A stretch of DNA of 64,000 nt, from assembly GCA_013141415.1 (NCBI GenBank), contig JABFQY010000001.1, positions 248,001 to 312,000 of the forward strand. The letters are read 5' to 3'. Below the pieces are notes generated by a model. The model was given only the letters and a program-made list of their open reading frames with translations. It did no database searches and was not told the origin of the DNA. Positions 1 through 64,000 of this stretch are shown in pieces. A program made the translations under genes and the position numbers. The stretch comes from Kiritimatiellaceae bacterium. Lineage in GTDB: Bacteria; Verrucomicrobiota; Kiritimatiellia; Kiritimatiellales; Tichowtungiaceae. Within the stretch, counting starts at the first letter, position 1. The number at the start of each line of letters is the position of its first letter.

Positions 1-588
1 CGCTGGGCCTACCACCGTCTTACAGAGGTGGCAGACCGGCAGATCCAGCCGATTCTGGATGCACTGAAGGCTAGCGGTCAGGAAGACAACACCCTGATTA
101 TTTTCTCCAGCGACCACGGCGATCACGATGCGTCTCACCGTTTGGAGCATAAGAGCTCTCTTTATGAAGAGTCGGCGCGCATTCCCTTTCTGGTCATGTA
201 TAAGGGCGTTGTACCGGCCGGACAGGTTGACACCACGCATCTGATATCCAACGGACTTGATCTCCTGCCGACCATTCTGGATTACGCCGGAATCGAAAAC
301 GCCCAGACGGATGATCGGGGCCGGAGCCTGCGGAATCTTATTGAAGGCAAGGCTTCGGTTGAGTGGCGGAAAAGTCTCGGTGTAGAAAGTCAGATCGGGC
401 GAATGGTGGTCAGCGGGCCTTACAAGTATATCCGCTACGACAAGGGCGCTGTTCAGGAGCAGCTGATGGATTTGCAGAAAGATCCCTACGAGACAAAGCA
501 GTTCGCGGACGATCCCGCCCACGCCGAAGCACTAAAAGCCATGAGGAAAGAGTTTAAGGCGTGGTTTCCTCAAGCTGACACCAAGTAA
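1..588 (+). CDS. Sulfatase, C-terminal part (cut by window edge)
   Basis: The reading frame is open from the first base and ends at a TAA, so this is the 3' part of a larger gene. The peptide contains FSSDHGDH followed by LEHKSSLYEESARIPFLV, the typical end of the type I sulfatase catalytic domain, where the Asp-His pair belongs to the metal site and the later Lys/His contribute to substrate binding. The formylglycine motif lies upstream, outside the window. The end (MDLQKDPYETKQFADDP) is the usual sulfatase C-terminal subdomain. Such enzymes hydrolyse sulfate esters, often of polysaccharides. The substrate cannot be told from this fragment. Two bases separate it from the next gene. Confidence 0.9.
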   Translation, partial: RWAYHRLTEVADRQIQPILDALKASGQEDNTLIIFSSDHGDHDASHRLEHKSSLYEESARIPFLVMYKGVVPAGQVDTTHLISNGLDLLPTILDYAGIENAQTDDRGRSLRNLIEGKASVEWRKSLGVESQIGRMVVSGPYKYIRYDKGAVQEQLMDLQKDPYETKQFADDPAHAEALKAMRKEFKAWFPQADTK

Positions 589-590
589 TC

Positions 591-1409
591 ATGCAGGCAA
601 TCAATCAATTGGTAATGAATGAGGCCGCTTTGGCCGTCAAAAAAGCGTGGCCGCAGGCGGAGCCGCGGCTTGGCATCGTGCTCGGCTCCGGCTGGGGCGA
701 AGCCGTCAGCGGATTTCAGATCAAAGACGAGCTGCCGTACGACAAAATTCCAAACCTTGGGAGGCCCGGCGCGCCAGGCCACACCGGGAAACTGCTCTAT
801 GCGGAACTAGACGGAATAGAAATTTTTATTTTTCAGGGTCGCCGCCATGTTTATGAAGGCGAGGGCTGGACACCGGTCGTTCTGCCGGTCTGGATTCTGA
901 AGCAGTTTGGTGCGCAGACGGTTTTGTTGACGAACGCTTCCGGCGGAATTCGCGAAGACCTGCGGCCCGGCACGCTGATGGCGATTGAGGATCATATTAA
1001 TCTGCTCGGCGGCAGTCCGCTCGCCGGCCCGCACAACTTGGCGTTCGGCGAGCGCTTTCCTGATCAGACGTCTGTTTACGGTCACGATTTGCGTCGGGCG
1101 CTGATGGACTCCGGCGCGGACGCTTCCGGTATTTATATCGCGACCGCTGGGCCGAACTTTGAAACACCAGCTGAAATCCGCGCCTTCCGCGCGCTCGGCG
1201 CCGATGCCGTCGGTATGTCCACTGTGCCGGAAGCGATTTTCGCCAACGCACTCGGATTGAAAGTTGCCGGACTTAGTTGTATCTGTAACTGGGCGGCGGG
1301 ACTCGGCGACGAAAAATTGAGCGGCGAAGATGTCCTTCGTACAGCGGATGCCGCGATGCCTCAGATGCAATCAGTCATAAGGAGCTTTGTAGAAAAATGC
1401 GCATATTGA
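591..1409 (+). CDS. punA: Purine nucleoside phosphorylase
   Basis: This 272-residue protein has the length of the trimeric PNP family, which cleaves purine nucleosides with phosphate to a free base and ribose 1-phosphate in purine salvage. Visible signatures are the phosphate-loop GIVLGSGWG near residue 30, GRRHVYEGEGW near 83, LTNASGGI near 112, and the nucleoside-binding stretch GPNFETPAEIRAFRALGADA followed by VGMSTVPEAI. The ATG sits 2 bp after the sulfatase stop, and the 3' end overlaps the carbonic anhydrase start by 13 bp, so the two downstream genes are probably translated from one message. Confidence 0.93.
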   Translation: MQAINQLVMNEAALAVKKAWPQAEPRLGIVLGSGWGEAVSGFQIKDELPYDKIPNLGRPGAPGHTGKLLYAELDGIEIFIFQGRRHVYEGEGWTPVVLPVWILKQFGAQTVLLTNASGGIREDLRPGTLMAIEDHINLLGGSPLAGPHNLAFGERFPDQTSVYGHDLRRALMDSGADASGIYIATAGPNFETPAEIRAFRALGADAVGMSTVPEAIFANALGLKVAGLSCICNWAAGLGDEKLSGEDVLRTADAAMPQMQSVIRSFVEKCAY

Positions 1410-2053
1410 ACGAACTGTTTGAAAACAACCGGAACTGGGCGCGGAGCATTGTCGAAAAAGATCCGGAGTTTTTTAAAAAACTCTCGAACCAGCAGGCGCC
1501 GCAATATCTTTGGATCGGTTGTTCCGACAGCCGTGTGCCAGCCAACGAAATCATCGGTCTGGCGCCTGGCGAAGTATTTGTACACCGCAACATCGCCAAC
1601 ATGGTGATTCATACCGACATGAATTGCCTCTCCGTCATTCAGTACGCCGTCGATTTTCTGAAGGTGAAACACATCATCGTTTGCGGACACTACGGTTGCG
1701 GCGGCGTGGAAGGCGCGATGGACAACCGTCCGCAGGGCTTGGTGGATAACTGGCTGCGGCACATTCGCGACATTTACCAGAAGTATGAACTGACGCTCGA
1801 CCGCATCACGGACAAGAAGCGCCGCAGTGATAAACTCTGCGAGCTGAACGTGATTGAGCAGGTTTCCAACGTCTGCCACACCACGATTGTGCAAGATGTC
1901 TGGCGGCGCGGACAGGAACTGGCGGTTCACGGCTGGGTTTACGGTCTGGACAACGGACTGCTGCGCGACCTGCACGTCTGTGTGCGCGGCGCCGACGAAC
2001 TTTCTTCAATCTATCGCATGGCTGTTGATGAAGAACTCGATGAAAAAGAATAA
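1397..2053 (+). CDS. can: Beta-class carbonic anhydrase
   Basis: The 218-residue protein interconverts CO2 and bicarbonate in the cytoplasm. The zinc ligands and catalytic dyad are all visible and fall at the numbering of E. coli Can: Cys42-x-Asp44-x-Arg46 in CSDSRVP, then His98 and Cys101 in GHYGCGG. HRNIANMV and the length also fit the family. The start codon lies inside the end of the purine phosphorylase gene (13 bp overlap), implying translational coupling, although the two functions are not obviously related. Confidence 0.95.
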   Translation: MRILNELFENNRNWARSIVEKDPEFFKKLSNQQAPQYLWIGCSDSRVPANEIIGLAPGEVFVHRNIANMVIHTDMNCLSVIQYAVDFLKVKHIIVCGHYGCGGVEGAMDNRPQGLVDNWLRHIRDIYQKYELTLDRITDKKRRSDKLCELNVIEQVSNVCHTTIVQDVWRRGQELAVHGWVYGLDNGLLRDLHVCVRGADELSSIYRMAVDEELDEKE

Positions 2054-2060
2054 ATTGGAA

Positions 2061-2096
2061 TTGTAGGACGCGCTTCCCCGCTAGGGGAGCGTGTGT
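2061..2096 (+). repeat. REP-like hairpin, upstream copy next to RAYT
   Basis: A TTGTAGGAC head is followed by a hairpin (2068-2094): arm ACGCGCT, an unpaired T, CCCC, loop GCTA, then GGGG and AGCGTGT. GTAG next to an imperfect stem is the arrangement recognised by REP-associated tyrosine transposases. It sits just upstream of the transposase reading frame, and two related copies follow that frame. Confidence 0.75.
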
Positions 2097-2106
2097 AGGT
2101 TGATGT

Positions 2107-2571
2107 ATGGATCGGATTTCCAAACACCCGCCGCGATTGAAGCCGTTTCAGAAATACGACTCACCGCTGTTCTTCATCACAATCGGAACCTTTGAACGCA
2201 AGCCTGTATTGGCCGCCGATGCTGTACACAACCGGTTTGTTGCATTTGGCAAGGAACATTCCGGCTGCGGAATCGCAATCGGTCAGTATGTGGTCATGCC
2301 GGATCATATTCACTTTTTCGTTCGGCTTGCTCCCCAATACAAACTGGGTGCCACTGTTGGATTCTTGAAAAAGACACTGTCGGTTGCTCTTAAAGAAAGC
2401 GGACATTCTCTGCCGCACTGGTAGCCCGGATTTTTTGATCACATGGTGCGAAGCGCGACGAGCTATTCAGAAAAATGGGAATACGTTTATCAGAATCCGG
2501 TGCGCGCCGGATTGGTTCAATCTGCGGATGAGTGGCTGTATTCTGGGCAGATTGTTCCTCTGCGGTACTGA
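2107..2571 (+). pseudogene. REP-associated tyrosine transposase (RAYT), amber-interrupted
   Basis: The frame encodes a Y1_Tnp/IS200-like single-strand transposase. The histidine motif is visible as VVMPDHIHFFVRL near residue 65, and the C-terminal family signature WEYVYQNPVRAGLV lies near residues 122-135. One in-frame TAG at 2422-2424 stops translation after residue 105. The frame then continues without further interruption to TGA at 2571, for a total of 154 codons, the family's usual length. A CAG to TAG change in a PHWQPGFFDH-type segment would explain it. The flanking hairpins with GTAG heads are the expected substrate. The catalytic tyrosine, usually beyond the HUH motif, would lie in or near the lost part, so the product is probably inactive unless the amber codon is read through. 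Confidence 0.85.
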
Positions 2572-2573
2572 GA

Positions 2574-2612
2574 CACAAGCTCTCCGGAATACCGGAGAAG
2601 CTTGTCCTACAA
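2574..2612 (-). repeat. REP-like hairpin, inverted copy downstream of RAYT
   Basis: Read on the minus strand it starts TTGTAGG, then arm ACAAGCT, one unpaired T, CTCCGG, loop TATT, CCGGAG and AGCTTGT. The bulged T is at the same place as in the two plus-strand copies, while the paired bases differ and compensate. With the copy at 2652 it forms an inverted pair typical of a REPIN. Confidence 0.7.
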
Positions 2613-2651
2613 GTTAGGGGAAAGTTTTTAAAGGACACGCGATTTGGCAAT

Positions 2652-2685
2652 TTGTAGGACGCGCTTCCCGTAACCGGGAGCGTGT
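2652..2685 (+). repeat. REP-like hairpin, second direct copy downstream of RAYT
   Basis: This copy has the same TTGTAGGACGCGCTT opening as the copy at 2061, but the inner stem is CCCG/CGGG instead of CCCC/GGGG with loop TAAC, so both sides of the stem changed together. It ends 4 bp short of the dapB stop codon and may also end the leftward dapB transcript. Confidence 0.75.
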
Positions 2686-2688
2686 GGA

Positions 2689-3501
2689 TTAAAGCCCCAG
2701 CACATTCTTCATGCTGTAAAGACCGGGCTTTTGCTGAACAACCCACGCGGCGGCGTTGAGCGCGCCGACGGCGAAGGTTTCGCGGCTGGTGGCGCGGTGT
2801 GAAAGCTCGATCATTTCGCCGGTTCCGGCCAGCAACACGGTATGGTCGCCGACAATGTCGCCGCCGCGCACCGCATGAAATCCGATTTCGTCTTTTGTCC
2901 GCGCGCCGGGCAATCCGGTGCGGCCATCAACCTGCGATTTTTTCAAATCAAGGCCCGCGCCGTCGGCGGCGGCTTTGCCGAGCATCAGCGCTGTACCGCT
3001 CGGGGCGTCCTTCTTCTGGTTGTGGTGCCGCTCAATAACTTCGATATCGTAACCTTTGGCGTGAAGCGCTTTGGCCGCTTCCTTGACGAGGTTGCAGAGC
3101 AGGTTGATGCCGAGGCTCATATTGCCTGCCATCACCACCGGAACTTTTTTCGCGGCGGCATTCACTTCCGCCAGCTCGGCATCGCCGAGGCCGGTCGTGC
3201 CGATCACCCAGGCGGTCTTCCATCCGGCAATCCGTTCGGCATTGCCAGCGGTTCCGAAGTGAGAGGTAAAATCAATAATGACATCCGCGCCCGGAGCGAC
3301 GGCGGCGAGATCAGTGGTGATTTTAACACCTGTTTCTTTGGTGCCTGCGGCCAGTCCGGCATCTTTTCCAATGTCCGGAACGTCCCAGAGGTCAATCGCG
3401 CCCGCCAGTTCGAGACCGGCGACTTTCTGTTCCTGAATACAGCGGATCAGCGTTTTGCCCATGCGGCCCGCCGCGCCCTGAATAACAACTTTTATGCTCA
3501 T
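2689..3501 (-). CDS. dapB: 4-hydroxy-tetrahydrodipicolinate reductase
   Basis: The 270-residue protein performs the NAD(P)H-dependent reduction in lysine/diaminopimelate synthesis. The N-terminal nucleotide-binding loop reads IQGAAGRMGKTL. The substrate and catalytic region is ERHHNQKKDAPSGTA near residue 155, and GGDIVGDHTV near 213 is the third family signature. It stands alone on the minus strand, divergent from pgk across 209 bp. The stop codon directly abuts a REP-like hairpin. Length and motifs are standard for the family. Confidence 0.95.
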   Translation of the reverse strand: MSIKVVIQGAAGRMGKTLIRCIQEQKVAGLELAGAIDLWDVPDIGKDAGLAAGTKETGVKITTDLAAVAPGADVIIDFTSHFGTAGNAERIAGWKTAWVIGTTGLGDAELAEVNAAAKKVPVVMAGNMSLGINLLCNLVKEAAKALHAKGYDIEVIERHHNQKKDAPSGTALMLGKAAADGAGLDLKKSQVDGRTGLPGARTKDEIGFHAVRGGDIVGDHTVLLAGTGEMIELSHRATSRETFAVGALNAAAWVVQQKPGLYSMKNVLGL

Positions 3502-3612
3502 AGAGGTTCTCCGTTGGCAGTTTTTACAGAAGCCCGCCCCGGAAGGGAAGTTGATTTCCGAGCATCGGAAACTTTTCTTCCGCCGGTTCGGAAAAACAGG
3601 GGTTGAGTCTGG

Positions 3613-3640
3613 TTGACTCCGGTTCTTTTTTCCTTATATT
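3613..3640 (+). promoter_or_regulatory. Putative sigma-70 promoter of pgk-tpiA
   Basis: TTGACT and TATATT are separated by 16 bp in the dapB-pgk intergenic region. Transcription would start about 65 bp before the pgk start codon. Prediction from consensus only. Confidence 0.45.
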
Positions 3641-3657
3641 CGGGGCTCATTTTTAAA

Positions 3658-3684
3658 CCCTTCGACTCCTTATGTCGCTCAGGG
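3658..3684. repeat. Short palindromic repeat in the pgk leader
   Basis: CCCT/AGGG and CGAC/GTCG arms enclose a short loop in the 5' leader of pgk. The string resembles a type of short dispersed repeat (CCTTCGACT...CTCAGGG) often seen between bacterial genes. It may be a mobile palindrome or a leader hairpin; no second copy is visible here. Confidence 0.35.
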
Positions 3685-3710
3685 CAGGCCAACTGGAAAG
3701 GAAATAGAAA

Positions 3711-4967
3711 ATGAAGAAAATGACGATTCGCGATGTGGACGTAAAGGGCCATCGGGTTCTGATGCGTGTGGATTTTAATGTGCCGGTCAAAGACGGCGTC
3801 GTAGGCGATGTGACTCGTATCACCGCCGCGCTACCGACGATCAAATATGTGCTCGAAAAGGGCGGTTCGCTCGTGCTGATGAGCCACCTCGGTCGTCCGA
3901 AGGGCAAAGGCTACGAAGCCGAATTCAGTCTCAAGCCGGTTGCTGCCAAGCTGGAAGAGCTGCTCGGCAAGCCGGTCAAATTCGGTACCGATTGCGTCGG
4001 CGCGGAAACCATCGCTCAGGCCAAGGCGCTCAAGGCTGGCGAAATCATGGTGGTAGAAAACACCCGTTTCTATAAGGAAGAGGAAGGCAAAGCCAAGCTG
4101 GCCGACGACGCCACCGACGAGCAGAAGAAAGCCGCTAAGGCCGAAATGAAAGCTAAGCAGAAAGAGCTCGCCAAAAAACTCGCCGAACTCGGCGACGGCG
4201 AAATCTACTGCAACGACGCTTTTGGTTCCGCGCACCGCGCCCACGCTTCCACCGCTGTAGTCTGTCAGTTCTACAAAAAGAACGTCGCCGGCTTCTTGAT
4301 GGAGAAGGAAATTGATTACCTCGGCAAAGCGCTCGAAGCTCCGGAAAAACCGTTCGTCGCCATCATCGGCGGCGCAAAAATCTCCGGCAAGATCGACGTC
4401 GTCACTAGCCTGATGAGCAAATGCGACGCGATTCTGATCGGCGGCGGCATGGCTTATACTTTCTACAAAGCGCAAGGCTTCAAGGTCGGCAAATCGTTGG
4501 TTGAAGATGACCGCGTCGAAATGGCCAAAGACATTCTCGCTCAGGCCAAAGCCAAAGGCGTGAAGCTGATGCTGCCGGTTGATAACATCGCGGCTGACAA
4601 GTTCGGTGCCGACGCCAACACCAAAGTGGTTGGCGAAAACATTGACGACGGCTGGATGGCTCTGGATGTCGGCCCGAAGACCATCGCGCTTTATTGCGCG
4701 GAAATCGCCAAGGCCAAAACCGTGGTCTGGAATGGTCCGATGGGCTGCTTTGAAATGGCCCCGTTCGCCAAAGGCACCTTTGCGGTTTGCCAGGCGGTGG
4801 CCGATTCTGACAGTGTCAGCATCATCGGTGGCGGCGACAGCGTGAGCGCGGTCAACCTGAGCGGTTTGGCCGACAAGATGACCCATATCAGCACCGGCGG
4901 CGGAGCGAGTCTCGAGTTTCTCGAAGGTAAACAGCTTCCCGGCGTTACCGCTCTGACTGACAAGTAA
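3711..4967 (+). CDS. pgk: Phosphoglycerate kinase
   Basis: The 418-residue glycolytic enzyme transfers phosphate between 1,3-bisphosphoglycerate and [14 protein letters not shown] near residue 20, [10 protein letters not shown] near 60, the [11 protein letters not shown] hinge region near 215 and the C-terminal [14 protein letters not shown] are diagnostic. A lysine/alanine-rich insertion (about residues 125-150) precedes [15 protein letters not shown], as in plant-type and several bacterial PGKs. A GGAAAGGAAA ribosome site precedes the ATG. tpiA follows after 26 bp with no terminator, so the two form an operon. Confidence 0.97.
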
Positions 4968-4993
4968 CCTTTTAAAACAAATAGGAGAATCTC

Positions 4994-5749
4994 ATGAGAA
5001 AGAAAATTATTGCTGGCAACTGGAAGATGAATAAGACGATTGCCGATGCGCTGACGCTGGTTAAAGGAATTCAGGCTGAACTGAACGGTTGCAAGGATGT
5101 TGAAGTGGTGGTCTGCCCGCCGTTCACCGCGCTTAAGTCCGTCAGCGACGCGCTGGCCAACAGCCAGATCAAGCTGGGCTGTCAGAACATGAGCTCGGAA
5201 GACGACGGCGCTTATACCGGCGAAATTTCCCACACCATGCTTCACGAGTTGTCGGTCAAATACGTTATTCTCGGCCACAGCGAACGCCGTGAGTATTACA
5301 AGGAAACCGATTTCTGGGTGAACAAGAAGGTCAAAAAGGCGCTCGATAAAAATCTGCGTCCGATCGTTTGTGTCGGCGAAAAGCTCGCCGACCGCGAAGC
5401 CGGAAACACCGAAAAAGTGGTCGAAGCACAGGTGCGCGGCAGTTTGGCTGATATCACCGCTGAGCAGTTTGAAAACGTTGTTGTCGCCTACGAACCCGTT
5501 TGGGCGATCGGCACCGGCAAAACCGCGACCAGCGAACAGGCTCAGGAAGTACACGCCTTCATTCGCGGTATCATCCGCGACATGGTTGGCGAAAAAGCGG
5601 CCAAGGGTTTGCGTATCCAGTACGGCGGAAGCATGAAGGCTTCCAATGCCAAAGAACTGCTTTCTCAGCCGGACATTGACGGTGGACTGATTGGTGGCGC
5701 GGCACTTGACGCCCGGTCCTTCATTGATATCGTCAAAGCGGGAATGTAA
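4994..5749 (+). CDS. tpiA: Triosephosphate isomerase
   Basis: The 251-residue TIM barrel interconverts dihydroxyacetone phosphate and glyceraldehyde 3-phosphate. All catalytic elements are present: Asn9/Lys11 in GNWKMNKT, His in LGHSERR, Glu in [11 protein letters not shown] (with the flexible loop) and the phosphate-binding GGS and GGAALDA. The ribosome site is AGGAG, 6 bp before ATG. It is co-transcribed with pgk; a hairpin follows before secG. Confidence 0.97.
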
Positions 5750-5756
5750 TCGGGCG

Positions 5757-5787
5757 GGGGCTGAAATTGTACTCGCAATTCAGCCCC
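5757..5787 (+). terminator. Hairpin between tpiA and secG
   Basis: GGGGCTGAAATTG pairs with CAATTCAGCCCC (one bulged A) 7 bp after the tpiA stop. No T-run follows, so it could be an attenuator, an mRNA 3'-end stabiliser or a weak terminator rather than a classical intrinsic terminator. Confidence 0.4.
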
Positions 5788-5822
5788 TAAAGCCTAAAGT
5801 TCACAGCCTCGGAGGTTTAAAA

Positions 5823-6167
5823 ATGGCTATTATTCGTACATTGCTCATCGTTCTTGAAGCCGCATGCAGTCTGTCGCTGATCGGTTTAATCCTGTTGCAG
5901 AAATCCAAAGACGGCGGTCTCGGCCTCGCTTTCGGATCGGGCGGTAACGACTCACTTTTTGGCGCGCGTGCCGGCAATGTTCTCACTAAGGCCACCGTTG
6001 GTATCGGAATCGTTTTCCTCGTGAACACGCTGATTCTCGGTATGCTTTTTGCCGGTAGCGCCAGTAAGTCGCTCATGGACAATGCTTCAATTGCACAGCC
6101 GATTCCTATGGCTCAACCGTCCGCGCCTCAGTTTCCGGTAGAAATGCCAGCGGCTCCTGCGCAGTAA
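5823..6167 (+). CDS. secG: Preprotein translocase subunit SecG
   Basis: The 114-residue protein has two hydrophobic helices (about residues 3-23 and 55-77) separated by the typical SecG loop LLQKSKDGGLGLAFGSGG followed by an NDSLFGAR-type stretch. It belongs to the SecYEG channel in the inner membrane. The start chosen has a GGAGG site 7 bp upstream; the frame is open further upstream but without a ribosome site. The C-terminal 30 residues are Pro/Ala-rich, which is common in this family. SecG often follows tpiA in bacterial genomes, as here. Confidence 0.9.
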   Translation: MAIIRTLLIVLEAACSLSLIGLILLQKSKDGGLGLAFGSGGNDSLFGARAGNVLTKATVGIGIVFLVNTLILGMLFAGSASKSLMDNASIAQPIPMAQPSAPQFPVEMPAAPAQ

Positions 6168-6184
6168 AACGGAGATGTGAATTC

Positions 6185-8014
6185 ATGGAACGGCGGATTA
6201 GCGGATGGAATTTGTTCCTCCACGGTTCCGCCGTTTTTCTTTTCCTGCTCCTGTCCGCCTGCGGACGGAGCGATCTCGATACGTTGCGTTTCAAAGGCGA
6301 GCAGGTTCTCTACGGACAGACGGCGCGCATCAAAGGAATGGATCCTGCAAAAGCGGGCGATGTTTCTTCATCTATGGTGGTCGGGCGCATTTACGAGGGT
6401 TTGCTCGAATATTCCTATCTGGATCGTCCATATCACCTCCAGCCGATGCTCGCCGCCGCCATGCCGGATATTTCCGCCGATGGACTTACTTACACCTTTC
6501 GCATCCGCCAAGGCATTTTCTTTCAGGACGATCCGTGCTTTCCAAACGGAAAAGGGCGCGAGCTGACGGCGGAGGACTTCGTCTATTCCATCAAGCGCAT
6601 CGCGGATCAGAAGGTCGCCTCTTCCGGCTACTGGGCTTTCAACGGGCGCATTGCCGGGCTCGATGAATTCCGCGCCGCATCAGCGGGCAATTTGCCGACA
6701 GATTACAGCGCACCGGTCGAAGGTCTGCGCGCGCCGGATCGCTATACCTTTCAGATTCAGCTCAAAGAACCTTATCCGCAACTGCTTTGGGTTTTGGCCA
6801 TGAACTATGCTTTCGCCGTCCCGCGCGAAGCGGTTGAACGGTACGGCATAGAGTTCATCAATCATCCTGTCGGTACCGGCCCGTACATTCTTAAATCGCA
6901 AAAAAACAACTACCGCATCGAATTTGTCCGTAATCCGAAATGGGTGGAGACCGGTCGCGTTGAACTCTATCCATCCACCGGAACCGCCGAAGCCCGCGCC
7001 GCCGGACTGCTTGATGATGCAGGCAAGCAGGTTCCTTTTATTGATCGCATTGTGCAATATGTGACGGACGATCCAACGACTGCGTGGATGATGTTTCTGT
7101 CGGGACAGTTCAGCTATAGCACAATCTCTCGCGACAACTGGAGCGCTGTCATCACGCCCAGCCGGGATCTGGCTGCCAGTATGAAAGAGCAGGGTGTTGA
7201 ACTGCTTTCCAGTCCGACGCTCTATCTTTCTTACATTGGCTTCAATCTGGATGATCCCGTCGTCGGTAAAAATAAGAAATTGCGGCAGGCGCTCAGTTGC
7301 GCGTTCGATCCCGAGCTTCTGGTGCAGTACTACAACGGTCGCGTCACGCCGGTCTACGGCCCGCTTCCCAGTCCGCTGGCGGGCTTTAAACCCAAGCCGA
7401 CCGACTATTCATTCAACCTTGAAAAGGCAAAAAGGCTTTTGACTGAAGCGGGTTATCCAAACGGCATCAATCCTGCAACCGGACGCCGTCTTGAGCTGAC
7501 TCTCGAGCTTGGCGACGCGGCGCCCGATACGCGACAGTCGGTTGAACTCATGGTCGGCATGGTCGATAAAATCGGCATTGTGCTGAAAGCCAGTTACAAC
7601 AACTGGCCGGCTTTTCTCGACAAGATGGATCGCCGTCAGGCGCAGATATTCAAGCTCGGCTGGGTTGCTGATTATCCGGACTCTGAAAACTTTCTTCAGC
7701 TCTTCTGCGGCGCGAATGTGTCGCCCGGCCCCAATCACTCTAATTACGTAAATCCGGAGTTTGATAAACTCTACAATCAGTTGCGCACCATGCTGCCCGG
7801 CCCGGAGAAAGACCGTCTCTGTGAGCAAATGGCGGATATCGTGATCGAAGACTGTCCGTGGGTTTTCCTGTACCAGCCGATGGATTTTGCCGTTACCCAC
7901 AACTGGCTGAAAAATTTCAGTCTCCACGACTTTTCCTATACCATGACCAAATACCGTCGTATCGACAACGCCGCATGGAATGAGTGGAAAGCGAAGCAGG
8001 GGAGGAGAAACTGA
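6185..8014 (+). CDS. Peptide/oligopeptide ABC transporter substrate-binding lipoprotein
   Basis: The 609-residue protein belongs to solute-binding family 5. It has a signal sequence ending in the lipobox LLSAC at about residues 23-27, so it is an anchored lipoprotein. Family features are VVGRIYEGLLEY, FRIRQGIFFQDD and AEDFVYSIKRI in the first lobe and NHPVGTGPYIL near residue 225. The 3' end overlaps the next permease start by one base (TGATG). The ligand is probably a short peptide but cannot be fixed from sequence. Confidence 0.88.
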   Translation: MERRISGWNLFLHGSAVFLFLLLSACGRSDLDTLRFKGEQVLYGQTARIKGMDPAKAGDVSSSMVVGRIYEGLLEYSYLDRPYHLQPMLAAAMPDISADGLTYTFRIRQGIFFQDDPCFPNGKGRELTAEDFVYSIKRIADQKVASSGYWAFNGRIAGLDEFRAASAGNLPTDYSAPVEGLRAPDRYTFQIQLKEPYPQLLWVLAMNYAFAVPREAVERYGIEFINHPVGTGPYILKSQKNNYRIEFVRNPKWVETGRVELYPSTGTAEARAAGLLDDAGKQVPFIDRIVQYVTDDPTTAWMMFLSGQFSYSTISRDNWSAVITPSRDLAASMKEQGVELLSSPTLYLSYIGFNLDDPVVGKNKKLRQALSCAFDPELLVQYYNGRVTPVYGPLPSPLAGFKPKPTDYSFNLEKAKRLLTEAGYPNGINPATGRRLELTLELGDAAPDTRQSVELMVGMVDKIGIVLKASYNNWPAFLDKMDRRQAQIFKLGWVADYPDSENFLQLFCGANVSPGPNHSNYVNPEFDKLYNQLRTMLPGPEKDRLCEQMADIVIEDCPWVFLYQPMDFAVTHNWLKNFSLHDFSYTMTKYRRIDNAAWNEWKAKQGRRN

Positions 8015-9324
8015 TGCTTCGTTACATCGGCAAGCGAATCCTCCAGATGATCCCGACGGTGTTCGGCGTCATCATGATTACGTTTGTTCTGTTTAACATG
8101 GTCGGCGGCAGTCCGGCTCAACAGGTGCTCGGTCCGCACGCGCAGGCCGACACACTCGAACAGTTTGATGAGCAGCGCGGCTTCAACAAGCCGCTGTTTA
8201 TCGGAGCTCGCACAACGACCCGCGCCTACGCCGACTCTGATTTCACTCGCACCGCTGGTGACTGGCAAAAGCAGAATGGTGTTATCTGGACGAACGGCAT
8301 AATCATTCTCCCGGCAGGCGGCGAATATGCTTTGCCGCTAAAATTTTCACTGCGCACCGACTGCGAATATGAGCTGGAAATTGAAGGCCGTTCCGCTGGA
8401 TTCCCGATGTTCGGCGACGAACAGCTTAAACTCCCGAAAGACTGGAAAAAAATCGAACTGCGGTTTCAGGCAAGGCCCGCCCTGAGCGACGCCAAAGGCG
8501 AAGTCGAATGGGGAAAGATCATTCCCGGTAATGCTCCGATCGAAATTCATTCCATTAAATTGCGCCGCATCATGAGCAACCCATTTGATTCGCAGTTCGT
8601 GTTTTATCTGAACCAGCTCGCGCATCTTGATTTCGGTATTTCGGGCAGTAGCAATCAGCGCGTTTCCAAGCTGTTGCTCGACGGCATCGGCCCCTCGCTG
8701 ATGCTCGCCGTGCCGATTTTTTTCGCCGGACTGATTGCTGCGGTCATGCTTTCGCTCTTCTGTGCCTTTTGGCGCGACACATGGGTAGATCGCTTTTTCA
8801 TCGTCTTTTCTGTCGCGTTAATGAGCGTCAACTATCTGGTTTGGATTGTCGGCGGGCAATATTTACTTGGCTTTAAACTCGGCTGGTTTCCAGTTTGGGG
8901 TTTTGAAGGGTTGCGCTATCTGATTCTGCCGGTGCTGATCGGCGTCTTCAGCGGCCTCGGAGCTGAGTTGCGCTTCTATCGCACCATCATGCTTGACGAA
9001 GCACACCGCGACTATGTCCGTACCGCACGGGCCAAAGGGGTTGGGCGTAGCGGAGTGCTGTTTAAACATGTTTTGAAAAACGCGATGATCCCCATCATTA
9101 CCAACACCGTTATCGCTATCCCGTTCCTTTACACCGGCAATCTTCTCCTCGAAAGTTTCTTCGGCATTCCCGGCCTCGGCTATCTCGGCATCAACGCCAT
9201 CAATTCATCTGACGTCGATGTGGTTCGCGCCATCGTGCTGGTTGGCGCCATTATATTTGTGATCGCCAACCTCCTGACCGACATCTGCTATGCGCTGGTT
9301 GACCCGCGGGTAAAATTGAAATGA
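8014..9324 (+). CDS. OppB/DppB-type permease with an extra extracytoplasmic domain
   Basis: This inner-membrane permease has the family's N-terminal helix (residues about 8-30), the GxxPAQQVLGPHA loop and the C-terminal permease core with the EAA loop EAHRDYVRTARAKGVGRS near residue 330. It has 436 residues, against about 310-340 for ordinary members. The excess is an insertion at about residues 64-190, between the loop after TM1 and the FYLNQLAHLDFG segment that normally follows almost directly. The insert looks like a beta-rich domain (alternating hydrophobics, VIWTNGIIILPAGGEYALPL) and would face the periplasm, next to the binding protein. ATG is shared with the upstream stop; oppC overlaps the end by 4 bp. 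Confidence 0.88.
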   Translation: MLRYIGKRILQMIPTVFGVIMITFVLFNMVGGSPAQQVLGPHAQADTLEQFDEQRGFNKPLFIGARTTTRAYADSDFTRTAGDWQKQNGVIWTNGIIILPAGGEYALPLKFSLRTDCEYELEIEGRSAGFPMFGDEQLKLPKDWKKIELRFQARPALSDAKGEVEWGKIIPGNAPIEIHSIKLRRIMSNPFDSQFVFYLNQLAHLDFGISGSSNQRVSKLLLDGIGPSLMLAVPIFFAGLIAAVMLSLFCAFWRDTWVDRFFIVFSVALMSVNYLVWIVGGQYLLGFKLGWFPVWGFEGLRYLILPVLIGVFSGLGAELRFYRTIMLDEAHRDYVRTARAKGVGRSGVLFKHVLKNAMIPIITNTVIAIPFLYTGNLLLESFFGIPGLGYLGINAINSSDVDVVRAIVLVGAIIFVIANLLTDICYALVDPRVKLK

Positions 9325-10208
9325 GCGAAAAAGGAAACAGTTTGTGGAGCGATGCCTGGCGGCGGTTGAAGAAAAACCGTCTGGCGATGGCTTGTCTCGG
9401 CATTATCACGGTTTACACCGTGCTGGCGATCTACGGCGAAGTAGTTTTTCGCTACTATCAGGCAAAAGATCAAACGGCGTTTTATCAGAAGACCGATTTG
9501 AATCAGGCCTATCAGCCACCGTCTTCCGGCCATTGGATGGGCACCGACGCACTCGGTCGCGACGTGATGCAGCGGCTGATTCAGGGAACACGCATCGCCT
9601 ACAAGGTCGGCATCATCACCGCACTCATCGCGATTCCCATTGGCGTTTTCTTCGGCTGTCTTGCCGGCTACTTCGGCGGTCGGGTGGACAGCTTTGTTGT
9701 CTGGCTTTATTCAACGGTCGCTTCCATGCCGGGCCTCTTGTTTATTCTCGCCATCGCCATGGTGGTTGGAAAAGGACTGCTCGGTATTTATCTCGGCATT
9801 GGACTCACCACCTGGGTCGGATTATGCCGTTTGATTCGCGGCGAAGTAATTAAGCACAAAGAGCAGGCTTATGTGATGGCGGCCAAAGCGCTTGGGCTGA
9901 GCTGGCCGCGGATTCTGTTCCGCCACATTCTGCCGAACGTTTTCCACGTCATCATCGTCACCTTCACGTTGCGCTTCCCGGCGGCGGTCAGCACGGAAGT
10001 GTTCATGAGCTTTCTCGGCATTGGCGTCGTCAGCGAACCGTCATGGGGAGTGATGATTAACAGCGCTCGGATGCGGCTCTGGCAAGGCGTCTGGTGGGAA
10101 ATGACTTTCGTCACGCTGGCCATCTTCGGCCTTGTTCTCGCCTTCAATCTACTCGGCGATGCTTTGCGTGATGCTCTCGACCCGCGGCTCCGCACTGAGG
10201 GCAATTGA
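9321..10208 (+). CDS. OppC/DppC-type permease
   Basis: The 295-residue second permease subunit of the peptide transporter starts within the preceding gene (ATGA overlap). HWMGTDALGRDVMQRLIQGT near residue 70 and the EAA loop EQAYVMAAKALGLSWPRIL near 187 are typical of the DppC family, with six predicted helices. No ATPase genes (OppD/OppF) follow, so the ATP-hydrolysing subunits must be encoded elsewhere. The last 60 bp overlap the 3' end of the convergent lipoprotein gene. Confidence 0.9.
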   Translation: MSEKGNSLWSDAWRRLKKNRLAMACLGIITVYTVLAIYGEVVFRYYQAKDQTAFYQKTDLNQAYQPPSSGHWMGTDALGRDVMQRLIQGTRIAYKVGIITALIAIPIGVFFGCLAGYFGGRVDSFVVWLYSTVASMPGLLFILAIAMVVGKGLLGIYLGIGLTTWVGLCRLIRGEVIKHKEQAYVMAAKALGLSWPRILFRHILPNVFHVIIVTFTLRFPAAVSTEVFMSFLGIGVVSEPSWGVMINSARMRLWQGVWWEMTFVTLAIFGLVLAFNLLGDALRDALDPRLRTEGN

Positions 10209-10949
10209 TTTTTCAGAATCTGGAAGTTTTTCTTCCAGCGACGGCGCAGGCATTTCTAAATCGAACAACTCGCCGATAAAATCGGGCGCGGCGCGGTTCT
10301 GTAGAAACGAAAGCATCTTGTTAGTGAAATGACGGCCGGACGCCGATCTCACGGACGATGTATATTCGCGTTTCAGCCGTTTATGATAAAGCGTCGAGCC
10401 GTCGGCTATCGAGGTAAGCCGGACATCCCATTCAAACCGCGCCTCCAATGTCTGCCAACGAATCCAGTACTGCGATAGAAGCGGGCCGAACAGAGCCATT
10501 AGCGGATATTTTTTGTTTGAGCCGAGATGAACGGTACGGTAGTCCCAGACGGTAACCGTCAGCAAGGAGTCAGCCCCAAACTGCTTAGCCTCTTCTTCAT
10601 TTTCAACAGTGAAAATACGTTCGTATGTGCCGGCCTGTGTCAGCGTGGAGACGATTTCAAGCCCAATGTCTTTTGATGCCGAGGCACTGGTGACGACCAC
10701 GCCGCGTCCGTCCATCAGCTGTTTATAGAGCGGACTTTCCGGTTTGAGATTGTCCGGCTCAATATCCGGATGGATACGCGGAGGCAGAACGGCAACCCGA
10801 AACGGGTTCGGTTTCGAAGCGGGGATTGGCTTGCGGATCGGCGTCTCAATCGAGGTGGCGCATCCGCACAGCAAAAAAGAAACCGCCGTTCCTGCAATCA
10901 GCAATGGAACGGCGGCTTTCATGAACAACAGATCGGTGCGATTCCGCAC
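10149..10949 (-). CDS. Lipoprotein of unknown function
   Basis: A secreted protein of up to 266 residues. The hydrophobic stretch LLIAGTAVSFLLCGC ends in a lipobox-like LCGC, indicating lipid anchoring. The remainder starts with RVAVLPPRIHPD, a pattern found in lipoproteins with a GNA1162/CsgG-like alpha/beta start, but the similarity is too weak to assign. The GTG start follows the OmpA-like stop without a gap; an internal ATG at 10922 gives a more conventional signal peptide. It is probably co-transcribed with the OmpA-like gene and overlaps oppC tail-to-tail. Confidence 0.7.
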   Translation of the reverse strand: MRNRTDLLFMKAAVPLLIAGTAVSFLLCGCATSIETPIRKPIPASKPNPFRVAVLPPRIHPDIEPDNLKPESPLYKQLMDGRGVVVTSASASKDIGLEIVSTLTQAGTYERIFTVENEEEAKQFGADSLLTVTVWDYRTVHLGSNKKYPLMALFGPLLSQYWIRWQTLEARFEWDVRLTSIADGSTLYHKRLKREYTSSVRSASGRHFTNKMLSFLQNRAAPDFIGELFDLEMPAPSLEEKLPDSEKSIALSAEPRVESITQSIAE

Positions 10950-11735
10950 TTATTTCTTTTCTACAACGATCGAGTTCTTAGCAGGCATGACAACGATAAC
11001 CGCGCGGCGGTTCAGGCGTTTGTTGGCAGCGCTATCGTTCGGAACAACCGGCTGAGCATCGCCGCAGGCAACCGCTTTGAGGCGTTCTGCAGGAATCTGT
11101 TTTTCGTTCATCAGATAGTAGAGAACGGACATGCTGCGGTTGTAAGAGAGTTCCCAGTTGTCTTTCCATTTCGACTTCTGAATCGGGTCGCTGTCCGTGT
11201 GGCCTTCAATGGTGATATCGCGGTCGGCGAAATCAGCAGAGATGACGTTCAGCACGCTGTCGAGCGTGGTTTTGCTGCTGACTTTCAGGTCGGCCTTGCC
11301 AGCTTCGAAAAGAACTTCGTTCAGAATGGTGAAACGAATCTGACCGTTAACGGCTTCAACCTGCACATTTTCCATGCCGGGCTGACCGCGGAGTTTGGCT
11401 TCGGCATCTGCGAGCTGACGTTGAAGATCATTGATCTGAGCTTCTTTGTCTTTCATGCCGGCAGCATTATCGCCTGCATATTCGTCGAGTGCGTCGCCGA
11501 TGAGAGCACCGCCAGCAGCACCGGCCACGGCACCGTATCCGGCACCTTCCCAAGAGGTCAGGGAGCCATTGATGGCATTATGCGCCCAGACGGCACCGAC
11601 GGCTGCACCAGCTGCACCACCAGCGACAGCACCCTGCTGTGTGGGGGTCAATGGTACTTTGGGCGAGCGGCAACCTGTAGCAACTACACACAAGGAAAGA
11701 ACGGTAACGGACAAAACACTTTTCATCCACTTCAT
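10950..11735 (-). CDS. OmpA-family peptidoglycan-binding lipoprotein
   Basis: A 261-residue lipoprotein: signal peptide with lipobox VATGC, then a glycine-zipper region (GAVAGGAAGAAVGAVW and GAVAGAAGGALIGDAL), a short coiled-coil (MKDKEAQINDLQRQLADAEA), and a C-terminal OmpA domain. The OmpA domain shows the pattern DITIEGHTDSDP and NWELSYNRSMSVLYYL. It should tether the outer membrane to peptidoglycan. The start is chosen at the ATG preceded by GTGAGGTG; an upstream GTG 12 bp earlier is less likely. The next gene follows with no gap. Confidence 0.87.
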   Translation of the reverse strand: MKWMKSVLSVTVLSLCVVATGCRSPKVPLTPTQQGAVAGGAAGAAVGAVWAHNAINGSLTSWEGAGYGAVAGAAGGALIGDALDEYAGDNAAGMKDKEAQINDLQRQLADAEAKLRGQPGMENVQVEAVNGQIRFTILNEVLFEAGKADLKVSSKTTLDSVLNVISADFADRDITIEGHTDSDPIQKSKWKDNWELSYNRSMSVLYYLMNEKQIPAERLKAVACGDAQPVVPNDSAANKRLNRRAVIVVMPAKNSIVVEKK

Positions 11736-11983
11736 GATACACCTCACTAAATATCCAACTCCAACAACCCATTTTCAAATACGGGACGGACACACGCCCG
11801 GCAAGACCGTATTAGGAAAGAGGTTTAAAAGATGGCCAGATGTTGCTGGATATGCCGAAAAAGTCAAGCGCGACAATAAATATCTATGTACACGCTGATT
11901 CGCGGGTTCAGTGTGGCCTGCCCCCGAGTGTGTATCCAGATTTCAGGGGAATTGATCGTCCGGCGGCCTTTGTGCCTTCGCGG

Positions 11984-12616
11984 TCAAACAATCAGCGCGG
12001 CGAGGCTGTGAAAGAAGGCGACGAAGATGCCTTCGAGAGCGTAGCCGGCGGCGAAGATGAAGGAGCCGAGCGGAGAGTTCCATAGTAGCAGGAGGAAGAT
12101 CAGGAAAATTGCAGTGGCGTGTTTCTGCGCGAACCGATCGAATGCCGGATGAAAGGCGGAGACGACGGCGAAGCCGTCGAGTGCCGGCACCGGCAGGATA
12201 TTGAAGACAAATAACATGCCGTTAACCGCGCCGCCGATGAGCAGGAAATGCACGGCGCTGGGATTGCCAGCGGTGTCGGCGATTACCATCAGGAGCGAAA
12301 AGATCAGGCAGAGCAACAGGTTTGTCAGCGGGCCGGACAAGGCAATCAGCGCCCGTTTGGATGCACTGCGCACCGCGACCGGATTGACCGGAACAGCGCC
12401 CCAGGCGAGGCCGAAGAGCGCGAGCATAATTAGCGACTGCAATCCCATTTGCACCAGCGGATTTAACGTCAGGTGTCCGTTGCGTGCGGCCGTGTCGTCG
12501 CCGAAGCGCAGTGCAGTGGCGGCGTGGGCGTATTCGTGACAGCAGATGGAAAACACCACGAAGATAATCCAGCCGAAGTAAAGGAACGGATCGGTCAGCG
12601 CCTGTTGAATGAACAT
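11984..12616 (-). CDS. Site-2 protease family (M50) membrane metalloprotease
   Basis: The 210-residue integral membrane protein carries the zinc motif HEYAH (HExxH) near residue 27 inside the first helices and the third-ligand motif NILPVPALDG near 163. The arrangement and small size without PDZ or CBS domains match the YwhC/Rv-type group of S2P homologues. The substrate is unknown. It starts 1 bp after the stop of the CNNM/CBS gene and is probably in the same leftward operon. Confidence 0.85.
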   Translation of the reverse strand: MFIQQALTDPFLYFGWIIFVVFSICCHEYAHAATALRFGDDTAARNGHLTLNPLVQMGLQSLIMLALFGLAWGAVPVNPVAVRSASKRALIALSGPLTNLLLCLIFSLLMVIADTAGNPSAVHFLLIGGAVNGMLFVFNILPVPALDGFAVVSAFHPAFDRFAQKHATAIFLIFLLLLWNSPLGSFIFAAGYALEGIFVAFFHSLAALIV

Positions 12617-12617
12617 G

Positions 12618-13877
12618 CTAGTCCTTTTCCTGAACCGGCGTGAGCAGCAACGTATGGATGCGGCGCGGCGTGGCGTTCTGGACGGTGATTTCGAGGCCGG
12701 GCGCGGCGACTTTGGTTCCGGCAGGCGGAATACTGCCGAGTTCGTTTAGAACATAGCCGCCGATGGAATCGTATTCGTCGCTCTCGGGAATGTTCAGTCC
12801 GAGTTCTTCGTTGAGGTCGGCGACGGCGAGGCTGGCTTTGACCAGCGCGGTGCCGTCAGAGCATTTCAGAATGTCTTTTTCGGCAAGGTCGTATTCGTCG
12901 CGGATTTCACCGATGAGCTCCTCGATAATATCTTCCATGCAGACAATCCCGGCGGTGCCGCCGTATTCGTCAACGACGAGCGCCATGTGGAAGTGCTGTT
13001 CGCGCATCTGGCGCAGGAGGTCGTTGATCGGCATGGTTTCCGGAACGGCGCTGAGTTTTTTGACGATGTCGCTGACCGGGCGGGATTCTTCGCCGCTGGC
13101 GAAGAGCCGCAATAGGTCTTTGACGTGTACGACACCGGCAATGTTGTCGACGGTTTCTTCGTAAACCGGAAAGCGGGAATGGGTCGAGCGCTGTACTTTT
13201 TCAACGCACTCGGCGACGGTATTGCCGGTGCGCAGCCCTTCGATATTGATGCGCGGCGTCATGATTTCTCGGACGACGGTGTCGCCGAATTCAAAAACGC
13301 TGCGGATGATTTCGCGTTCTTCTTCTTCCAGCTCTTCGGAGTCGGTCTGATCGACGAGCGTCATAATTTCTTCTTCCGGCGTGGGACTGTCGTCTTCGTC
13401 GGCGGAGGAAAGAGCGCGGGCGAGGAGGCCGCGTTCCAGCGCGTAGATGGGCCAGACCAGCGGCCAGAGAACGCGGGTCAGGCCGATAACCGCCGGAAGG
13501 AAAAAGAGAGAAAGGCGGTCAGCGTAGCTTTCGGCCAGCACGAAAGGAATGACACGGATGAAAATCAGGTAGAGCGGTGTCATTACCAGCATCAGGCCGA
13601 TCCACTCGACGGCCAGCGAGAGTTTGAAGGTGTGAAAAGCGAAATAGATGGCGGTGATTTCACAGAGCGTCAGGCAGAAACGAAGTGTCGTACGCAGCAG
13701 GTTCCATCGTCCCGACCAGCTTTCAAGAGCCTTTTCGGCTTGTGGTTTTTTTTCGGCGAGGCGGCTGATGCCCGCATTACCGGTTTCGCGGAAAGCGGCA
13801 AAAAGAACGGCCCATAGAGCGGCCAGAAGGAGCGCGGCGATACTGCCTGCGAGGTGGTTGAAGTTGATTTCGTTCAT
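12618..13877 (-). CDS. CNNM/CBS-pair transporter-associated protein (hemolysin C family)
   Basis: The 419-residue protein has an N-terminal membrane domain with about four helices (to residue 150), an acidic linker, a CBS pair (VREIMTPRINIEGL near 203 and HMALVVDEYGGTAGIV near 295) and a C-terminal CorC_HlyC domain (DSIGGYVLNELGSIP). Proteins of this type are linked to magnesium/cobalt efflux. The hemolysin label is historical. It lies 1 bp downstream of ybeY, an association common in bacteria. Confidence 0.88.
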   Translation of the reverse strand: MNEINFNHLAGSIAALLLAALWAVLFAAFRETGNAGISRLAEKKPQAEKALESWSGRWNLLRTTLRFCLTLCEITAIYFAFHTFKLSLAVEWIGLMLVMTPLYLIFIRVIPFVLAESYADRLSLFFLPAVIGLTRVLWPLVWPIYALERGLLARALSSADEDDSPTPEEEIMTLVDQTDSEELEEEEREIIRSVFEFGDTVVREIMTPRINIEGLRTGNTVAECVEKVQRSTHSRFPVYEETVDNIAGVVHVKDLLRLFASGEESRPVSDIVKKLSAVPETMPINDLLRQMREQHFHMALVVDEYGGTAGIVCMEDIIEELIGEIRDEYDLAEKDILKCSDGTALVKASLAVADLNEELGLNIPESDEYDSIGGYVLNELGSIPPAGTKVAAPGLEITVQNATPRRIHTLLLTPVQEKD

Positions 13878-13878
13878 G

Positions 13879-14337
13879 TCAGCCCACTATCAGATTTTTG
13901 ATTTCCGGTTGCAACTCCGCAAGCCTCCGCATTTCTGTACGGCGCATGGCGGCGCGTTTGGCGGGCGTGTTGTCGTCGGCACCGGACAGATGGTTGAAGC
14001 CGTGAGCGATGTAGAGAGCCAGTTCGGCTTTGATGCCGTCGTGGTTCGGGCCTTCCAGTGCGGCGCGCTCGACGTTGACGATCAGGTCTCCAGTGACGCC
14101 GTCTTCGCCGGGAAACGGTTCACTGCGGAAACTGATGACATCGGTGGCGCGGTCTTTGCCAAAAAATTCGCGGTTGTACTGCGTAATGCCGGAATCGTCC
14201 GTCAGCAGAAGCGTGACTTCCTGCCAGACGGTATCCGGATCGGAGGCTTCCAGCGCGGCGGCCAGTTTAGCGGTCAGCCGGCGGATTGCCGACAGGCTGA
14301 TCCGGCGTTTCTGCCGGTTTATTAGAACGGTTTTCAT
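13879..14337 (-). CDS. ybeY: Endoribonuclease YbeY (rRNA maturation factor)
   Basis: A 152-residue UPF0054 protein needed for 16S rRNA 3'-end processing and ribosome quality control. The family core VTLLLTDDSGITQYNREF, followed by RATDVISF, is clear. The metal site reads HGFNHLSGADD: the first two histidines of HGxxHLxGxDH are present, but Asp occupies the position of the third. The start is the internal ATG (MKTVLINRQ), because upstream codons overlap the HD protein in another frame. Its first 71 bp overlap the end of the HD gene, a frequent gene pair. Confidence 0.85.
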   Translation of the reverse strand: MKTVLINRQKRRISLSAIRRLTAKLAAALEASDPDTVWQEVTLLLTDDSGITQYNREFFGKDRATDVISFRSEPFPGEDGVTGDLIVNVERAALEGPNHDGIKAELALYIAHGFNHLSGADDNTPAKRAAMRRTEMRRLAELQPEIKNLIVG

Positions 14338-16471
14338 CTTTAGGGTAGGCGACACGGCCGTGGAGCATACTGGTGAGCGAGAAGACAAAGGACTGTTTGA
14401 TTTTGTTGAGTTCAGCGAGCGTGAGTGTGCATTCGTCGAGCTGGCCGTCGCGCAGACGAGCGTCGAAAATATCGTTGATCAGGTTCGTGACGCGAACCGG
14501 CGTCGGCTTTTCGAGTGACCGCGATGCGGCTTCGCAGCTGTCGGCCAGCATCAGAATGGCCATTTCGCGAGTTTGTGGGCGAGGACCTTCGTAGCGAAAA
14601 TCTTCGTCGTTGATTGCCGGCTGACCGGCGGCGCGGGTTTTGGCGCGCTGGTAGAAAACGGAAACCAGGCTGGTGCCCTGATGCTGTTCGATGCCGTCGA
14701 TGACAACCTGCGGCAGTTTATATTTTTTCGCCAGCATGACGCCTTCTTTGATGTGCGAGACAATCACCAGCGTGCTCATACTCGGTGTCAGGTCATCGTG
14801 CGGGTTTTCCGAGAACTGAATATTTTCGCTGAAGAAACCGGGCTTCACCAGTTTGCCGATGTCGTGGAAGTAAGCGCAAACGCGCAGCATGAGTCCGTTA
14901 GCACCGACGGCTTCAGCGGCATTCTGCGCGAGGCTGGCGAGCATCAGAGAATGGTGGTAGGTGCCGGGCGCGTTGATGGCAAGGCTCTGAAGCAGCGGAT
15001 GACTCAGGTCGGAAAGTTCGAGCAGAGAAATGTCGGTGGTGATTTTGAAGAGGTGTTCAAAGACCGGGATGAGCAACAGGGCCAGCAGCGCGCTGACCAG
15101 TCCGCACAGCATGGCGGTTCCAATCTGCGGAATCAGAATCTGCCATGACGGATGTTCAAGCACGGCCATCACCAGTGCAAAAATAATTTCGACCGCGCCG
15201 ATCCAGAACCCCGCGCGGAACAGCGCAGTGCGGCGTTTGACGTCGCGGGTAGTGTAGATGGCCGCCACGGAAGTCAGCAGGCCGAGCACAAACACATCGA
15301 AGTTTCCGCCGAGCAGTGTCGCAAGCGCAAAGCTGACCCAGAAGCCGGAGATCAACCCCGGCGCACTGCCGAGCAGGATGGAAGCCAGCAGCGGCGCGAT
15401 GGATAGCGGCAGAGCAAAATGAAGCAAGGTTGCCGGAATCAGATGTAAATCGACCGTGGCGTACAGTAAGCCTTTGCCGACGATCAGCGGCAAAGCGCAG
15501 AGCGTTACCAGTAACAGCATTTGCCGGCGGCTGCGCAGCAGTAAAGGTTGCACGATGCCGGCGATTGCCGCGCTGAGCGTGAGGCCGATCAGCAGCAGAA
15601 ATCCGTTGCCCGCCAGCCGCTGGATGCGTTCGGCAGGTGTTTCCAGTTCGCTCAGCCGCTGTTCGTGCGCGGCCAGCCGCTTGAGTGTTTGTTCACTCAC
15701 CGTGTCCCCGTTACGAACGAGAATGGTTCCGGCGCTCACCGGCTCAATGACCGGATCGACGAGTGCGGTTGCCTGAGCGCGGCGCATATCGGTTTCGGCG
15801 GCATCGTACGCCAGATTGGGCCATAGGCACGGCGCGATCAGCGCGCGAATGGTTTTTTCTTCGTTGCGGCTTTCGCGCGGAAGCTCGTGGAGAATTTCTG
15901 CCGTGGCCGCCTTGAGCGCATCGGCCTGCTGGACGAAACTGTCGAGTGTGCGGATCACGTCCGTTTTGCCGCCGCGCAGTGCTATTTTTCCGGACGGGGC
16001 TTTGCCGTTAAATTTTGTCTGCGCGTCGCTGACGGAAATGATGCCGCGAGAACTGGTATTGGAAAGCGCGGTGAAAAGGATGGTCTGAACGTCAACCTGT
16101 TTATCTGTCGGCAGGATTTCTGTCAGCCGGTTGGTGGTCAGCAGCAGGCGTGCGTTTTCGATGGCGGATGAATCAATGGAGAAAACCGGCAGAACCGCAT
16201 CGGTGGCGGCACGCTGCCCGGCTTGTGTGGCGGCGACGTTTTCGGCGCGGAAATCGACTGATGCCGCAATGGTTTCGGGGGCTTTCTGTCCGAGCACCAG
16301 CGTCTGCGGACGGAGCAGGCGTCCGCTGTAAAAAAACACGACCAGCGCCAGCCAAAGGACAACGGCCAGCAACAGATTGAAAAATGAAAACCGCCGCACC
16401 TTTTTGCGAGCCGTGATGTTTCTGGTCGCGGTGCCGCGATAATTTGTCTTTTTGAAAAACTTCCGTTTCAA
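14267..16471 (-). CDS. 7TM-HD domain phosphodiesterase (PgpH/YqfF family)
   Basis: The 734-residue membrane protein has one N-terminal helix (about residues 28-48), an extracytoplasmic 7TMR-HDED region, a bundle of helices (about 290-480) and a cytoplasmic HD domain. The HD metal motif is visible as GTYHHSLMLASLAQNAAEAVG, the helix before AYFHDIGK (near residue 535). Family members such as Listeria PgpH hydrolyse cyclic di-AMP, so this is a plausible second-messenger regulator. No diadenylate cyclase gene is in the window. The gene order HD-ybeY-CBS protein is conserved in many bacteria. Confidence 0.87.
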   Translation of the reverse strand: MKRKFFKKTNYRGTATRNITARKKVRRFSFFNLLLAVVLWLALVVFFYSGRLLRPQTLVLGQKAPETIAASVDFRAENVAATQAGQRAATDAVLPVFSIDSSAIENARLLLTTNRLTEILPTDKQVDVQTILFTALSNTSSRGIISVSDAQTKFNGKAPSGKIALRGGKTDVIRTLDSFVQQADALKAATAEILHELPRESRNEEKTIRALIAPCLWPNLAYDAAETDMRRAQATALVDPVIEPVSAGTILVRNGDTVSEQTLKRLAAHEQRLSELETPAERIQRLAGNGFLLLIGLTLSAAIAGIVQPLLLRSRRQMLLLVTLCALPLIVGKGLLYATVDLHLIPATLLHFALPLSIAPLLASILLGSAPGLISGFWVSFALATLLGGNFDVFVLGLLTSVAAIYTTRDVKRRTALFRAGFWIGAVEIIFALVMAVLEHPSWQILIPQIGTAMLCGLVSALLALLLIPVFEHLFKITTDISLLELSDLSHPLLQSLAINAPGTYHHSLMLASLAQNAAEAVGANGLMLRVCAYFHDIGKLVKPGFFSENIQFSENPHDDLTPSMSTLVIVSHIKEGVMLAKKYKLPQVVIDGIEQHQGTSLVSVFYQRAKTRAAGQPAINDEDFRYEGPRPQTREMAILMLADSCEAASRSLEKPTPVRVTNLINDIFDARLRDGQLDECTLTLAELNKIKQSFVFSLTSMLHGRVAYPKDENRSNKPAETPDQPVGNPPADR

Positions 16472-16536
16472 AGCAGGCCTCTGTTTCTGCGGGCTTTATA
16501 CCCTGTCGCGGCGCTGTGCGCGAATAATTTTCTGCA

Positions 16537-16743
16537 TCAGCGGACGGTGAGGGTCTGGCCGTCGTAACAGACAGCCATGCCGGGGAGGACTTTCCGGCGC
16601 AGGCGCAGTTCCGTTTCGCCGTTCACGGTAACGAGACCTTCGCTGATGACAATCCGCGCCTCGCCGCCGGTTCCGCAGAGCCGCGCGGCTTTCAGCAGCT
16701 TATCCAGTTCGATGTAGTCGCCGGTAATGGTGAACTCATCCAT
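16537..16743 (-). CDS. Small S4-type RNA-binding protein
   Basis: A 68-residue protein formed almost entirely by an S4-like fold: IELDKLLKAARLCGTGGEAR then ISEGLVTVNGE and LRRKVLPG. It resembles the YaaA/YbcJ group that binds structured RNA. The ATG overlaps the end of the upstream 84-codon gene by 8 bp, so the two are translationally coupled. The RNA target is unknown. Confidence 0.8.
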   Translation of the reverse strand: MDEFTITGDYIELDKLLKAARLCGTGGEARIVISEGLVTVNGETELRLRRKVLPGMAVCYDGQTLTVR

Positions 16744-16990
16744 GTTTTTTCCTCTGCGCGCGAACCATTTGCAGCTCTTCGTGTGTGGCGCGGCGGCGGT
16801 TGTAGAGCGCGGCGACTTTTTCGTCGAGAGCTTCCCAGTCTTCGGGGGAGGCTGGGGTGTCGTAATCCCAGCGCTCTTCGTCGGAGCGTTTAAACTGCCA
16901 TTTGATTCCCTTATCCATGGAAACCGCAATGCGCACGGTGCGCTTTACGCCGTCGTCGAGTTTTTCAATCCATTCAATATCACGTTTCAT
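16736..16990 (-). CDS. Hypothetical 84-residue protein coupled to the S4 protein
   Basis: A small charged cytoplasmic protein (many Lys, Arg, Asp, Glu), with a tryptophan-rich middle (KWQFKRSDEERWDYDTP) and a helical C-terminus. No known family is recognised. It lies 22 bp after metH and overlaps the S4 gene, and the spacing and overlap are the main evidence that it is real. Function cannot be given. Confidence 0.65.
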   Translation of the reverse strand: MKRDIEWIEKLDDGVKRTVRIAVSMDKGIKWQFKRSDEERWDYDTPASPEDWEALDEKVAALYNRRRATHEELQMVRAQRKKHG

Positions 16991-17012
16991 TCGCGTCCTG
17001 ACTAGTTCTGTA

Positions 17013-20000
17013 TTACAGGTCGAAATAGTACGCTTGCGGATGATGGGTGACGAGCGCGAAGGTGGAAACTTCCGGGTCGGCCATGAAGAGTTCGGTGACG
17101 TTCAGACCGATCCGGTCGGTATCGAGCAGGTCGCAGCAGACTTTGTTCATCGCAAGGTCGGGGCAGAGCGCATAGCCGAAGCCGAAGCGGCTCTGATCGA
17201 GTTTCCGTTTCCAGATTTCGGCCAGCGTCAGCTCGCCTTCATTCGATCCCCACAGCAGACGGATCTGCCGGTGCCAGGTTTCCGCCAGCGCTTCGGCGGT
17301 CATCACGGCCAGTCCGTGGAAGAGCAGATAGTCGTGGTAGCGATCGGCGTCGCGCAGTTCGTGCTCTTTGGTCATCACTTTGTTTCCAAGCGTGACCGCC
17401 ATCAGTGCGGCGACGTCGCGGTCTGGGCGGAAAAAGTCAGCCAGACAAAGTCCGTCGGATTTTTTCTGGCGCGGGAAGGGCATCGGAATAGTTCCGCCCG
17501 CCGGATTTTCGAGAAGGAATGTATCGCCTTCGGAATGGCAGTTGAAAAAGCCGTGGATGACTTTTGGTTCAAACACGCCGCGGGCAATCTGCTTCATCTC
17601 CTCGAGCTTCGGATAAACTTCGTCGGCGAGCAGTTTTTGATATTCGGTGTCGGAAAGTTTGCCTTGCTTGTAGCCCCACGCGCCCTTGATCATTCCGTTC
17701 AGATCGAGATAGTTCCAGATGGCGTCGAGCGGAATATTTTTGGTCACGGTCGTGCCGAGCCGGACTTCCGGAATCGGAATGTCGCGGTCGATCGGCTCTG
17801 CCGGTTTTTCGTCAACCGGCTTCACTTCACAGCCGAGAACGTCACGCACCGGCGCGACATAGTCAGGCAGTCTGCCGGTGTCTTTCAGTGTTTGCATGGC
17901 GGACAGTCCGGCGAAGGCATCTTTGCAGTAAAGAACCTGTCCAGAATAGTGCGGACGGCAGGCCAGATCAACAAATTCTTCCGACAGCGCCGCGCCGCCG
18001 AGCAATACCGGCGTTTTGAATCCGGCGTGTTCGAGAATTTTCGTGTTCTCCGCCATGACGGCGGTGGATTTTACCAGCAGTCCGCTCATGCCGAGCGCGG
18101 CGGCGTTATGTTTCTTCACTGCTTCCATCATTTGTTCAACCGGCACTTTGATACCAAGGTCAACGATGTCGAATCCATTGTTGGAAAGAATAATGCCGAC
18201 CAGATTTTTGCCGATGTCGTGCACATCGCCCGCCACGGTCGCCAGAATAACCAGCGGAACCCTGTCGCCCGCCGCACTTTTCTTCATGAACGGTTTAATC
18301 ATGTCAACGGCGCGTTTCATCACTTCGGCAGACTTCAGCACAAAAGGAAGCTGCATCGTTCCGTCGTTGAAAAGACGCCCGACCTCTTTCATCGCCGGAA
18401 GCAAAATGGTGTTGAGAATGTCTTCGGCGCTTTTTTCTTTCAGCAGATCGGGAATCGCCGGTTCGAGCCACGGCGATTTGCCGCGAATAATCGCATCGGC
18501 CAGCACATCGACGGAAGGTCTGCTTTCAACGGCGACTTCGACGGTTTCCTGCACGGTTTCAAAAAGGTTGATATAGTTTTCAAGCGGATCGCCGCCGGAA
18601 CGGTCGTCGGCCAGCAAAGCCTCGGCGGCCTTGCGGAGATCTTCCGGAATTTCGTTGAGCGGCACGATTGCGGCGACATTGATGATGCAGGCGTCCATGC
18701 CGGCCTGTACCGCTTGATGCAGGAATACGGCGTTGAGTACTTTGCGCAGTGCAGGTTTCAGGCCGAACGAAATATTGGACAGTCCGAGGATGGTCTTCAC
18801 GCCCGGCAGTTCCGCCTTGATGCGGCTGATCGCTTCCAGAGTTTGGAGCGCCGCATCGCGCAGCGTTTTGTCGCCACTGCAAATGGTGAACGTCAGCGGG
18901 TCGATCAGAATTTCTTCGGCTTTAAGTCCGCGTTCGACGCAAAAATCAACCAGTCGTTTGGCGACGGCGAATTTTTCATCGGCGTTCATTGCCATACCTT
19001 TTTCATCAATCGTCAGCGCGACCAGTGCCGCGCCGTAGCGCCGTGCCATCGGTACAACCTGTTCGGCGCGCTTCCCGCCGTCTTCAAAATTGATTGAGTT
19101 GATGACAGCCCGGCCGCCGTAGAGTTTGAGCGCTTCTTCAATCACGTCGGCGGATGTGGAGTCGATCATCATCGGAATCTTGCATTCACGCGCCATTCGC
19201 GGCACCAGCACGGCGACATCTTTGCTTTCATCGCGTCCGGCATAGCCGCAACTCAGGTCGAGGACATGCGCGCCGGTTTCTTCCTGTTCCGTCAGAATGT
19301 GAAAAGCGTTTTCATAGTCGTTGGCCAGCAGCGTGTCGCGGAATTTTTTCGAGCCGGTGGCGTTGGCTCGCTCTCCGATATACAGCGGCGCAGGTTCCTG
19401 TGTCAGGTCAACCGCCGTAAAAAGGCTGGCGACTTGAGATTGCCGATTGCCGGCTTCTGACTCCTGACTCCTGACTCCTGTCAGTTGCGCTCGCAACAGC
19501 CTGATATGCTCCGGTGTCGTGCCGCAGCAGCCGCCGACAATCGAGAGTCCGTGTTCTTTCGCCAGCGCGGCGACCTTTTCCGCGAACGGGGTCGGCTCCA
19601 GTGGATAACGGACATTGCCGTCGGCGCGTGCTTCGGGCATTCCGGCGTTGGGCATGCAGGCGAGATGTGCCGGCCAGACTTCTCTAAGTGTGTCGAGGTG
19701 GTGCTCCATCGCGTCGGGGCCGGTCGCGCAGTTCAGACCGAGCACATCAATCGGATACGGCGCAAGAATTGCAGCGGCGGCGGGGACGCTGGTGCCGACC
19801 AGCATGGTTCCGGTGGCTTCCACGGTGATTGAGACGTAGCGGACAATATCGCTGTCCGGGCCGAGGCTGTCATCGGCGGCGGCCAGTGCGGCTTTAATCT
19901 GCAGAGGATCCTGACAGGTCTCGATGAGCAGGCCGTCCACGCCGCCGTCGAGCAGGCCTTGAATCTGAATCTTGTAGGCATCGACCAGCTCGTCGAACGA

Positions 20001-20387
20001 AATATGTCCGAGTGACGGCAGTTTGGTGCCGGGGCCGATCGAGCCGAAAACGTGGCGCGGCTGTTCCGGGGTTGAAAACTCGTCGGCGCATTCGCGGGCC
20101 AGGCTCGCGGCGGCTTTGTTGATTTCGTAAGCGCGATCCGCAAGGCCGTATTCGCCGAGTGTTATGGGTGAAGCGCCGAACGTGTTGGTTTCAATCGCGT
20201 CCGAACCGGCTTCGAGATAAGCGCGGTGCAGTCCGTGGATGATTTCCGGCGCGGAAAGGTTGAGCCACTCGTTACAGCCTTCATAAACGCCCCACTGGTC
20301 GCGGGTGATCGTCTGATTTTGCAAATAAGTTCCTGCCGCGCCATCGAGAAGCAGGGGGCCGGTCTTTAGTCTGTCTTTCAGTTTCAT
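17013..20387 (-). CDS. metH: Cobalamin-dependent methionine synthase
   Basis: The 1124-residue modular enzyme methylates homocysteine using 5-methyltetrahydrofolate and B12. Domain order: homocysteine module (about 1-297) with zinc ligands in GLNCATG and Cys287-Cys288 of GGCCGTTP; folate module (about 325-600); cap and B12 domain (about 630-860) with DVHDIGKN, where His723 would be the lower cobalt ligand; and a C-terminal reactivation domain (about 870-1124) including GFGYALCPDL. Residues about 300-318 of the first linker are a Ser/Gln/Glu-rich insert encoded by a short tandem repeat. No B12 or SAM/SAH riboswitch was recognised upstream. Confidence 0.96.
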   Translation of the reverse strand: MKLKDRLKTGPLLLDGAAGTYLQNQTITRDQWGVYEGCNEWLNLSAPEIIHGLHRAYLEAGSDAIETNTFGASPITLGEYGLADRAYEINKAAASLARECADEFSTPEQPRHVFGSIGPGTKLPSLGHISFDELVDAYKIQIQGLLDGGVDGLLIETCQDPLQIKAALAAADDSLGPDSDIVRYVSITVEATGTMLVGTSVPAAAAILAPYPIDVLGLNCATGPDAMEHHLDTLREVWPAHLACMPNAGMPEARADGNVRYPLEPTPFAEKVAALAKEHGLSIVGGCCGTTPEHIRLLRAQLTGVRSQESEAGNRQSQVASLFTAVDLTQEPAPLYIGERANATGSKKFRDTLLANDYENAFHILTEQEETGAHVLDLSCGYAGRDESKDVAVLVPRMARECKIPMMIDSTSADVIEEALKLYGGRAVINSINFEDGGKRAEQVVPMARRYGAALVALTIDEKGMAMNADEKFAVAKRLVDFCVERGLKAEEILIDPLTFTICSGDKTLRDAALQTLEAISRIKAELPGVKTILGLSNISFGLKPALRKVLNAVFLHQAVQAGMDACIINVAAIVPLNEIPEDLRKAAEALLADDRSGGDPLENYINLFETVQETVEVAVESRPSVDVLADAIIRGKSPWLEPAIPDLLKEKSAEDILNTILLPAMKEVGRLFNDGTMQLPFVLKSAEVMKRAVDMIKPFMKKSAAGDRVPLVILATVAGDVHDIGKNLVGIILSNNGFDIVDLGIKVPVEQMMEAVKKHNAAALGMSGLLVKSTAVMAENTKILEHAGFKTPVLLGGAALSEEFVDLACRPHYSGQVLYCKDAFAGLSAMQTLKDTGRLPDYVAPVRDVLGCEVKPVDEKPAEPIDRDIPIPEVRLGTTVTKNIPLDAIWNYLDLNGMIKGAWGYKQGKLSDTEYQKLLADEVYPKLEEMKQIARGVFEPKVIHGFFNCHSEGDTFLLENPAGGTIPMPFPRQKKSDGLCLADFFRPDRDVAALMAVTLGNKVMTKEHELRDADRYHDYLLFHGLAVMTAEALAETWHRQIRLLWGSNEGELTLAEIWKRKLDQSRFGFGYALCPDLAMNKVCCDLLDTDRIGLNVTELFMADPEVSTFALVTHHPQAYYFDL
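19438..19484. repeat. Low-complexity insert in the metH linker
   Basis: Three perfect 7-bp units CTGACTC (19457-19477) follow the string GATTGCCGATTGC within metH. They translate (minus strand) to GVRSQESEAGNRQSQ between the first two enzyme modules. The same GATTGCCGATTGC string recurs in the intergenic gap at 45744-45756. The frame is kept. Confidence 0.7.
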
Positions 20388-20754
20388 GTCGTGAATCTAA
20401 CAGAGACCGTGGCGGCACGCAATCGACAATCCTTGAATCCGGATAAACGGATTCCATGGGTTCAAAGATGGAGCCATGTCATAAAATCGGGGCGATCGAG
20501 ACGGAGAGCCTTTGAGCAGCAGGGGCGGAACGCGATGACGCGCAAGCGGAGCGCGGTTCTCTGAATATGTATTGTGCCTTTGAGTGTGGTGGCTCGCCTT
20601 AAAAATTAAGTGTAGAGATGGCCTGTTATGTTTTTTCCGGGTCGAATTCTCGTCATTTTCCCCTATGGAAAGCGCATAAACGACATCCCTGAGCATCCTT
20701 GAGTCTTGGCGAGCCCATTGTAAGCCTTATTGTAAGTTGAGGTTTTATTGGGAG
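20388..20754. other. Upstream region of metH without recognised gene
   Basis: This gap before metH contains no convincing reading frame. The B12-box and the SAM and SAH riboswitch cores were looked for by eye on the minus strand and not found. A few short inverted repeats are present (for example AATCCGGATAAACGGATT near 20432), with no clear role. Confidence 0.4.
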
Positions 20755-20788
20755 GAAAAACCCGTTATCCATTGCAGGATAACGGGTT
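20755..20788 (-). terminator. Intrinsic terminator behind the duplicated tRNA tail
   Basis: AACCCGTTATCC pairs perfectly with GGATAACGGGTT around a 6-base loop, and on the minus strand a T-run follows. It lies 6 bp downstream of the orphan tRNA-Ser 3' tail, mirroring the tRNA-terminator spacing of the intact gene. Confidence 0.75.
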
Positions 20789-20794
20789 GAAAAG

Positions 20795-20813
20795 TGGCGG
20801 AGAGGGGGGGATT
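20795..20813 (-). repeat. Duplicated 3' tail of tRNA-Ser (possible attachment-site scar)
   Basis: This 19-bp string (TGGCGGAGAGGGGGGGATT on the plus strand) is identical to the tRNA-Ser 3' end from inside the T-loop to the encoded CCA at 20955-20973. The copy lacks the rest of a tRNA. A 160-bp segment is therefore bounded by direct repeats at a tRNA 3' end, the pattern left by integrases that use tRNA genes. Confidence 0.65.
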
Positions 20814-20910
20814 GACGTTCACGTTGTTCACTGCCCCGAATGCTCGGGGCCTGTCTCGGCCGTTGGCCTCGGCTCGAACCCGGGGGTTCTTCATCCCGCC
20901 CCGCTTCACC

Positions 20911-20947
20911 AAAAAATAACCCCGCCAGACCGAGGTCTGGCAGGGTT
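20911..20947 (-). terminator. Intrinsic terminator of tRNA-Ser
   Basis: A 13-position stem with one mismatch (AACCCCGCCAGAC with GTCTGGCAGGGTT) and a CGAG loop is followed on the minus strand by TTATTTTTT. It begins 7 bp beyond the CCA end of the tRNA. Confidence 0.8.
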
Positions 20948-20954
20948 AAAGGTT

Positions 20955-21047
<93 letters not shown>

Positions 21048-21060
21048 GCGAAGGACGTTT

Positions 21061-21089
21061 TATGTATGATATTCAGCCGTGCAGGGCAA
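21061..21089 (-). promoter_or_regulatory. Putative promoter of tRNA-Ser
   Basis: On the minus strand TTGCCC and TACATA are 17 bp apart, ending 13 bp before the tRNA 5' end. This suits an independent transcript downstream of pcnB. Consensus match only. Confidence 0.45.
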
Positions 21090-21102
21090 GCGGCAAAAGG
21101 CT

Positions 21103-22317
21103 TTATCTCGCTTTCCGCTGCTGTTCCCACCATTCGAGTTCGGCCGTGTGGCGTCCGGCGGTGCGGGCGGCGAATTTAAAGTAGAGAAAGGCGTCGAGGA
21201 AGCAGCGGTGGCGCATGATTCGCTGGGCGTTTTTCGGAGTGGTTTTCAGAAAGCGCGGCTGGCCGCTCATGATCTCTGCAATGTGATGGGCGATGGCTTT
21301 AGGAATACGAATGCGGTCAAGCTGACGGATGTGGCGGTGAGTGGCATCCTGTAAGGCTTCGGCGTGAGGCAGTTCTTCGCTTTGCATAATCTGTGTGGCG
21401 ACCCATTCGTGATATTCGCCGAAAATGAGGGCGAAGAGCAGGGCGGGATCGACGTTGAATCCGGCGGCGCGCCAACGGTCGATCTGCGCGAAGCTTTTAC
21501 GGAGCCAATGGGTTTTGCCTTCTCCGTCGGGCGCGTTGAGCCATGCGCCGAGTTCGGGAAAAAGATGTTCGAAAACTTCAAGTTCACAGCAGAGAGAGAA
21601 AACCTGTTCGGCTTTTCCGCAACTGAGAAGTTTTTGAATTTCCTCGTAGAGACGTGAGGATGAGCAGTCTTCAAGTCGCGCGGCGTGGCGGCGAATGGCT
21701 TCGCGGGCGGATGGTTCAATATCGAATCCAAGTGCGGCGGCAAAGCGGATGGCGCGCAGAATACGCACAGGGTCTTCGGTGAAACGCTGGTCGGGGTCGC
21801 CGATGACGCGGATAATACGTTTCTCGAGGTCGCCTCGTCCGTTGACGTAGTCGATGATAGAGAAGTCGTCAATGTTGTAGAAAAGGGCGTTGACGGTGAA
21901 GTCACGGCGCAAAGCATCCTCCTCAGGAGTTCCGAAAAGGTTGTCGCGCAAGACGAGACCGTCTTTGGCGCGGAAGGTGTTATCATCATCCTGCGGAGAT
22001 TCGTCGGCGGGCGGCGCGGGAGCGCGGAAGGTGGATACTTCGATGATTTCGTTGTGGAAGTAAACGTGTGCAAGCCGGAAGCGGCGGCCGATCAAGCGGC
22101 AGTTGCGGAAGGCTTTCCGGACTTCTTCCGGTGTGGCGTTGGTGGCGACGTCGAAATCTTTTGGATTGCGTCCGAGCAACAGGTCTCGTACGCCTCCGCC
22201 GGCCAGATAGGCGGTGTACCCGGCATCTTTGAGTCCGTAAAGTACTTTAAGTGCGGCGGCGCTGATTTGCTTGCGGCTGATGTTGTGTTCGGGGCGGGCT
22301 ATGATTTGAGGTTCCAT
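21103..22317 (-). CDS. pcnB: Poly(A) polymerase I
   Basis: A nucleotidyltransferase of the poly(A)/CCA-adding family that adds A-tails to RNA and so promotes decay. The catalytic head reads YLAGGGVRDLLLGRNPKDFD with the metal-binding Asp-x-Asp. The RNA-binding head RRDFTVNALFYN and the motif FTEDPVRILRAIRFAAALGF follow. ISRKQISAAALKVLYGL at the N-terminus favours PcnB over CCA transferase. The start is set at the ATG of MEPQIIARPEHNISRK (about 404 residues); the frame continues 25 codons upstream without support. DUF4186-like gene lies 82 bp upstream. Confidence 0.87.
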   Translation of the reverse strand: MEPQIIARPEHNISRKQISAAALKVLYGLKDAGYTAYLAGGGVRDLLLGRNPKDFDVATNATPEEVRKAFRNCRLIGRRFRLAHVYFHNEIIEVSTFRAPAPPADESPQDDDNTFRAKDGLVLRDNLFGTPEEDALRRDFTVNALFYNIDDFSIIDYVNGRGDLEKRIIRVIGDPDQRFTEDPVRILRAIRFAAALGFDIEPSAREAIRRHAARLEDCSSSRLYEEIQKLLSCGKAEQVFSLCCELEVFEHLFPELGAWLNAPDGEGKTHWLRKSFAQIDRWRAAGFNVDPALLFALIFGEYHEWVATQIMQSEELPHAEALQDATHRHIRQLDRIRIPKAIAHHIAEIMSGQPRFLKTTPKNAQRIMRHRCFLDAFLYFKFAARTAGRHTAELEWWEQQRKAR

Positions 22318-22399
22318 ATGATAAAAACGTTCCCAAGGTTCGGAGAAATGTAATTGGTGCAGAGAAGAGGTGAAAGTTTTTTTTCCAAACACTGGAAAA

Positions 22400-22777
22400 T
22401 CAGACGGGTTCTCCGATCTGTTCCTGAATCCAGCGGAGAATGACGCTCACGATGTAAGAGACTTCCTTTTCGGTGAGCTCAATGCCGGTTTTAATGCCAT
22501 GAAATTTCTCGAGCTTTTCCCGATCACTGGTGCCGGTGGCGTGCTGGGCGATAAAGACGGGATGTCCCTTAAGCGGCGTTTGACGCCCGTCGTTTTTCGG
22601 ATCGGCCGGCGCGAGTCTTTTGTTAACGAAATCGGTTGCATGAAGCCTGAGGATATCAATTCCGCGCGACTGAACGTACTCTTTCTCCGGCTCACCCATG
22701 GCAGGAGTTACGATCTGTTTGGAGCGGGCGAGTTTTAATTTCAGTGTTTTCCACTGTTTTTCATCAATATTTTGCAC
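22400..22777 (-). CDS. DUF4186-like protein
   Basis: A 125-residue soluble protein. ATDFVNKRLAPADPKNDGRQ, the following TPLKGHPVFIAQHATGT and the end YIVSVILRWIQEQIG match my recollection of DUF4186, a family without known function. Members as I recall them carry a Cys-rich stretch after QHATAT, which here reads SDREKL without cysteines. The GTG start follows a GGAGG site at longer than usual spacing. It is upstream of pcnB and probably transcribed with it. Confidence 0.7.
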   Translation of the reverse strand: MQNIDEKQWKTLKLKLARSKQIVTPAMGEPEKEYVQSRGIDILRLHATDFVNKRLAPADPKNDGRQTPLKGHPVFIAQHATGTSDREKLEKFHGIKTGIELTEKEVSYIVSVILRWIQEQIGEPV

Positions 22778-22881
22778 AACAACACCCGCCTCCTTTCCTG
22801 AGAACCAGCTACAGCACGAGCCAGAGTATAGGTTTCAGACCGGTTGATGGCAAGGGGTAAAGAAAATCGTTTTTGAAACCG

Positions 22882-22911
22882 TTGACTTTGCTGAAAGTTC
22901 CTGTTTAATAC
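22882..22911 (+). promoter_or_regulatory. Putative promoter of tRNA-Leu
   Basis: TTGACT and TAATAC are 18 bp apart (TTTAAT would give 16), ending 22 bp before the tRNA 5' end. The match and position are good for a stable RNA gene. Confidence 0.6.
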
Positions 22912-22933
22912 GCGCTCTGTTTTTGCAGAAAAA

Positions 22934-23018
22934 GCGCTCGTGGTGAAATTGGTAGACACGCAAGATTCAGGTTCTTGTGCCGCGAGGTGTGGAGGTTCGA
23001 GTCCTCTCGAGCGCACCA
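22934..23018 (+). tRNA. tRNA-Leu (CAG anticodon), CCA encoded
   Basis: GCGCTCG pairs with CGAGCGC in the acceptor stem. The D-arm is TGGTGAAATTGGTAGACACGC, the anticodon arm CAAGATTCAGGTTCTTG carries CAG, and a class II variable arm follows (TGCCGCGAGGTGTG). The T-arm is GGAGGTTCGAGTCCTCT, then discriminator A and a genomic CCA. It reads CUG leucine codons. Confidence 0.97.
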
Positions 23019-23046
23019 GCCTTTCGTTGCGGCGAGTAAGCCGAAA

Positions 23047-23083
23047 ACAAAAAAGCGTTCCTTGGAAGGGAACGCTTTTTTGT
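23047..23083. terminator. Bidirectional intrinsic terminator
   Basis: ACAAAAAAGCGTTCC pairs with GGAACGCTTTTTTGT around a short loop. The A-run and T-run make it work in both directions: 29 bp after tRNA-Leu on the plus strand and 18 bp after the parvulin gene on the minus strand. Confidence 0.9.
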
Positions 23084-23100
23084 TTTGCGTGACAGCCGGT

Positions 23101-24228
23101 TTATTTAGCTGCCGCGTCAAGGTTCGGTGTGTTGATTTTAACATCAGCCTTTCCTTTAAGGTCTTCGATGTAGGCCAGCAGAGACTCCTGCTTTTTCTTG
23201 CCGGTCAGGTATTCCTGAAGCTGGTCTTTTACTTGAGACAGAGGACGAATGCCGGCCTGCTGGTGGTCTGTGACTTTGATGAGATGGTAACCGAACTGGG
23301 TTTCAACGATGTCGCCGACGGCTCCGACGGCCTGAGAGAACGCCGCAGTTTCGAATTCAGGAACCATCTGTCCCCGGGCGAAACTGCCGAGATCCCCGCC
23401 CCGCTTGCTGCTGGGACAGTCGGATTTTTCTCCTGCGATCACGGCGAAATCCGCTCCGGCAAGAATATCGGCACGGATTTTCTCAATCTCTTTTTTCTTC
23501 AGAGCTTTTGTTGCATCCGTATCTTCGGGTTTGAAGGTCAGCAGAATATGGCTGGCAGTTACATTTTCGGGCACTTTGAAGGAGTCAGCGTTTTCCTCAT
23601 AGAATTTCGTGACTTCCGTAGCGGTAGCACCGAGCACATCTGCGGTTTTCTCTTCGACCAGTTTGCGAACCAGCATCTGTTTGCGCAGGTCATTTTTCCA
23701 TTCGGCGAAGTCGATTTTGTTTTCAGCCAGCGCATCTTTCAATGAAGTGCCTTCCGGGGCGTTGGTTTCAATGCGCGCGATTTCTTTAGCCAGATCTTCA
23801 TCGCTAACGACCAGACTGGATTTTTCAGCCGCCTTGGTGAGCAGGATGTTGGCGATCAGTGTATCCGTGACATTCTGGTACATCTGACCGGCCATCTTGG
23901 AAAGCTGCTGAGGCGGAACCTTGCGGCTCATTTGCATCATGTTCATCTGCACGCCCTGCATGATTTCGCCGTGGGTGATTTTTTCGCCATCAACCGTTAC
24001 GACGACTTCTTCGGGAGAAAGGGCCAACGGGTTGGGCTGGATCGGCTGTTCAAAGAGGTCTGGTGTTTGCTGGGGTAGATCAATGGTCTGGGCGGTCGGC
24101 GCTGCCGATACTGTTTCTTTAGCCGTTTCTTTTTTCACTTCCTTCGAGCATCCTGCGATGAGCAGGGCCAGTGTAGATACGGTAACGAATAAGCCAGCGA
24201 TTTTTGTTTTCTTGACGAGCGTGGTCAT
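23101..24228 (-). CDS. Parvulin-type peptidyl-prolyl isomerase lipoprotein
   Basis: The 375-residue protein has a signal peptide with lipobox LIAGC near residue 27, so it is anchored in the envelope. A SurA/PrsA-like N-terminal chaperone region (about 70-215) is followed by one parvulin domain (about 220-320): ASHILLTF, SDCPSSKRGGDLGSFARGQM and GDIVETQFGYHLIKV. It likely helps the folding of exported proteins. It is a single transcription unit ending at the bidirectional terminator, with a good promoter in the divergent gap upstream. Confidence 0.9.
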   Translation of the reverse strand: MTTLVKKTKIAGLFVTVSTLALLIAGCSKEVKKETAKETVSAAPTAQTIDLPQQTPDLFEQPIQPNPLALSPEEVVVTVDGEKITHGEIMQGVQMNMMQMSRKVPPQQLSKMAGQMYQNVTDTLIANILLTKAAEKSSLVVSDEDLAKEIARIETNAPEGTSLKDALAENKIDFAEWKNDLRKQMLVRKLVEEKTADVLGATATEVTKFYEENADSFKVPENVTASHILLTFKPEDTDATKALKKKEIEKIRADILAGADFAVIAGEKSDCPSSKRGGDLGSFARGQMVPEFETAAFSQAVGAVGDIVETQFGYHLIKVTDHQQAGIRPLSQVKDQLQEYLTGKKKQESLLAYIEDLKGKADVKINTPNLDAAAK

Positions 24229-24295
24229 GTTCAGAATTCTCCCTCTGATTGTTAATCCTCATGCCGCGCAATCCTTTCGGCGGGCAAGGGCGGCA

Positions 24296-24323
24296 TATTT
24301 ATATTTAAAGGGTTTTATGTCAA
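24296..24323 (-). promoter_or_regulatory. Putative promoter of the parvulin gene
   Basis: On the minus strand a perfect TTGACA is followed after 16 bp by TAAATA in a very AT-rich stretch, about 68 bp before the start codon. Confidence 0.5.
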
Positions 24324-24361
24324 TCCAATCGCCTTTAAATAACATTCGGAACAGGTAGACC

Positions 24362-24697
24362 ATGGATTCAGCAGAACGTTCATTTAAATGTCAGCAGTGC
24401 GGTACCTGTTGCCGCTGGTCCGGGCATGTCCTTCTTTCCGATGAGGACATCGCCAGACTGGCCGTTGCGGCGGGGCTTTCTGAGGACGTGTTTATTGCCC
24501 GGTACACGGTACTGGCAGCCAATCGCCGCCAGTTGAGTCTGGCAGATGCGTCCGACGGAAGCTGTGTGCTGCTCAAAGGCGGACGGTGCGCGCTCTATGA
24601 GGCGCGGCCCGCCCAGTGCCGCGGCTTTCCTCACAGCTGGCGGGTGGCTGAAGGTTGTCCTGCGCTCGAAGCATTGGATAAAACCAGCGCAGTTTAA
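24362..24697 (+). CDS. YkgJ family cysteine cluster protein
   Basis: The 111-residue protein has the conserved cysteine pattern CQQCGTCCRW near residues 10-18, a central helix, then CVLLKGGRCALYEARPAQCR and a final Cys, typical of UPF0153 (YkgJ). The cysteines probably bind zinc or an iron-sulfur cluster. The function is unknown. It lies upstream of fabZ with a promoter in between. Confidence 0.8.
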   Translation: MDSAERSFKCQQCGTCCRWSGHVLLSDEDIARLAVAAGLSEDVFIARYTVLAANRRQLSLADASDGSCVLLKGGRCALYEARPAQCRGFPHSWRVAEGCPALEALDKTSAV

Positions 24698-24700
24698 GCG

Positions 24701-24729
24701 TTGAACAAAGTTCTCGGTTTAAAGATAAT
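24701..24729 (+). promoter_or_regulatory. Putative promoter of fabZ-lpxA
   Basis: TTGAAC and GATAAT are separated by 17 bp, 35 bp upstream of the fabZ ATG and just after the YkgJ-like stop. Confidence 0.5.
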
Positions 24730-24764
24730 CACCGTCCTGAACTTATAAAAAGGAGACCCGCTGC

Positions 24765-25196
24765 ATGTCCGTAATCGAAGCTAACGAAATTCTAAACATT
24801 CTGCCGCACCGCTATCCCTTCATGCTCGTCGATCGCATCATTGAGATCGAAGACGGAAAACGGATCGTTGGCATTAAGAACCTAACCTTCAACGAGCAGT
24901 TCTTTCAGGGCCATTTTCCCGGCAAGCCGGTGATGCCCGGCGTTCTTCAAATGGAAGCGATGGCGCAGGTCGCCGGTATTCTGCTGAATAAAATGTTCGG
25001 CGGGGAAGGAAAGATTTCTTTTTTTGCGGCCATCGACAACGCCCGTTTTCGCCGGCCCGTTGTGCCCGGCGATCAGCTCCGCATGGAAATTGATATCGTC
25101 AATGCCAAGCCGCGTCTCTCTAAGGTTCACGCCAAAGCATTTGTCGGAGACAAGCTGGTTTCTGAAGCCGACCTGATGTTCAGCTCCGCTGGGTAA
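24765..25196 (+). CDS. fabZ: 3-hydroxyacyl-ACP dehydratase FabZ
   Basis: The 143-residue hot-dog enzyme dehydrates 3-hydroxyacyl-ACP in fatty acid synthesis. LPHRYPFMLVDRI near residue 11 and FFQGHFPGKPVMPGVLQMEA, with catalytic His50 and the downstream Glu, are diagnostic. A GGAG ribosome site precedes the ATG. It is a separate protein here rather than fused to LpxC, and lpxA follows after 7 bp, linking fatty acid and lipid A synthesis. Confidence 0.95.
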   Translation: MSVIEANEILNILPHRYPFMLVDRIIEIEDGKRIVGIKNLTFNEQFFQGHFPGKPVMPGVLQMEAMAQVAGILLNKMFGGEGKISFFAAIDNARFRRPVVPGDQLRMEIDIVNAKPRLSKVHAKAFVGDKLVSEADLMFSSAG

Positions 25197-25203
25197 TCAA
25201 GAT

Positions 25204-25977
25204 ATGAGTACGATTCACTCCACAGCAATTGTCGGCGAAGGCGCCGTGCTCGGCGCGGACGTTAAGCTTGGTCCGTACTGCATCGTCGGTCCCGGCGTAA
25301 AGATCGGTGACGGCACTGAACTGATGGCGCACGCCGTGGTTGACGGCAACACCACCATCGGAGCCGGATGCGTCATTCATCCCTTTGCCCGCGTTGGCGG
25401 CCCCACACAGGATTTAAAATTTAAAGGCGGCGCGCCCGGCGTGATCGTCGGCGACAAGACCGTCATCCGCGAATGCGTCACCATCAATGCCGGAACGCAC
25501 GACGGCGAAATGACCGAAGTCGGCTCCGGCTGTCTGCTGATGGCCTACAGCCATATCGCCCACGCCTGCAAAGTCGGCAACGGCGTAATCATTGCCAACG
25601 GAACTCAGCTCGCCGGCGATGTCATCATCGAAGATTTTGCCATTATCGAAGGTCTTTGCGGTGTGGTGCAGTTCCGGCGAATCGGAACCATGGCGTTCCT
25701 CGGCGGCTATACCAAAGCCACCAAAGACGTTCCGCCGTACATGATTGCCGACGGTCTCGACATCGAAATTCGCGGGTTTAATAAGATCGGTATGGAGCGG
25801 CGCGGCGTTTCCGAAGAATCGCGCAACGCCATCAAGGAGGCCTACCGAATTCTTTACCGGCAGAAACTTCCTATTGCCGAGGCGCTTGAGCAGATGGAAA
25901 AAGAACTGCCGTCCACACCGGAAGTGCAGCACCTGATTAATTTCATACGCGCCTCGAAGGTTGGAATTGTGAGATGA
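25204..25977 (+). CDS. lpxA: UDP-N-acetylglucosamine O-acyltransferase (LpxA)
   Basis: The 257-residue left-handed beta-helix protein shows hexapeptide repeats over residues 1-185 and the C-terminal helical domain (RNAIKEAYRILYR). It performs the first acylation of lipid A synthesis. The catalytic region SHIAHACKVGN keeps both histidines corresponding to E. coli His122 and His125. Two other active-site histidines appear replaced: LAGD where E. coli has LAGH (144) and GVVQF where it has AVHQF (160). Overall length, order and the fabZ neighbour still favour LpxA. An ATPase gene follows after 1 bp. Confidence 0.9.
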   Translation: MSTIHSTAIVGEGAVLGADVKLGPYCIVGPGVKIGDGTELMAHAVVDGNTTIGAGCVIHPFARVGGPTQDLKFKGGAPGVIVGDKTVIRECVTINAGTHDGEMTEVGSGCLLMAYSHIAHACKVGNGVIIANGTQLAGDVIIEDFAIIEGLCGVVQFRRIGTMAFLGGYTKATKDVPPYMIADGLDIEIRGFNKIGMERRGVSEESRNAIKEAYRILYRQKLPIAEALEQMEKELPSTPEVQHLINFIRASKVGIVR

Positions 25978-25978
25978 A

Positions 25979-27691
25979 ATGAAAAACGGCCAGCTAGCGG
26001 ATTTATTACAGCGGACGGATCTCTTTACACCGGAACAGGTGGAAGTGCTTCTTCCGGCTGTGGCAGAAGCTGGCGCCGCCTTCACCGACACCGTTGTTGA
26101 AAAAACCGGTGTTAAAGAAGAATTGTTTCTCGAAAAACTGGCCGGTGTCATGGCTCTGCCGTTCATGCGGCTGGCTAAGGCCGAGATCAAACCCGAACTG
26201 CTCGCAAAAATTCCGCCTAAAGCAGTTTTCCAATACAACATCATGCCGGTCGCCGAAGAAAACGGCGCGCTGTGTATCGCCACCGCCAATCCACTGCAAC
26301 CCGGCCTGATCGACGCTATGCGCCTTGTCACCGGCGGGCGGATCAAGCTCGCGCTCAGTCCGGCGTCCGACATTGAATCCGCCGCCAAGCGTCTGTACGG
26401 CGTCGGCGCCGAAACGCTCGACCGCATGATGCAGGACGACGACCGCATCAACCTCGACGAGGAAGGGCTCTTTAAACAGGATCTGAGCGACCTCGATCAG
26501 GAAGCCTCCGTCGTAAAATTCGTTAACCAGATCATCTGGGAAGCGCACCAGAGCCGCGCCACCGACATTCATATTGAGCCGCTGGAAGTGGATTTGCGTA
26601 TTCGCTACCGCATTGACGGTGTTCTGATTCAGACGCCGGTGCCGGCGACCCTGAAACGGTTTCAGTCTTCCATTATTTCCCGTATCAAGGTTATGGCGAA
26701 TATGGACATCGCCGAAAAACGTCTTCCGCAGGACGGCCGTATCAGTCTGCGTATTCAGGGCGAGGAAATCGATGTCCGCGTTTCTACCATGCCGACGGTT
26801 TACGGCGAGAGCGTCAGCCTTCGTCTGCTTCTGCGCGGCAGCGGCATGATCGGTATGGATCAGCTCGGACTGAGTCCGGAAGATGAAAAAATTCTCAAAC
26901 GCATGATCACCCGGCCGCACGGCATTCTGCTTTGTACCGGCCCGACCGGTTCCGGTAAATCCACCTCGCTCTACGCCTGGTTGCACACCATTAACTCCGT
27001 TGATATCCGCATCATGTCGGCGGAAGACCCGATTGAATACGAAATGGCCGGCGTCAATCAGGTGCAGATGAAGCCGGAAATCGGGCTCACCTTCGCCCAC
27101 GCTCTGCGCACCTTTCTGCGCCAGGACCCCGACGTCATCATGGTCGGTGAAATCCGCGACCGCGATACCGCCGAAATCGCCATTCGCGCCGCGCTTACCG
27201 GCCATCTTGTTTTCAGTACACTTCACACCAACGACTCCGCCGCCAGTATCAACCGTCTGCTCGACATGGGCATCGAGCCGTTTCTGGTGGCTTCCGCTGT
27301 CGAAGGGATCGTCGCCCAGCGCCTCATCCGCCGGCTTTGTCCTGCCTGCCGCAAACCGCTTGAATTGACCGACGTTAAAATTGATCTGTTGCGTAAAGAA
27401 GGGTTCCCTGTTGAAGAACTTGCCACGCACACAATCTATGAACCGGTCGGGTGCGATGCCTGCCGCGGCTCCGGTTTCAAAGGCCGTACCGGGATCTACG
27501 AAATTCTGACCGTGGACGATCATATCCGTCCGCTTATCATCGATCGCTCCGCTTCCAGCGACATCAAACGCGAGGCGATGCGTCACGGCCTGCATACACT
27601 TCGTGACGACGGCTGGCGCAAAGTTCTCGACGGTGTCACCACCGTTGAGGAAATCCTCCGCGTCAGCGAAGAGGACGAAGAAGATTCCTGA
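25979..27691 (+). CDS. GspE/PilB-type secretion or pilus ATPase
   Basis: The 570-residue cytoplasmic hexameric ATPase has an N-terminal MshEN/GspE-N domain (about 1-150) and the core with Walker A GPTGSGKST near residue 321. The Asp box and Walker B region RQDPDVIMVGEIRDRDTAE and the His box TGHLVFSTLHTND follow. A zinc site formed by CPACRKP and CDACRGSGFKGR is typical of GspE/PilB and absent from PilT. Type II secretion and type IV pilus assembly cannot be separated without the partner genes, none of which are adjacent. Confidence 0.9.
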   Translation: MKNGQLADLLQRTDLFTPEQVEVLLPAVAEAGAAFTDTVVEKTGVKEELFLEKLAGVMALPFMRLAKAEIKPELLAKIPPKAVFQYNIMPVAEENGALCIATANPLQPGLIDAMRLVTGGRIKLALSPASDIESAAKRLYGVGAETLDRMMQDDDRINLDEEGLFKQDLSDLDQEASVVKFVNQIIWEAHQSRATDIHIEPLEVDLRIRYRIDGVLIQTPVPATLKRFQSSIISRIKVMANMDIAEKRLPQDGRISLRIQGEEIDVRVSTMPTVYGESVSLRLLLRGSGMIGMDQLGLSPEDEKILKRMITRPHGILLCTGPTGSGKSTSLYAWLHTINSVDIRIMSAEDPIEYEMAGVNQVQMKPEIGLTFAHALRTFLRQDPDVIMVGEIRDRDTAEIAIRAALTGHLVFSTLHTNDSAASINRLLDMGIEPFLVASAVEGIVAQRLIRRLCPACRKPLELTDVKIDLLRKEGFPVEELATHTIYEPVGCDACRGSGFKGRTGIYEILTVDDHIRPLIIDRSASSDIKREAMRHGLHTLRDDGWRKVLDGVTTVEEILRVSEEDEEDS

Positions 27692-27804
27692 GTTTGACGG
27701 ATTCGGGAACTTTTTCCTGCCGGTTGCTTTTTCATTTAAAAGCGGTAATGTAACGCACGAAAGGAAGTTCGCGTCCGGTATGTCCCGCGGCGCGCGGTTA
27801 AATT

Positions 27805-28098
27805 ATGCAGAAAAAAGATTGGGTAGCGGTAGGAACCAAATTGGTGGGGATTTACATTGCGGTGCTGGCGTTAATCGGTGCGAGTTCCACAGTGTTGAAC
27901 ACCCTGTTGACTCTCATCTTCTCGGATCGTCCCGCAAGTGTCAGTTATATCAAAATGCTCGGCATCATTCTGGTCAAGGTTCTGCTGTCCGGACTGGTTG
28001 TCCCAGTCGCTCAGGGACTTGTCGCCTGGCTGCTATTGAAGCGCACCTGCTGGTGTCTCAAGAAAGCCGGCTTCGAATGTGAACCGCCGCAGATGTAA
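27805..28098 (+). CDS. Small membrane protein of unknown function
   Basis: A 97-residue protein with two predicted helices (about 11-37 and 50-77) and a short Cys-containing C-terminus. No family is recognised. It is preceded by a 113-bp gap and followed after 15 bp by the photolyase gene, with which it may share a transcript. Confidence 0.6.
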   Translation: MQKKDWVAVGTKLVGIYIAVLALIGASSTVLNTLLTLIFSDRPASVSYIKMLGIILVKVLLSGLVVPVAQGLVAWLLLKRTCWCLKKAGFECEPPQM

Positions 28099-28113
28099 TC
28101 AGGAAGCGGGAAG

Positions 28114-29436
28114 ATGATACACCCCGCGAGAATTCACCGGCTTAACGACAAACCCGCCCGCAAAGGCGGGTTTGTTTTATACTGGATGCAGCAAAGCCAG
28201 CGCGCCGAGTGGAACCACGCCCTCGAATATGCCGTGGAGCGCGCCAATGCGCTTGGGTTGCCGGTCGCCGTCGTTTTCGGCCTGATGGACGATTATCCCG
28301 AAGCCACCGAACGTCACTACGCCTTCATGCTCGAAGGACTGCGGGAAACATTCCAGACATTGGAGAAACGCGGCATCGGCGCATTTATCGGACGCGGACA
28401 TCCGGCAGAGGTCGCGCTTAAAGCGGGTAAAGACGCCGCGCTGATCGTCTGCGATATGGGGTATCTGCGCCATCAGGCCGAATGGCGCGCAAAAGTTGCC
28501 GAAAAAGCCGGATGTGAAGTCGTCGAAATCGAAAGCGATGTCGTCGTGCCGGTCGAAACCGCATCGGATCACGCCGAATACATGGCCCGCACCATCCGCC
28601 CGAAACTCCTGAAACGGCTGGATGAATTTCTTCAGCCTGTTCGAGAAGTAAAACTTTCCAAACCTTGGAAACGCGACGAGGGCGTCGCGTCTACGTTAAT
28701 CAAGACGGTTCCCAAGGTAGACGCGACGCCCTCGTCGCGTTTTAAAGGTGGAACAGCGGAAGCGAAGAAGCGGCTGAAACGGTTTATTGCGGAGAGTCTG
28801 ACGGTTTATGAAGCGCACAGCAACCAGCCGCAGACCGACGACATTTCCATGCTGAGTCCGTATCTTCACTTCGGACAGATTTCGCCGCTCTACATCGCGC
28901 TGGAAATTCAAAAGGCTGATCCGAAAAGCCGCTTTCTGGAACAGCTGATTGTCCGCCGCGAGCTGGCGATGAACTTTGTCTGGTTCACGCCGGACTACGA
29001 CCGCTTTTCCTGTCTGCCGGATTGGGCAAAGCTGACGCTGAAAAACCACGCCAAAGATAAACGGGAATTTCTCTACACCCGTGAACAGCTGGAGCAGTCG
29101 CAGACACACGATCCGTACTGGAATGCGGCCATGACCGAAATGCGCGTCACCGGATTCATGCATAACTACATGCGGATGTACTGGGGTAAAAAGGTTTTGG
29201 AGTGGAGTCCGTCACCGGAAGAAGCGTTTGAAACGCTGCTCGCCATCAACAATAGATATTTTCTGGATGGCCGCGACCCGAACTCCTACGCCGGAGTTGC
29301 CTGGGTCTTCGGCAAACACGACACCGCGTGGGCTGAGCGTTCAATCTTCGGGAAAACGCGCTACATGAACGCCGTCGGCCTTAAACGCAAATGTGATATC
29401 GATGGGTATGTGGAGAAGGTGGGAAAAGCTTGTTGA
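28114..29436 (+). CDS. phr: Class II deoxyribodipyrimidine photolyase
   Basis: The 440-residue FAD enzyme repairs UV-induced cyclobutane dimers using light. Class II features include YWMQQSQRAEWNHALEYA near residue 24, LSPYLHFGQISP near 248, RRELAMNFVW near 290, TGFMHNYMRMYWGKK near 350 and NNRYFLDGRDPNSYAG (then VAWVFGKHD) near 385. Residues about 186-210, in the linker between the alpha/beta domain and the FAD domain, are encoded by a palindromic insertion in frame. The linker is variable in the family, so the enzyme is probably functional. Confidence 0.93.
   Translation: MIHPARIHRLNDKPARKGGFVLYWMQQSQRAEWNHALEYAVERANALGLPVAVVFGLMDDYPEATERHYAFMLEGLRETFQTLEKRGIGAFIGRGHPAEVALKAGKDAALIVCDMGYLRHQAEWRAKVAEKAGCEVVEIESDVVVPVETASDHAEYMARTIRPKLLKRLDEFLQPVREVKLSKPWKRDEGVASTLIKTVPKVDATPSSRFKGGTAEAKKRLKRFIAESLTVYEAHSNQPQTDDISMLSPYLHFGQISPLYIALEIQKADPKSRFLEQLIVRRELAMNFVWFTPDYDRFSCLPDWAKLTLKNHAKDKREFLYTREQLEQSQTHDPYWNAAMTEMRVTGFMHNYMRMYWGKKVLEWSPSPEEAFETLLAINNRYFLDGRDPNSYAGVAWVFGKHDTAWAERSIFGKTRYMNAVGLKRKCDIDGYVEKVGKAC
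28670..28741. repeat. REPIN-like palindrome inserted in frame in phr
   Basis: Two perfect 25-bp inverted arms (28670-28694 and 28717-28741) flank a 22-bp centre. Each arm is itself GTAG plus a hairpin (ACGCGACG, loop CCCT, CGTCGCGT). The 72-bp element adds 24 codons without a stop or frame change. Confidence 0.85.
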
Positions 29437-29492
29437 ACGTCTGAAGGGAGCCTCGTGGAGTGTGCTTCATCTGGGCAACGGGCGTTCGTCAC

Positions 29493-29513
29493 GTAGGCTC
29501 GCTTGGTCCAAGC
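29493..29513 (+). repeat. GTAG-headed hairpin upstream of recA
   Basis: GTAG is followed by GCTTGG-T-CCAAGC, resembling a single REP unit. A second, imperfect inverted repeat pairs GAGCCTCGTG (near 29449) with CACGTAGGCTC. It lies in the phr-recA gap. Confidence 0.4.
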
Positions 29514-29552
29514 ACAGATTTGAGGGCCGGTAAGTTTTGCAGCGGGTTTTAT

Positions 29553-29580
29553 GTGGAAGCGGCAGGGATGCCGCTTCCAC
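29553..29580. repeat. Perfect 12-bp hairpin upstream of recA
   Basis: GTGGAAGCGGCA and TGCCGCTTCCAC flank the loop GGGA. The GTGG head and stem-loop resemble a REP unit; no T-run follows, so it is not an obvious terminator. Confidence 0.6.
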
Positions 29581-29683
29581 CTTATTGACTCCACGGCCTT
29601 TGCGAGGGATGTCTCGTCACTTTCTTCAAAAGAAGTCCGCTTCTGCGCTTGAACAATTTTCCGAGCTGTGTAGGCTGTCCCGC

Positions 29684-30709
29684 ATGGCTGCAAAAACCGA
29701 TAAAAAAGAAGGCGCCTCCAACCTTGAGGCAGTACTCGCTGACATCAAAAAACAATACGGCGACGGAGCAATTGTTCGCCTCGGCGACGAAGCCGGTCCG
29801 CGGAAAATTCCGTGTATTTCCACCGGCGCGCTGACGCTCGACATCGCACTCGGCATTGGCGGAGTTCCGCGCGGTCGTGTGATTGAAATTTTCGGCCCGG
29901 AATCGTCCGGTAAAACCACGCTGGTTTCCCACATCATCGCCAACGTCCAGAAAGCGGGCGGCACGGCGGCTTTTATTGATACCGAACATGCGCTCGATCC
30001 GGGGTACGCCCAGAAGATCGGCGTAAACCTGAACGACCTGCTGGTTTCTCAGCCCGACTCCGGCGAAGAAGCACTCAACATCTGCGAAGCGCTGGTGAAG
30101 AGTAATTCGATCGACGTCGTAGTCGTGGACTCCGTCGCGGCGCTGGCGCCACGCGCCGAGCTCGACGGCGAAATGGGTCAGTCGCACGTTGGTTTACAGG
30201 CTCGTTTGATGTCTCAGGCTTTGCGTAAACTGACTTCGGCGATTGCCCGCTCGAACTGCTGTTGTATTTTCACCAACCAGATTCGTGAAAAAGTCGGCGT
30301 GATGTTCGGCAGTCCCGAAACAACGCCCGGCGGCCGCGCGCTGAAGTTTTACTCCTCCGTGCGGCTCGATATCCGCCGCATCGGTCAGCTCAAGAACACC
30401 GACGGCTCGATCTATGGCAACCGCACCAAGGTCAAAGTGGTCAAAAACAAAGTGGCTCCGCCGTTTACCATGGCCGAGTTCGACATTCTTTACGCCGAAG
30501 GTATTTCGTGGACCGGATCCATCGTGGACGCCGGTACCGATTGCGGCATCATTGAAAAGAAAGGCTCGTGGCTTTCTTACAACGGTCAGCAGCTCGGACA
30601 GGGCCGCGACGGAGCGCGCAAAGCGCTGATGGAAGATCCGAAGATGGCCAATGAACTGGCTGAAAAAATCAAAGCGACCGCCAAAGCCAAGACCGACGGC
30701 AGCGAATAG
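29684..30709 (+). CDS. recA: Recombinase RecA
   Basis: The 341-residue DNA strand-exchange protein and SOS co-protease carries Walker A GPESSGKT near residue 73, the DNA-binding loop L1 near [20 protein letters not shown], the Walker B stretch [12 protein letters not shown], and L2 [18 protein letters not shown]. The start used is the usual MAAKTDKK start; no clear Shine-Dalgarno precedes it, and the frame is open 49 codons further upstream, including an ATG at 29609. A weak TTGAAC-16-TAGGCT lies just before the start. No LexA box of a known type was recognised. Confidence 0.95.
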
Positions 30710-30768
30710 TTTCTTTGGTTTCGTACTCCGTACGGGTGTTTCGAGTTGAAAAATAAAAGGAGGGTATG

Positions 30769-31293
30769 ATGAAACGTATCGTTGTTTTATTGGCGGCCAG
30801 CTGTCTGTCTCTGAATTGTCTCGGAGCGGACGACGTCGCTAGAGGAACTCTTTCGTCAGTTCAGACCAGTTCCACCGAAACGAAGGACGGGGGAAAGGTT
30901 GAGCGTTTCATATTCAATACTCAGCAGAACGGGGGTGGCGGGAAATTTCCCGGCACGGTTCAGATTTTTGTGGAATTGACGGATAAAGACGGAAGAGTCG
31001 CCTGGGGTAAGGCGAAGGCCAGTTCTCCGGCCGGACAGGTGAAGGGCGGAGAGTTTGCGGGGACTTCATATTCCGGCGCGGTTCGTTGGGTTTTTGAGGC
31101 GTTGCACGGAGATTTAAAAAGGCCAAAGATCACCGGTTACGTTGTCGAATTCGGCTACCAGCAGGGAAAGGAATTCACTTGTTTTGATAAGCAATATTAT
31201 CGGACGGAAAGCAAAGAGGAGCTGGTCGAGCGCAACAAAGCGTCCTCGCCTCTTGCCGTTAAATGTACTCAGAAAATGCTAACGGTGGAATAA
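30769..31293 (+). CDS. Secreted protein of unknown function
   Basis: About 174 residues with a signal peptide (KRIVVLLAASCLSLNCLGA). The mature part is beta-rich, with GTVQIFVELTDKDGRVAWGK near residue 60, and I do not recognise the family. GGAGG lies 5 bp before this ATG; an in-frame ATG 3 bp earlier is also possible. The gene stands alone between recA and cstA. Confidence 0.7.
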   Translation: MKRIVVLLAASCLSLNCLGADDVARGTLSSVQTSSTETKDGGKVERFIFNTQQNGGGGKFPGTVQIFVELTDKDGRVAWGKAKASSPAGQVKGGEFAGTSYSGAVRWVFEALHGDLKRPKITGYVVEFGYQQGKEFTCFDKQYYRTESKEELVERNKASSPLAVKCTQKMLTVE

Positions 31294-31329
31294 AAACGGA
31301 ATTATTCCGGACGTTTCTGAGAGGCAGCA

Positions 31330-33045
31330 ATGAGTCTTTTTTTGGTAGTCGGTGGATCGGGACTCTTTCTTCTGCTGGCCTATTTCACCTACGGTCGGTT
31401 CCTCGCCCGCAAAGTATTCCGTCTGGATGACAGCCGGATCACGCCGGCGGTTGAGCTGAACGACGGCCTCGATTACGTTCCCGCGAAAAAGGGTATGTTG
31501 CTGGGTCAGCATTTTTCCGCCATCGCCGCCGCCGGGCCGATCAATGGGCCGATTCTCGCCGGAGTTCTTTTCGGCTGGGCGCCCGCGCTGATCTGGATTC
31601 TGATCGGGTCGGTGCTGATTGGCGGCGTTCACGATATGGGTTCGCTGATTGCCTCGATCCGCCACGAAGCCCGTTCCATTACGGAGGTGATTCGTACGCA
31701 TGTTTCCCGCCGGGCGTGGGCGCTGTTCATGGTCTTTATCTGGATCACGCTGGTTTATATCATCGTGGCGTTCACGGATATCACCGCCGGATCATTCATC
31801 GGCACGGTAACGCTGGAGTCCGGGGAAAAAGTCGGCGGCGGAGCGATTGCGGCTTCGTCGGTTCTTTATCTGATTCTGCCGGTGCTGATGGGCCTTCTCC
31901 TGAAATTTACCCGGCTTCGCGAGCGCTGGGCACTGCTGATTTTTCTTCCGCTGGTCGGCGTCGCCATCTGGGCTGGCAAATATATGCCAATTGATTTTCC
32001 AGCATGGCTGGCGGCGGATCCCGCCGCGGCGCAGAAGATATGGTGCGTTCTGATTCTGGTTTACTGTGTCGTCGCGTCGGTGTGTCCGGTATGGCTGGTT
32101 CTCCAACCGCGTGGCGCGATCGGCGGTTGTTTTCTGTATGCCGCGCTGATCGCCGCCGCGATCGGAGTGGTGTTCGGCGGTTGTCCGATTGAATATCCGG
32201 CGTTTACCAAACTCGCCGACGGACTGAACGCCGGTTTTTGGTTTCCGATGTTTCCGCTCTTGTTCATCACGGTCGCCTGCGGCGCCTGTTCCGGCTTTCA
32301 TTCGCTGGTGTCGTCCGGCACGACGTGTAAGCAGATTAAAAAAGAAAGCGATGTCACGCCGATCGGTTACGGCGCGATGCTGCTCGAAGGCATGGTGGCG
32401 GTGGTTTCACTGGCCTGCGTGATGATTGTGGCGAAAGACAGCCCGCTGGCTTCAAAGGCGCCGAATTTTATTTATGCATCCGGGATCGGCCGGTTTCTGG
32501 AACTGATCGGCATTTCGGCGTCGTTCGGCATTTCATTCGGCCTGATGGCATTTACGACGTTTGTGTATGACACGCTGGATGTCTGTACCCGGCTAGGGCG
32601 TTATATTTTCGAGGAGCTGACCGGTCTGCGGAACTGGTTTGGGCGGTTGACCGGAACGATTCTTACTGCCGGAGTTCCATTGTTCTTTATTTTCCGTACG
32701 GTGCTGGACGGTAGAGGTAATCCGGTGCCAGCCTGGAAGACGTTCTGGACTCTGTTCGGCGCGTCCAATCAGTTACTGGCTGCGCTGGCTTTGATTGGCG
32801 TGTCGGTCTGGCTGATGAATACGCGCCGGAATTCCAAAGTCTGGCTGGTGTCGTTTCTGCCAGCAGTGTTTATGTTTGTCATTTCCGACTGGTCGCTGAT
32901 TCAGACCGCGACAGCAAAACAAGCCGGAGGCGTCGTGCCGATTGTTGCAGTGGTTTTGATTGTTTTGTCGGCTTGGATTGCAGTGGAAACCGGCCTGGCG
33001 ATGTTTTTCCGGAAGAGCCGGAATTGCGTTGTCATACGCGGTTGA
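31330..33045 (+). CDS. cstA: Carbon starvation protein CstA family transporter
   Basis: The 571-residue polytopic inner-membrane protein has the CstA signatures LDDSRITPAVELNDGLDYVP, KKGMLLGQHFSAIAAAGPIN and GGVHDMGSLIASIRHEARSI near the N-terminus, and CSGFHSLVSSGTTCKQI near residue 325. Members import peptides or pyruvate under nutrient limitation. The shorter length (E. coli CstA has about 700 residues) fits the short branch of the family. It starts 36 bp after the preceding gene. Confidence 0.92.
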   Translation: MSLFLVVGGSGLFLLLAYFTYGRFLARKVFRLDDSRITPAVELNDGLDYVPAKKGMLLGQHFSAIAAAGPINGPILAGVLFGWAPALIWILIGSVLIGGVHDMGSLIASIRHEARSITEVIRTHVSRRAWALFMVFIWITLVYIIVAFTDITAGSFIGTVTLESGEKVGGGAIAASSVLYLILPVLMGLLLKFTRLRERWALLIFLPLVGVAIWAGKYMPIDFPAWLAADPAAAQKIWCVLILVYCVVASVCPVWLVLQPRGAIGGCFLYAALIAAAIGVVFGGCPIEYPAFTKLADGLNAGFWFPMFPLLFITVACGACSGFHSLVSSGTTCKQIKKESDVTPIGYGAMLLEGMVAVVSLACVMIVAKDSPLASKAPNFIYASGIGRFLELIGISASFGISFGLMAFTTFVYDTLDVCTRLGRYIFEELTGLRNWFGRLTGTILTAGVPLFFIFRTVLDGRGNPVPAWKTFWTLFGASNQLLAALALIGVSVWLMNTRRNSKVWLVSFLPAVFMFVISDWSLIQTATAKQAGGVVPIVAVVLIVLSAWIAVETGLAMFFRKSRNCVVIRG

Positions 33046-33096
33046 GCGGGATATTTTCCTGCCTCTTTCTGTCAAACTCTGTTTTGAGGTTATGCG

Positions 33097-33984
33097 ATGA
33101 AGATGTTGAAAATTTTACTGCTGGTGAGTGCAGTGCTTGTTTTTTCCGGATGTAAAAAGGAAGCGTTCGATGGCGCAAAGGCAATGGCCGAGACCGAGGC
33201 GCTGGTGAAGATCGGCCCGCGCGAAGCGGGCGGCGGCGGAGCCCGGCGCGCCTCGGTACTGCTCGAAGGAAAACTTAAAGCGCTCGGACTGAAGACAACG
33301 ATCGACACCTTTTCCGAAGAGACGCCGAGCGGTAAAATGCACTTCAACAATGTGCTGGGACGCATTCCGGGCAAGACCAGCCGCTTGATCGTGCTCGTTT
33401 CGCACTTCGACACCAAGAGCGGCATTTCCAAAGATTTTCAAGGTGCAAACGATTCCGGCTCCAGTTCCGGCGTGCTGCTGGAGCTGACACGAATATTGAG
33501 CGGGCGCGGCCCGTATGAAACGGAATTTTTGATTGCGTTTCTTGACGGTGAAGAGTGCCGGAAAGAATACGGCCCGCACGATGGACTGCACGGCAGCCGC
33601 CGTCTGGCTCAGCAGATTTATGAGGCCGGCGGCGCAAAGCTGGTTAATGCGGTGATCGTGCTCGACATGGTCGGCGATAAAAACCTGAACATTTCGGTTC
33701 CGCGCAACAGCTCGCGCGAGCTGGTCAAAGAACTTTTTTATGCGGCCCACGAGTTAAACGTTCGTCCGCAATTCGCCCTCGGCCCCGGCTCCATTCTGGA
33801 CGATCACGTTCCGTTTCAGATTGCCGGCATGCCGGCGATTGATGTGATTGATTTTGATTACGGTTCCGCGCCGGGCCGCAACGACTACTGGCATACGCCG
33901 AACGATACGCTCGACAAGCTGTCCATCAAAAGCCTGCAAACCGTTGGAGACACGGTGCTGAGGATGATCGAAAATCTTCAGTAA
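33097..33984 (+). CDS. M28 family peptidase-like lipoprotein
   Basis: The 295-residue protein has a lipoprotein signal (VLVFSGC near residue 18) and an M28 zinc-peptidase fold. Likely metal ligands are SHFDTKS, GANDSGSSSG, LDGEE, DMVGD and the late His in DYWHTPNDTLDK. The pattern resembles secreted glutaminyl cyclases as well as aminopeptidases. The stop codon lies inside a 32-bp perfect palindrome shared with the convergent neighbour. Confidence 0.85.
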   Translation: MKMLKILLLVSAVLVFSGCKKEAFDGAKAMAETEALVKIGPREAGGGGARRASVLLEGKLKALGLKTTIDTFSEETPSGKMHFNNVLGRIPGKTSRLIVLVSHFDTKSGISKDFQGANDSGSSSGVLLELTRILSGRGPYETEFLIAFLDGEECRKEYGPHDGLHGSRRLAQQIYEAGGAKLVNAVIVLDMVGDKNLNISVPRNSSRELVKELFYAAHELNVRPQFALGPGSILDDHVPFQIAGMPAIDVIDFDYGSAPGRNDYWHTPNDTLDKLSIKSLQTVGDTVLRMIENLQ

Positions 33985-34010
33985 GGGCGAGATGCATCTC
34001 GCCCTTACTG
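33979..34010. repeat. Perfect 32-bp palindrome holding two stop codons
   Basis: The sequence CAGTAAGGGCGAGATG is followed at once by its exact reverse complement. The TAA stop of the M28 gene and the TAA stop of the convergent gene both fall within it, and both proteins end in a Gln codon plus TAA supplied by the palindrome. It may act as a bidirectional hairpin terminator or be an inserted palindromic element. Confidence 0.85.
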
Positions 34011-34646
34011 CGGAGGCAGTACACCTTCTTTGACAAGCTGGGCATCCATTTCCGGCGTGAGCGGCAGCGGCAGCGGCGGCAGTCCATTGCGGATGGCATC
34101 CATTTGTACATTTTCAAGATGTTTTTTGAGTGCTTCACCGGTCAGTAGAGGTTCAGGCGGCGGCGCGGGTTTCTGTTGCTCGTTAATTTTTTGCAGAAGC
34201 GCGCGGCGGCGTTCCGCATAGGAGGACTGACGGGAGAACTGTTCTGATTTTGAAATCGGCGCGCCTGCGCCCGCTTCCAGTTTGAAAAGAGCCACCTCGT
34301 TGTCTTTGCGTATCATGGCCTCGGATGTCTTAACATCCGCTTCGACCATTTCCAGTCCGTCCTGCGGCTCACCGATGCGAAGGATATAACTTTTTTTGGT
34401 GGCACTATCGACAATGCCGGCCCGTGTGGTGCCGTCCGGTCCTTCGAAAAGCATTGAGAGGCGGAGGTTGCGGGCGAAAGACTGCGAAGCGGGCACTTGA
34501 ACCATTTCAGCTTCAGGCGGTTCCTGACCGAAAGGCTTCTTATCGAGGATGGGCTGATAGCGCTTGAATCCTGCATCGTCCGACCAGCTGAACGCGGCGG
34601 AAACGGATAGAATCAGGATGACAACAAGGGCTTTCACGGCGGGCAT
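34005..34646 (-). CDS. Exported protein of unknown function
   Basis: The 213-residue protein begins with a signal peptide (VKALVVILILSVSAAFSWS). The mature protein contains a short beta domain (LSMLFEGPDGTTRAGIVD to GEPQDGLEMVEADVK) that faintly recalls the GspC homology region, then a charged, Pro-rich C-terminus (PLPLPLTPEMD). No firm family. The ATG start is divergent from the TIGR03790-type gene across 44 bp. Confidence 0.7.
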   Translation of the reverse strand: MPAVKALVVILILSVSAAFSWSDDAGFKRYQPILDKKPFGQEPPEAEMVQVPASQSFARNLRLSMLFEGPDGTTRAGIVDSATKKSYILRIGEPQDGLEMVEADVKTSEAMIRKDNEVALFKLEAGAGAPISKSEQFSRQSSYAERRRALLQKINEQQKPAPPPEPLLTGEALKKHLENVQMDAIRNGLPPLPLPLTPEMDAQLVKEGVLPPQ

Positions 34647-34690
34647 TATCCGTCCTTGTTTAATTTTCGTCAAGCGGTAGGCTCGGCAAC

Positions 34691-36409
34691 ATGAATATTG
34701 AATATCAAGTGACGAACCGCAGAAGGCAGAAGTGGCAATTCCTTCGGAGTTCAATATTTCTGATTCTATGTTCTGTGGTTCTGCTCTCACCCGGAAGGGC
34801 GAAAGCACAGATGCCGCACCGCGTCGCGGTGCTGGTGAACGAAAACTCGCAGAATTCCAAAAAGGCCGCCAATGTTTTTGCCGCTGTACACGGTGTGCCG
34901 AATGTCAATATCGTCTATCTGAATCTTCCTGACTCCATCGTAACCGGCCGTGCCGAGTGCACGCCGGAAGAGTTCATGAAGTACATTTATGATCCGGCGC
35001 AGAAGACAGTCGAAGAGCGTGGTCTGACCAATCAGGTGCTGGCGTGGGTTTACTCTGTTGATTTCCCGATCCGCGTGGTCACGTCGCCGAACGACCGCCA
35101 GCAGATGTCGCTGATGGGGGTGACGTTTACGCGCGGCAAAGTGCCGTCGCCGGAGATGATTGAGAAGGGACAGTTCCTGTCGCCGCTGTTCGCCGGTCCG
35201 GTGAAAGAAGGCGGGCCAGCGAATCCATCGCGCTCATTCGATATTCTGCAGGGCGGGCTGAAAGAAAAAATGCCGCTGCCTTCGATGATGCTTGGCTATA
35301 CCGGAGAAAACGGTACGGACATGGACACGGTTCTGCGCTGTCTGCAGAACGGCGTTCTCGCCCGGCAGGCCGGAATCGGATCCAGAATTTTACTCGTCAA
35401 AACGGCGGATGAAAAACGCTCCGGCCCGCGCGAATGGCAGTATGCCGGAGTGAAAACAGAAATGGCGGCCCGCGGCGGTTCGGTAGAGATTTACACCAAT
35501 CAGCCGCCCGCGCAGAATAATTTGTTGGGTGTGTTGACCGGCGCGGCGACCGTGAATCCGGCGGACTTCGGCACGTTTGCGCCAGGGGCGATGGCAGAAC
35601 ATCTGACCAGTTGGTCGGCCGAGTTTCAAAAAGAACAGACCAAATGTATCGAGTGGCTCAAGGCGGGTGCGACGGTGACGGCCGGCATGGTGACGGAGCC
35701 GTACAATGCCTGGGTCAAATTCCCGCACGCCCGTTTTTTTGTACACTACGCCTCCGGCTGTTCGGCGATGGAAAGCTTCTACCAATCAATCTACAGTCCG
35801 GTTCAGGTGCTGCTGCTGGGCGATCCACTTTCGCAGATTGCCGGACTTCCGGTTGAAATCAAAACGGTCGGGCTGAGCAAGGAAATCACCAGCAGTCTCG
35901 ATTCGGCGTTTGTCGCTGAAGCCAAACTTCCGATGCCCGCGCAAATTCTTTACAGCGCGCTACTCGACGGGAAGCAGATTAAAGAAGCCGATACTATTTC
36001 ACTGATTGAGCTTCCGTTTAAGGAGATGGGCGATGGCTGGCACGAAGTTCGCATCATCGCACAGGCCTTTTCTCCAGTGACACCCGGCGGGTTCAAAGAT
36101 TTTCCGGTGATCATCAATAAAAAAGGGCGCTCAACATTAATCACCGGAATGGCCGACGGCGCATCGCACCAGATTGCGGTAAAGGTCGCGGCGGGCGGAA
36201 AAGAAACGCCCAAAGAAATTTATCTGCTGTGGAACGGACGGGCGTTGGATCGTAAACCGTATGTCGTCGGTGCCGAGCTTTCGTTTGACGAACGGCTGGC
36301 TGGCGAAGGCCCTCAGCGCATTCAGGCCGTCTCTGTTTATCCGGACGGCATGGAAGTGCGCAGTGCGCCGCAGGCTTTTGCCATTGCATTTAAGCCGCAA
36401 GCTGAATAG
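34691..36409 (+). CDS. TIGR03790 family exported protein
   Basis: The 572-residue protein has a signal sequence (SSIFLILCSVVLLSPGRAKAQ). VAVLVNENSQNSKKAANVFA, VYLNLPDSIVTG, WVYSVDFPIRV, and the later MVTEPYNAWVK with FPHARFFVHYASGCSAMESF match my recollection of TIGR03790, an uncharacterised family found mainly in Planctomycetes, Verrucomicrobia and Acidobacteria. The last 170 residues form beta-rich modules. Function unknown. Confidence 0.75.
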   Translation: MNIEYQVTNRRRQKWQFLRSSIFLILCSVVLLSPGRAKAQMPHRVAVLVNENSQNSKKAANVFAAVHGVPNVNIVYLNLPDSIVTGRAECTPEEFMKYIYDPAQKTVEERGLTNQVLAWVYSVDFPIRVVTSPNDRQQMSLMGVTFTRGKVPSPEMIEKGQFLSPLFAGPVKEGGPANPSRSFDILQGGLKEKMPLPSMMLGYTGENGTDMDTVLRCLQNGVLARQAGIGSRILLVKTADEKRSGPREWQYAGVKTEMAARGGSVEIYTNQPPAQNNLLGVLTGAATVNPADFGTFAPGAMAEHLTSWSAEFQKEQTKCIEWLKAGATVTAGMVTEPYNAWVKFPHARFFVHYASGCSAMESFYQSIYSPVQVLLLGDPLSQIAGLPVEIKTVGLSKEITSSLDSAFVAEAKLPMPAQILYSALLDGKQIKEADTISLIELPFKEMGDGWHEVRIIAQAFSPVTPGGFKDFPVIINKKGRSTLITGMADGASHQIAVKVAAGGKETPKEIYLLWNGRALDRKPYVVGAELSFDERLAGEGPQRIQAVSVYPDGMEVRSAPQAFAIAFKPQAE

Positions 36410-36421
36410 AAACTCCGCCTC

Positions 36422-36844
36422 ATGAAATGGATTTCAGACAGTCCTTCCCGCACGTGGGAAATCGCGGCGGAGTTTTTTAAGACTCTGGAAAAACCGGCGG
36501 TGATTGCTTTGCACGGGAATCTCGGCGCAGGAAAAACCTGCTTCACACAAGGACTGGCGCAGGCGGCGGGAGTCAAAGAGCCGGTTTGCAGTCCGACCTA
36601 CACGATCATTAGCGAATATCGAGGAACCATTCCATTTCACCACATTGACCTTTACCGGCTCGGCGGCCCCGAAGAAGCCTATGATCTCGGTCTTGATGAA
36701 TATCTCGAAACCGACGGCATTACCGTTATTGAATGGGCCGAGCGCGCCGCCGAAATGCTGCCGCCTTCAACGGTTCACATCCGGCTTGAACGCGGCGAAG
36801 GCGATGACCAACGCATCATCCGTATTGTGGAGAACCCTTTATGA
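36422..36844 (+). CDS. tsaE: tRNA threonylcarbamoyladenosine biosynthesis ATPase TsaE
   Basis: The 140-residue ATPase needed for t6A modification shows Walker A HGNLGAGKT near residue 31, CSPTYTIISEY, HIDLYRLGGPEEA and VIEWAERA, all typical. It starts 12 bp after the preceding gene and overlaps tsaB by 4 bp (ATGA), placing two subunits of the same TsaBDE machine side by side. Confidence 0.95.
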   Translation: MKWISDSPSRTWEIAAEFFKTLEKPAVIALHGNLGAGKTCFTQGLAQAAGVKEPVCSPTYTIISEYRGTIPFHHIDLYRLGGPEEAYDLGLDEYLETDGITVIEWAERAAEMLPPSTVHIRLERGEGDDQRIIRIVENPL

Positions 36845-37467
36845 TCACACTCGGAATCGAACTTTCGTCGCGGCAGGGCGGTCTGGCGCTGCTCAAGGAC
36901 GGCGAGCTGCTGGCGGAAAAAACGTGGATTGGGGAAAACGTTCGCCACAACATACTTTTCAAAACTCTGGAAACGCTTCTGGGTGACGCCGGAATTTCGT
37001 ACAGCGATATATCGCTCTATGCCGTTGGTCGCGGGCCGGGATCATTTTCCGGTATGAGGATGTCTTTCGCTGTGGCGCAGGCGCTGGCTTTGCCGAATAA
37101 AACGGAAGTACGTTCCGTCAGTAGCGGCGCGGCACTGGCGCTGGCCGTCGCACGCGAAGGGGCCGGACGGATCGCTGTTGTCGGCGACGCCCGGCGCGGG
37201 CAGTTTTGGTATGGGCTGTTTGAAGCCGGTCCTGCGTTGGCTCAAGACTGGAAGCTTGTTCCCTACGAAGAGCTCGTCGTTCCTGCCGAAACACTCGTTA
37301 TCAGCCCAGAAGCCGAACGGTTGGCCCAGTATTTTCCGAACATTGGAGCGCCGCGATTTCCGCTGGCGAGCGACGTGGCGGTGCTGGCCTTAATGCAGGA
37401 AATTTATGAACCTTTAGAGCCGCTCTACATGCATCCGCCGGTTTTCATCGAGCCTAAATACGTTTGA
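36841..37467 (+). CDS. tsaB: tRNA threonylcarbamoyladenosine biosynthesis protein TsaB
   Basis: The 208-residue ASKHA-fold protein partners TsaD in t6A synthesis. ITLGIELSSRQGGLALL at the start and VGRGPGSFSGMRMSFAVAQA near residue 62 are the family signature. It overlaps tsaE by 4 bp. The C-terminal end (YMHPPVFIEPKYV) is usual for the family. Confidence 0.92.
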   Translation: MITLGIELSSRQGGLALLKDGELLAEKTWIGENVRHNILFKTLETLLGDAGISYSDISLYAVGRGPGSFSGMRMSFAVAQALALPNKTEVRSVSSGAALALAVAREGAGRIAVVGDARRGQFWYGLFEAGPALAQDWKLVPYEELVVPAETLVISPEAERLAQYFPNIGAPRFPLASDVAVLALMQEIYEPLEPLYMHPPVFIEPKYV

Positions 37468-37501
37468 GTTTTTGCGGTTTTTATCGTATTTATAGAAAAC
37501 C

Positions 37502-38275
37502 ATGAGAGCGAAGATAGTTTTTGTACTGACCTGTATCCTGCTCCCGTTGACCGGATTTCCCATTGTTACCGCCAACAACGGTATGGCGGAGCAAGCCCCG
37601 CCGGGGCTTAACTGGGATTATGTTTATAATTATAAAAGCTGCTCATCGGTTGCGGTTAATCCTTACTGGATTTTAACGGCTGCGCATGTGGCTGATGATG
37701 CGGGAGACGGCTCGTTGACGATCGGCTCAACGAAGTATTATCAGCAGGAGATTGTCTATCACGCCTCAGCCGATCTGGCGCTGGTACGCTATGACAAGGC
37801 GTTGCCGGGATATTACGGTCTGTATGCCGGAGCGCTTTACGTCGGCGATGGCATTCTCATGGTCGGCTATGGCGACACCGGAACGGTTTCATCAGCATCC
37901 TATACCGATAGCGGCCAAGGCAGTGGAACGAAACGCTGGGGAAGTAATAAAATTGACGCCGGCGGCTGGCTGGGCAGTACCTATGTGCTGGCGGCCAACT
38001 TCAACAATGGGGCGACCACCAATGAGGCCGGAGTGGGGGTGTTCGATTCCGGCGGCGGGTCGTTCTTTAATGATGCCGGAACCTGGAAAGTGGTCGGGAT
38101 CAATATTGCGCGTAATCCCAGCACGCCGCCTTATACGGTTTCATATATGGCGTCTATGCCGGCTTATGCGTCATGGGTTACTCAAACGATTCCGGAGCCG
38201 GCGACAGGGATTCTGCTCGTCGGCGTCGGCATTGTTTTCGGCGCGATCAAGCGCCTGCGGTATATGTACCAGTGA
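37502..38275 (+). CDS. Secreted trypsin-like protease with PEP-CTERM anchor
   Basis: The 257-residue protein has a signal peptide, then a compact chymotrypsin-fold domain. The triad fits His62 (TAAHV), Asp91 (SADLALV) and Ser183 (DSGGGS). The final segment IPEPATGILLVGVGIVFG followed by KRLR is a PEP-CTERM sorting signal, implying transfer by exosortase to the envelope or matrix. The next gene is a paralogue whose GTG start overlaps the stop codon here by 4 bp, so they are translated together. Confidence 0.85.
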   Translation: MRAKIVFVLTCILLPLTGFPIVTANNGMAEQAPPGLNWDYVYNYKSCSSVAVNPYWILTAAHVADDAGDGSLTIGSTKYYQQEIVYHASADLALVRYDKALPGYYGLYAGALYVGDGILMVGYGDTGTVSSASYTDSGQGSGTKRWGSNKIDAGGWLGSTYVLAANFNNGATTNEAGVGVFDSGGGSFFNDAGTWKVVGINIARNPSTPPYTVSYMASMPAYASWVTQTIPEPATGILLVGVGIVFGAIKRLRYMYQ

Positions 38276-39462
38276 AATCCTTTGCGATCATTCTGCTGTT
38301 CCTTTTTCTGGCTGGTGCGGCGTCGGCCATTGTCGTGGCGGATTATGCAACGGCCACCAATCCACCGCCCGGCGTCTGGAATGTGGATTGGGGATATGTT
38401 TATAATTATCAGGGTGGCTCGGCTGTGGCCGTTGGTTCTCATTGGCTGTTAACGGCGGCGCATTTGGCTAATGACGGCGGCGCGGGGACGCTGGCGATCA
38501 ATGGAACCAACTACTATCAGCAAGAAATAATTTTTCATGCGGTCGCAAATGATCCGCAGCACACCAGTAAAGCGGATTTAGCTCTAGTACGTTTCGACAA
38601 GCCGTTTCCCGGATATTACCCGCTCTATACCAATACTTTCCCGACTTATCCCGGCCACGGGCAGGATAAGCGTCTCAATGTGGTCTTGATCGGTTACGGG
38701 GTAATCGGAACCGTTTCCAACAACTATTATACGGCGAGAGCTTATACTGATTCATCGAAAGGAACAAAAAGGTGGGGAACCCAAAAAATTGATGCGCCTT
38801 ATACGTTGTCGTATGACCCAGATGGAGTCGTCGGAATGACGACCAATGACGGGTTTAGGATGGATTTTTCATTAAGCGATACGGTTTATGAAGCTGGGCT
38901 TGGAACGTATGACTCCGGCGGGGGAACGTTTGTGAATGACGGAGGAACGTGGAAGCTAGCTGGCATCAATACGGTTGTTTATCGAGTCAATGTTGCCACG
39001 CCGGTAGACGGGCTTGATCGCTTATTTTCTGTTTCAATGCCCGCATATTCAACCTGGGCGACCAATGTGATGAGCCTGACCGGTGATTTAGATGGCGACG
39101 GAATTCCGAATTATTGGGAACAGCAGTATGGAACGACAACCGGATTGGTTGCTTCTGCTGATAACGACAACGACGGATTCAGCAATTATCTGGAATATCT
39201 AGCCGACACCAACCCGACGAATCCGGCGTCATTTTTTGAGATAAGCGGGTTTCTTGCCGCAGGCAGTGAGACTATATATTTCAATGGCAGCACGGCGCGG
39301 CAGTACCAGGTTTTCTATGCGACCAACGATTTAGCGGCCACCAATCTGATCTGGATTGCGGCGAATACCAATAAAGTCTGGGGCGCCGGAACCAACTCGT
39401 CGATTACGGTGACAAATGGAGACACCAAGTCCTTTTACCGCCTCCGGGTGAACCTGCCCTGA
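38272..39462 (+). CDS. Secreted trypsin-like protease paralogue with Ca-binding repeat tail
   Basis: The 396-residue protein has a signal peptide, a protease domain parallel to the previous gene (His64, Asp102, Ser215 in YDSGGGT) and a C-terminal extension. The extension begins with two Asp-rich thrombospondin-3-like calcium loops (GDLDGDGIPNYWEQQYG and NDNDGFSNYLEYLADTNP) and a beta module; no PEP-CTERM is present. It starts at GTG in the stop codon of its neighbour. It shares WDYVYNY/WGYVYNY and KRWG motifs with that neighbour, evidence of tandem duplication. Confidence 0.85.
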   Translation: MKSFAIILLFLFLAGAASAIVVADYATATNPPPGVWNVDWGYVYNYQGGSAVAVGSHWLLTAAHLANDGGAGTLAINGTNYYQQEIIFHAVANDPQHTSKADLALVRFDKPFPGYYPLYTNTFPTYPGHGQDKRLNVVLIGYGVIGTVSNNYYTARAYTDSSKGTKRWGTQKIDAPYTLSYDPDGVVGMTTNDGFRMDFSLSDTVYEAGLGTYDSGGGTFVNDGGTWKLAGINTVVYRVNVATPVDGLDRLFSVSMPAYSTWATNVMSLTGDLDGDGIPNYWEQQYGTTTGLVASADNDNDGFSNYLEYLADTNPTNPASFFEISGFLAAGSETIYFNGSTARQYQVFYATNDLAATNLIWIAANTNKVWGAGTNSSITVTNGDTKSFYRLRVNLP

Positions 39463-39507
39463 AAAGAAGGATTGAACCTGCCTGCTTCTTTAAGTAGCGT
39501 GCGCAAC

Positions 39508-40572
39508 ATGAATTGCGACGTAAATGTTGATCTGGGCGACCGCTCCTATCCCATCCACATCGGTTCGGGAAATCTCGATTCGATCGGTGCCGCTTGCCAA
39601 GACGCCGGGCTTAAAGGGCGCTGCCTGATCGTCACCGACGAAAACGTCGCGCCGCTCTATGCCAACAAAGTTGTCCAATCCTTGGAAAAAGCCGGATTCA
39701 AGCCTGCGCTCGAAGTTCTTCCGGCGGGCGAGACCACCAAGTGTCAGACGCAGTTGATGAATCTCTACAGCAAAGCTGCCGCGCACAGCCTCGACCGCAA
39801 ATGCTTTATGGTCGCCCTCGGCGGCGGCGTTATCGGCGACCTGACCGGCTTTGCCGCCGCCAGCTGGCTGCGAGGCATCCGCTTTGTGCAGGTGCCGACA
39901 TCACTGCTCGCAATGGTCGATAGCTCCGTCGGCGGAAAGACCGGCATCAATATTCCGGAAGGAAAAAACCTGGTCGGCGCGTTCCATCAGCCGGAACTGG
40001 TTTTGATGGATCTCGATACACTTAAAACATTACCGCCGCGCGAGCTGGCCGCCGGAATGGCCGAAGTCGTTAAATATGGCGTCATCTGGGATGCAGAGCT
40101 GTTCCGGAAACTGGAGCAGGGTTCCTTGGTTGATGCCGGATTAATTGCCCGTTGCTGCGAAATCAAAGCCGAGGTCGTCCGGCAGGACGAACGCGAAGGC
40201 GGGTTGCGCGGTATTCTGAATTTCGGACATACTGCGGCGCACGCTATCGAGAATGGGATGGGCTATGGTGCATATCTTCACGGTGAGGCCGTTTCTATCG
40301 GTATGGTTTATGCCGCGCGTCTTTCCGCAAAGGTCAAAAAACTTTCCGCCGGAGACGTCGCAAGAATCGAAACCCTGCTGAAAAAACTTCATCTGCCGGT
40401 TGGTGTTCCGAGCTTAACGTGGAAGGAACTCCGTGCGCCAATGGCTGTCGACAAGAAGACCGTCGGCGGCATACCGAAGTTCGTGCTGGCCGACCGGATC
40501 GGCCACGTCGAGTTCGGCTGCGAAGTTCCGGAGAAGTTGCTGGAGGAGGTTTGGCATGGCATCAGTCAATGA
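39508..40572 (+). CDS. aroB: 3-dehydroquinate synthase
   Basis: The NAD- and metal-dependent enzyme cyclises DAHP in the shikimate pathway. VALGGGVIGDLTGFAAASWLRG, VQVPTSLLAMVDSSVGGKTG and FGHTAAHAIENGMGYGAYLH (zinc ligands) are all present. About 354 residues from this ATG; a TTG 36 bp earlier is an alternative start with a nearby AGAAGG. It overlaps the next gene by 17 bp. It supplies precursors for PheA, whose gene is at the far end of the window. Confidence 0.95.
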   Translation: MNCDVNVDLGDRSYPIHIGSGNLDSIGAACQDAGLKGRCLIVTDENVAPLYANKVVQSLEKAGFKPALEVLPAGETTKCQTQLMNLYSKAAAHSLDRKCFMVALGGGVIGDLTGFAAASWLRGIRFVQVPTSLLAMVDSSVGGKTGINIPEGKNLVGAFHQPELVLMDLDTLKTLPPRELAAGMAEVVKYGVIWDAELFRKLEQGSLVDAGLIARCCEIKAEVVRQDEREGGLRGILNFGHTAAHAIENGMGYGAYLHGEAVSIGMVYAARLSAKVKKLSAGDVARIETLLKKLHLPVGVPSLTWKELRAPMAVDKKTVGGIPKFVLADRIGHVEFGCEVPEKLLEEVWHGISQ

Positions 40573-41170
40573 ACAGATTGTGCGCGAGTATTTTGAAACG
40601 CTCGGCTTTTTCGTGATCCAGCCCAACAAACATCAAGTAGCCGCGCGCCATAAGCTGGATGCGGAAGAGATCGATCTGCTGATTGCGCGTCCGGGGCAGG
40701 CCGGTGTGTTTACCACGCCCGCGCAGATTGTCTGGGGCGCACCGGAACTGGAAAAAGTGCAGCGCGCAATCGTCAGTATTCGCGGCTGGCATACCGACCG
40801 GTTCAGTCCGGCGGTGCTCAAAAAAAATCCCGATATTTTCCGGTTTGCCGAACTGTCCGTTGTCAAGGAAGCGCGGAAAACACTCGGCGCCGGCTCGGTT
40901 ACGAAGATTCTCTGCCTTTCCGATTTGACAACAACTGTTGCGCCGCAGGAAGAAACACTGTCGCTTTTGCGGCAGGGTGGCATCGATGGCGTGCTTTCAT
41001 TCCGCACGATGCTGCTTGAGCTGATCGAAAGTGTGGATGTTGCCAAAAATTATGAAAAATCGGATCTCATACAAACCCTGCGTATTCTGAAAACCTACGA
41101 CCTGCTTAAAGATGCCCAGCTCGATCTGTTTGCCGCCAAAAAGACAAAACGACAGAACGTAAAACAATGA
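40556..41170 (+). CDS. Conserved hypothetical protein, nuclease-like N-terminus
   Basis: A 204-residue cytoplasmic protein started by ATG after GGAGGAGG. REYFETLGFFVIQPNK with DAEEIDLLIARPG further on resembles the start of restriction-endonuclease-like folds (Glu-Ile-Asp), which suggests but does not prove a nuclease. The C-terminus is a coiled helix rich in Lys. It overlaps aroB by 17 bp and dprA by 4 bp, so it belongs to their operon; the link to DprA would fit a DNA role. Confidence 0.7.
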   Translation: MASVNEQIVREYFETLGFFVIQPNKHQVAARHKLDAEEIDLLIARPGQAGVFTTPAQIVWGAPELEKVQRAIVSIRGWHTDRFSPAVLKKNPDIFRFAELSVVKEARKTLGAGSVTKILCLSDLTTTVAPQEETLSLLRQGGIDGVLSFRTMLLELIESVDVAKNYEKSDLIQTLRILKTYDLLKDAQLDLFAAKKTKRQNVKQ

Positions 41171-42285
41171 CCGATCGTGAAGCGTATATTGCCCTGAACA
41201 TGATTGAAGGGATCGGGCCGATCAAGGTTCAGTCCCTGATTGAAGCGCTGGGTTCGCCGCAGGCGATCTTTGATCCGGAACAGTCCGACCTGCGGACGGT
41301 GAAAGGAATCGGCGAAAAACTTTCCGAATCGATTCTGACTCAGCGCACACAGGTTGACCCGCAGGCGGAAATCGAAAAGGCCGAAGCGCTCGGAATCCAC
41401 ATCATCACTCCGCTTGACGACGAATATCCCGCCGCGCTGAAGACGATTCACGACCCGCCGCTGGCGCTGTATGTGCGCGGAAAATTTGAGCCGGGCGACC
41501 GCCACGCACTGGGAATCGTCGGCTCACGCAAATGCACGAGCTACGGACTCAGCACCGCCGACCGGCTGGCCTACCAGCTGGCGCAAACCGGCTTTACCGT
41601 GGTGAGCGGTTTGGCCCGCGGCATCGACACCGCCGCGCATCAGGGAGCACTCAAAGCCAAAGGGCGCACCGTCGCCGTGCTCGGTGCGGCAATCGATCAG
41701 CTCTATCCGCCGGAGAATGCGGATCTGGCCGACGCTATCGCCAGCAGCGGCGCGGTGATCAGCGAATATCCGCTTGGCCGACCCGCTGACCGCCAGACTT
41801 TCCCGTACCGCAACCGGATTATCAGCGGACTTTCGATGGGGGTTATTGTGGTTGAATCGGGCGCTAAAAGCGGTTCGTTACATACCGTTGATGCCGCCAT
41901 AGAGCAGGGCCGGAGTGTTTTTGCCGTGCCGGGCCGAATCGACAGTCCGGCATCGAAGGGAACCAACCGGTTAATAAAAAACGGGGCGAAATTGGTGGAC
42001 AACGTCGGCGATATATTAGAAGAGTTCGAGCTTTTGGTGCCGCCGGGACTGTTTGAAAAACCCCTTAATGCTCCTTCGGCGCGGCCGGAAGTGCCGCTTT
42101 CGGAAGACGAACAGACGCTGGTAAAAGCTCTTTGGGATGAAGAATTGGATGTGGACAGCCTGGCCCGTGCCGCCGGACTGCCGAGTGCTAAAGTGAGCGC
42201 ATTACTGGTCGGGCTCGAAATGAAGCGTGTCGTGAAAATGCTGCCGGGCCGCGTGGTCGAACTGGCGGACGATTTAAGAAACTGA
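41167..42285 (+). CDS. dprA: DNA-processing protein DprA
   Basis: The 372-residue single-strand DNA binding protein loads RecA during natural transformation. N-terminal helix-hairpin-helix (MIEGIGPIKVQSLIEALG), a Rossmann-like core GIVGSRKCTSYGLSTADRLA, VSGLARGIDTAAHQGAL and PYRNRIISGLS, and a C-terminal winged helix (DVDSLARAAGLPSAKVSALL) are visible. It overlaps the upstream gene by 4 bp, and topA begins 9 bp after it, the widespread dprA-topA arrangement. Confidence 0.95.
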   Translation: MTDREAYIALNMIEGIGPIKVQSLIEALGSPQAIFDPEQSDLRTVKGIGEKLSESILTQRTQVDPQAEIEKAEALGIHIITPLDDEYPAALKTIHDPPLALYVRGKFEPGDRHALGIVGSRKCTSYGLSTADRLAYQLAQTGFTVVSGLARGIDTAAHQGALKAKGRTVAVLGAAIDQLYPPENADLADAIASSGAVISEYPLGRPADRQTFPYRNRIISGLSMGVIVVESGAKSGSLHTVDAAIEQGRSVFAVPGRIDSPASKGTNRLIKNGAKLVDNVGDILEEFELLVPPGLFEKPLNAPSARPEVPLSEDEQTLVKALWDEELDVDSLARAAGLPSAKVSALLVGLEMKRVVKMLPGRVVELADDLRN

Positions 42286-42294
42286 GGGATTTAA

Positions 42295-44763
42295 ATGAAA
42301 AAACTGGTCATCGTAGAGTCTCCCGCCAAGGCGAAGACAATTAACAAATATCTGGGCGATGACTATATCGTCAAAGCGTCGATGGGCCATGTGCGCGACC
42401 TGCCGCAGAAAAAACTCGGCGTGGATGTTGAAAAAGGCTTTGAGCCGGAATATGTCAACACGACCGGCCGGGCCAAGGTAATCACCGATCTGAAAGCCGC
42501 GGCCAAGCAGTGCGACGAAGTGATTCTGGCGCCCGACCCGGACCGCGAAGGAGAGGCGATTGCCTGGCATCTGTTTGAACTGCTCAAGAAAATCGTTCCG
42601 CCGGAAAAATTCAGCCGCGTAACCTATAACGAAATTACCAAGCCGGCGATTAAAGAGGCGTTTTCCAAGCCCGGCGCGATCGATATGAATCGCGTCAACT
42701 CACAGCAGGCGCGCCGTGTACTCGACCGGCTGGTCGGTTTTAAAGTCAGCCCGCTGCTTTGGAAGCAGGTTCGCGGCGGCGTCAGCGCAGGCCGTGTTCA
42801 GTCGGTAGCGCTTCGTCTGGTTTGCGAGCGCGAAAACGAAATTAAGAATTTCAATCCTGAAGAATACTGGATGCTCGGCGCGAATGTTCGCAAGCTGGTT
42901 AATCCGCGCGATCCGTTTGCCGTCAAGCTGGCGCAGATCAACGGCGAGAAAGCTGAAATTAAAAGCAGCGAACAGGCGGCGCAGGTTCGCGCCGAACTCG
43001 AAGCGAGTTTGTTGCACGTTGCACGGATCATCGAAAAAGAAATTCAGCGCAAGGCTCGCGCTCCGTTTATCACCAGTTCGCTTCAGCAGGCGGCGTCCAG
43101 CTTTTGCGGATTTGCTCCGGCCCGCACCATGAGTATCGCGCAGGCGTTGTACGAAAACGGGTTGATCACCTACATGCGAACCGACTCGTTCAATATTGCC
43201 AAGAGTGCGCAGGAAGCCTGTCATGCATTTGTCACTGCGGAATACGGCGCGGACTATCTGCCCGAGAAGCCGAACTTCTATAAGAGCCGCGGCAATGCGC
43301 AGGAAGCGCACGAAGCGATTCGTCCCACCGATGTTACGCAGACGCCGCAAGGCCTCTCTAATCTAAAACCGGAAGAGCAAAAACTCTACAAACTCATCTG
43401 GGAACGTTTTGTGGCCAGCCAGATGGTGCCGTCACGCATTGCCCGCCGCACGGCGGAAATTGAAACCGCCGGAGCCAACGTCTATCTGTTCCGCGCCACG
43501 TCTTCGGAAATTGTTTTCCCCGGCTACATGCGCGCCAGCGGAATTGAAAAAGCTGCCGACAAGAAAAACGAGGACGACGAGGAAGAAAACGAAGAAGTCA
43601 AACTTCCGCCGCTGACCGAAGGTGAAAAGCTGGATTGCGTGGAATGGCTTGGCGAACAGAAATTCACCAAACCGCCAGCGCGCTACAGCGAGTCGGCCTT
43701 AATTAAGGCGCTCGAAGAAAACGGCGTCGGTCGTCCGAGCACCTACGCGCAAACACTGGCGACTCTTGATAAACGCGAATACGTCACCAAAGAAAAGCGC
43801 TCGCTGGTTCCGACAGAAGCCGGGATGCGCGTCTGCGAATTTCTGGTCGGCGCGCTCGATCCGCTTTTCAACGTTAAGTTCACTGCGGAAATGGAAGAGA
43901 AGCTCGACCGGATCGAGGACGGTTCCGTCGAATGGGCCGACATGATGCAGACGTTCTATACGCAGTTTCTTGTCTGGCTCGAAGGTGCGCGCGATATGGC
44001 CGATGCCGGTGAAACCCAAAACATTCTCGCGGCGCTCGATCAGGTCAAGGAGTGGACCGAGCCGGTCAAGCGCGGACGCCGCACCTATGACGACCGCGAA
44101 ACGGTGCAGTCGGTGCGCGAAAAATTCGCGGCTGACGGACAAATCACGACCCGGCAGCAGCAGATGCTTCATAATCTGGCCTGCAAGTACATGAGTCAGG
44201 TCAGCGGCGATCAGGTGAGTGCGCTCAAGCTTGAAAAACCTGAAGCGGCTTCCGGTGAAACCGTCCGCAAGCTGGAACTGCTGGAACACGTCCAGTTCGC
44301 CGAAGCTCGCAAGGTCGGCAAGAAAACGTACGACGACAAAAAGTTTTGTGAGTCGTTGCGCCAGCAGGTGCAGGGCGGACGCAACCTGAGCGAACGCCAG
44401 CTCGCCGCACTCGACTCTGTGCTGACAAAATATTCCGAGCAGGTTCCTGACTTTGAAACGATCAAGGCGAGCCTCAACATGGCCGCCAAACCTGAAACGG
44501 CGGATTCTGGTCTGACCGGCGCATTGCTCGAACTGCTCAAGCCGATTCAGGTGTGGAACCCGCCGGTCATGCGCGGAAAGCGCGAGTTCAACGACCAGAG
44601 CTTTTACGAATCACTGTCCGGCCAGTTCGGAACAAAGGGCGCGCTGTCTGAAAAACAGGTTGCTGCGCTCAAGAAGATTGTTTCCCGCTATGCCGCGCAG
44701 ATTCCGGATTTCGACTCCCTCCGCGAACAGTACGGCCTTCCTGAACCAAAAGTGAAGAAGTAG
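42295..44763 (+). CDS. topA: DNA topoisomerase I with unusual C-terminal repeats
   Basis: The 822-residue type IA topoisomerase relaxes negative supercoils. The Toprim domain (about 1-130, VIVESPAKAKTINKYLG and DPDREGEAIAWHL) and the active site GLITYMRTDS with Tyr293 are clear. After about residue 600 the usual zinc ribbons are missing. Instead three copies of about 50-80 residues occur, each with a basic start (RGRRTYDD, VGKKTYDD, RGKREFND), a Leu/Arg helix and KY.xQ. End of dprA is 9 bp upstream; xer follows after 11 bp. Confidence 0.93.
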   Translation: MKKLVIVESPAKAKTINKYLGDDYIVKASMGHVRDLPQKKLGVDVEKGFEPEYVNTTGRAKVITDLKAAAKQCDEVILAPDPDREGEAIAWHLFELLKKIVPPEKFSRVTYNEITKPAIKEAFSKPGAIDMNRVNSQQARRVLDRLVGFKVSPLLWKQVRGGVSAGRVQSVALRLVCERENEIKNFNPEEYWMLGANVRKLVNPRDPFAVKLAQINGEKAEIKSSEQAAQVRAELEASLLHVARIIEKEIQRKARAPFITSSLQQAASSFCGFAPARTMSIAQALYENGLITYMRTDSFNIAKSAQEACHAFVTAEYGADYLPEKPNFYKSRGNAQEAHEAIRPTDVTQTPQGLSNLKPEEQKLYKLIWERFVASQMVPSRIARRTAEIETAGANVYLFRATSSEIVFPGYMRASGIEKAADKKNEDDEEENEEVKLPPLTEGEKLDCVEWLGEQKFTKPPARYSESALIKALEENGVGRPSTYAQTLATLDKREYVTKEKRSLVPTEAGMRVCEFLVGALDPLFNVKFTAEMEEKLDRIEDGSVEWADMMQTFYTQFLVWLEGARDMADAGETQNILAALDQVKEWTEPVKRGRRTYDDRETVQSVREKFAADGQITTRQQQMLHNLACKYMSQVSGDQVSALKLEKPEAASGETVRKLELLEHVQFAEARKVGKKTYDDKKFCESLRQQVQGGRNLSERQLAALDSVLTKYSEQVPDFETIKASLNMAAKPETADSGLTGALLELLKPIQVWNPPVMRGKREFNDQSFYESLSGQFGTKGALSEKQVAALKKIVSRYAAQIPDFDSLREQYGLPEPKVKK

Positions 44764-44774
44764 AATCCGTTGCG

Positions 44775-45728
44775 ATGAACGCAATTGCAGATCCTTGTGT
44801 GGAGCATTTCGTTAAATATCTCCAAGGGGAGAAAAACGCCTCGGAGCATACGGTCAGCAATTACCTGATCGACATCCGGCAGTTCATCGAATTGATCTGG
44901 GGCGAAGAGGCGAAGCCGCCGTATAACTGGAAAGAGGCCGATCGGCTCACCGCCCGCAAGTTTCTCGTTTTTTTTCAGAAGCTGGAAATGGAGCCGACGA
45001 CGACGAGCCGGAAGCTTTCCGCGTTGCGTTCGTTTTATAAATTTATGGTGCGAGAGGAATATGTGCCGCTCAATCCGTTCAGCGGATTGCATCTGCCGAA
45101 GAAAGGCAGTTATCTGCCCGCCGTTCTTTCGGTCAATGAAATCGAGCAGCTGCTGGCGGCACCGCATGCGATGGCGGCGGCTGAAAAACCGCTCGGCCTG
45201 TTTCAGGAATATATTCCGGTGCGCGATACCGCCATTCTCGAAGTGCTTTACAGCACCGGCATGCGTATTGGCGAGCTGGTGACGATGACCGAATCCCGCA
45301 TTGATATTCTGTCCGGTATCATCAGCGTGCTTGGCAAAGGTAAAAAGGAACGGCTTTGTCCGCTTGGACGTCCGGCGGAGCGGGCGTTGCAGAATGCGCT
45401 GGCGTGGCGGCAGGATATCTGGCTGTCGCTCGGCGTGAAGGGCGACCTGCGGCGCGCAATTTTCCTGAACAAGCATGGCGGGCCGCTTACCGCGCGCTCC
45501 ATTGAGCGGATGATGAAGACATATGTCGGATATTGCGGACTGAAGCCGACTATTTCCCCGCACGCGATGCGCCATAGTTTTGCCACGCACCTGCTGGATA
45601 ACGGAGCCGACCTGCGCAGTGTGCAGGAACTGCTTGGCCACGCCAGTCTGTCCACCACCCAGATTTACACCCACGTTTCGGTTGAGAAGCTGAAGAAAGT
45701 TTATGAAGAAGCACATCCGCGCGCTTAG
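44775..45728 (+). CDS. Tyrosine recombinase XerC/XerD
   Basis: The 317-residue recombinase resolves chromosome dimers at dif. The SAM-like N-domain covers about 1-110. Catalytic residues are in STGMRIGEL (Arg), the Lys beta-hairpin KGKKER, HAMRHSFATHLLDNG (His-x-x-Arg), GHASLSTTQIYTHV (His and nucleophile Tyr). XerC cannot be told from XerD by sequence alone. The location next to topA and dprA is common. Confidence 0.9.
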   Translation: MNAIADPCVEHFVKYLQGEKNASEHTVSNYLIDIRQFIELIWGEEAKPPYNWKEADRLTARKFLVFFQKLEMEPTTTSRKLSALRSFYKFMVREEYVPLNPFSGLHLPKKGSYLPAVLSVNEIEQLLAAPHAMAAAEKPLGLFQEYIPVRDTAILEVLYSTGMRIGELVTMTESRIDILSGIISVLGKGKKERLCPLGRPAERALQNALAWRQDIWLSLGVKGDLRRAIFLNKHGGPLTARSIERMMKTYVGYCGLKPTISPHAMRHSFATHLLDNGADLRSVQELLGHASLSTTQIYTHVSVEKLKKVYEEAHPRA

Positions 45729-45835
45729 GCAATGACGATTTATGATTGCCGATTGCAGATTGAACTGGCCAGAACGGCTTTGAATATGGACATTAGAGCG
45801 GTTTTAAATCGAAAATCATCAATCCAAAATCCTAA

Positions 45836-47116
45836 ATGCCTATGATTTGGTTTTTATACAACCTGTTTTTCCCTTTGGTGTTTCTGCTGATGCTACCGAA
45901 GTTTATTTCGCGCATGATGCGGCGCGGCGGCTATCGTCGGCACTTTGAACAGCGGCTCGGCATCTATGGCCACGGAACCGCCGCTCGGCTGGCGGAAAGT
46001 CGCCGTATCTGGATTCACGCCGTCAGTGTCGGCGAGTTGTTTGTGGCGCTTCGCTTTATCGAAGAATACCGCACGGCTCATTCCGAAGCACTGTTCGTCG
46101 TCAGCACCAACACTTCAACCGGCCACACGCTCGCCGAGCAGAAGATGGATCGGCGCGATGTGCTGATTTATTTTCCGCTCGATCTGCCGTTTGTAATGCG
46201 ACGTGTTTTCAATGCGATTAATCCGCTCAAACTGATTCTGGTCGAGTGCGAGTTCTGGCCGAATCTGGTGCGGGAGGCGCATAAACGCGGCATTCCGGTT
46301 GCGCTGATTAACGGGCGGATTTCCGACTCGTCGTTCAAAGGGTACATGGCACTCCGTCCATTCACCCGCCGGTTGCTGGCTCTGATCAATCCGGTTTGTA
46401 TGCAGGGACGGCAGGATGCCGAACGCATCATCGCTATGGGGGCTCGGCCAGAGACCGTGAAGACGCCTGGAACGGCCAAGTATGATCTGCCGCCGCCGGA
46501 AGCGAATGCCGGCGCTGTCGCCCGCGCAGTGCTCAAAAAGATTTCGATTCCGGAAAATGCGCTGATTCTGCTCGGCGGTTCAACCTGGCCGGGTGAAGAA
46601 GAGGCTCTCTGTAAAATTTATAAAACGTTGCGTACGCAGCATCAAAATCTTTTTCTGGTGCTGGTTCCGCGCCATGCCGAGCGCCGTAATGACGTGGCGG
46701 AAGCCATCCGGTCACAGGGACTTTCGCTGGTACTGCGCAGTCAGATGGCGGGCGGCGCGGCGAAGTCCGATGTGCTGGTCGTGGACACCACCGGCGAGCT
46801 GATGAGTTTTTATGCCGCTGCCGATGTGGTGTTTGTCGGCAAGAGTCTTTGTGAGCACGGCGGACAGAATCCGATTGAACCGGCGCTGTTTGGCAAGGCG
46901 GTCGTTGTCGGCCCGAATATGGAAAACTTTCCGGCCGTGATGGACGACTTCCTTTCGGCGAACGCCATCCGGCAGGTTACAGACGTCCAAGCTTTGGAAA
47001 AAACCGTCGCCGAACTGCTGGCTGATCCTTCGGCCCGCGCCCAGCTCGGCCAGACCGCTCGCGGCGTAGTGGAATCCCGCCGCGGGGTTATTTCCCACAT
47101 GGTGGCGGCCATCTGA
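45836..47116 (+). CDS. waaA: 3-deoxy-D-manno-octulosonic acid transferase
   Basis: The 426-residue GT-B glycosyltransferase adds Kdo to lipid A at the inner membrane. An N-terminal anchor helix, then IHAVSVGELFVALRFI, VVSTNTSTGHTLAEQKM, IYFPLDLPFVMRR, ECEFWPNLV, PRHAERRNDV, and the sugar-nucleotide site GKSLCEHGGQNPIEPALFGK are all family motifs. An in-frame ATG 6 bp later could also be the start. With lpxA it supports a lipopolysaccharide outer membrane. Confidence 0.93.
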   Translation: MPMIWFLYNLFFPLVFLLMLPKFISRMMRRGGYRRHFEQRLGIYGHGTAARLAESRRIWIHAVSVGELFVALRFIEEYRTAHSEALFVVSTNTSTGHTLAEQKMDRRDVLIYFPLDLPFVMRRVFNAINPLKLILVECEFWPNLVREAHKRGIPVALINGRISDSSFKGYMALRPFTRRLLALINPVCMQGRQDAERIIAMGARPETVKTPGTAKYDLPPPEANAGAVARAVLKKISIPENALILLGGSTWPGEEEALCKIYKTLRTQHQNLFLVLVPRHAERRNDVAEAIRSQGLSLVLRSQMAGGAAKSDVLVVDTTGELMSFYAAADVVFVGKSLCEHGGQNPIEPALFGKAVVVGPNMENFPAVMDDFLSANAIRQVTDVQALEKTVAELLADPSARAQLGQTARGVVESRRGVISHMVAAI

Positions 47117-47120
47117 TTTG

Positions 47121-47573
47121 TCAGATTACTTTCCCGCCAACAGCGGTGACGGACTGGATAATCAGGTTGAGGTCGCTCTGACCGCGCATTCCGCTGACAC
47201 CCGCAGAAAGACGTGTTCCGTCCGCCAGCATTACCGGAAGTCCGCCTTCCCAGCCGATAAAGTCCGGATGCATGATTCCGTATTTTGATGGATCAATCTG
47301 TTTGGAGTAAACGAGCTCTTCATATTTACCGGTCGCGATACCGGTCATCCACACCTGACTGGCCTTGCGCCAGGCGACCTGAAAACTGCCGCGCCGTTTC
47401 ACTTTGTTTTCGCCCCACATGGTTCCGTACACATGGCCGTTTTCGTCAATGATGCACATGGATACGTTGCCTTCACTGCCGCGATCGGCAGGGTCTTCTA
47501 AAAAAACGGGAAGGCGTTTTCCGGCTTCCTGCAATATCTGATCTATTTTGTCTGACAGTCGAACGGTACTCAT
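47121..47573 (-). CDS. GlcG/HbpS-type heme-binding-like protein
   Basis: The 150-residue protein has SMCIIDENGHVYGTMWG, VAWRKASQVWMTGIATGKYE and GGLPVMLADGTRLSAGVSGM, the GlcG/HbpS (DUF336) pattern. The role is uncertain; relatives bind heme or degradation products. The ATG follows AAAGGAG. Gene ends 4 bp from the waaA stop in a tail-to-tail arrangement. Confidence 0.8.
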   Translation of the reverse strand: MSTVRLSDKIDQILQEAGKRLPVFLEDPADRGSEGNVSMCIIDENGHVYGTMWGENKVKRRGSFQVAWRKASQVWMTGIATGKYEELVYSKQIDPSKYGIMHPDFIGWEGGLPVMLADGTRLSAGVSGMRGQSDLNLIIQSVTAVGGKVI

Positions 47574-47719
47574 GGAGGTCTCCTTTAGTGCGGAATTTAA
47601 AGCTCCGGATGGAGGCAAAGCAATTGTTTAACGCCGAGCCGTACCTTTTTTGGACTCGATTTGTAATTGTTGCTTTCGGCAGGGTTGGTGTAGGGTTACC
47701 CGCGAAAAGGAACTGATTC

Positions 47720-48058
47720 ATGGCTTCATCCGACATTTACGAAGTAAAAGAACCTTCGTGGGCAAAGAAAGCGGAGGCAACTGCATCGCAGCATCACCGT
47801 CGTCGTCGGCACAACAAAAGCTTTGACGAAACGGCTGGAGTTGATATTTCCGGCACGCACCGCCGCCGCAGTCATAACAGCGGGATGCGCCGGTTCCGGC
47901 ACCGGATGAAACAGCCTGAATTTAGCAGAAAATTCTGGTTCATCACGCTGGGGTCGGCGGGATTGATTTTGCTTTTATTGATCTTCTGGGATCTTTTCTT
48001 CCGTTATCCGAAGCAGCTTGATCCTTCGCCGAGCACTTATCCGGCGAGACTGAAGTAA
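47720..48058 (+). CDS. Small membrane protein with basic, His/Arg-rich head
   Basis: A 112-residue protein: a strongly basic N-terminal half (HHRRRRHNKS, THRRRSHNSG) followed by one hydrophobic helix (about 73-93) and a short tail. It may sit in the membrane with the basic end in the cytoplasm. No family is recognised. AAAGGA precedes the ATG. It is convergent to the M50 protease (5 bp gap). Confidence 0.65.
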   Translation: MASSDIYEVKEPSWAKKAEATASQHHRRRRHNKSFDETAGVDISGTHRRRSHNSGMRRFRHRMKQPEFSRKFWFITLGSAGLILLLLIFWDLFFRYPKQLDPSPSTYPARLK

Positions 48059-48062
48059 GTTT

Positions 48063-48839
48063 CTACTGCCAGTTTTTAAACAGGTCGTTGAAAAAAGCGT
48101 TGGTTTTGTTTTTCCACTTTTTCCAGAACGGCGGAGCTTTGCGCGCGTAGGGCGGCGGACTTGCCTCAAAGTCCGTGGGCTGGCTGGCGGTAAACCAGTC
48201 CTGACTCATCTGCTGCATATAAACTGCACGGTATTCCGCGCCCGCCGCCTGATAAATAAACACCGCAATCAGGACGAGAATCCATTCGTGGTAATACAGT
48301 CCGAAAATTCCACCGACGACCGCCATAATCCGCCCGATACGGGCAGCCAGTTCAGTGGCCTTGAGGCGTCCAAGCCGCGGCGTCAGTAAGGCGCGGAAGA
48401 TTCGTCCGCCGTCCATCGGGAACGACGGAAGCAGATTGAACAGACCGAGCATCAGGTTGATGCCGGCCAGACTGGCGAACAGCATCACCAAAAATCCGGT
48501 TTCGTATAGAAACCAGAACAGACCCGCCAGTGCAAAGCTGGTCAGCGGTCCGGCGACCGCAATCAGAAACTCGTCCATCGGCCGTGACGGCAGACCGCTC
48601 ATTTTGGCAACGCCGCCGATCGGCAGCAGCATGATTTCATGTACGCGACATCCTTTGCGGATCGCCACCCATGAATGACCCAATTCATGAAGCGCGATGC
48701 TGGCAAAGAGTCCAGTCATATAAAGGACGCCCAGAAGACTGAACTTAAAGGCGGCGAAAATGAGCAGGATAACCAGCGTGATATGCATCCGCACCGGGAT
48801 GCCCATAACTTTTGTGAGCAGATAGGAACGCTTAATCAT
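48063..48839 (-). CDS. M50 (SpoIVFB-like) membrane metalloprotease
   Basis: An approximately 258-residue site-2 protease family member with six hydrophobic segments. The zinc site is HELGH near residue 51, the third ligand in NLLPSFPMDGG near 135. A C-terminal cytosolic tail is basic and Pro-rich. The ATG chosen has AAAGGA at 7 bp; an ATG 21 bp upstream keeps the frame. Distinct from the M50 gene at 12 kb. Confidence 0.85.
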   Translation of the reverse strand: MIKRSYLLTKVMGIPVRMHITLVILLIFAAFKFSLLGVLYMTGLFASIALHELGHSWVAIRKGCRVHEIMLLPIGGVAKMSGLPSRPMDEFLIAVAGPLTSFALAGLFWFLYETGFLVMLFASLAGINLMLGLFNLLPSFPMDGGRIFRALLTPRLGRLKATELAARIGRIMAVVGGIFGLYYHEWILVLIAVFIYQAAGAEYRAVYMQQMSQDWFTASQPTDFEASPPPYARKAPPFWKKWKNKTNAFFNDLFKNWQ

Positions 48840-48909
48840 AAAAAAATCCTTTGTTTGCATAGAGTGTTGAGGCTTTAAACAGGGCTGTCAAGTTTGCGGG
48901 TTCGGAGGA

Positions 48910-49990
<1,081 letters not shown>

Positions 49991-50009
49991 GCTGACCTGT
50001 CTCAGTGCC

Positions 50010-50040
50010 AAGCCGCTCCGGTTTCCGGGGCGGCTTTTTT
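50010..50040 (+). terminator. Intrinsic terminator of gapA
   Basis: AAGCCGCTCCGG pairs with CCGGGGCGGCTT, followed by TTTTTT, 19 bp after the stop codon. Confidence 0.9.
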
Positions 50041-50170
50041 GTGTCCGGATTTTTCCGGCGGTCGGAAGTTAAGAAAAAGGCTGGCGGTCAGTGCGCGGAA
50101 CCGGAAAGATGCCGCCCGGTTTTATTACGAATAGCTAATATCAAATAACTAATAACCAAGGTCTTCCCCC

Positions 50171-51268
50171 ATGTCTTTTGAAAGCGGCTCCATCAGTTTC
50201 CGTATGTTCTATGTCCCCGGCGAGCTGCCGGTGGATATCTATGAAAAGTTTGCCGCCGACGTGCTCGGCTCGGTCGATTACCTGCTCGACGAAGAAATCC
50301 ACGGCTGGGTCGGCCACCGCCATCTGCTCGACCGCGACATCAACGAAGGCTCGGCGTGGCCGTCCGGCTTTCTGCGTCTGACGCTTTGTCAGGCCCAGCG
50401 GAAAATTCCCGCCTCGCTCCTGCGCGCCGAGTGCCGCATGGAAGAACTGGCCCGTATGCAGGCCGAGCACCGCGACTACGTCAACCGCGCCACCCGCAGC
50501 GAAATCAAAAAGCAGGTGACGGAACGGCTCCTGCCGCAAATGCCGCCGCAGCTCAAAGGGATCGACTTTTGTTACGACCCGAAAGAAAAAATTCTCTACG
50601 CCTCCGCGCTGTCCGAAAAACAGCTCGACGCTTTTCTGATCAACTTCGGCAAAACCACCGGCGTCAAACTGATACCGGTCGAGCCGGTTTCCGCCGCGTG
50701 GAGCGAAGCGCGCTGCCGCGCCGACCAGTGGTCGCCGTGGAGCTTCGCCGCCGAGCAGTGGGCCGACTGCACCCCCGGCCGCGAATTTTTGATGTGGCTC
50801 TGGTTTATGTCCGAAGCCAAAGGCGGCGAAGTCGATCTGCCCGAAGGCGGAAAATTTGCCGTGCTGGTTGAAGGGCCGCTGCTGTTTGATCAGGAAGAGC
50901 AGGGCGAAACCGCCATCCGTAAAGGCGAACCGATGCTCAGCGCCGAAACGCGTGCCGCTTTGCTCAGCGGTAAAAAACTGCGCCGCGCCAAACTCACGCT
51001 GGCGCGCGGCGAAGAGTGCTGGACGGTTACGCTCGACGCCGATTCCTTTGCTTTCCGCGGTATCAAACTGCCGCCGACCGAAGCCATCGACGCCGAAGGC
51101 CGTTTTCAGGAACGGATGGAAATGCTCGAAACCTTCCGGCAGGCGATCCTCGGCCTCTACTGCACCTTCGCCAAACTGCGCGACGATAAAGGCGCGTGCA
51201 AAAAACTCGATGCCGAAATGAAATCCTGGATGTCCGCGCGTCCATCCCGCAAGCTTACTGAGGGTTAA
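50171..51268 (+). CDS. RdgC-like recombination-associated protein
   Basis: A 365-residue cytoplasmic protein. The segment TPGREFLMWLWFMSEAKGGE near residue 200 is close to the EFLTWLW motif of RdgC, a ring-shaped DNA-binding regulator of RecA. The two-fold beta layout is compatible. The N-terminal part (FRMFYVPGELPVDIYEKF) is only loosely like RdgC, so the assignment is tentative. A REP-like pair begins 8 bp past the stop. Confidence 0.6.
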   Translation: MSFESGSISFRMFYVPGELPVDIYEKFAADVLGSVDYLLDEEIHGWVGHRHLLDRDINEGSAWPSGFLRLTLCQAQRKIPASLLRAECRMEELARMQAEHRDYVNRATRSEIKKQVTERLLPQMPPQLKGIDFCYDPKEKILYASALSEKQLDAFLINFGKTTGVKLIPVEPVSAAWSEARCRADQWSPWSFAAEQWADCTPGREFLMWLWFMSEAKGGEVDLPEGGKFAVLVEGPLLFDQEEQGETAIRKGEPMLSAETRAALLSGKKLRRAKLTLARGEECWTVTLDADSFAFRGIKLPPTEAIDAEGRFQERMEMLETFRQAILGLYCTFAKLRDDKGACKKLDAEMKSWMSARPSRKLTEG

Positions 51269-51275
51269 TGTATTC

Positions 51276-51331
51276 TGGAGGGCGGCGCTCCGTCGCCGCC
51301 GGAGCCGGTTTCGACAGAGCGAAACCCTCCA
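51276..51331. repeat. REPIN-like inverted pair (GGAG head)
   Basis: The unit TGGAG-GGCGGCG-CTCCGT-CGCCGCC is followed, after a 6-bp spacer, by an inverted unit reading TGGAG-GGTTTCG-CTCTGT-CGAAACC. Head and loop are conserved while both sides of the stem change together. Confidence 0.8.
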
Positions 51332-51333
51332 GT

Positions 51334-51762
51334 TCAGTTTTGGATATTGGGAACGTGTATCATCGCAAACAACTGCCCAAGCGTTACATCCGGATCAATC
51401 ACCGTTGCGAGATCGAAGTTGTACACCTTTTTCAGATTTTTGGAAAACGTCTCGATCTCCAATGAATCCAGCCAGCCTTCCGAAGGATAAAGGGCGCGAT
51501 ACACGTCCATAACTTTGTCGTCGGGGGCGAACTTGAGTCGTTGCTGGTCTTTGAATGCGAACCCATCAACAAATGTCTGTAGAAATTTACGAAGCTCATC
51601 CTTTGGAGCATCTGGAAAACGACTATGCCAGTTGGCTCCGGTGCAGGTTCTATCCCAATACCGCTGAAGCCGCCGTTTGCTTTCGCGTTCAACGGGAATC
51701 GTCGCGATCAGTATCACTACTCCAATGATCACAGCAGCGGCTATGAGGATGATGTTTTTCAT
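51334..51762 (-). CDS. Membrane-anchored protein with acyl-carrier-like C-terminus
   Basis: The 142-residue protein has one N-terminal helix (NIILIAAAVIIGVVILIAT) and a soluble domain. The C-terminal part, GWLDSLEIETFSKNLKKVYN followed by FDLATVIDPDVTLGQLF, recalls the DSL motif helix of acyl carrier proteins. Whether the serine could carry phosphopantetheine is unknown, and a DUF1493-type unknown family is an alternative. Start codon shares one base with the upstream stop. Confidence 0.65.
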   Translation of the reverse strand: MKNIILIAAAVIIGVVILIATIPVERESKRRLQRYWDRTCTGANWHSRFPDAPKDELRKFLQTFVDGFAFKDQQRLKFAPDDKVMDVYRALYPSEGWLDSLEIETFSKNLKKVYNFDLATVIDPDVTLGQLFAMIHVPNIQN

Positions 51763-52232
51763 TACTTAAAAAACCGAATGGAGCAGGGGTAAGGCCAGAC
51801 TTCGCCGTTACCGGCTTTGATGGCGCCGATGATCGGGAAGATGATGCCGACAATGCCCACTATGAACAGCAGGGGAAATCCAATCAGGATAAAACAGAGC
51901 GGGACGATGAGGAGCAGCAGGACGAATTCGGTGAGAATCCAGTTCATGACGATTTTTCCGTGCCGGTCGATGATCGCGGATTGATCTTTTTTGACCTGCC
52001 AGAGGACGAGCGGAACGATCAGTCCGGCCAGTGGAATGATGTAGGTGAAAAACTGCGAGAGGTGGATGAACAGTCCCCAGGTGTTCACATCCAGCGGGGC
52101 GCATGGAGGCGCTGGTTCCGCCAGACGGTTTTGCGTCAGCAGGGATTCCTTGGCGGTCTGATATTCCTGTTCGGAAATGGCGCCGGACTGTTTGAGGTCG
52201 TTCAATTTCTGAATCTCATCGGCAAGGCTCAT
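51762..52232 (-). CDS. DUF4870 membrane protein with SHOCT-like N-terminus
   Basis: The 156-residue protein starts with a short SHOCT-like motif (IQKLNDLKQSGAISEQEYQT), followed by LSQFFTYIIPLAGLIVPLVL and DRHGKIVMNWILTEF, the DUF4870 pattern (three to four helices). Function unknown. It shares a base with the downstream membrane-anchored gene, so they form a two-gene operon, divergent from the YdbH-like gene. Confidence 0.8.
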   Translation of the reverse strand: MSLADEIQKLNDLKQSGAISEQEYQTAKESLLTQNRLAEPAPPCAPLDVNTWGLFIHLSQFFTYIIPLAGLIVPLVLWQVKKDQSAIIDRHGKIVMNWILTEFVLLLLIVPLCFILIGFPLLFIVGIVGIIFPIIGAIKAGNGEVWPYPCSIRFFK

Positions 52233-52342
52233 GGTGTCTCCTTGAATAGTTGGCAGAACGGCTCGTTCTTAACACGTCGGCAGTCGCCGGGCAATAAAGA
52301 GATTTTCCAAGCCTCGGAAACCCGATAGAGTGCCAGCCGAAG

Positions 52343-53350
52343 ATGAAAGCTCTGCGAAACATTTTGATCGGCTTGATGCTATTTGTGCTGACGGGTTTGG
52401 TCGTGCTGGCGGTGGTGGCGACGAATGTCCGCGCGATGGAGTTTGTCGTTCGGCAGGTTTTACAGCGGACGGCCAAAGAGGTTCAGTCGTTCAGTCTCGG
52501 CTCGCTGGACTATACGTTTCCGTCGAGCTGGACGCTGGGCGGTGTGCGCGCCACGGTTTTGGCACAAGGCAAACCGGCGCTGATTTATGCCGGGCGGGTC
52601 GAGTTGACGGACGTGCTTCATCTGCTGACCGACGGCGAGCACGCTCAGGTGAACGTTTCCGGCGTCGAAGCGGCGTATGACCAGCTCAAGGTGCGCGGCG
52701 CTTCGTGCGCTGTGGATTTACGCAAACTGACGAACGGAATTTCCTATCGCGGGAATATTTTGCTGGCGGACGTTTCGCAGTCGCCGTTTGGCGTGTCGGA
52801 TGTGAAGACGGATTTTACCGGCGATCCGCAGTCGGTGACGCTGAGTAATCTGACGGCGGCGGTTTACGGCGGTAAGCTGTCCGGCGCGGCGGCGTTCACT
52901 TTTCCGTCCGGCTACGACGTGAATGTGGATTTACAGAACGCCGATGTCGATGAGTTGGAGCGCGCCATGGGCGGAGTGTTCCGCGAGCTGGGCGGTAAGT
53001 TGTCCGGGCGGCTGCATGTGGCGGGTGTGGGTCAGCGCGTCGATTTGTTCGATACGTCGTGGAATATGCCGTCGGGCGGCGCGATCAGCGCGGAACTGCT
53101 GTCGTCGATCACGCGCTACATCCCTGATTCGGTTCAAAAAAAGCGGATCGATTTTCTGATCCGTTCCGGCGGAAAGCTTGCGGTAGAGTCCTTTTTGTTT
53201 ACACTGAAGAACGATTCGCCCGAACAGTTGAGCGGGGTGATTGGTTTGAAAAGCCGCGAGGCGAATCTGGAGCTGAATGTGACGCACGAGATCCGGGTGG
53301 ATGCGCGGATTGATTCGCTGTTGCAGGCGTGGCAGGCGGTGTTTAAGTGA
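52343..53350 (+). CDS. YdbH/AsmA-like intermembrane transport protein (short)
   Basis: A 335-residue protein with one N-terminal helix (KALRNILIGLMLFVLTGLVV) and a long beta-rich region with repeated VDLQNADV, SGRLHVAGVG and LNVTHEIRVDARID strands, as in AsmA-like proteins. The two following small genes resemble E. coli ynbE and ydbL, whose third partner YdbH bridges the periplasm as a lipid conduit. E. coli YdbH is about 880 residues, so this version is much shorter; the assignment depends on context. Confidence 0.65.
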   Translation: MKALRNILIGLMLFVLTGLVVLAVVATNVRAMEFVVRQVLQRTAKEVQSFSLGSLDYTFPSSWTLGGVRATVLAQGKPALIYAGRVELTDVLHLLTDGEHAQVNVSGVEAAYDQLKVRGASCAVDLRKLTNGISYRGNILLADVSQSPFGVSDVKTDFTGDPQSVTLSNLTAAVYGGKLSGAAAFTFPSGYDVNVDLQNADVDELERAMGGVFRELGGKLSGRLHVAGVGQRVDLFDTSWNMPSGGAISAELLSSITRYIPDSVQKKRIDFLIRSGGKLAVESFLFTLKNDSPEQLSGVIGLKSREANLELNVTHEIRVDARIDSLLQAWQAVFK

Positions 53351-53376
53351 GAAGCGGTAAGTCGAAAGGAAATCGA

Positions 53377-53547
53377 ATGAAGTATCTCTTGTTGGCGGCC
53401 ATGCTGATGGGTTGCGCCGGATGCACGGTGAAGGCGGTGGGCGATCCCAACCGTCCAATCACGATCAATGCGCATGTGACCATTGATATCAAAGGGCTGG
53501 AGAAGACGGCTTCCGGCATCGAGGATTATGTCAGCGGTGGAAAATAA
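53377..53547 (+). CDS. YnbE-like small lipoprotein
   Basis: A 56-residue lipoprotein: signal peptide with lipobox CAGC, then the phrase NRPITINAHVTIDIK, close to the KEPITINMNVKIEHE stretch of YnbE. In E. coli YnbE is the outer-membrane partner of YdbH. AAAGGA precedes this ATG; the frame continues upstream without support. It starts 26 bp after the YdbH-like stop. Confidence 0.75.
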   Translation: MKYLLLAAMLMGCAGCTVKAVGDPNRPITINAHVTIDIKGLEKTASGIEDYVSGGK

Positions 53548-53557
53548 AGGAGCACCT

Positions 53558-53950
53558 ATGAAAAAACTTTTACTGGTTGGTTTGCTGATTTGTGCGGCGA
53601 TGACGGTTTCGGCGCAGGCGACGTATGACATCAAGGAAATGACTCCGGCGGTGAAGTCGGCGTTGGACGGACGCAAGTCACGGTTCGCCGAATTGAAGAC
53701 GATGAAAGCGCAGGGCGTTGTTGGCGAAAACAATCGCGGTTACGTTCAGGCTCTCGGCGGCGGTGCCGACGTGAAGGCGCTGGTTGCGGCGGAAAACAAG
53801 GATCGCAAGCAGGTTTATGAAGCGATTGTTCAGCAGAACAAGCTCGGCCCGGCTGCGCTTCCGACGGTTGAAGCGGTCTTTGCCCGCGTTCAGCGTGATA
53901 AAGCCGATCCCGGCGACAAAGTCCAGGACGCTTCCGGAAGCTGGAATTAA
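53558..53950 (+). CDS. YdbL-like (DUF1318) exported protein
   Basis: The 130-residue protein has a signal peptide (KKLLLVGLLICAAMTVSA). The core MKAQGVVGENNRGYVQAL, AAENKDRKQVYEAIVQQN and the end GDKVQDASGSWN match the DUF1318 pattern (TGRVGE..GYL, NAERKA.Y). YdbL is thought to modulate the YdbH-YnbE pair. GGAG ribosome site; 10 bp after the YnbE-like gene. Four bases overlap the convergent neighbour. Confidence 0.8.
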   Translation: MKKLLLVGLLICAAMTVSAQATYDIKEMTPAVKSALDGRKSRFAELKTMKAQGVVGENNRGYVQALGGGADVKALVAAENKDRKQVYEAIVQQNKLGPAALPTVEAVFARVQRDKADPGDKVQDASGSWN

Positions 53951-54414
53951 AACAGCAGATCAATAGCGACTTTGATGACGACCTTTTTGACCGGTTGCGG
54001 CGAACTTCCGGTCATGATGCACGGCATGTGGGCATCTTCCGGCAAAAAGACGGCGAAATGTCCCGGTTTGAGTGTGACCGTTACAGGCGGCTTTGCCGGA
54101 ACCTGATAGAACTCGGCATCTTTTTCCGGATTGTATGGCTCGCTGACAACTAATCCCGGCTTCTCGAAAACCTCAATAATTTCTTCGCCGCTCAGAAGCA
54201 CCTGAATATCGACATATTTCCGGTGGGTTTCCAGTTTGGCGATGTCGCGCGGCTTGGTGCTGTAACTGTTCACCCCAGCGAATAGATCATCGCCCTGAAT
54301 GAAATATTTTTTATCTTCCATCTCCGGCGCCGCGGTTTTTAGAAAGTCAAAGGCGGCTTTCCACTCTGCGCCGAACGGGTAGAGGCTTTGGTTTTCAATA
54401 CTATCAAAAATCAT
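53947..54414 (-). CDS. YhcH/YjgK/YiaL family protein
   Basis: The 155-residue cupin-fold protein has the family strings LETHRKYVDIQVLLSGEE, the following pair PGHFAVFLPEDAHMP and KKVVIKVAID. Members belong to sugar-catabolic contexts; no sugar operon is present here. The start is the ATG of MIFDSIENQ, because residues further upstream do not fit the family. Confidence 0.85.
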   Translation of the reverse strand: MIFDSIENQSLYPFGAEWKAAFDFLKTAAPEMEDKKYFIQGDDLFAGVNSYSTKPRDIAKLETHRKYVDIQVLLSGEEIIEVFEKPGLVVSEPYNPEKDAEFYQVPAKPPVTVTLKPGHFAVFLPEDAHMPCIMTGSSPQPVKKVVIKVAIDLLF

Positions 54415-54662
54415 CTGATTCACTTTCTGCTGTTTGACGGGAACGTCGGCAATATAACGGCCCGTCCGGGCCTTGGAAACTCTCCCTTGCGGGTTTTTTA
54501 CGTGCTCGCCAAGCCGCTGTATTAACAACGGCTGGCCCGCCAAGCCGACGTGTCAACAAAGGCTGGTGTTCACCGGATTCTTTGGTCTATGCTCCGCCAT
54601 TCAAATTTTGACAGTTACGCATTATACCAAGTGCGGATGAAATTCGGTATTTAACCAGATCC
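54415..54662. other. Gap between YhcH-like gene and thrC without gene
   Basis: No convincing reading frame. It carries an imperfect GCCAAGCCG/CGGCTGGC inverted repeat (near 54510) and a TTGACA (54608) that lacks a well-spaced -10 box. The REPIN-like pair follows. Confidence 0.4.
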
Positions 54663-54717
54663 GCTGGGTGAGGTCACCCGGCCTACAAAATCTGTAGGCC
54701 CGGTCCCCGACCGGGCG
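54663..54717. repeat. REPIN-like inverted pair (GTAGG head) upstream of thrC
   Basis: The plus-strand unit at 54694 reads GTAGGCCCGGTC-CCC-GACCGGGC. The inverted unit (54686 leftwards) reads GTAGGCCGGGTGACCTCACCC. GTAG heads point at each other's flank across a 7-bp centre. The GTAGG head is shared with the copies around the RAYT remnant at 2 kb. Confidence 0.75.
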
Positions 54718-54768
54718 TTCTTATGCCGAAGATCGTGAGGTGTTGGTATTATTTGTTACGGATTTTAT

Positions 54769-56133
54769 ATGAAATACATCAGTACCAGAGGGCGGATGGA
54801 GCCGGTCGGCTTCCTTGATGCCGTAATGACCGGGCTGGCGCCCGACGGCGGACTGCTTTTGCCGGAATCTCTTCCAAACGTTGCAGGCAAACTGACGGCA
54901 TGGAAGAAACTTTCCTATCAGGAGCTGGCGTTCGAAGTAATGAGTCGGTTCGCCACCGACATTCCGTCCGCCGATCTCAAAGCGCTGATTGAAAAGAGCT
55001 ACTCCACTTTCCGCGCGCCGGAAGTGACTCCGGTTATTCCGGTTGACGGATTCCATGTATTGGAACTCTGGCACGGCCCGACGCTGGCCTTCAAGGATGT
55101 GGCGCTTCAGTTCCTCGGCAACCTGTTCGAGTACGTTCTCGAAAAGCAGGGGGGAGAGCTGAATATTCTCGGCGCGACCAGCGGCGACACCGGCTCGGCC
55201 GCCATCTATGGCGTGCACGGCAAAAAGAACATCCGCATTTTCATCATGCATCCGAAGGGACGCACCAGTCCGGTGCAGGAAAAGCAGATGACCAGCGTGC
55301 TCGACGACAACGTCTTCAACCTCGCGGTCGAAGGTACGTTCGACGACTGCCAGCACCTGATGAAGTCCATTTTCTCCGATGTGGAGTTCAAAGAAAAACA
55401 CTCGCTCGGTTCCGTTAACTCGGTGAACTGGGCGCGGGTGCTGGCCCAGATCGTCTATTATTTCTACGCCTTCTTCCGTGTACAGGAAAACACCGGCGCG
55501 GAGCAGGTTCAGTTTTCTGTTCCGACCGGTAACTTCGGCGACATCATGGCCGGATACATTGCAGTACAAATGGGACTGCCGGTTAAAAAGCTGATTCTGG
55601 CCACCAACGAAAACAACATTCTGTCGCGCTTTTTCAATACCGGCGTTTACAGCATCGGCGAAGTCGTGCCGACTATCAGTCCGTCGATGGACATTCAGGT
55701 CGCCAGCAACTTTGAGCGCTATCTCTATTACCGGGTCGGCCAGGACGCCGCCAAGCTGTGCGAACTGATGGCTGGTTTTGCCAAAAACAAATCGCTGACC
55801 GTTCCCGGCACCGACGATCTTTTCGCCGCCGGTGAAGCGGGCACCGCGCAAACGCTGGCGATGATCAAAAAATGCTACGAACAGGAAGGTTACATTCTCG
55901 ATCCGCACACCGCCGTCGGCGTCGCGGTCGCTGAACGCTTTGCTGATTCAGCCATTCCTACGATTTGTCTGGCGACCGCGCACCCGGCTAAATTTACGGA
56001 CGCCATTCAGCAGGCGATCGGCATCGCTGCGCACCATCCGACGCTCGACAAACTCGCCGCCGCCGAAACCCGCTGCGACACCCTTGCCAACGACGAGTCG
56101 GCGATCCGTAATTATCTAGTTTCAAAAACGTGA
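54769..56133 (+). CDS. thrC: Threonine synthase
   Basis: The 454-residue PLP enzyme converts O-phosphohomoserine to threonine. MKYISTRGRMEPVGFLDAV and DGGLLLPESLP at the start, HGPTLAFKDVALQFLGNL with the PLP-binding Lys, GATSGDTGSAAIYG and GNFGDIMAGY are typical of the longer bacterial/yeast type. No clear Shine-Dalgarno is present, only GGAT. No threonine leader peptide was recognised. Confidence 0.95.
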   Translation: MKYISTRGRMEPVGFLDAVMTGLAPDGGLLLPESLPNVAGKLTAWKKLSYQELAFEVMSRFATDIPSADLKALIEKSYSTFRAPEVTPVIPVDGFHVLELWHGPTLAFKDVALQFLGNLFEYVLEKQGGELNILGATSGDTGSAAIYGVHGKKNIRIFIMHPKGRTSPVQEKQMTSVLDDNVFNLAVEGTFDDCQHLMKSIFSDVEFKEKHSLGSVNSVNWARVLAQIVYYFYAFFRVQENTGAEQVQFSVPTGNFGDIMAGYIAVQMGLPVKKLILATNENNILSRFFNTGVYSIGEVVPTISPSMDIQVASNFERYLYYRVGQDAAKLCELMAGFAKNKSLTVPGTDDLFAAGEAGTAQTLAMIKKCYEQEGYILDPHTAVGVAVAERFADSAIPTICLATAHPAKFTDAIQQAIGIAAHHPTLDKLAAAETRCDTLANDESAIRNYLVSKT

Positions 56134-56225
56134 GCCCCAAGCAGGATGAGTGTCATGCTTTTCCATGGCAGAAGAGATTTTTTTACCGCGAAGGATCAAA
56201 GATTGCGCAAAGGGAAAAGATTTTT

Positions 56226-57779
56226 ATGAAACACAAAATTCGATGGGTTTCGCTGATTGTTGGATTCGCCTTTCTGCCGATCATTGTTTCGGCGGCTCGT
56301 CTGCAATCAGATGCAAAGATTTTCAGGAATGATACGCGGGAGTCGGTTATTTCAAAAATGGGGAAGCCTACTGGTTGCGCCGTATTTGGTAATACGGAAG
56401 TTTTGATGTTTAAAGACTGTGAGGTAGAGCTTGAGGGGAATCGAGTGGTGGGAGTTGATGACCGCCGAATGATTGATGAAAAGAAATCTACGGTGAAAGT
56501 TGATGAGCCTTCGTTTGTGGTGGAAAAACGAGAAAAAGCTAATCGGGGCGACGTGGATGCCCAAAGAAGTCTCGGCTACATTTACTCCACGTCTTTTGGT
56601 GTTCCTTATGATGCCAAAGAATCTGCCAAATGGTATCGCCTAGCCGCAGAACAAGGGGATGCCGAGGCTCAGTACAGGCTTGGCCGCGGTTATGACACTG
56701 GAACTGACGGGTTTCCCCTGGATGAGAAAGAGGCGAACAAGTGGTATCGCCAAGCTGCAGAGCAGGGCCATGCTGACGCACAATGCTTTCTAGGATTAAA
56801 CTATGCTTGGGGAAGCGGTACCTTTGTGGATTATAAAGAGGCCGTCAAATGGCTTCGTTCTTCTGCAGAACAGGGTAATGCGGGAGCGCAATTAAATCTG
56901 GGGCGTGCTTATGAAAAAGGCCAAGGCGTACTGGAAGATTATGTTCAGGCATACGCTTGGTACCTAGTCGCGGAAGTGAATGGCATGCCTAGGGTTACAC
57001 AAAAAGATGAAGTGACAGACAAAGATGCGTTGAAAAAGAAGTTAAGCAGTATTCAGATATCTGCGGGACAGGCTCGAGCAAAAGAGTTAATCACGAATTT
57101 TGAGCGAAAAAAGCAACTTGCTAAATTACCTGCCGACCAAGTGCCTTCTGCGGATATTGCTCCATCCGGATATGGTAGCGGGTTGCTGGTTAAAGGCGGT
57201 TACGTTGTGACCTGCTGGCATGTGGTTGAGAACGCCAAAAAAATCTCCGTCAGTTGTCAGGGAAAGGATTTCAACGCCAGTGTGGTACAGAAGGATGCGG
57301 GTAATGACCTTGCCATTTTGCGTATGGATGGTGTTGCCGCCGGGGTTTCGATGAGCTTTTCTAAGAGCGTGAAGCTGGGTGAACAGGTGTTCACAATGGG
57401 ATTTCCACATCCCGGTTTGCAGGGTTCGGATGTTAAATTTACGACCGGTTCAATCAGCGGTTTGACCGGCCCCGGTAACACGCCGGTTTATTACCAGATC
57501 AGTGCGCCGTTACAGTCTGGCAACTCCGGCGGACCGCTTTTCGACGAGTACGGCAATCTGGTGGGAATCGTCGCCGCCAAACTCGACTCTCTGAAGATGT
57601 TGGCCGCTACCGGCGATCTGACCCAGAACGTCAACTATGCCATTAAGTCGGACTATCTCGTTCCGCTCCTGAAAACGGTGGATGGAATTAAGCTTCAGCC
57701 TTCCCAGACCAAGCCAGTCCATCTGCTGTCTCTGGTCGAGGAACTGAAAAAATCGGTTGTGATGATCAAGGTGTATTGA
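56226..57779 (+). CDS. Sel1-repeat protein fused to a secreted trypsin-like protease
   Basis: The 517-residue exported protein starts with a signal peptide (KIRWVSLIVGFAFLPIIVSA). Four Sel1/TPR-like repeats follow (for example SAKWYRLAAEQGDAEAQYRL and ANKWYRQAAEQGHADAQCFL) and then a serine protease with GSGLLVKGGYVVTCWH (His332), NDLAIL (Asp361) and GNSGGPLF (Ser434). No PDZ domain. It may bind partners through the Sel1 part. An upstream in-frame start at 56130 overlaps thrC but would remove the signal peptide. Confidence 0.85.
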   Translation: MKHKIRWVSLIVGFAFLPIIVSAARLQSDAKIFRNDTRESVISKMGKPTGCAVFGNTEVLMFKDCEVELEGNRVVGVDDRRMIDEKKSTVKVDEPSFVVEKREKANRGDVDAQRSLGYIYSTSFGVPYDAKESAKWYRLAAEQGDAEAQYRLGRGYDTGTDGFPLDEKEANKWYRQAAEQGHADAQCFLGLNYAWGSGTFVDYKEAVKWLRSSAEQGNAGAQLNLGRAYEKGQGVLEDYVQAYAWYLVAEVNGMPRVTQKDEVTDKDALKKKLSSIQISAGQARAKELITNFERKKQLAKLPADQVPSADIAPSGYGSGLLVKGGYVVTCWHVVENAKKISVSCQGKDFNASVVQKDAGNDLAILRMDGVAAGVSMSFSKSVKLGEQVFTMGFPHPGLQGSDVKFTTGSISGLTGPGNTPVYYQISAPLQSGNSGGPLFDEYGNLVGIVAAKLDSLKMLAATGDLTQNVNYAIKSDYLVPLLKTVDGIKLQPSQTKPVHLLSLVEELKKSVVMIKVY

Positions 57780-57800
57780 TCCAGAGCGAAGACCCATACA

Positions 57801-57867
57801 GGCGCGGCCACCGTCCGCACCCACAGGGGAAAGATGATTTTCTGTAGCCGCGTACGGCGGGCGCGGC
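57801..57867. repeat. REPIN-like inverted pair (CTGTRG head)
   Basis: The inverted unit (57801-57826, read on the minus strand) is CTGTGGGTGCGGACGGTGGC then CGCGCC; the direct unit (57842-57867) is CTGTAGCCGCGTACGGCGGG then CGCGGC. Heads and the ACGGYGG loop agree while stem bases vary. A 15-bp centre separates them. Confidence 0.7.
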
Positions 57868-57976
57868 AGGTGGCGACAAAAGAGCAAACGGGCAGGGTTT
57901 GGCCGAATGAAAATCGGTTCCAATGTCTGGAAATTGGCGTCAATTTGCGTCCATTCGCGGTTAAATAAGGACAAAT

Positions 57977-59044
57977 ATGAGTGAGCAGAATAAGAACAAG
58001 CTGATTCGCAGCAGTACGGCTGAGTATTTGACCTTTATTGCCGCCGGTGGCGGCTCGGAAACCAGCGTGGAAATGCGTTATGAAGATGAGAATATCTGGC
58101 TGACGCAGAAGACGATGGCGGTTCTTTATGATGTTTCGATTCCTGCCATCAACCAGCACTTGAAACGTATTTTCGCGGACCGCGAGCTGGAGGAAAACTC
58201 AGTTGTTAAGCAATACTTAATAACTGCCGCTGACGGCAAAAACTACACTACAAAGCACTACAACCTGCAGGCGATCGTCGCCGTTGGGTTCAAGATCGAA
58301 AACGAACGCGCGGTGCAGTTCCGCAAGTGGGCCGGGCGGATTGTGAAGGATTACACCATCCAGGGGTGGGTCATGGATGTTGAGCGCCTGAAACAGGGCG
58401 GAAATTTGACGGATGAGTTTTTTGAGCGTCAGTTAGAGAAGATTCGGGAAATTCGGCTTTCGGAACGTAAGTTTTATCAAAAAATCACCGATATCTATGC
58501 GACCTCGCTCGACTACGATCCGTCTGCTGCGGCCACCCAGCGTTTCTTTGCCGCCGTTCAAAATAAAATGCATTATGCCGTCCATGGGAATACGGCCGCA
58601 GAGGTGATTGTGGATCGTGCGGATCATAAAAAGGACAATATGGGGCTGACCAGTTGGGACGGGGCTCCTTCGGGGAAAATCTATAAGTACGATGTTTTGG
58701 TTGCCAAGAACTACCTGTCCGAGTTTGAACTTGGGCAGATGCAGCGAATTGTTTCGGCTTATCTGGATATGGCGGAAATGCAGGCGATGCGGAAAATTCC
58801 TATGACGATGGCTGACTGGGAAGGGCGTCTGGGTGGATTCCTTAAACTATGGGATCGGGATATTCTTCAGGATGCGGGGAAGGTCTCCGCAGAACTGGCT
58901 AAAACCCACGCTGAAAGCGAGTTTGAAAAATACCGCATGGTGCAGGATCGGCTGTTTGAGAGCGATTTCGACAAGGCTGTTAGGCAAATCGAAGGATTGC
59001 TCTCCGCCGAACCGGAGAACGGGCTGTCCAAGGAGTCTTCTTAG
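57977..59044 (+). CDS. RhuM family protein
   Basis: The 355-residue protein matches the RhuM/virulence protein pattern: WLTQKTMAVLYDVSIPAINQHL near residue 41, EENSVVKQYLITAADGKNY, QFRKWAGRIVKDYTIQGWVMD and the C-terminal ADHKKDNMGLTSWDGAPSGK. RhuM genes are often in mobile or defence/toxin regions; the biochemical role is unknown. AAGGA precedes the ATG. A zeta-toxin gene starts 12 bp after its stop. Confidence 0.85.
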   Translation: MSEQNKNKLIRSSTAEYLTFIAAGGGSETSVEMRYEDENIWLTQKTMAVLYDVSIPAINQHLKRIFADRELEENSVVKQYLITAADGKNYTTKHYNLQAIVAVGFKIENERAVQFRKWAGRIVKDYTIQGWVMDVERLKQGGNLTDEFFERQLEKIREIRLSERKFYQKITDIYATSLDYDPSAAATQRFFAAVQNKMHYAVHGNTAAEVIVDRADHKKDNMGLTSWDGAPSGKIYKYDVLVAKNYLSEFELGQMQRIVSAYLDMAEMQAMRKIPMTMADWEGRLGGFLKLWDRDILQDAGKVSAELAKTHAESEFEKYRMVQDRLFESDFDKAVRQIEGLLSAEPENGLSKESS

Positions 59045-59056
59045 GCGGGTTGAAAA

Positions 59057-59644
59057 ATGTCTTCTGTCTCTCAACCAACCTGTTACGTGATTGCCGGGCC
59101 GAACGGGGCGGGCAAGACGACCTTTGCCTTGCGCTATCTGCCGGAAATGACTGGTTGCCGGAATTTCATCAATGCCGACCTGATTGCGGACGGGTTGTCG
59201 CCGCTCAATCCTGCCGGAGTTCAAATCGAAGCCGGGAAAATCTTCCTGCGGGAAATCGAGGCGAATGTGGCGGCAGGAACCGACTTTGCTTTCGAGACGA
59301 CGTTATCGGGTCTCATGTACATCCGGCTACTGAAAGAGTTGCGTTTAAAAGGCTGGAAAATCGTTTTGTTCTATCTCTGGATTCCTGGGGCGGAGTTTTC
59401 CCGGCTTCGCGTCCAGCAACGGGTTGAGGCGGGCGGACATGATATTCCGGATGAGGCGATTGCCCGCCGCTACCGCAGAACCGTTTCTAATTTTCTGACG
59501 GTTTTTGCGCCTTTGTGCGATGAAGTTTTCTGCTACGATAACTCCGATTTGGGGACGGTGCCGGTATTTTCTATTGTCGGTGGCGAGAAGGAAGTGCTGG
59601 ATGCCGACCGTTACCGGTTGGTTTTGGAGAGCGGCAATGAGTAA
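59057..59644 (+). CDS. Zeta-toxin-like P-loop kinase
   Basis: The 195-residue protein has Walker A GPNGAGKTT near residues 14-22, INADLIADGLSPL near 39, FETTLSG (substrate loop) and basic residues in RVEAGGHDIPDEAIARRYRR. Zeta toxins phosphorylate UDP-activated sugars needed for peptidoglycan. No epsilon-type antitoxin is evident; a small gene overlaps the end by 8 bp. Confidence 0.8.
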   Translation: MSSVSQPTCYVIAGPNGAGKTTFALRYLPEMTGCRNFINADLIADGLSPLNPAGVQIEAGKIFLREIEANVAAGTDFAFETTLSGLMYIRLLKELRLKGWKIVLFYLWIPGAEFSRLRVQQRVEAGGHDIPDEAIARRYRRTVSNFLTVFAPLCDEVFCYDNSDLGTVPVFSIVGGEKEVLDADRYRLVLESGNE

Positions 59645-59837
59645 CACATATTTGCTGAAAAAAACTGAAGAAGCTCGTCAATGTTTGCAACGAGCGGTGC
59701 ATGACGAGATGGTGAAAAAATCCAAACTCGGTCAGGATGTGATTGTCAGCCGGAATGGGAAGACGTACCGGATTTCGGCGGCAGAAGCGTTGCGTGTTCA
59801 GGAAGAAGGCGGCGAATATAGAGTTGAGAAGAAGTAA
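59637..59837 (+). CDS. Small protein coupled to the zeta-toxin gene
   Basis: A 66-residue mixed-charge protein (TYLLKKTEEARQCLQRAVHD) with a basic C-terminal region (VSRNGKTYRISAAEALRV). It overlaps the zeta gene by 8 bp, which suggests co-translation. It could be an antitoxin, but the family is not recognised and the order toxin-first is atypical. Confidence 0.6.
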   Translation: MSNTYLLKKTEEARQCLQRAVHDEMVKKSKLGQDVIVSRNGKTYRISAAEALRVQEEGGEYRVEKK

Positions 59838-59839
59838 GA

Positions 59840-60820
59840 ATGAAAAATACCAAACCCATGAGAATTCTTTCGGGCATACAGCCTTCGGGCAAACTGCATA
59901 TCGGCAACTATTTCGGGATGATGAAGCCTGCGATTGAACTGCAGGAGCAGGGCGAGGCGTTTCTGTTCATCGCCGATTACCACGCGCTGACGACGGTGAA
60001 CGATGCCGCCGCACTGCGTACGATGGTAAAAGATGTCGCGCTCGATTTTCTGGCCGCCGGGCTTGATCCGGCCAAGACCGCGTTTTACCGCCAGAGCGAC
60101 GTGCCGGAAGTTCAGGAGCTGGCGTGGCTGCTGTCGGTGGTGACGCCGATGGGCCTGCTGGAGCGCTGTCATTCCTTCAAAGATAAAACCGCCAAAGGCA
60201 TCGCCGCCACGCACAGCCTGTTCGCCTATCCGGTGCTGATGGCCGCCGATATTCTTTCGGTGCAGTCCACCGTGGTGCCGGTCGGGCGCGACCAGAAGCA
60301 GCACGTCGAAGTGACGCGCGACATCGCCATCAAATTCAATAACCAGTTCGGCGAGGTGTTCACGATTCCGGAGCCGTCCATCCGCGACTCGGTCGCCGTG
60401 GTTCCCGGCGTGGACGGGCAGAAGATGTCGAAGTCCTACGACAACACGCTGGAAATCTTTGGCGATCCAGGGATTCTGAAAAAACGGGTGATGCAGATTG
60501 TGACTGACAGTACGCCGCTGGAAGATCCGAAGAACCCCGACGCCTGCAACGCGTTTGCGCTCTATAAGCTTTTCGCCACAGATGCCGAGGCCGCCGACCT
60601 CGCCGCGCGCTACCGTGCAGGCGGCTTCGGCTACGGCACCGCCAAGAAAGAACTGCTTGCCAAAATTAATGACTACTTTGCGCCGATGCGCGAAAAGCGC
60701 GCCGAACTCGAAAAGAATCCTGACTTCGTAAACGACGTCTTGAAGAAGGGTGCGGAAAGAGCGCGTGCCGAAACCCGTAAAACCCTTCAAGCCGCCCGTC
60801 AGGCCGTTGGTTTGGAGTGA
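59840..60820 (+). CDS. trpS: Tryptophanyl-tRNA synthetase
   Basis: The 326-residue class I synthetase charges tRNA-Trp. HIGH-type GIQPSGKLHIGNYFG near residue 12, ADYHALTT, and the KMSKS loop GQKMSKSYDNT near 193 are all intact. GAAGAAG precedes the ATG 2 bp after the small gene; another in-frame ATG follows 18 bp later. An essential gene lying amid accessory toxin genes. Confidence 0.95.
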   Translation: MKNTKPMRILSGIQPSGKLHIGNYFGMMKPAIELQEQGEAFLFIADYHALTTVNDAAALRTMVKDVALDFLAAGLDPAKTAFYRQSDVPEVQELAWLLSVVTPMGLLERCHSFKDKTAKGIAATHSLFAYPVLMAADILSVQSTVVPVGRDQKQHVEVTRDIAIKFNNQFGEVFTIPEPSIRDSVAVVPGVDGQKMSKSYDNTLEIFGDPGILKKRVMQIVTDSTPLEDPKNPDACNAFALYKLFATDAEAADLAARYRAGGFGYGTAKKELLAKINDYFAPMREKRAELEKNPDFVNDVLKKGAERARAETRKTLQAARQAVGLE

Positions 60821-60854
60821 TTGACATGGTCATATCAATCAGTATGATCATGTC
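60821..60854 (+). promoter_or_regulatory. Promoter with overlapping operator of the Phd/PIN pair
   Basis: TTGACA and TATGAT are spaced by 16 bp, very near the sigma-70 consensus. A palindrome GACATGGTCATA ... TATGATCATGTC (60823-60834 and 60843-60854, one mismatch) covers both boxes, fitting autorepression by the antitoxin. Confidence 0.75.
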
Positions 60855-60869
60855 GATTGGAGGTGCATC

Positions 60870-61232
60870 GTGAGTATTACCGTTACGGCAGTTAAAGCGC
60901 GGCAGAATCTTGGGGAACTCCTCAATCTGGTTTCCATTAAACACGAAGAAGTCATCATTGAGCGGGCCGGAAAAAAAATCGCCCGGCTGACGGCGATTGA
61001 AGAGAGTGCCGTCAGTGAGCCGGTTGCGGAAGCGTACGCAGTGAAGAAAAAGGGTGGAAGCAAAATAGATTTTTCTGAATTTTTCGGTACATGGGATGAT
61101 GAAGAATACCGGCGTGTTACTGAAGCGGTCAATGAGTTCCGCCGATTGCGAGGGGCGGGAAAAGAGATGTGGGAGAGTACGGGACAGACTCCTGACGAAT
61201 ACGTCCGGAAGGAGCGTGAAGAGTGGGATTAA
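60870..61232 (+). CDS. Phd/YefM-type antitoxin
   Basis: The 120-residue protein has the Phd/YefM N-terminal DNA-binding fold (VKARQNLGELLNLV, VIIERAGKKIARL) and an acidic C-terminal region expected to bind the toxin. GTG start after GGAGGT. Overlaps the PIN toxin gene by 10 bp. The promoter is covered by a palindrome. Confidence 0.85.
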   Translation: MSITVTAVKARQNLGELLNLVSIKHEEVIIERAGKKIARLTAIEESAVSEPVAEAYAVKKKGGSKIDFSEFFGTWDDEEYRRVTEAVNEFRRLRGAGKEMWESTGQTPDEYVRKEREEWD

Positions 61233-61657
61233 GTTTTAGAGGCGACGAAATCCTGTTCATTGATACCGCTCCGGTGATTTATTACATCGAAAATCATCCG
61301 CAGTTTTCCAGTAAAATGGATGCATTGATAGATGCTGTGGCGAATTTTCGTCAACAGTGGATTACTTCATTTGTCACGTATGTCGAAGTTTTGGCTCTTC
61401 CCCGCAAAATGAAAGACCAGCCGATGGAGCAACTTTATACCCATCTGTTAACCCAAACCCGGTTTCTTAAAATTGTACAAACCAATCCGTCAATCATGAA
61501 CCAGTGTGTCCATTTTCGGGCTGAATACGGTTTTAAAACGCCGGATGCAATTCAACTGGCAACGGCGCAGGTTTTCGGGGCGGATATTGTTATTACGAAT
61601 GATCACGCCTGGAAGAAAATTACAGAATTGCGTGTGGTGACGCTGGATGAGCTTTAA
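61223..61657 (+). CDS. PIN-domain toxin (VapC-like ribonuclease)
   Basis: The 144-residue PIN domain contains the acidic metal residues Asp14 (FIDTAPVIYYI), the Glu in TYVEVL, Asp in KTPDAIQLAT and Asp in TNDHAW. Such proteins cut tRNA or rRNA. GTG start within the antitoxin gene. Its end overlaps the longest possible start of scpA. Confidence 0.85.
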   Translation: MGLSFRGDEILFIDTAPVIYYIENHPQFSSKMDALIDAVANFRQQWITSFVTYVEVLALPRKMKDQPMEQLYTHLLTQTRFLKIVQTNPSIMNQCVHFRAEYGFKTPDAIQLATAQVFGADIVITNDHAWKKITELRVVTLDEL

Positions 61658-61667
61658 GGATTTTCAT

Positions 61668-62447
61668 ATGCCCGATCTGCTTCCGAACGAAGAATACAAA
61701 GTGAATCTGGAGGTCTTTGAAGGCCCGCTCGATCTGCTTCTCTATCTCATCAAAAAAGATGAGGTGGACATCTACGACATTCCGATCGGGCGGATCACCA
61801 CCCAGTACATGGAATATCTCGATTTGATGAAAATCCTCAATCTCGAGATCGCCGGCGATTTCATCGTGATGGCCGCGACGCTGATGGTGATTAAGAGCCG
61901 ACTGCTGCTGCCCGACGAAGACCGCGGGCCGGTGGAAGAGGACGACGAAGACGATCCGCGCTGGGATCTGGTACGCCAGCTGGTTGAATACAAAAAGTTC
62001 AAGGATGCCGCCGGGTTCCTTGGGCACCTTGAAGAGGTTCAGGAAAATGTTTTTTCGCGGGAAGGCGAACATGTCGAACTCGGCGCGCGGCCTGAAATCG
62101 GCATGTCGGATGTCAGCATCTTTGATTTAATCAGTGCACTGAATCAGGCGCTGGATCGCGCGCCGAAAGAAGAACTGAACGAAATTTTCGCCGAGCAGTT
62201 CACGGTCAGCGAAAAAGTGGACTACCTTTTGGAAACGACAAAAAACGGCAAACCGCTGACGCTGGGCCGTCTGTTCCGCGGGATGCGCTCGCGCCAGGAA
62301 ATCGTTTGTACGTTTCTCGCTGTGCTGGAGCTGATGAAACTCAACCGGCTGGCGGCGCGGCAGGATAATCATTTCGGTGAAATTGTCATTGAGCAGGTGG
62401 AGGGCGGCGAGTCCGAACCGGTTTTGCAGGAGAATGAACAACCATGA
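61668..62447 (+). CDS. scpA: Segregation and condensation protein A
   Basis: The 259-residue kleisin of the SMC complex: EVFEGPLDLLLYLIKKDEVD (SMC neck-binding region) near residue 15, the DLVRQLVEYKKFKDAA middle, and the C-terminal winged helix (TLGRLFRGMRSRQEIVCTFL). The ATG preceded by AAGGA is preferred; another ATG 21 bp earlier overlaps the PIN gene. The scpB start overlaps the end by 4 bp. Confidence 0.92.
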   Translation: MPDLLPNEEYKVNLEVFEGPLDLLLYLIKKDEVDIYDIPIGRITTQYMEYLDLMKILNLEIAGDFIVMAATLMVIKSRLLLPDEDRGPVEEDDEDDPRWDLVRQLVEYKKFKDAAGFLGHLEEVQENVFSREGEHVELGARPEIGMSDVSIFDLISALNQALDRAPKEELNEIFAEQFTVSEKVDYLLETTKNGKPLTLGRLFRGMRSRQEIVCTFLAVLELMKLNRLAARQDNHFGEIVIEQVEGGESEPVLQENEQP

Positions 62448-63136
62448 GCAATATTGAAGTACTTCCTGAACTCAAACAGATTATCGGCTCGCTGCTGTTC
62501 GCGGCGAAGAAACCGATGACTTCCAAGGAGCTGCGCAAGGTGCTGACCGATGCAGGCGCCGGCTACGGAGGTTCTTACGAACAGTTTTCCGCCATCAAGG
62601 AGGACGAAATCGTTTCCGCCGTCGAGGAACTGAAAAACGAGCTGGCGCGCAGCAGTAGCGGTTTGTGCATTGCTGAAATAGCGCACGGCTACCGGTTGCA
62701 GAACGAAATCAACTGCGGCCCATGGGTGCGCACGTTGCTCGACAAAGACCACGCTGCCCGGCTTTCCAAGCCCGCGCTTGAAACGCTGGCCATCATCGCT
62801 TACCGCCAGCCGATCCTGCGTTCTGAGATTGAATCGGTGCGCGGCGTCGCAGTTGATCAGGTTCTCCGCAATCTGGTCGAAATGCAGTTGGTCAAGGTGG
62901 TCGCCCGCAGTGACCTGCCGGGCCGTCCGTGGCTTTTCGGAACGACCCAGCGCTTCCTCGAACACTTCGGCCTGCGGGCGCTCGACGAGATGCCCGGTAT
63001 GGAAGAACTGAAGCGGATGGAAAAACCAGAGCGGACAAAAACTTTCCCTGCGATGGAAAAAGAGCTAGAACTGCGGGCGGAACAGGCGGAAACGGAGGGC
63101 GATCATGAGTCTGGAGAAGCTGAGGAAGCAGATTGA
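62444..63136 (+). CDS. scpB: Segregation and condensation protein B
   Basis: The 230-residue dimeric subunit has two winged-helix repeats: ELKQIIGSLLFAAKKPMTSK and LETLAIIAYRQPILRSEIES, then VRGVAVDQVLRNLVEMQLVK, and GRPWLFGTTQRFLEHFGL. It overlaps scpA by 4 bp and pheA by 32 bp. The acidic C-terminal tail (residues about 200-230) lies in the overlap region. Confidence 0.94.
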   Translation: MSNIEVLPELKQIIGSLLFAAKKPMTSKELRKVLTDAGAGYGGSYEQFSAIKEDEIVSAVEELKNELARSSSGLCIAEIAHGYRLQNEINCGPWVRTLLDKDHAARLSKPALETLAIIAYRQPILRSEIESVRGVAVDQVLRNLVEMQLVKVVARSDLPGRPWLFGTTQRFLEHFGLRALDEMPGMEELKRMEKPERTKTFPAMEKELELRAEQAETEGDHESGEAEEAD

Positions 63137-64000
63137 CGGTCTCGATGCGGAGCTGGTGAAGCTCCTCAACGAGCGGATCAAAGTCGCGCTCGAAATCGGG
63201 AAAACCAAAAAAGAGCAAGGCGGCGAAATTTATGTTCCGTCCCGCGAGAAAGCCGTCTTTGACCGGATTGCCGCGCTGAATAACGGCCCGCTCCCCGCCG
63301 AGTCGGCGCGCGCCATCTACCGCGAAATCATGTCGGCCGCACTGGCACTGGAAAGCAATCTGAAGATTGCTTATCTCGGCCCTCCGGCCACATTCACGCA
63401 TCAGGCGGCGCACGCCAAGTTCGGCGCCAGCGTCGATTACCATCCGGTCGGCACCATCACCGATGTGTTCACCGCCGTCGAGCGCGGAACCGCCGACTAC
63501 GGCGTCGTACCGATTGAAAACTCCATCGAAGGTGCGGTTACGCACACCTTCGATCAGTTCACCGGAACGCCGCTCAAAATCTGTGCGGAAATTTATCTGC
63601 CAGTCGCGCTTTATCTGCTCGCCTCCGTACCGAAGGAAAAAATCACGCGGGTTTGCAGTAAGCAGGAAGCCATCGGCCAGTGCCGCCGCTGGCTCAGCGA
63701 AAATCTTTCCGGCGTGGAAATGGATGCGGTCAACAGTACTGCGCTGGCCGCTGAAATGGCTGCGAAAAGTGACTGCGCCGCCATTGCCAGCGCGCTGGCC
63801 GCCGACCTCTACGGTCTGAACGTCATCGCCGATAATATTCAGGACTCCAGCGGCAACACGACCCGCTTTCTGGTCATCGGTAAAAAATACAGCGAACCGA
63901 CCGGTGAAGATAAAACATCGATCTACTTCGGCATCAAGGACGAAGTCGGCGCTCTGCACGACGCGCTCGACGCGCTCAAAATTAACCGGATCAATATGAC
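63105..64000 (+). CDS. pheA: Chorismate mutase-prephenate dehydratase, partial
   Basis: The reading frame starts at an ATG inside the scpB end and remains open to the window edge (298 codons). An AroQ-type chorismate mutase (about residues 1-85, LRKQIDGLDAELVKLLNERI) precedes a prephenate dehydratase domain (about 90-275) with IAYLGPPATFTHQAA, VPIENSIEGAV and the NTTRFLVIG motif, and an ACT domain begins. This bifunctional P-protein catalyses two steps to phenylpyruvate, ordinarily with Phe feedback at ACT. It takes chorismate from the pathway that includes AroB. Confidence 0.95.
   Translation, partial: MSLEKLRKQIDGLDAELVKLLNERIKVALEIGKTKKEQGGEIYVPSREKAVFDRIAALNNGPLPAESARAIYREIMSAALALESNLKIAYLGPPATFTHQAAHAKFGASVDYHPVGTITDVFTAVERGTADYGVVPIENSIEGAVTHTFDQFTGTPLKICAEIYLPVALYLLASVPKEKITRVCSKQEAIGQCRRWLSENLSGVEMDAVNSTALAAEMAAKSDCAAIASALAADLYGLNVIADNIQDSSGNTTRFLVIGKKYSEPTGEDKTSIYFGIKDEVGALHDALDALKINRINM

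Follow-up and report, generated by a model that had tools for sequence, protein, structure and literature searches.

The oppABC locus of a Kiritimatiellaceae bacterium raises the question of why the permease subunit OppB, otherwise well known from peptide importers, carries a long additional stretch on its outer side, and what this stretch may do. The window, i.e. the whole stretch of DNA that was analysed, covers 64,000 nucleotides (contig JABFQY010000001.1, positions 248,001 to 312,000). An earlier note, made from the letters alone, had described the additional residues of OppB as a large periplasmic insert.

The oppB gene and its additional domain

The + strand of the window carries tpiA (presumably, as named from its translation), secG, oppA, oppB and oppC. 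The oppB reading frame is unbroken in the list of open reading frames (7984/8014-9324, + strand). Its ATG at 8014 shares a TGATG overlap with the oppA stop and is preceded by GGAGGAG, a good ribosome-binding site, and oppC starts within an ATGA overlap at the end of oppB. Based on these overlaps and the ribosome-binding site, OppA, OppB and OppC are probably made together. The gene context fits the OppB/DppB permease family, as oppC and the gene of a family 5 binding protein share the operon and the genome encodes OppDF. The oppD-oppF ATPase pair lies on another contig (L033 2891-4512) beside an LptF/LptG gene, with oppABC in the window at 6185-10208. The genome gave a single match to the window OppB, and oppA was the only SBP_bac_5 match in a profile search of the genome, so OppABC looks like its sole transporter of this kind. 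By its named relatives, the window OppB belongs in the Kiritimatiellia (Verrucomicrobiota), with the nearest being 86% identical and a Pontiellaceae genome 74%.

Two genes on the opposite strand adjoin the operon. A lipoprotein-like protein of 266 aa, for which Pfam gave no match (window 10149-10949, - strand), overlaps the end of oppC with its own end, and an OmpA-family protein (10950-11747, - strand) lies next to it. Among other classes, L130-L149 have oppB without oppA or oppC as neighbors in the stretches checked, and L164 keeps a compact oppABCDF.

Compared to its nearest standard-size relatives (Chitinivibrionales, Phycisphaerae), which have 0-12 residues at this site, the window OppB has about 126 (Table). 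This agrees with the approximately 125 extra residues noted earlier, although the range then given, 8200-8585, runs about three residues too far. Pfam BPD_transp_1_N was found on residues 1-63 only (profile 1-63 of 114; 25.4 bits, cut-off 23.8) and BPD_transp_1 on residues 243-434 (116.9 bits, cut-off 26.4). When OppB was aligned to the sequences of solved OppB/DppB proteins, residues 47-178 remained unmatched by E. coli OppB, and the standard-size L055 aligned as two blocks (model columns 2-62 to its residues 3-63, columns 186-428 to 65-311). A mis-joined gene or frameshift was ruled out, as the full-length relatives are single open frames.

Table. Features of the oppABC locus. Positions are those of the window, residue numbers those of OppB.
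Feature	Position	Strand	Description
oppA	6185..8014	+	family 5 substrate-binding lipoprotein, 609 aa
oppB with insert	8014..9324	+	436 aa; start overlaps oppA stop, stop overlaps oppC start
TM1 (residues 2-29)	8017..8100	+	AlphaFold2 model
Scoop motif helices alpha1 (34-39) and alpha2 (45-55)	8113..8178	+	AlphaFold2 model; PMC12136057
Insert (residues 63-188)	8200..8577	+	predicted carbohydrate-binding-module-like beta-sandwich
Short helix alpha3 (194-203)	8593..8622	+	directly after scoop motif in standard OppB/DppB
Transmembrane core TM2-TM6 (residues 217-429) with RTA coupling region	8662..9300	+	Pfam, AlphaFold2 model, structure comparison
oppC	9321..10208	+	standard size, 295 aa, without insert

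The full-length AlphaFold2 model (pLDDT 80.4, pTM 0.67) has the strands of the insert at residues 66-186 and places the insertion point between scoop helix alpha2 and helix alpha3, i.e. between TM1 and TM2. As the scoop motif beside it is periplasmic in the solved E. coli DppB, the insert is periplasmic, as had been proposed; a cytoplasmic location was ruled out by its position after TM1 and on the scoop side in the model. Outside the insert, the modeled protein is a standard peptide-importer permease. The core superposed on E. coli OppB (8z21_A) with Z 28.2 (2.1 A, 293 aligned) and on Mtb DppB (8wd9) with Z 27.1 (2.6 A, 304 aligned). The E. coli and Mtb OppB/DppB proteins (8z21, 8z1v-8z1z, 8j5q, 8wd9) share with it the family, the transmembrane core, the scoop and alpha3, but in them alpha3 follows the scoop motif without an insert. 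The arrangement is therefore not standard for OppB in general, as stated earlier, yet it has a published precedent in the pneumococcal AmiC. As in AmiC-type OppB, defined as such in PMC11192437, the models have a separate domain between TM1 and TM2 besides the scoop.

Distribution and evolution of the insert

Matches to the window OppB were found in 93 of 97 near genomes, in 54 of the 97 as one uninterrupted full-length match (counted as rows). In a sample of 383 genomes from the phylum, 205 matched OppB at E<=1e-50. The matches listed include at least 94 single full-length ones (1,227-1,464 bp), about a third of which, among those listed, come from other classes. The inserts of these other Verrucomicrobiota classes, when compared to that of the window, gave an hhalign probability of 98.2 (E 3.7e-14, 112 columns) and are, on this profile comparison, the same domain. 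The search for the insert in other genomes, suggested in the earlier note for the PVC group, recovered it in other classes of the phylum. Plasmids gave 3,495 records matching OppB, three of them with at least 80% coverage; the best match listed (H1) extends across the query but is of standard size, 936 bp.

In an alignment of 74 sequences, 72-154 aa were found at the insert site in 45 rows (Verrucomicrobiota and a Planctomycetota group), 0-13 aa in 28 rows, and a different stretch of 74 aa in the remaining row (L063). Some members of the class to which the window belongs have an insert shortened to 80-113 aa, and two of its genera lack it (2-7 aa), as was read directly in L158, L161 and L169 and inferred from frame size in the remaining genomes of these genera. 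A tree of the core alone, built by a quick method, gave the Verrucomicrobiota as one group of 46 rows (SH-aLRT 95), in which the three rows lacking the insert form a starred subgroup. Because these rows nest inside the group, the pattern reads as a shortening of the insert and its later loss in one lineage within the window's class. The reduced inserts of the A6 family matched the full insert over 53 columns with a probability of 91, and the two likely share their origin. L164 comes from another class and lacks the insert; in the tree it stands beside the window's class (support 90, long branch), which may reflect a second loss or gains that occurred separately.

Additional residues were also seen at the same site outside the Verrucomicrobiota. 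Three Planctomycetota OppB proteins (L064 3671-5323, L076 3797-5308, L104 2374-3831) have a beta-rich-looking insert of 120-128 aa; they belong to a second OppB subfamily that is otherwise insert-free in the rows read. Their identity with the domain of the window was not supported (hhalign probability 3.3 and 3.2, with three sequences only). One Phycisphaerales OppB (L063 118-1281) has an insert of 74 aa that is helical-looking and charged. From these comparisons, unrelated inserts appear to have arisen at the same OppB site in Planctomycetota.

Within the genus the median dN/dS was 0.27 for the insert (42 of 55 pairs with usable dS) and 0.06 for the core (46 of 55), values that are rough owing to high dS. 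The insert is thus under purifying selection. Over 23 members of the class the mean protein distance of the insert was 1.13 and that of the core 0.37, i.e. the insert changed about three times faster. In 33 sequences, its conservation is highest close to the two points of attachment (G64 in 33/33, R185 in 91%, T69 in 85%, A71 in 73%, also Y72) and at positions that look structural (F77, F111 88%).

The threefold rate, the spread in length from 72 to 154 aa, the loss in one lineage and the unrelated inserts at the same spot would all suit a fast-drifting decoration that has no dedicated partner and is tolerated since the loop lies outside the transport path. However, a dN/dS well under 1 and the persistence of the domain between classes speak against this, and retention across the phylum argues for a function; we regard mere decoration as unlikely. 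The insert is real and has been kept as a domain over several Verrucomicrobiota classes, on an otherwise standard permease.

Predicted fold and carbohydrate-binding modules

Modeled alone with AlphaFold2 (21 sequences), the insert was predicted with confidence as a beta-sandwich (pLDDT 89.5, pTM 0.82), in line with the beta-rich character noted before. Foldseek with this model gave a best E of 0.012 and no match at E<=0.001, and CBM16, CBM4 and related jelly-rolls recurred among its matches (CBM, carbohydrate-binding module). VIA-align, which is a second look at Foldseek's own match list, ranked 8x8h (Z 10.1, 2.4 A, 105 aligned) and 4qpw (Z 10.1, 2.7 A, 111 aligned) at the top, and CBM29 1gwm followed with Z 9.8 (3.6 A, 113 aligned). 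Three CBM entries reached a Z of 10.1, and the table is otherwise filled by CBMs and by toxin or phage domains with the same fold; for a model lacking a clear match, the best Z is typically 7-8. We consider the CBM-type fold a fair assignment (Z 10.1 over 105-111 of 127 residues), which is no proof of common descent. The insert is confidently predicted to be an extra periplasmic domain of CBM (jelly-roll) fold, spliced between the scoop motif and alpha3 of OppB.

The beta-sandwich predicted for nearly the entire insert is shared with CBM families 4, 16, 22 and 29 (Z 8.6-10.1), but there is no significant sequence match, and the insert resides in a membrane permease instead of a glycan-degrading enzyme. 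In a Pfam scan of 21 insert members, no CBM family was found at E<=1, except for the mannose-binding PAW family in one member (E 0.036). Sequence profiles gave weak matches to GH10 CBMs (E 0.44) and a galactose-binding lectin, in the range of E 0.44-0.47. Aromatic residues are kept across classes at positions 63, 66, 72, 77 and 111 only, with the prominent 84 and 119 being lost in other classes, and no conserved aromatic platform suggesting a sugar site was seen in the 33 sequences. A search of the genome for a second copy of the domain, as a possible donor, found only the insert itself.

These data bear on whether the insert could be a working CBM whose ligands, captured beside the peptide channel, would be glycosylated peptides, fragments of peptidoglycan or glycans of the envelope. 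The structural matches are mostly glycan-binding (CBM4/16/22/29, a porphyran CBM, the BiXyn10A CBM), and the profile and PAW matches point the same way. However, none of the CBM families was reached at a meaningful E-value, few aromatics are kept across classes, and the fold is common and serves protein contacts too, which makes a working module quite unlikely. The previous suggestion of a sugar- or peptide-binding module is therefore borne out for the fold, which is that of sugar-binding modules, while binding of sugar or peptide is unsupported, as no aromatics are conserved beyond likely structural positions. In a related and very improbable scenario, a functional glycan-binding module was acquired by an ancestral permease of the Verrucomicrobiota and now supplies the importer with glycosylated peptides or with glycopeptides from the cell wall. 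If this were true, OppB itself, and not OppA alone, would be a substrate-recognising subunit.

A proposed second docking platform for OppA

On balance, the insert is probably a second docking platform for OppA, in which a sugar-binding fold has been reused rather than kept as a working sugar site. In E. coli DppABCDF the scoop sits in the cleft of DppA, with its alpha2 in contact with the N-lobe (PMC12136057). Only a few residues separate the insert from alpha2 on one side and from alpha3 on the other, and it should therefore stand beside the OppA N-lobe when OppA is bound. Its placement next to the periplasmic scoop also favors the OppA-facing orientation envisaged in the earlier note. On landing on OppBC, OppA would take up the scoop as a wedge between its two lobes, and the insert, anchored shortly behind alpha2, would meet the outside of the first lobe (N-lobe). 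As a second platform the insert may then stabilize or orient OppA for peptide release, in the way put forward for AmiC ECD2 and known from MalF P2. That its best-conserved positions include G64, T69, A71, Y72 and R185, close to where it is attached, also speaks for this reading.

AmiC, from the pneumococcal Ami oligopeptide transporter, is likewise an OppB-type protein with a second extracellular domain between TM1 and TM2 besides the scoop-like ECD1, and PMC11192437 describes ECD2 as modeled and proposed to be a docking platform that touches only Lobe 1 of the binding protein. However, AmiC is a Gram-positive protein of 498 aa whose extracellular region (31-278) is larger, and it is likened to the window OppB by architecture only. 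MalF P2 resembles the proposed role in being a large periplasmic domain of one permease subunit that directly contacts the binding protein, in this case MalE (PMC3150292), but it has about 180 residues (91-271) and belongs to another ABC importer subfamily. MalF chains ranked well below the OppB/DppB rows in the structure search with full-length OppB and were absent from the best 50 matches listed for the insert model, an absence that excludes nothing on the fold. The fold of MalF P2 is Ig-like.

Data on OppA lend the docking platform weak support. Insert distances tracked OppA distances beyond the OppB core with a partial r of 0.48, but the value for OppC was nearly as high (0.36), and shared ancestry may explain both. 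OppA segment 154-176 was absent in 8 of 8 members of the insert-less lineage and in 0 of 41 others; this co-loss counts as one event, and the segment is retained in outgroups that lack the insert. Apart from it, no OppA feature tracked the insert over the whole tree. The fast divergence of the insert body (1.13 vs 0.37) is not obviously expected of a conserved docking face. In other Verrucomicrobiota classes oppB was not beside oppA in the stretches read, and OppA of the same family is encoded elsewhere in those genomes. Insert-less relatives presumably function, and the domain would thus be dispensable for transport as such. In a separate observation, OppA residues ~258-282 (window 6956-7030) form a stretch of about 25 residues without a counterpart in the solved homologue 8upi; it is shortened where the OppB insert is reduced or lost, and slightly shorter in other classes.

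That the insert instead recruits another envelope partner, e.g. a periplasmic peptidase raising the local peptide supply, is pure analogy to mammalian PepT1/PepT2, whose inserted pair of extracellular Ig-like domains binds trypsin, with transport not appreciably reduced when the pair is removed (PMC4597091), and is hardly probable as neither a conserved exposed motif nor such a gene neighbor was found.

No publication on this OppB insert was found in literature searches, whose coverage was mostly outside subscription papers, and the CBM-fold insert is apparently an undescribed variant of a well-known transporter. OppB with this predicted domain at the docking site is widespread in Verrucomicrobiota. 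With the docking platform as the favored role, an unannotated stretch that makes up more than a quarter of OppB in much of the phylum gains a predicted fold and a testable role. Domains appear to have been inserted at the scoop/alpha3 junction of OppB at least three times (in Verrucomicrobiota, in the second subfamily of Planctomycetota and in one Phycisphaerales). The natural series of full, shortened and lost inserts would offer a way to test what a second docking domain contributes in a type I ABC importer.

Follow-up and report, generated by a model that had tools for sequence, protein, structure and literature searches.

A GTAG-type REP dimer translated within a class II photolyase, and RAYT transposase domains nested in frame in housekeeping genes of the same bacterial order

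We found that the class II photolyase gene of a Kiritimatiellaceae bacterium carries, in its interdomain linker, an inverted pair of GTAG-headed REP sequences that is translated with the rest of the protein. Very probably, an inward-facing GTAG-type REP dimer took over an unstructured linker, with a RAYT transposase encoded in frame within priA as its likely partner, and the in-frame survivors remain translated. REPs are non-autonomous single-strand elements whose movement is generally attributed to RAYT (HUH/Y1) transposases. We also lean, with less assurance, towards a broader reading in which RAYTs are long-term in-frame residents of housekeeping genes across the order, among them PriA, exonuclease VII, the CCA-adding enzyme and a B12 radical SAM protein. 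They would be passed on together with the host gene and shielded from loss, since a disruptive deletion would in most cases damage that gene, and from there they would seed REPs elsewhere, the photolyase gene being one example. The window is the whole 64,000-nucleotide stretch that was analysed; it belongs to the 2.2 Mb source genome, G000, the other G numbers being the relatives compared; several of the genomes are draft MAGs.

Table 1. Coordinates of the photolyase elements (window positions) and of the nested RAYT domains (locus positions)
Feature	Coordinates	Strand	Remarks
Class II deoxyribodipyrimidine photolyase gene, 440 aa	28114..29436	+	Profile, model and selection evidence
TTTCCAAACCTTGGAAA, copy of the second palindrome family	28655..28671	.	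Abuts the left REP; in the G005 linker too
Left REP	28669..28694	-	GTAG head at 28691-28694, minus strand; arm AAACGCGACGAGGGCGTCGCGTCTAC
22-nt spacer between the REP arms	28695..28716	.	Not conserved relative to G012
Right REP	28717..28742	+	GTAG head at 28717-28720; arm GTAGACGCGACGCCCTCGTCGCGTTT
RAYT domain in PriA	L184:536-3433 = G000 C3:504535-507432	-	Photolyase REP family flanks and interrupts the RAYT
RAYT domain in XseA (exonuclease VII large subunit)	L191:1218-3140		Flanked by REP GTAGGACAGGCTTCCAGCCTGTC
RAYT domain in B12 radical SAM DUF4080 protein	L190:2284-4437		Flanked by GGCAAGCGGGACGCTTGC-type repeats

The host gene is a class II photolyase, as the earlier note had recognized. 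TIGR00591 (phr2) is its top NCBIfam match (500.6 bits, below the cut-off of 550), PF00875 is also matched, and the AlphaFold model (pLDDT 90) has M. mazei class II photolyases as its top PDB matches (TM 0.90). The gene is under purifying selection when compared with the sister species G008 (dN 0.03, dS 0.6, dN/dS approximately 0.05). The two arms, AAACGCGACGAGGGCGTCGCGTCTAC and GTAGACGCGACGCCCTCGTCGCGTTT, are perfect reverse complements and GTAG-headed hairpins as originally described, with a length of 26 bp instead of the 25 bp first given, and each forms a hairpin by itself (ACGCGACG-AGGG-CGTCGCGT). The 440-aa reading frame runs through both arms with no stop, as also claimed at the outset, and residues 186-210 are REP-coded. 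Folded as a single strand, the palindrome reaches −43.4 kcal/mol (z = −10.0). In the AlphaFold model the enzyme core is confident and the REP-bearing linker is a low-confidence coil (pLDDT 78, 55 and 70 in consecutive blocks from residue 181, the value of 55 being that of residues 191-200); the REP segment is therein predicted to be disordered, and its placement in the interdomain linker agrees with the earlier assignment. Shortly 3' of the gene, at window positions 29493-29513, lies a further GTAG-headed palindrome, GTAGGCTCGCTTGGTCCAAGC.

Upon searching the genome for the arm, as the earlier note had suggested, the 23-mer GTAGACGCGACGCCCTCGTCGCG was recovered in 66 copies at ≤2 mismatches, with 0 for the reversed-pattern control, and within the window 0.00 chance matches are expected at ≤3 mismatches (100 shuffles). 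Both photolyase arms have one and the same sequence, which is also that of the commonest genomic copy, and the REP-type identity originally proposed is borne out, the element being a GTAG-headed REP dimer. REP pairs in this genome (37 clusters) are mostly GTAG-outward and 16-20 nt apart, whereas the photolyase pair is GTAG-inward and 22 nt apart, unlike nearly all others; one pair in the PriA-nested RAYT likewise faces inward. Additionally, 16 of the 37 clusters lie in frame within protein genes (domains checked), with two each in TilS and PrmC, three each in an AddB-like nuclease and PriA, and the remaining host genes being MetG, HemL, Mpl, CoaB, a HAD phosphatase and the photolyase. Intragenic sites are found empty in relatives; for example, TilS residues 151-177 are missing in G006, where 6 nt separate the flanking matches, and neither PrmC REP is present in G010. 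A second palindrome family, with the pattern TTTCCAANNNTTGGAAA and a variable 3-nt loop, occupies 30 sites per strand in the source genome and 30-412 sites in each of 14 congeneric genomes, against 0 for the control.

A search for Y1_Tnp domains placed three RAYTs of the source genome in long open frames, namely PriA (965 aa), XseA (640 aa) and the B12-binding radical SAM DUF4080 protein (717 aa). Clean empty sites exist in congeners for each of them: XseA 193/415 in G005, G008 and G004, the radical SAM gene in 11 genomes, and PriA in G008, G004, G009 and G001. Further hosts are the CCA-adding enzyme in four congeners, HypF, and HsdR, the last being a fragment at a contig end. In the second family of the order, RAYTs occur in PriA (nine genomes), the radical SAM gene (seven genomes, two sites) and the CCA enzyme, and from sequence we identify two more second-family hosts as probable CmoB and diphosphomevalonate decarboxylase. 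Two second-family nested RAYTs sit on megabase contigs of G024 and are therefore no fragmentation artefacts. Across the order, the in-frame RAYT domains total 36 and are spread over eight families of host genes, with 16 PriA genes carrying one and two RAYT lineages occupying one PriA site. Y1_Tnp scores above the Pfam cut-off in PriA, XseA, the radical SAM protein, HypF, the CCA enzyme and HsdR. NCBIfam NF047646 (REP_Tyr_transpos) hits the RAYTs with E-values of 4e-14 to 2e-20, but at 53-73 bits, short of its cut-off of 80. The HUH motif is kept in 36/36 domains and the catalytic tyrosine in 35/36. In a tree of the 36 domains, RAYTs group mostly by host gene, with PriA type 1, PriA type 2, CCA and XseA forming groups of their own (support at deeper nodes is weak) and the PriA groups divided between the two families. 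The HypF RAYT falls inside the radical SAM group, which is evidence for movement between hosts. Pairwise dN is 0.13-0.26 and dS is 1.6-4.2 or saturated, with ratios of 0.03-0.16 that are only approximate since dS is near or beyond saturation; imprecise as they are, these ratios show RAYT domains constrained by purifying selection. Elsewhere in the window, positions 2194-2451 hold what remains of a stand-alone Y1_Tnp transposase gene, decayed and interrupted by a TAG stop. Downstream of the photolyase, positions 29553-29580 read GTGGAAGCGGCAGGGATGCCGCTTCCAC, and the identical 28-mer stands as a solo palindrome in the G008 PriA (L205), which has no RAYT, at the site that the RAYT occupies elsewhere; it is possibly a scar.

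The photolyase 23-mer is present at six of six priA1-RAYT loci with 0-1 mismatches (G000, G010 and G003, and G037, G017 and G029 of the other family), and was not detected at the priA2 and xseA RAYT loci checked. Congeners with the priA1 RAYT have 66, 17 and 7 REP copies versus 0-10 in the eleven without it (exact one-sided p = 3/364, from species that are not independent and with some genomes incomplete). From the 23-mer at all six type-1 loci and this copy-number association, we infer that the RAYT nested in frame in PriA is most likely the mobiliser of the photolyase REP. Genomes that lack the priA1 RAYT also have a few members of the family, which counts against this account to the extent that other transposases may contribute to REP spread. 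The partner transposase would then be encoded within the genome's own priA, where this REP both flanks and interrupts it. Survival would be limited to copies that keep the frame and land in tolerant linkers, the photolyase presumably tolerating its own segment, so that REPs would stay on as translated segments, as would entire RAYTs in other genes.

We compared the photolyase linker across 38 class II homologs. From L173 to G212 it comprises 38 residues here, joint shortest of the set (median 46), and the D-x-S-V motif of most homologs (LKLDRSV in G008, G009 and G007) is missing: the old linker, including this conserved motif, has been replaced by REP sequence. A REP lies at one common linker offset (33 nt) with 0 mismatches in G000 and with 1 and 3 in its congeners G012 and G005, respectively, and in each of the three, 0/2000 codon shuffles gave a match as good. 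The G012 photolyase (85% identity) has a linker of equal length, and both of its arms are from another REP subfamily, the first arm differing from GTAGACGCGGTGCCCTCACCGCG by 1 mismatch; the subfamily GTAGACGCGGTGYCCTCACCGCG is found genus-wide. In the left arm, the stem differs between G000 and G012 by compensatory changes (CGCGACG/CGTCGCG versus CGCGGTG/CACCGCG). G005 has the left arm alone and retains KLDR. Read from sequence, REP occupancy of the site appears to predate the split of G000, G012 and G005, and one lineage or more appears to have since had its REP replaced or converted. The first REP would have been gained before that split, the left arm being common to all three; a right arm stands in G012 and G000, whose REP subfamilies differ. 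Because diverged DNA and another REP subfamily stand at the same codon offset in G012 and G005, the slot is old, though its present REP sequence may be young.

The sister species G008 (95% amino-acid identity) has no REP in the linker and keeps the ancestral motif, which speaks against the preferred account and implies either loss of the REP in G008 or recombination of the linkers. Its linker (L093) holds an unrelated in-frame insert, an interrupted palindrome of approximately 100 bp of the CCACCCC...GGGGTGG type, whose 41-mer has no other copy in the genus at ≤3 mismatches; a repeated family is thereby ruled out for it. In G009 the linker carries TTCCAACCATTGGAA, a copy of the second palindrome family, and together with the G008 insert this marks the photolyase linker as a recurrent landing place. 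The linker of L094 (INTA.AUR.068) was considered as a decayed REP and rejected (8/23 mismatches, with 318/2000 codon shuffles equally good); that genome has no REP of the photolyase type at ≤3 mismatches.

These comparisons bear on how the palindrome arose. The earlier note took it for a very recent insertion of 24 codons, and a clean arrival of a complete REPIN in an ordinary linker would suit the identity of the arms with one another and with the family's commonest copy, yet we regard it as improbable. It is largely refuted by the linker lengths (38 residues against a median of 46), with the 24 codons being the span of the element and no net insertion, and it also has against it the missing ancestral motif, the inward orientation and the other-subfamily REPs that these codons hold in G012 and G005. 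The latter two relatives also set aside the inference of recency from identical arms; relatives sharing the residues with diverged DNA had been named as the finding that would speak against it, and they go part of the way there. It is more doubtful still, to the point of being very improbable, that the palindrome arose in place, by quasi-palindrome template switching or by selection for an mRNA or DNA hairpin, with no mobile element involved. Template switching can perfect imperfect palindromes, which together with the lack of net insertion lends this account some appeal, and it may explain why the two photolyase arms are identical. However, the 23-mer exactly matches a dispersed 66-copy family and the G012 arms match another dispersed subfamily, so switching within one locus is insufficient.

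A further account, unlikely although less so than those two, is that the REP-coded peptide or the in-frame RAYT domains have been domesticated for a host function, for instance with the RAYT aiding PriA at hairpins. The age of the RAYTs in PriA, XseA and the CCA enzyme, their purifying selection and their retained catalytic residues agree with it, but the distribution is patchy, with PriA lacking the RAYT in G008, G004, G009 and G001 while other species keep it. Moreover, two unrelated RAYT lineages share the PriA site, the hosts are many and unrelated, and the photolyase segment is predicted to be disordered. Under the reading that we prefer, of REPs and RAYTs persisting as translated passengers, residence in frame in essential genes would simply explain their persistence over millions of years, much as intein placement does, with the transposase expressed along with the host gene and hard to delete out of frame. 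The positions of the nested RAYTs would also map, by natural insertion, which loops of PriA, XseA and the CCA-adding enzyme are tolerant.

Overall, the result for the photolyase is modest: its REP belongs to an already known kind of intragenic element and sits in a disordered linker. Di Nocera et al. 2013 (PMC3733652) already describe GTAG REPs lying in frame inside genes for DNA repair, one of which encodes a photoreactivating enzyme of Thauera; they also report many Opitutus terrae (a verrucomicrobium) genes with intragenic GTAG REPs, and different REPs at about one site in recB of two Xanthomonas species. Our element resembles that superfamily in its GTAG head, hairpin, dimers and in-frame copies in repair genes, and differs in having a switch of REP subfamily, compensated within the stem, at orthologous codons, and in that the associated RAYT is also intragenic and in frame, no such RAYT being described in the part of that paper available. 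Rickettsia palindromic elements, cited in PMC3733652, are likewise translated in frame within protein genes, and the photolyase element shares this; according to that paper, RPE-4 and RPE-6 are CGTC-type with no dedicated transposase, whereas ours has a GTAG head and a RAYT. The in-frame RAYTs in host genes look new: our literature search returned no report of RAYTs in frame in housekeeping genes or of transposase domains in PriA, which does not prove that none exists. Unexpectedly long Y1 proteins have been discarded as gene fusions or annotation errors (PMC6006769), and some fused Y1 transposases so dismissed may be real. The photolyase element has GTAG at one end of a short perfect stem-loop, a dispersed copy number far above chance, inverted dimers and an associated RAYT. 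REPIN/RAYT (TnpA-REP) systems are alike in their inverted REP pairs, in the HUH motif and tyrosine, and in a RAYT gene bordered by its own REPs, but their RAYTs are stand-alone genes (PMC3116915, PMC2817692, PMC8266576), whereas those described here are nested within host genes.
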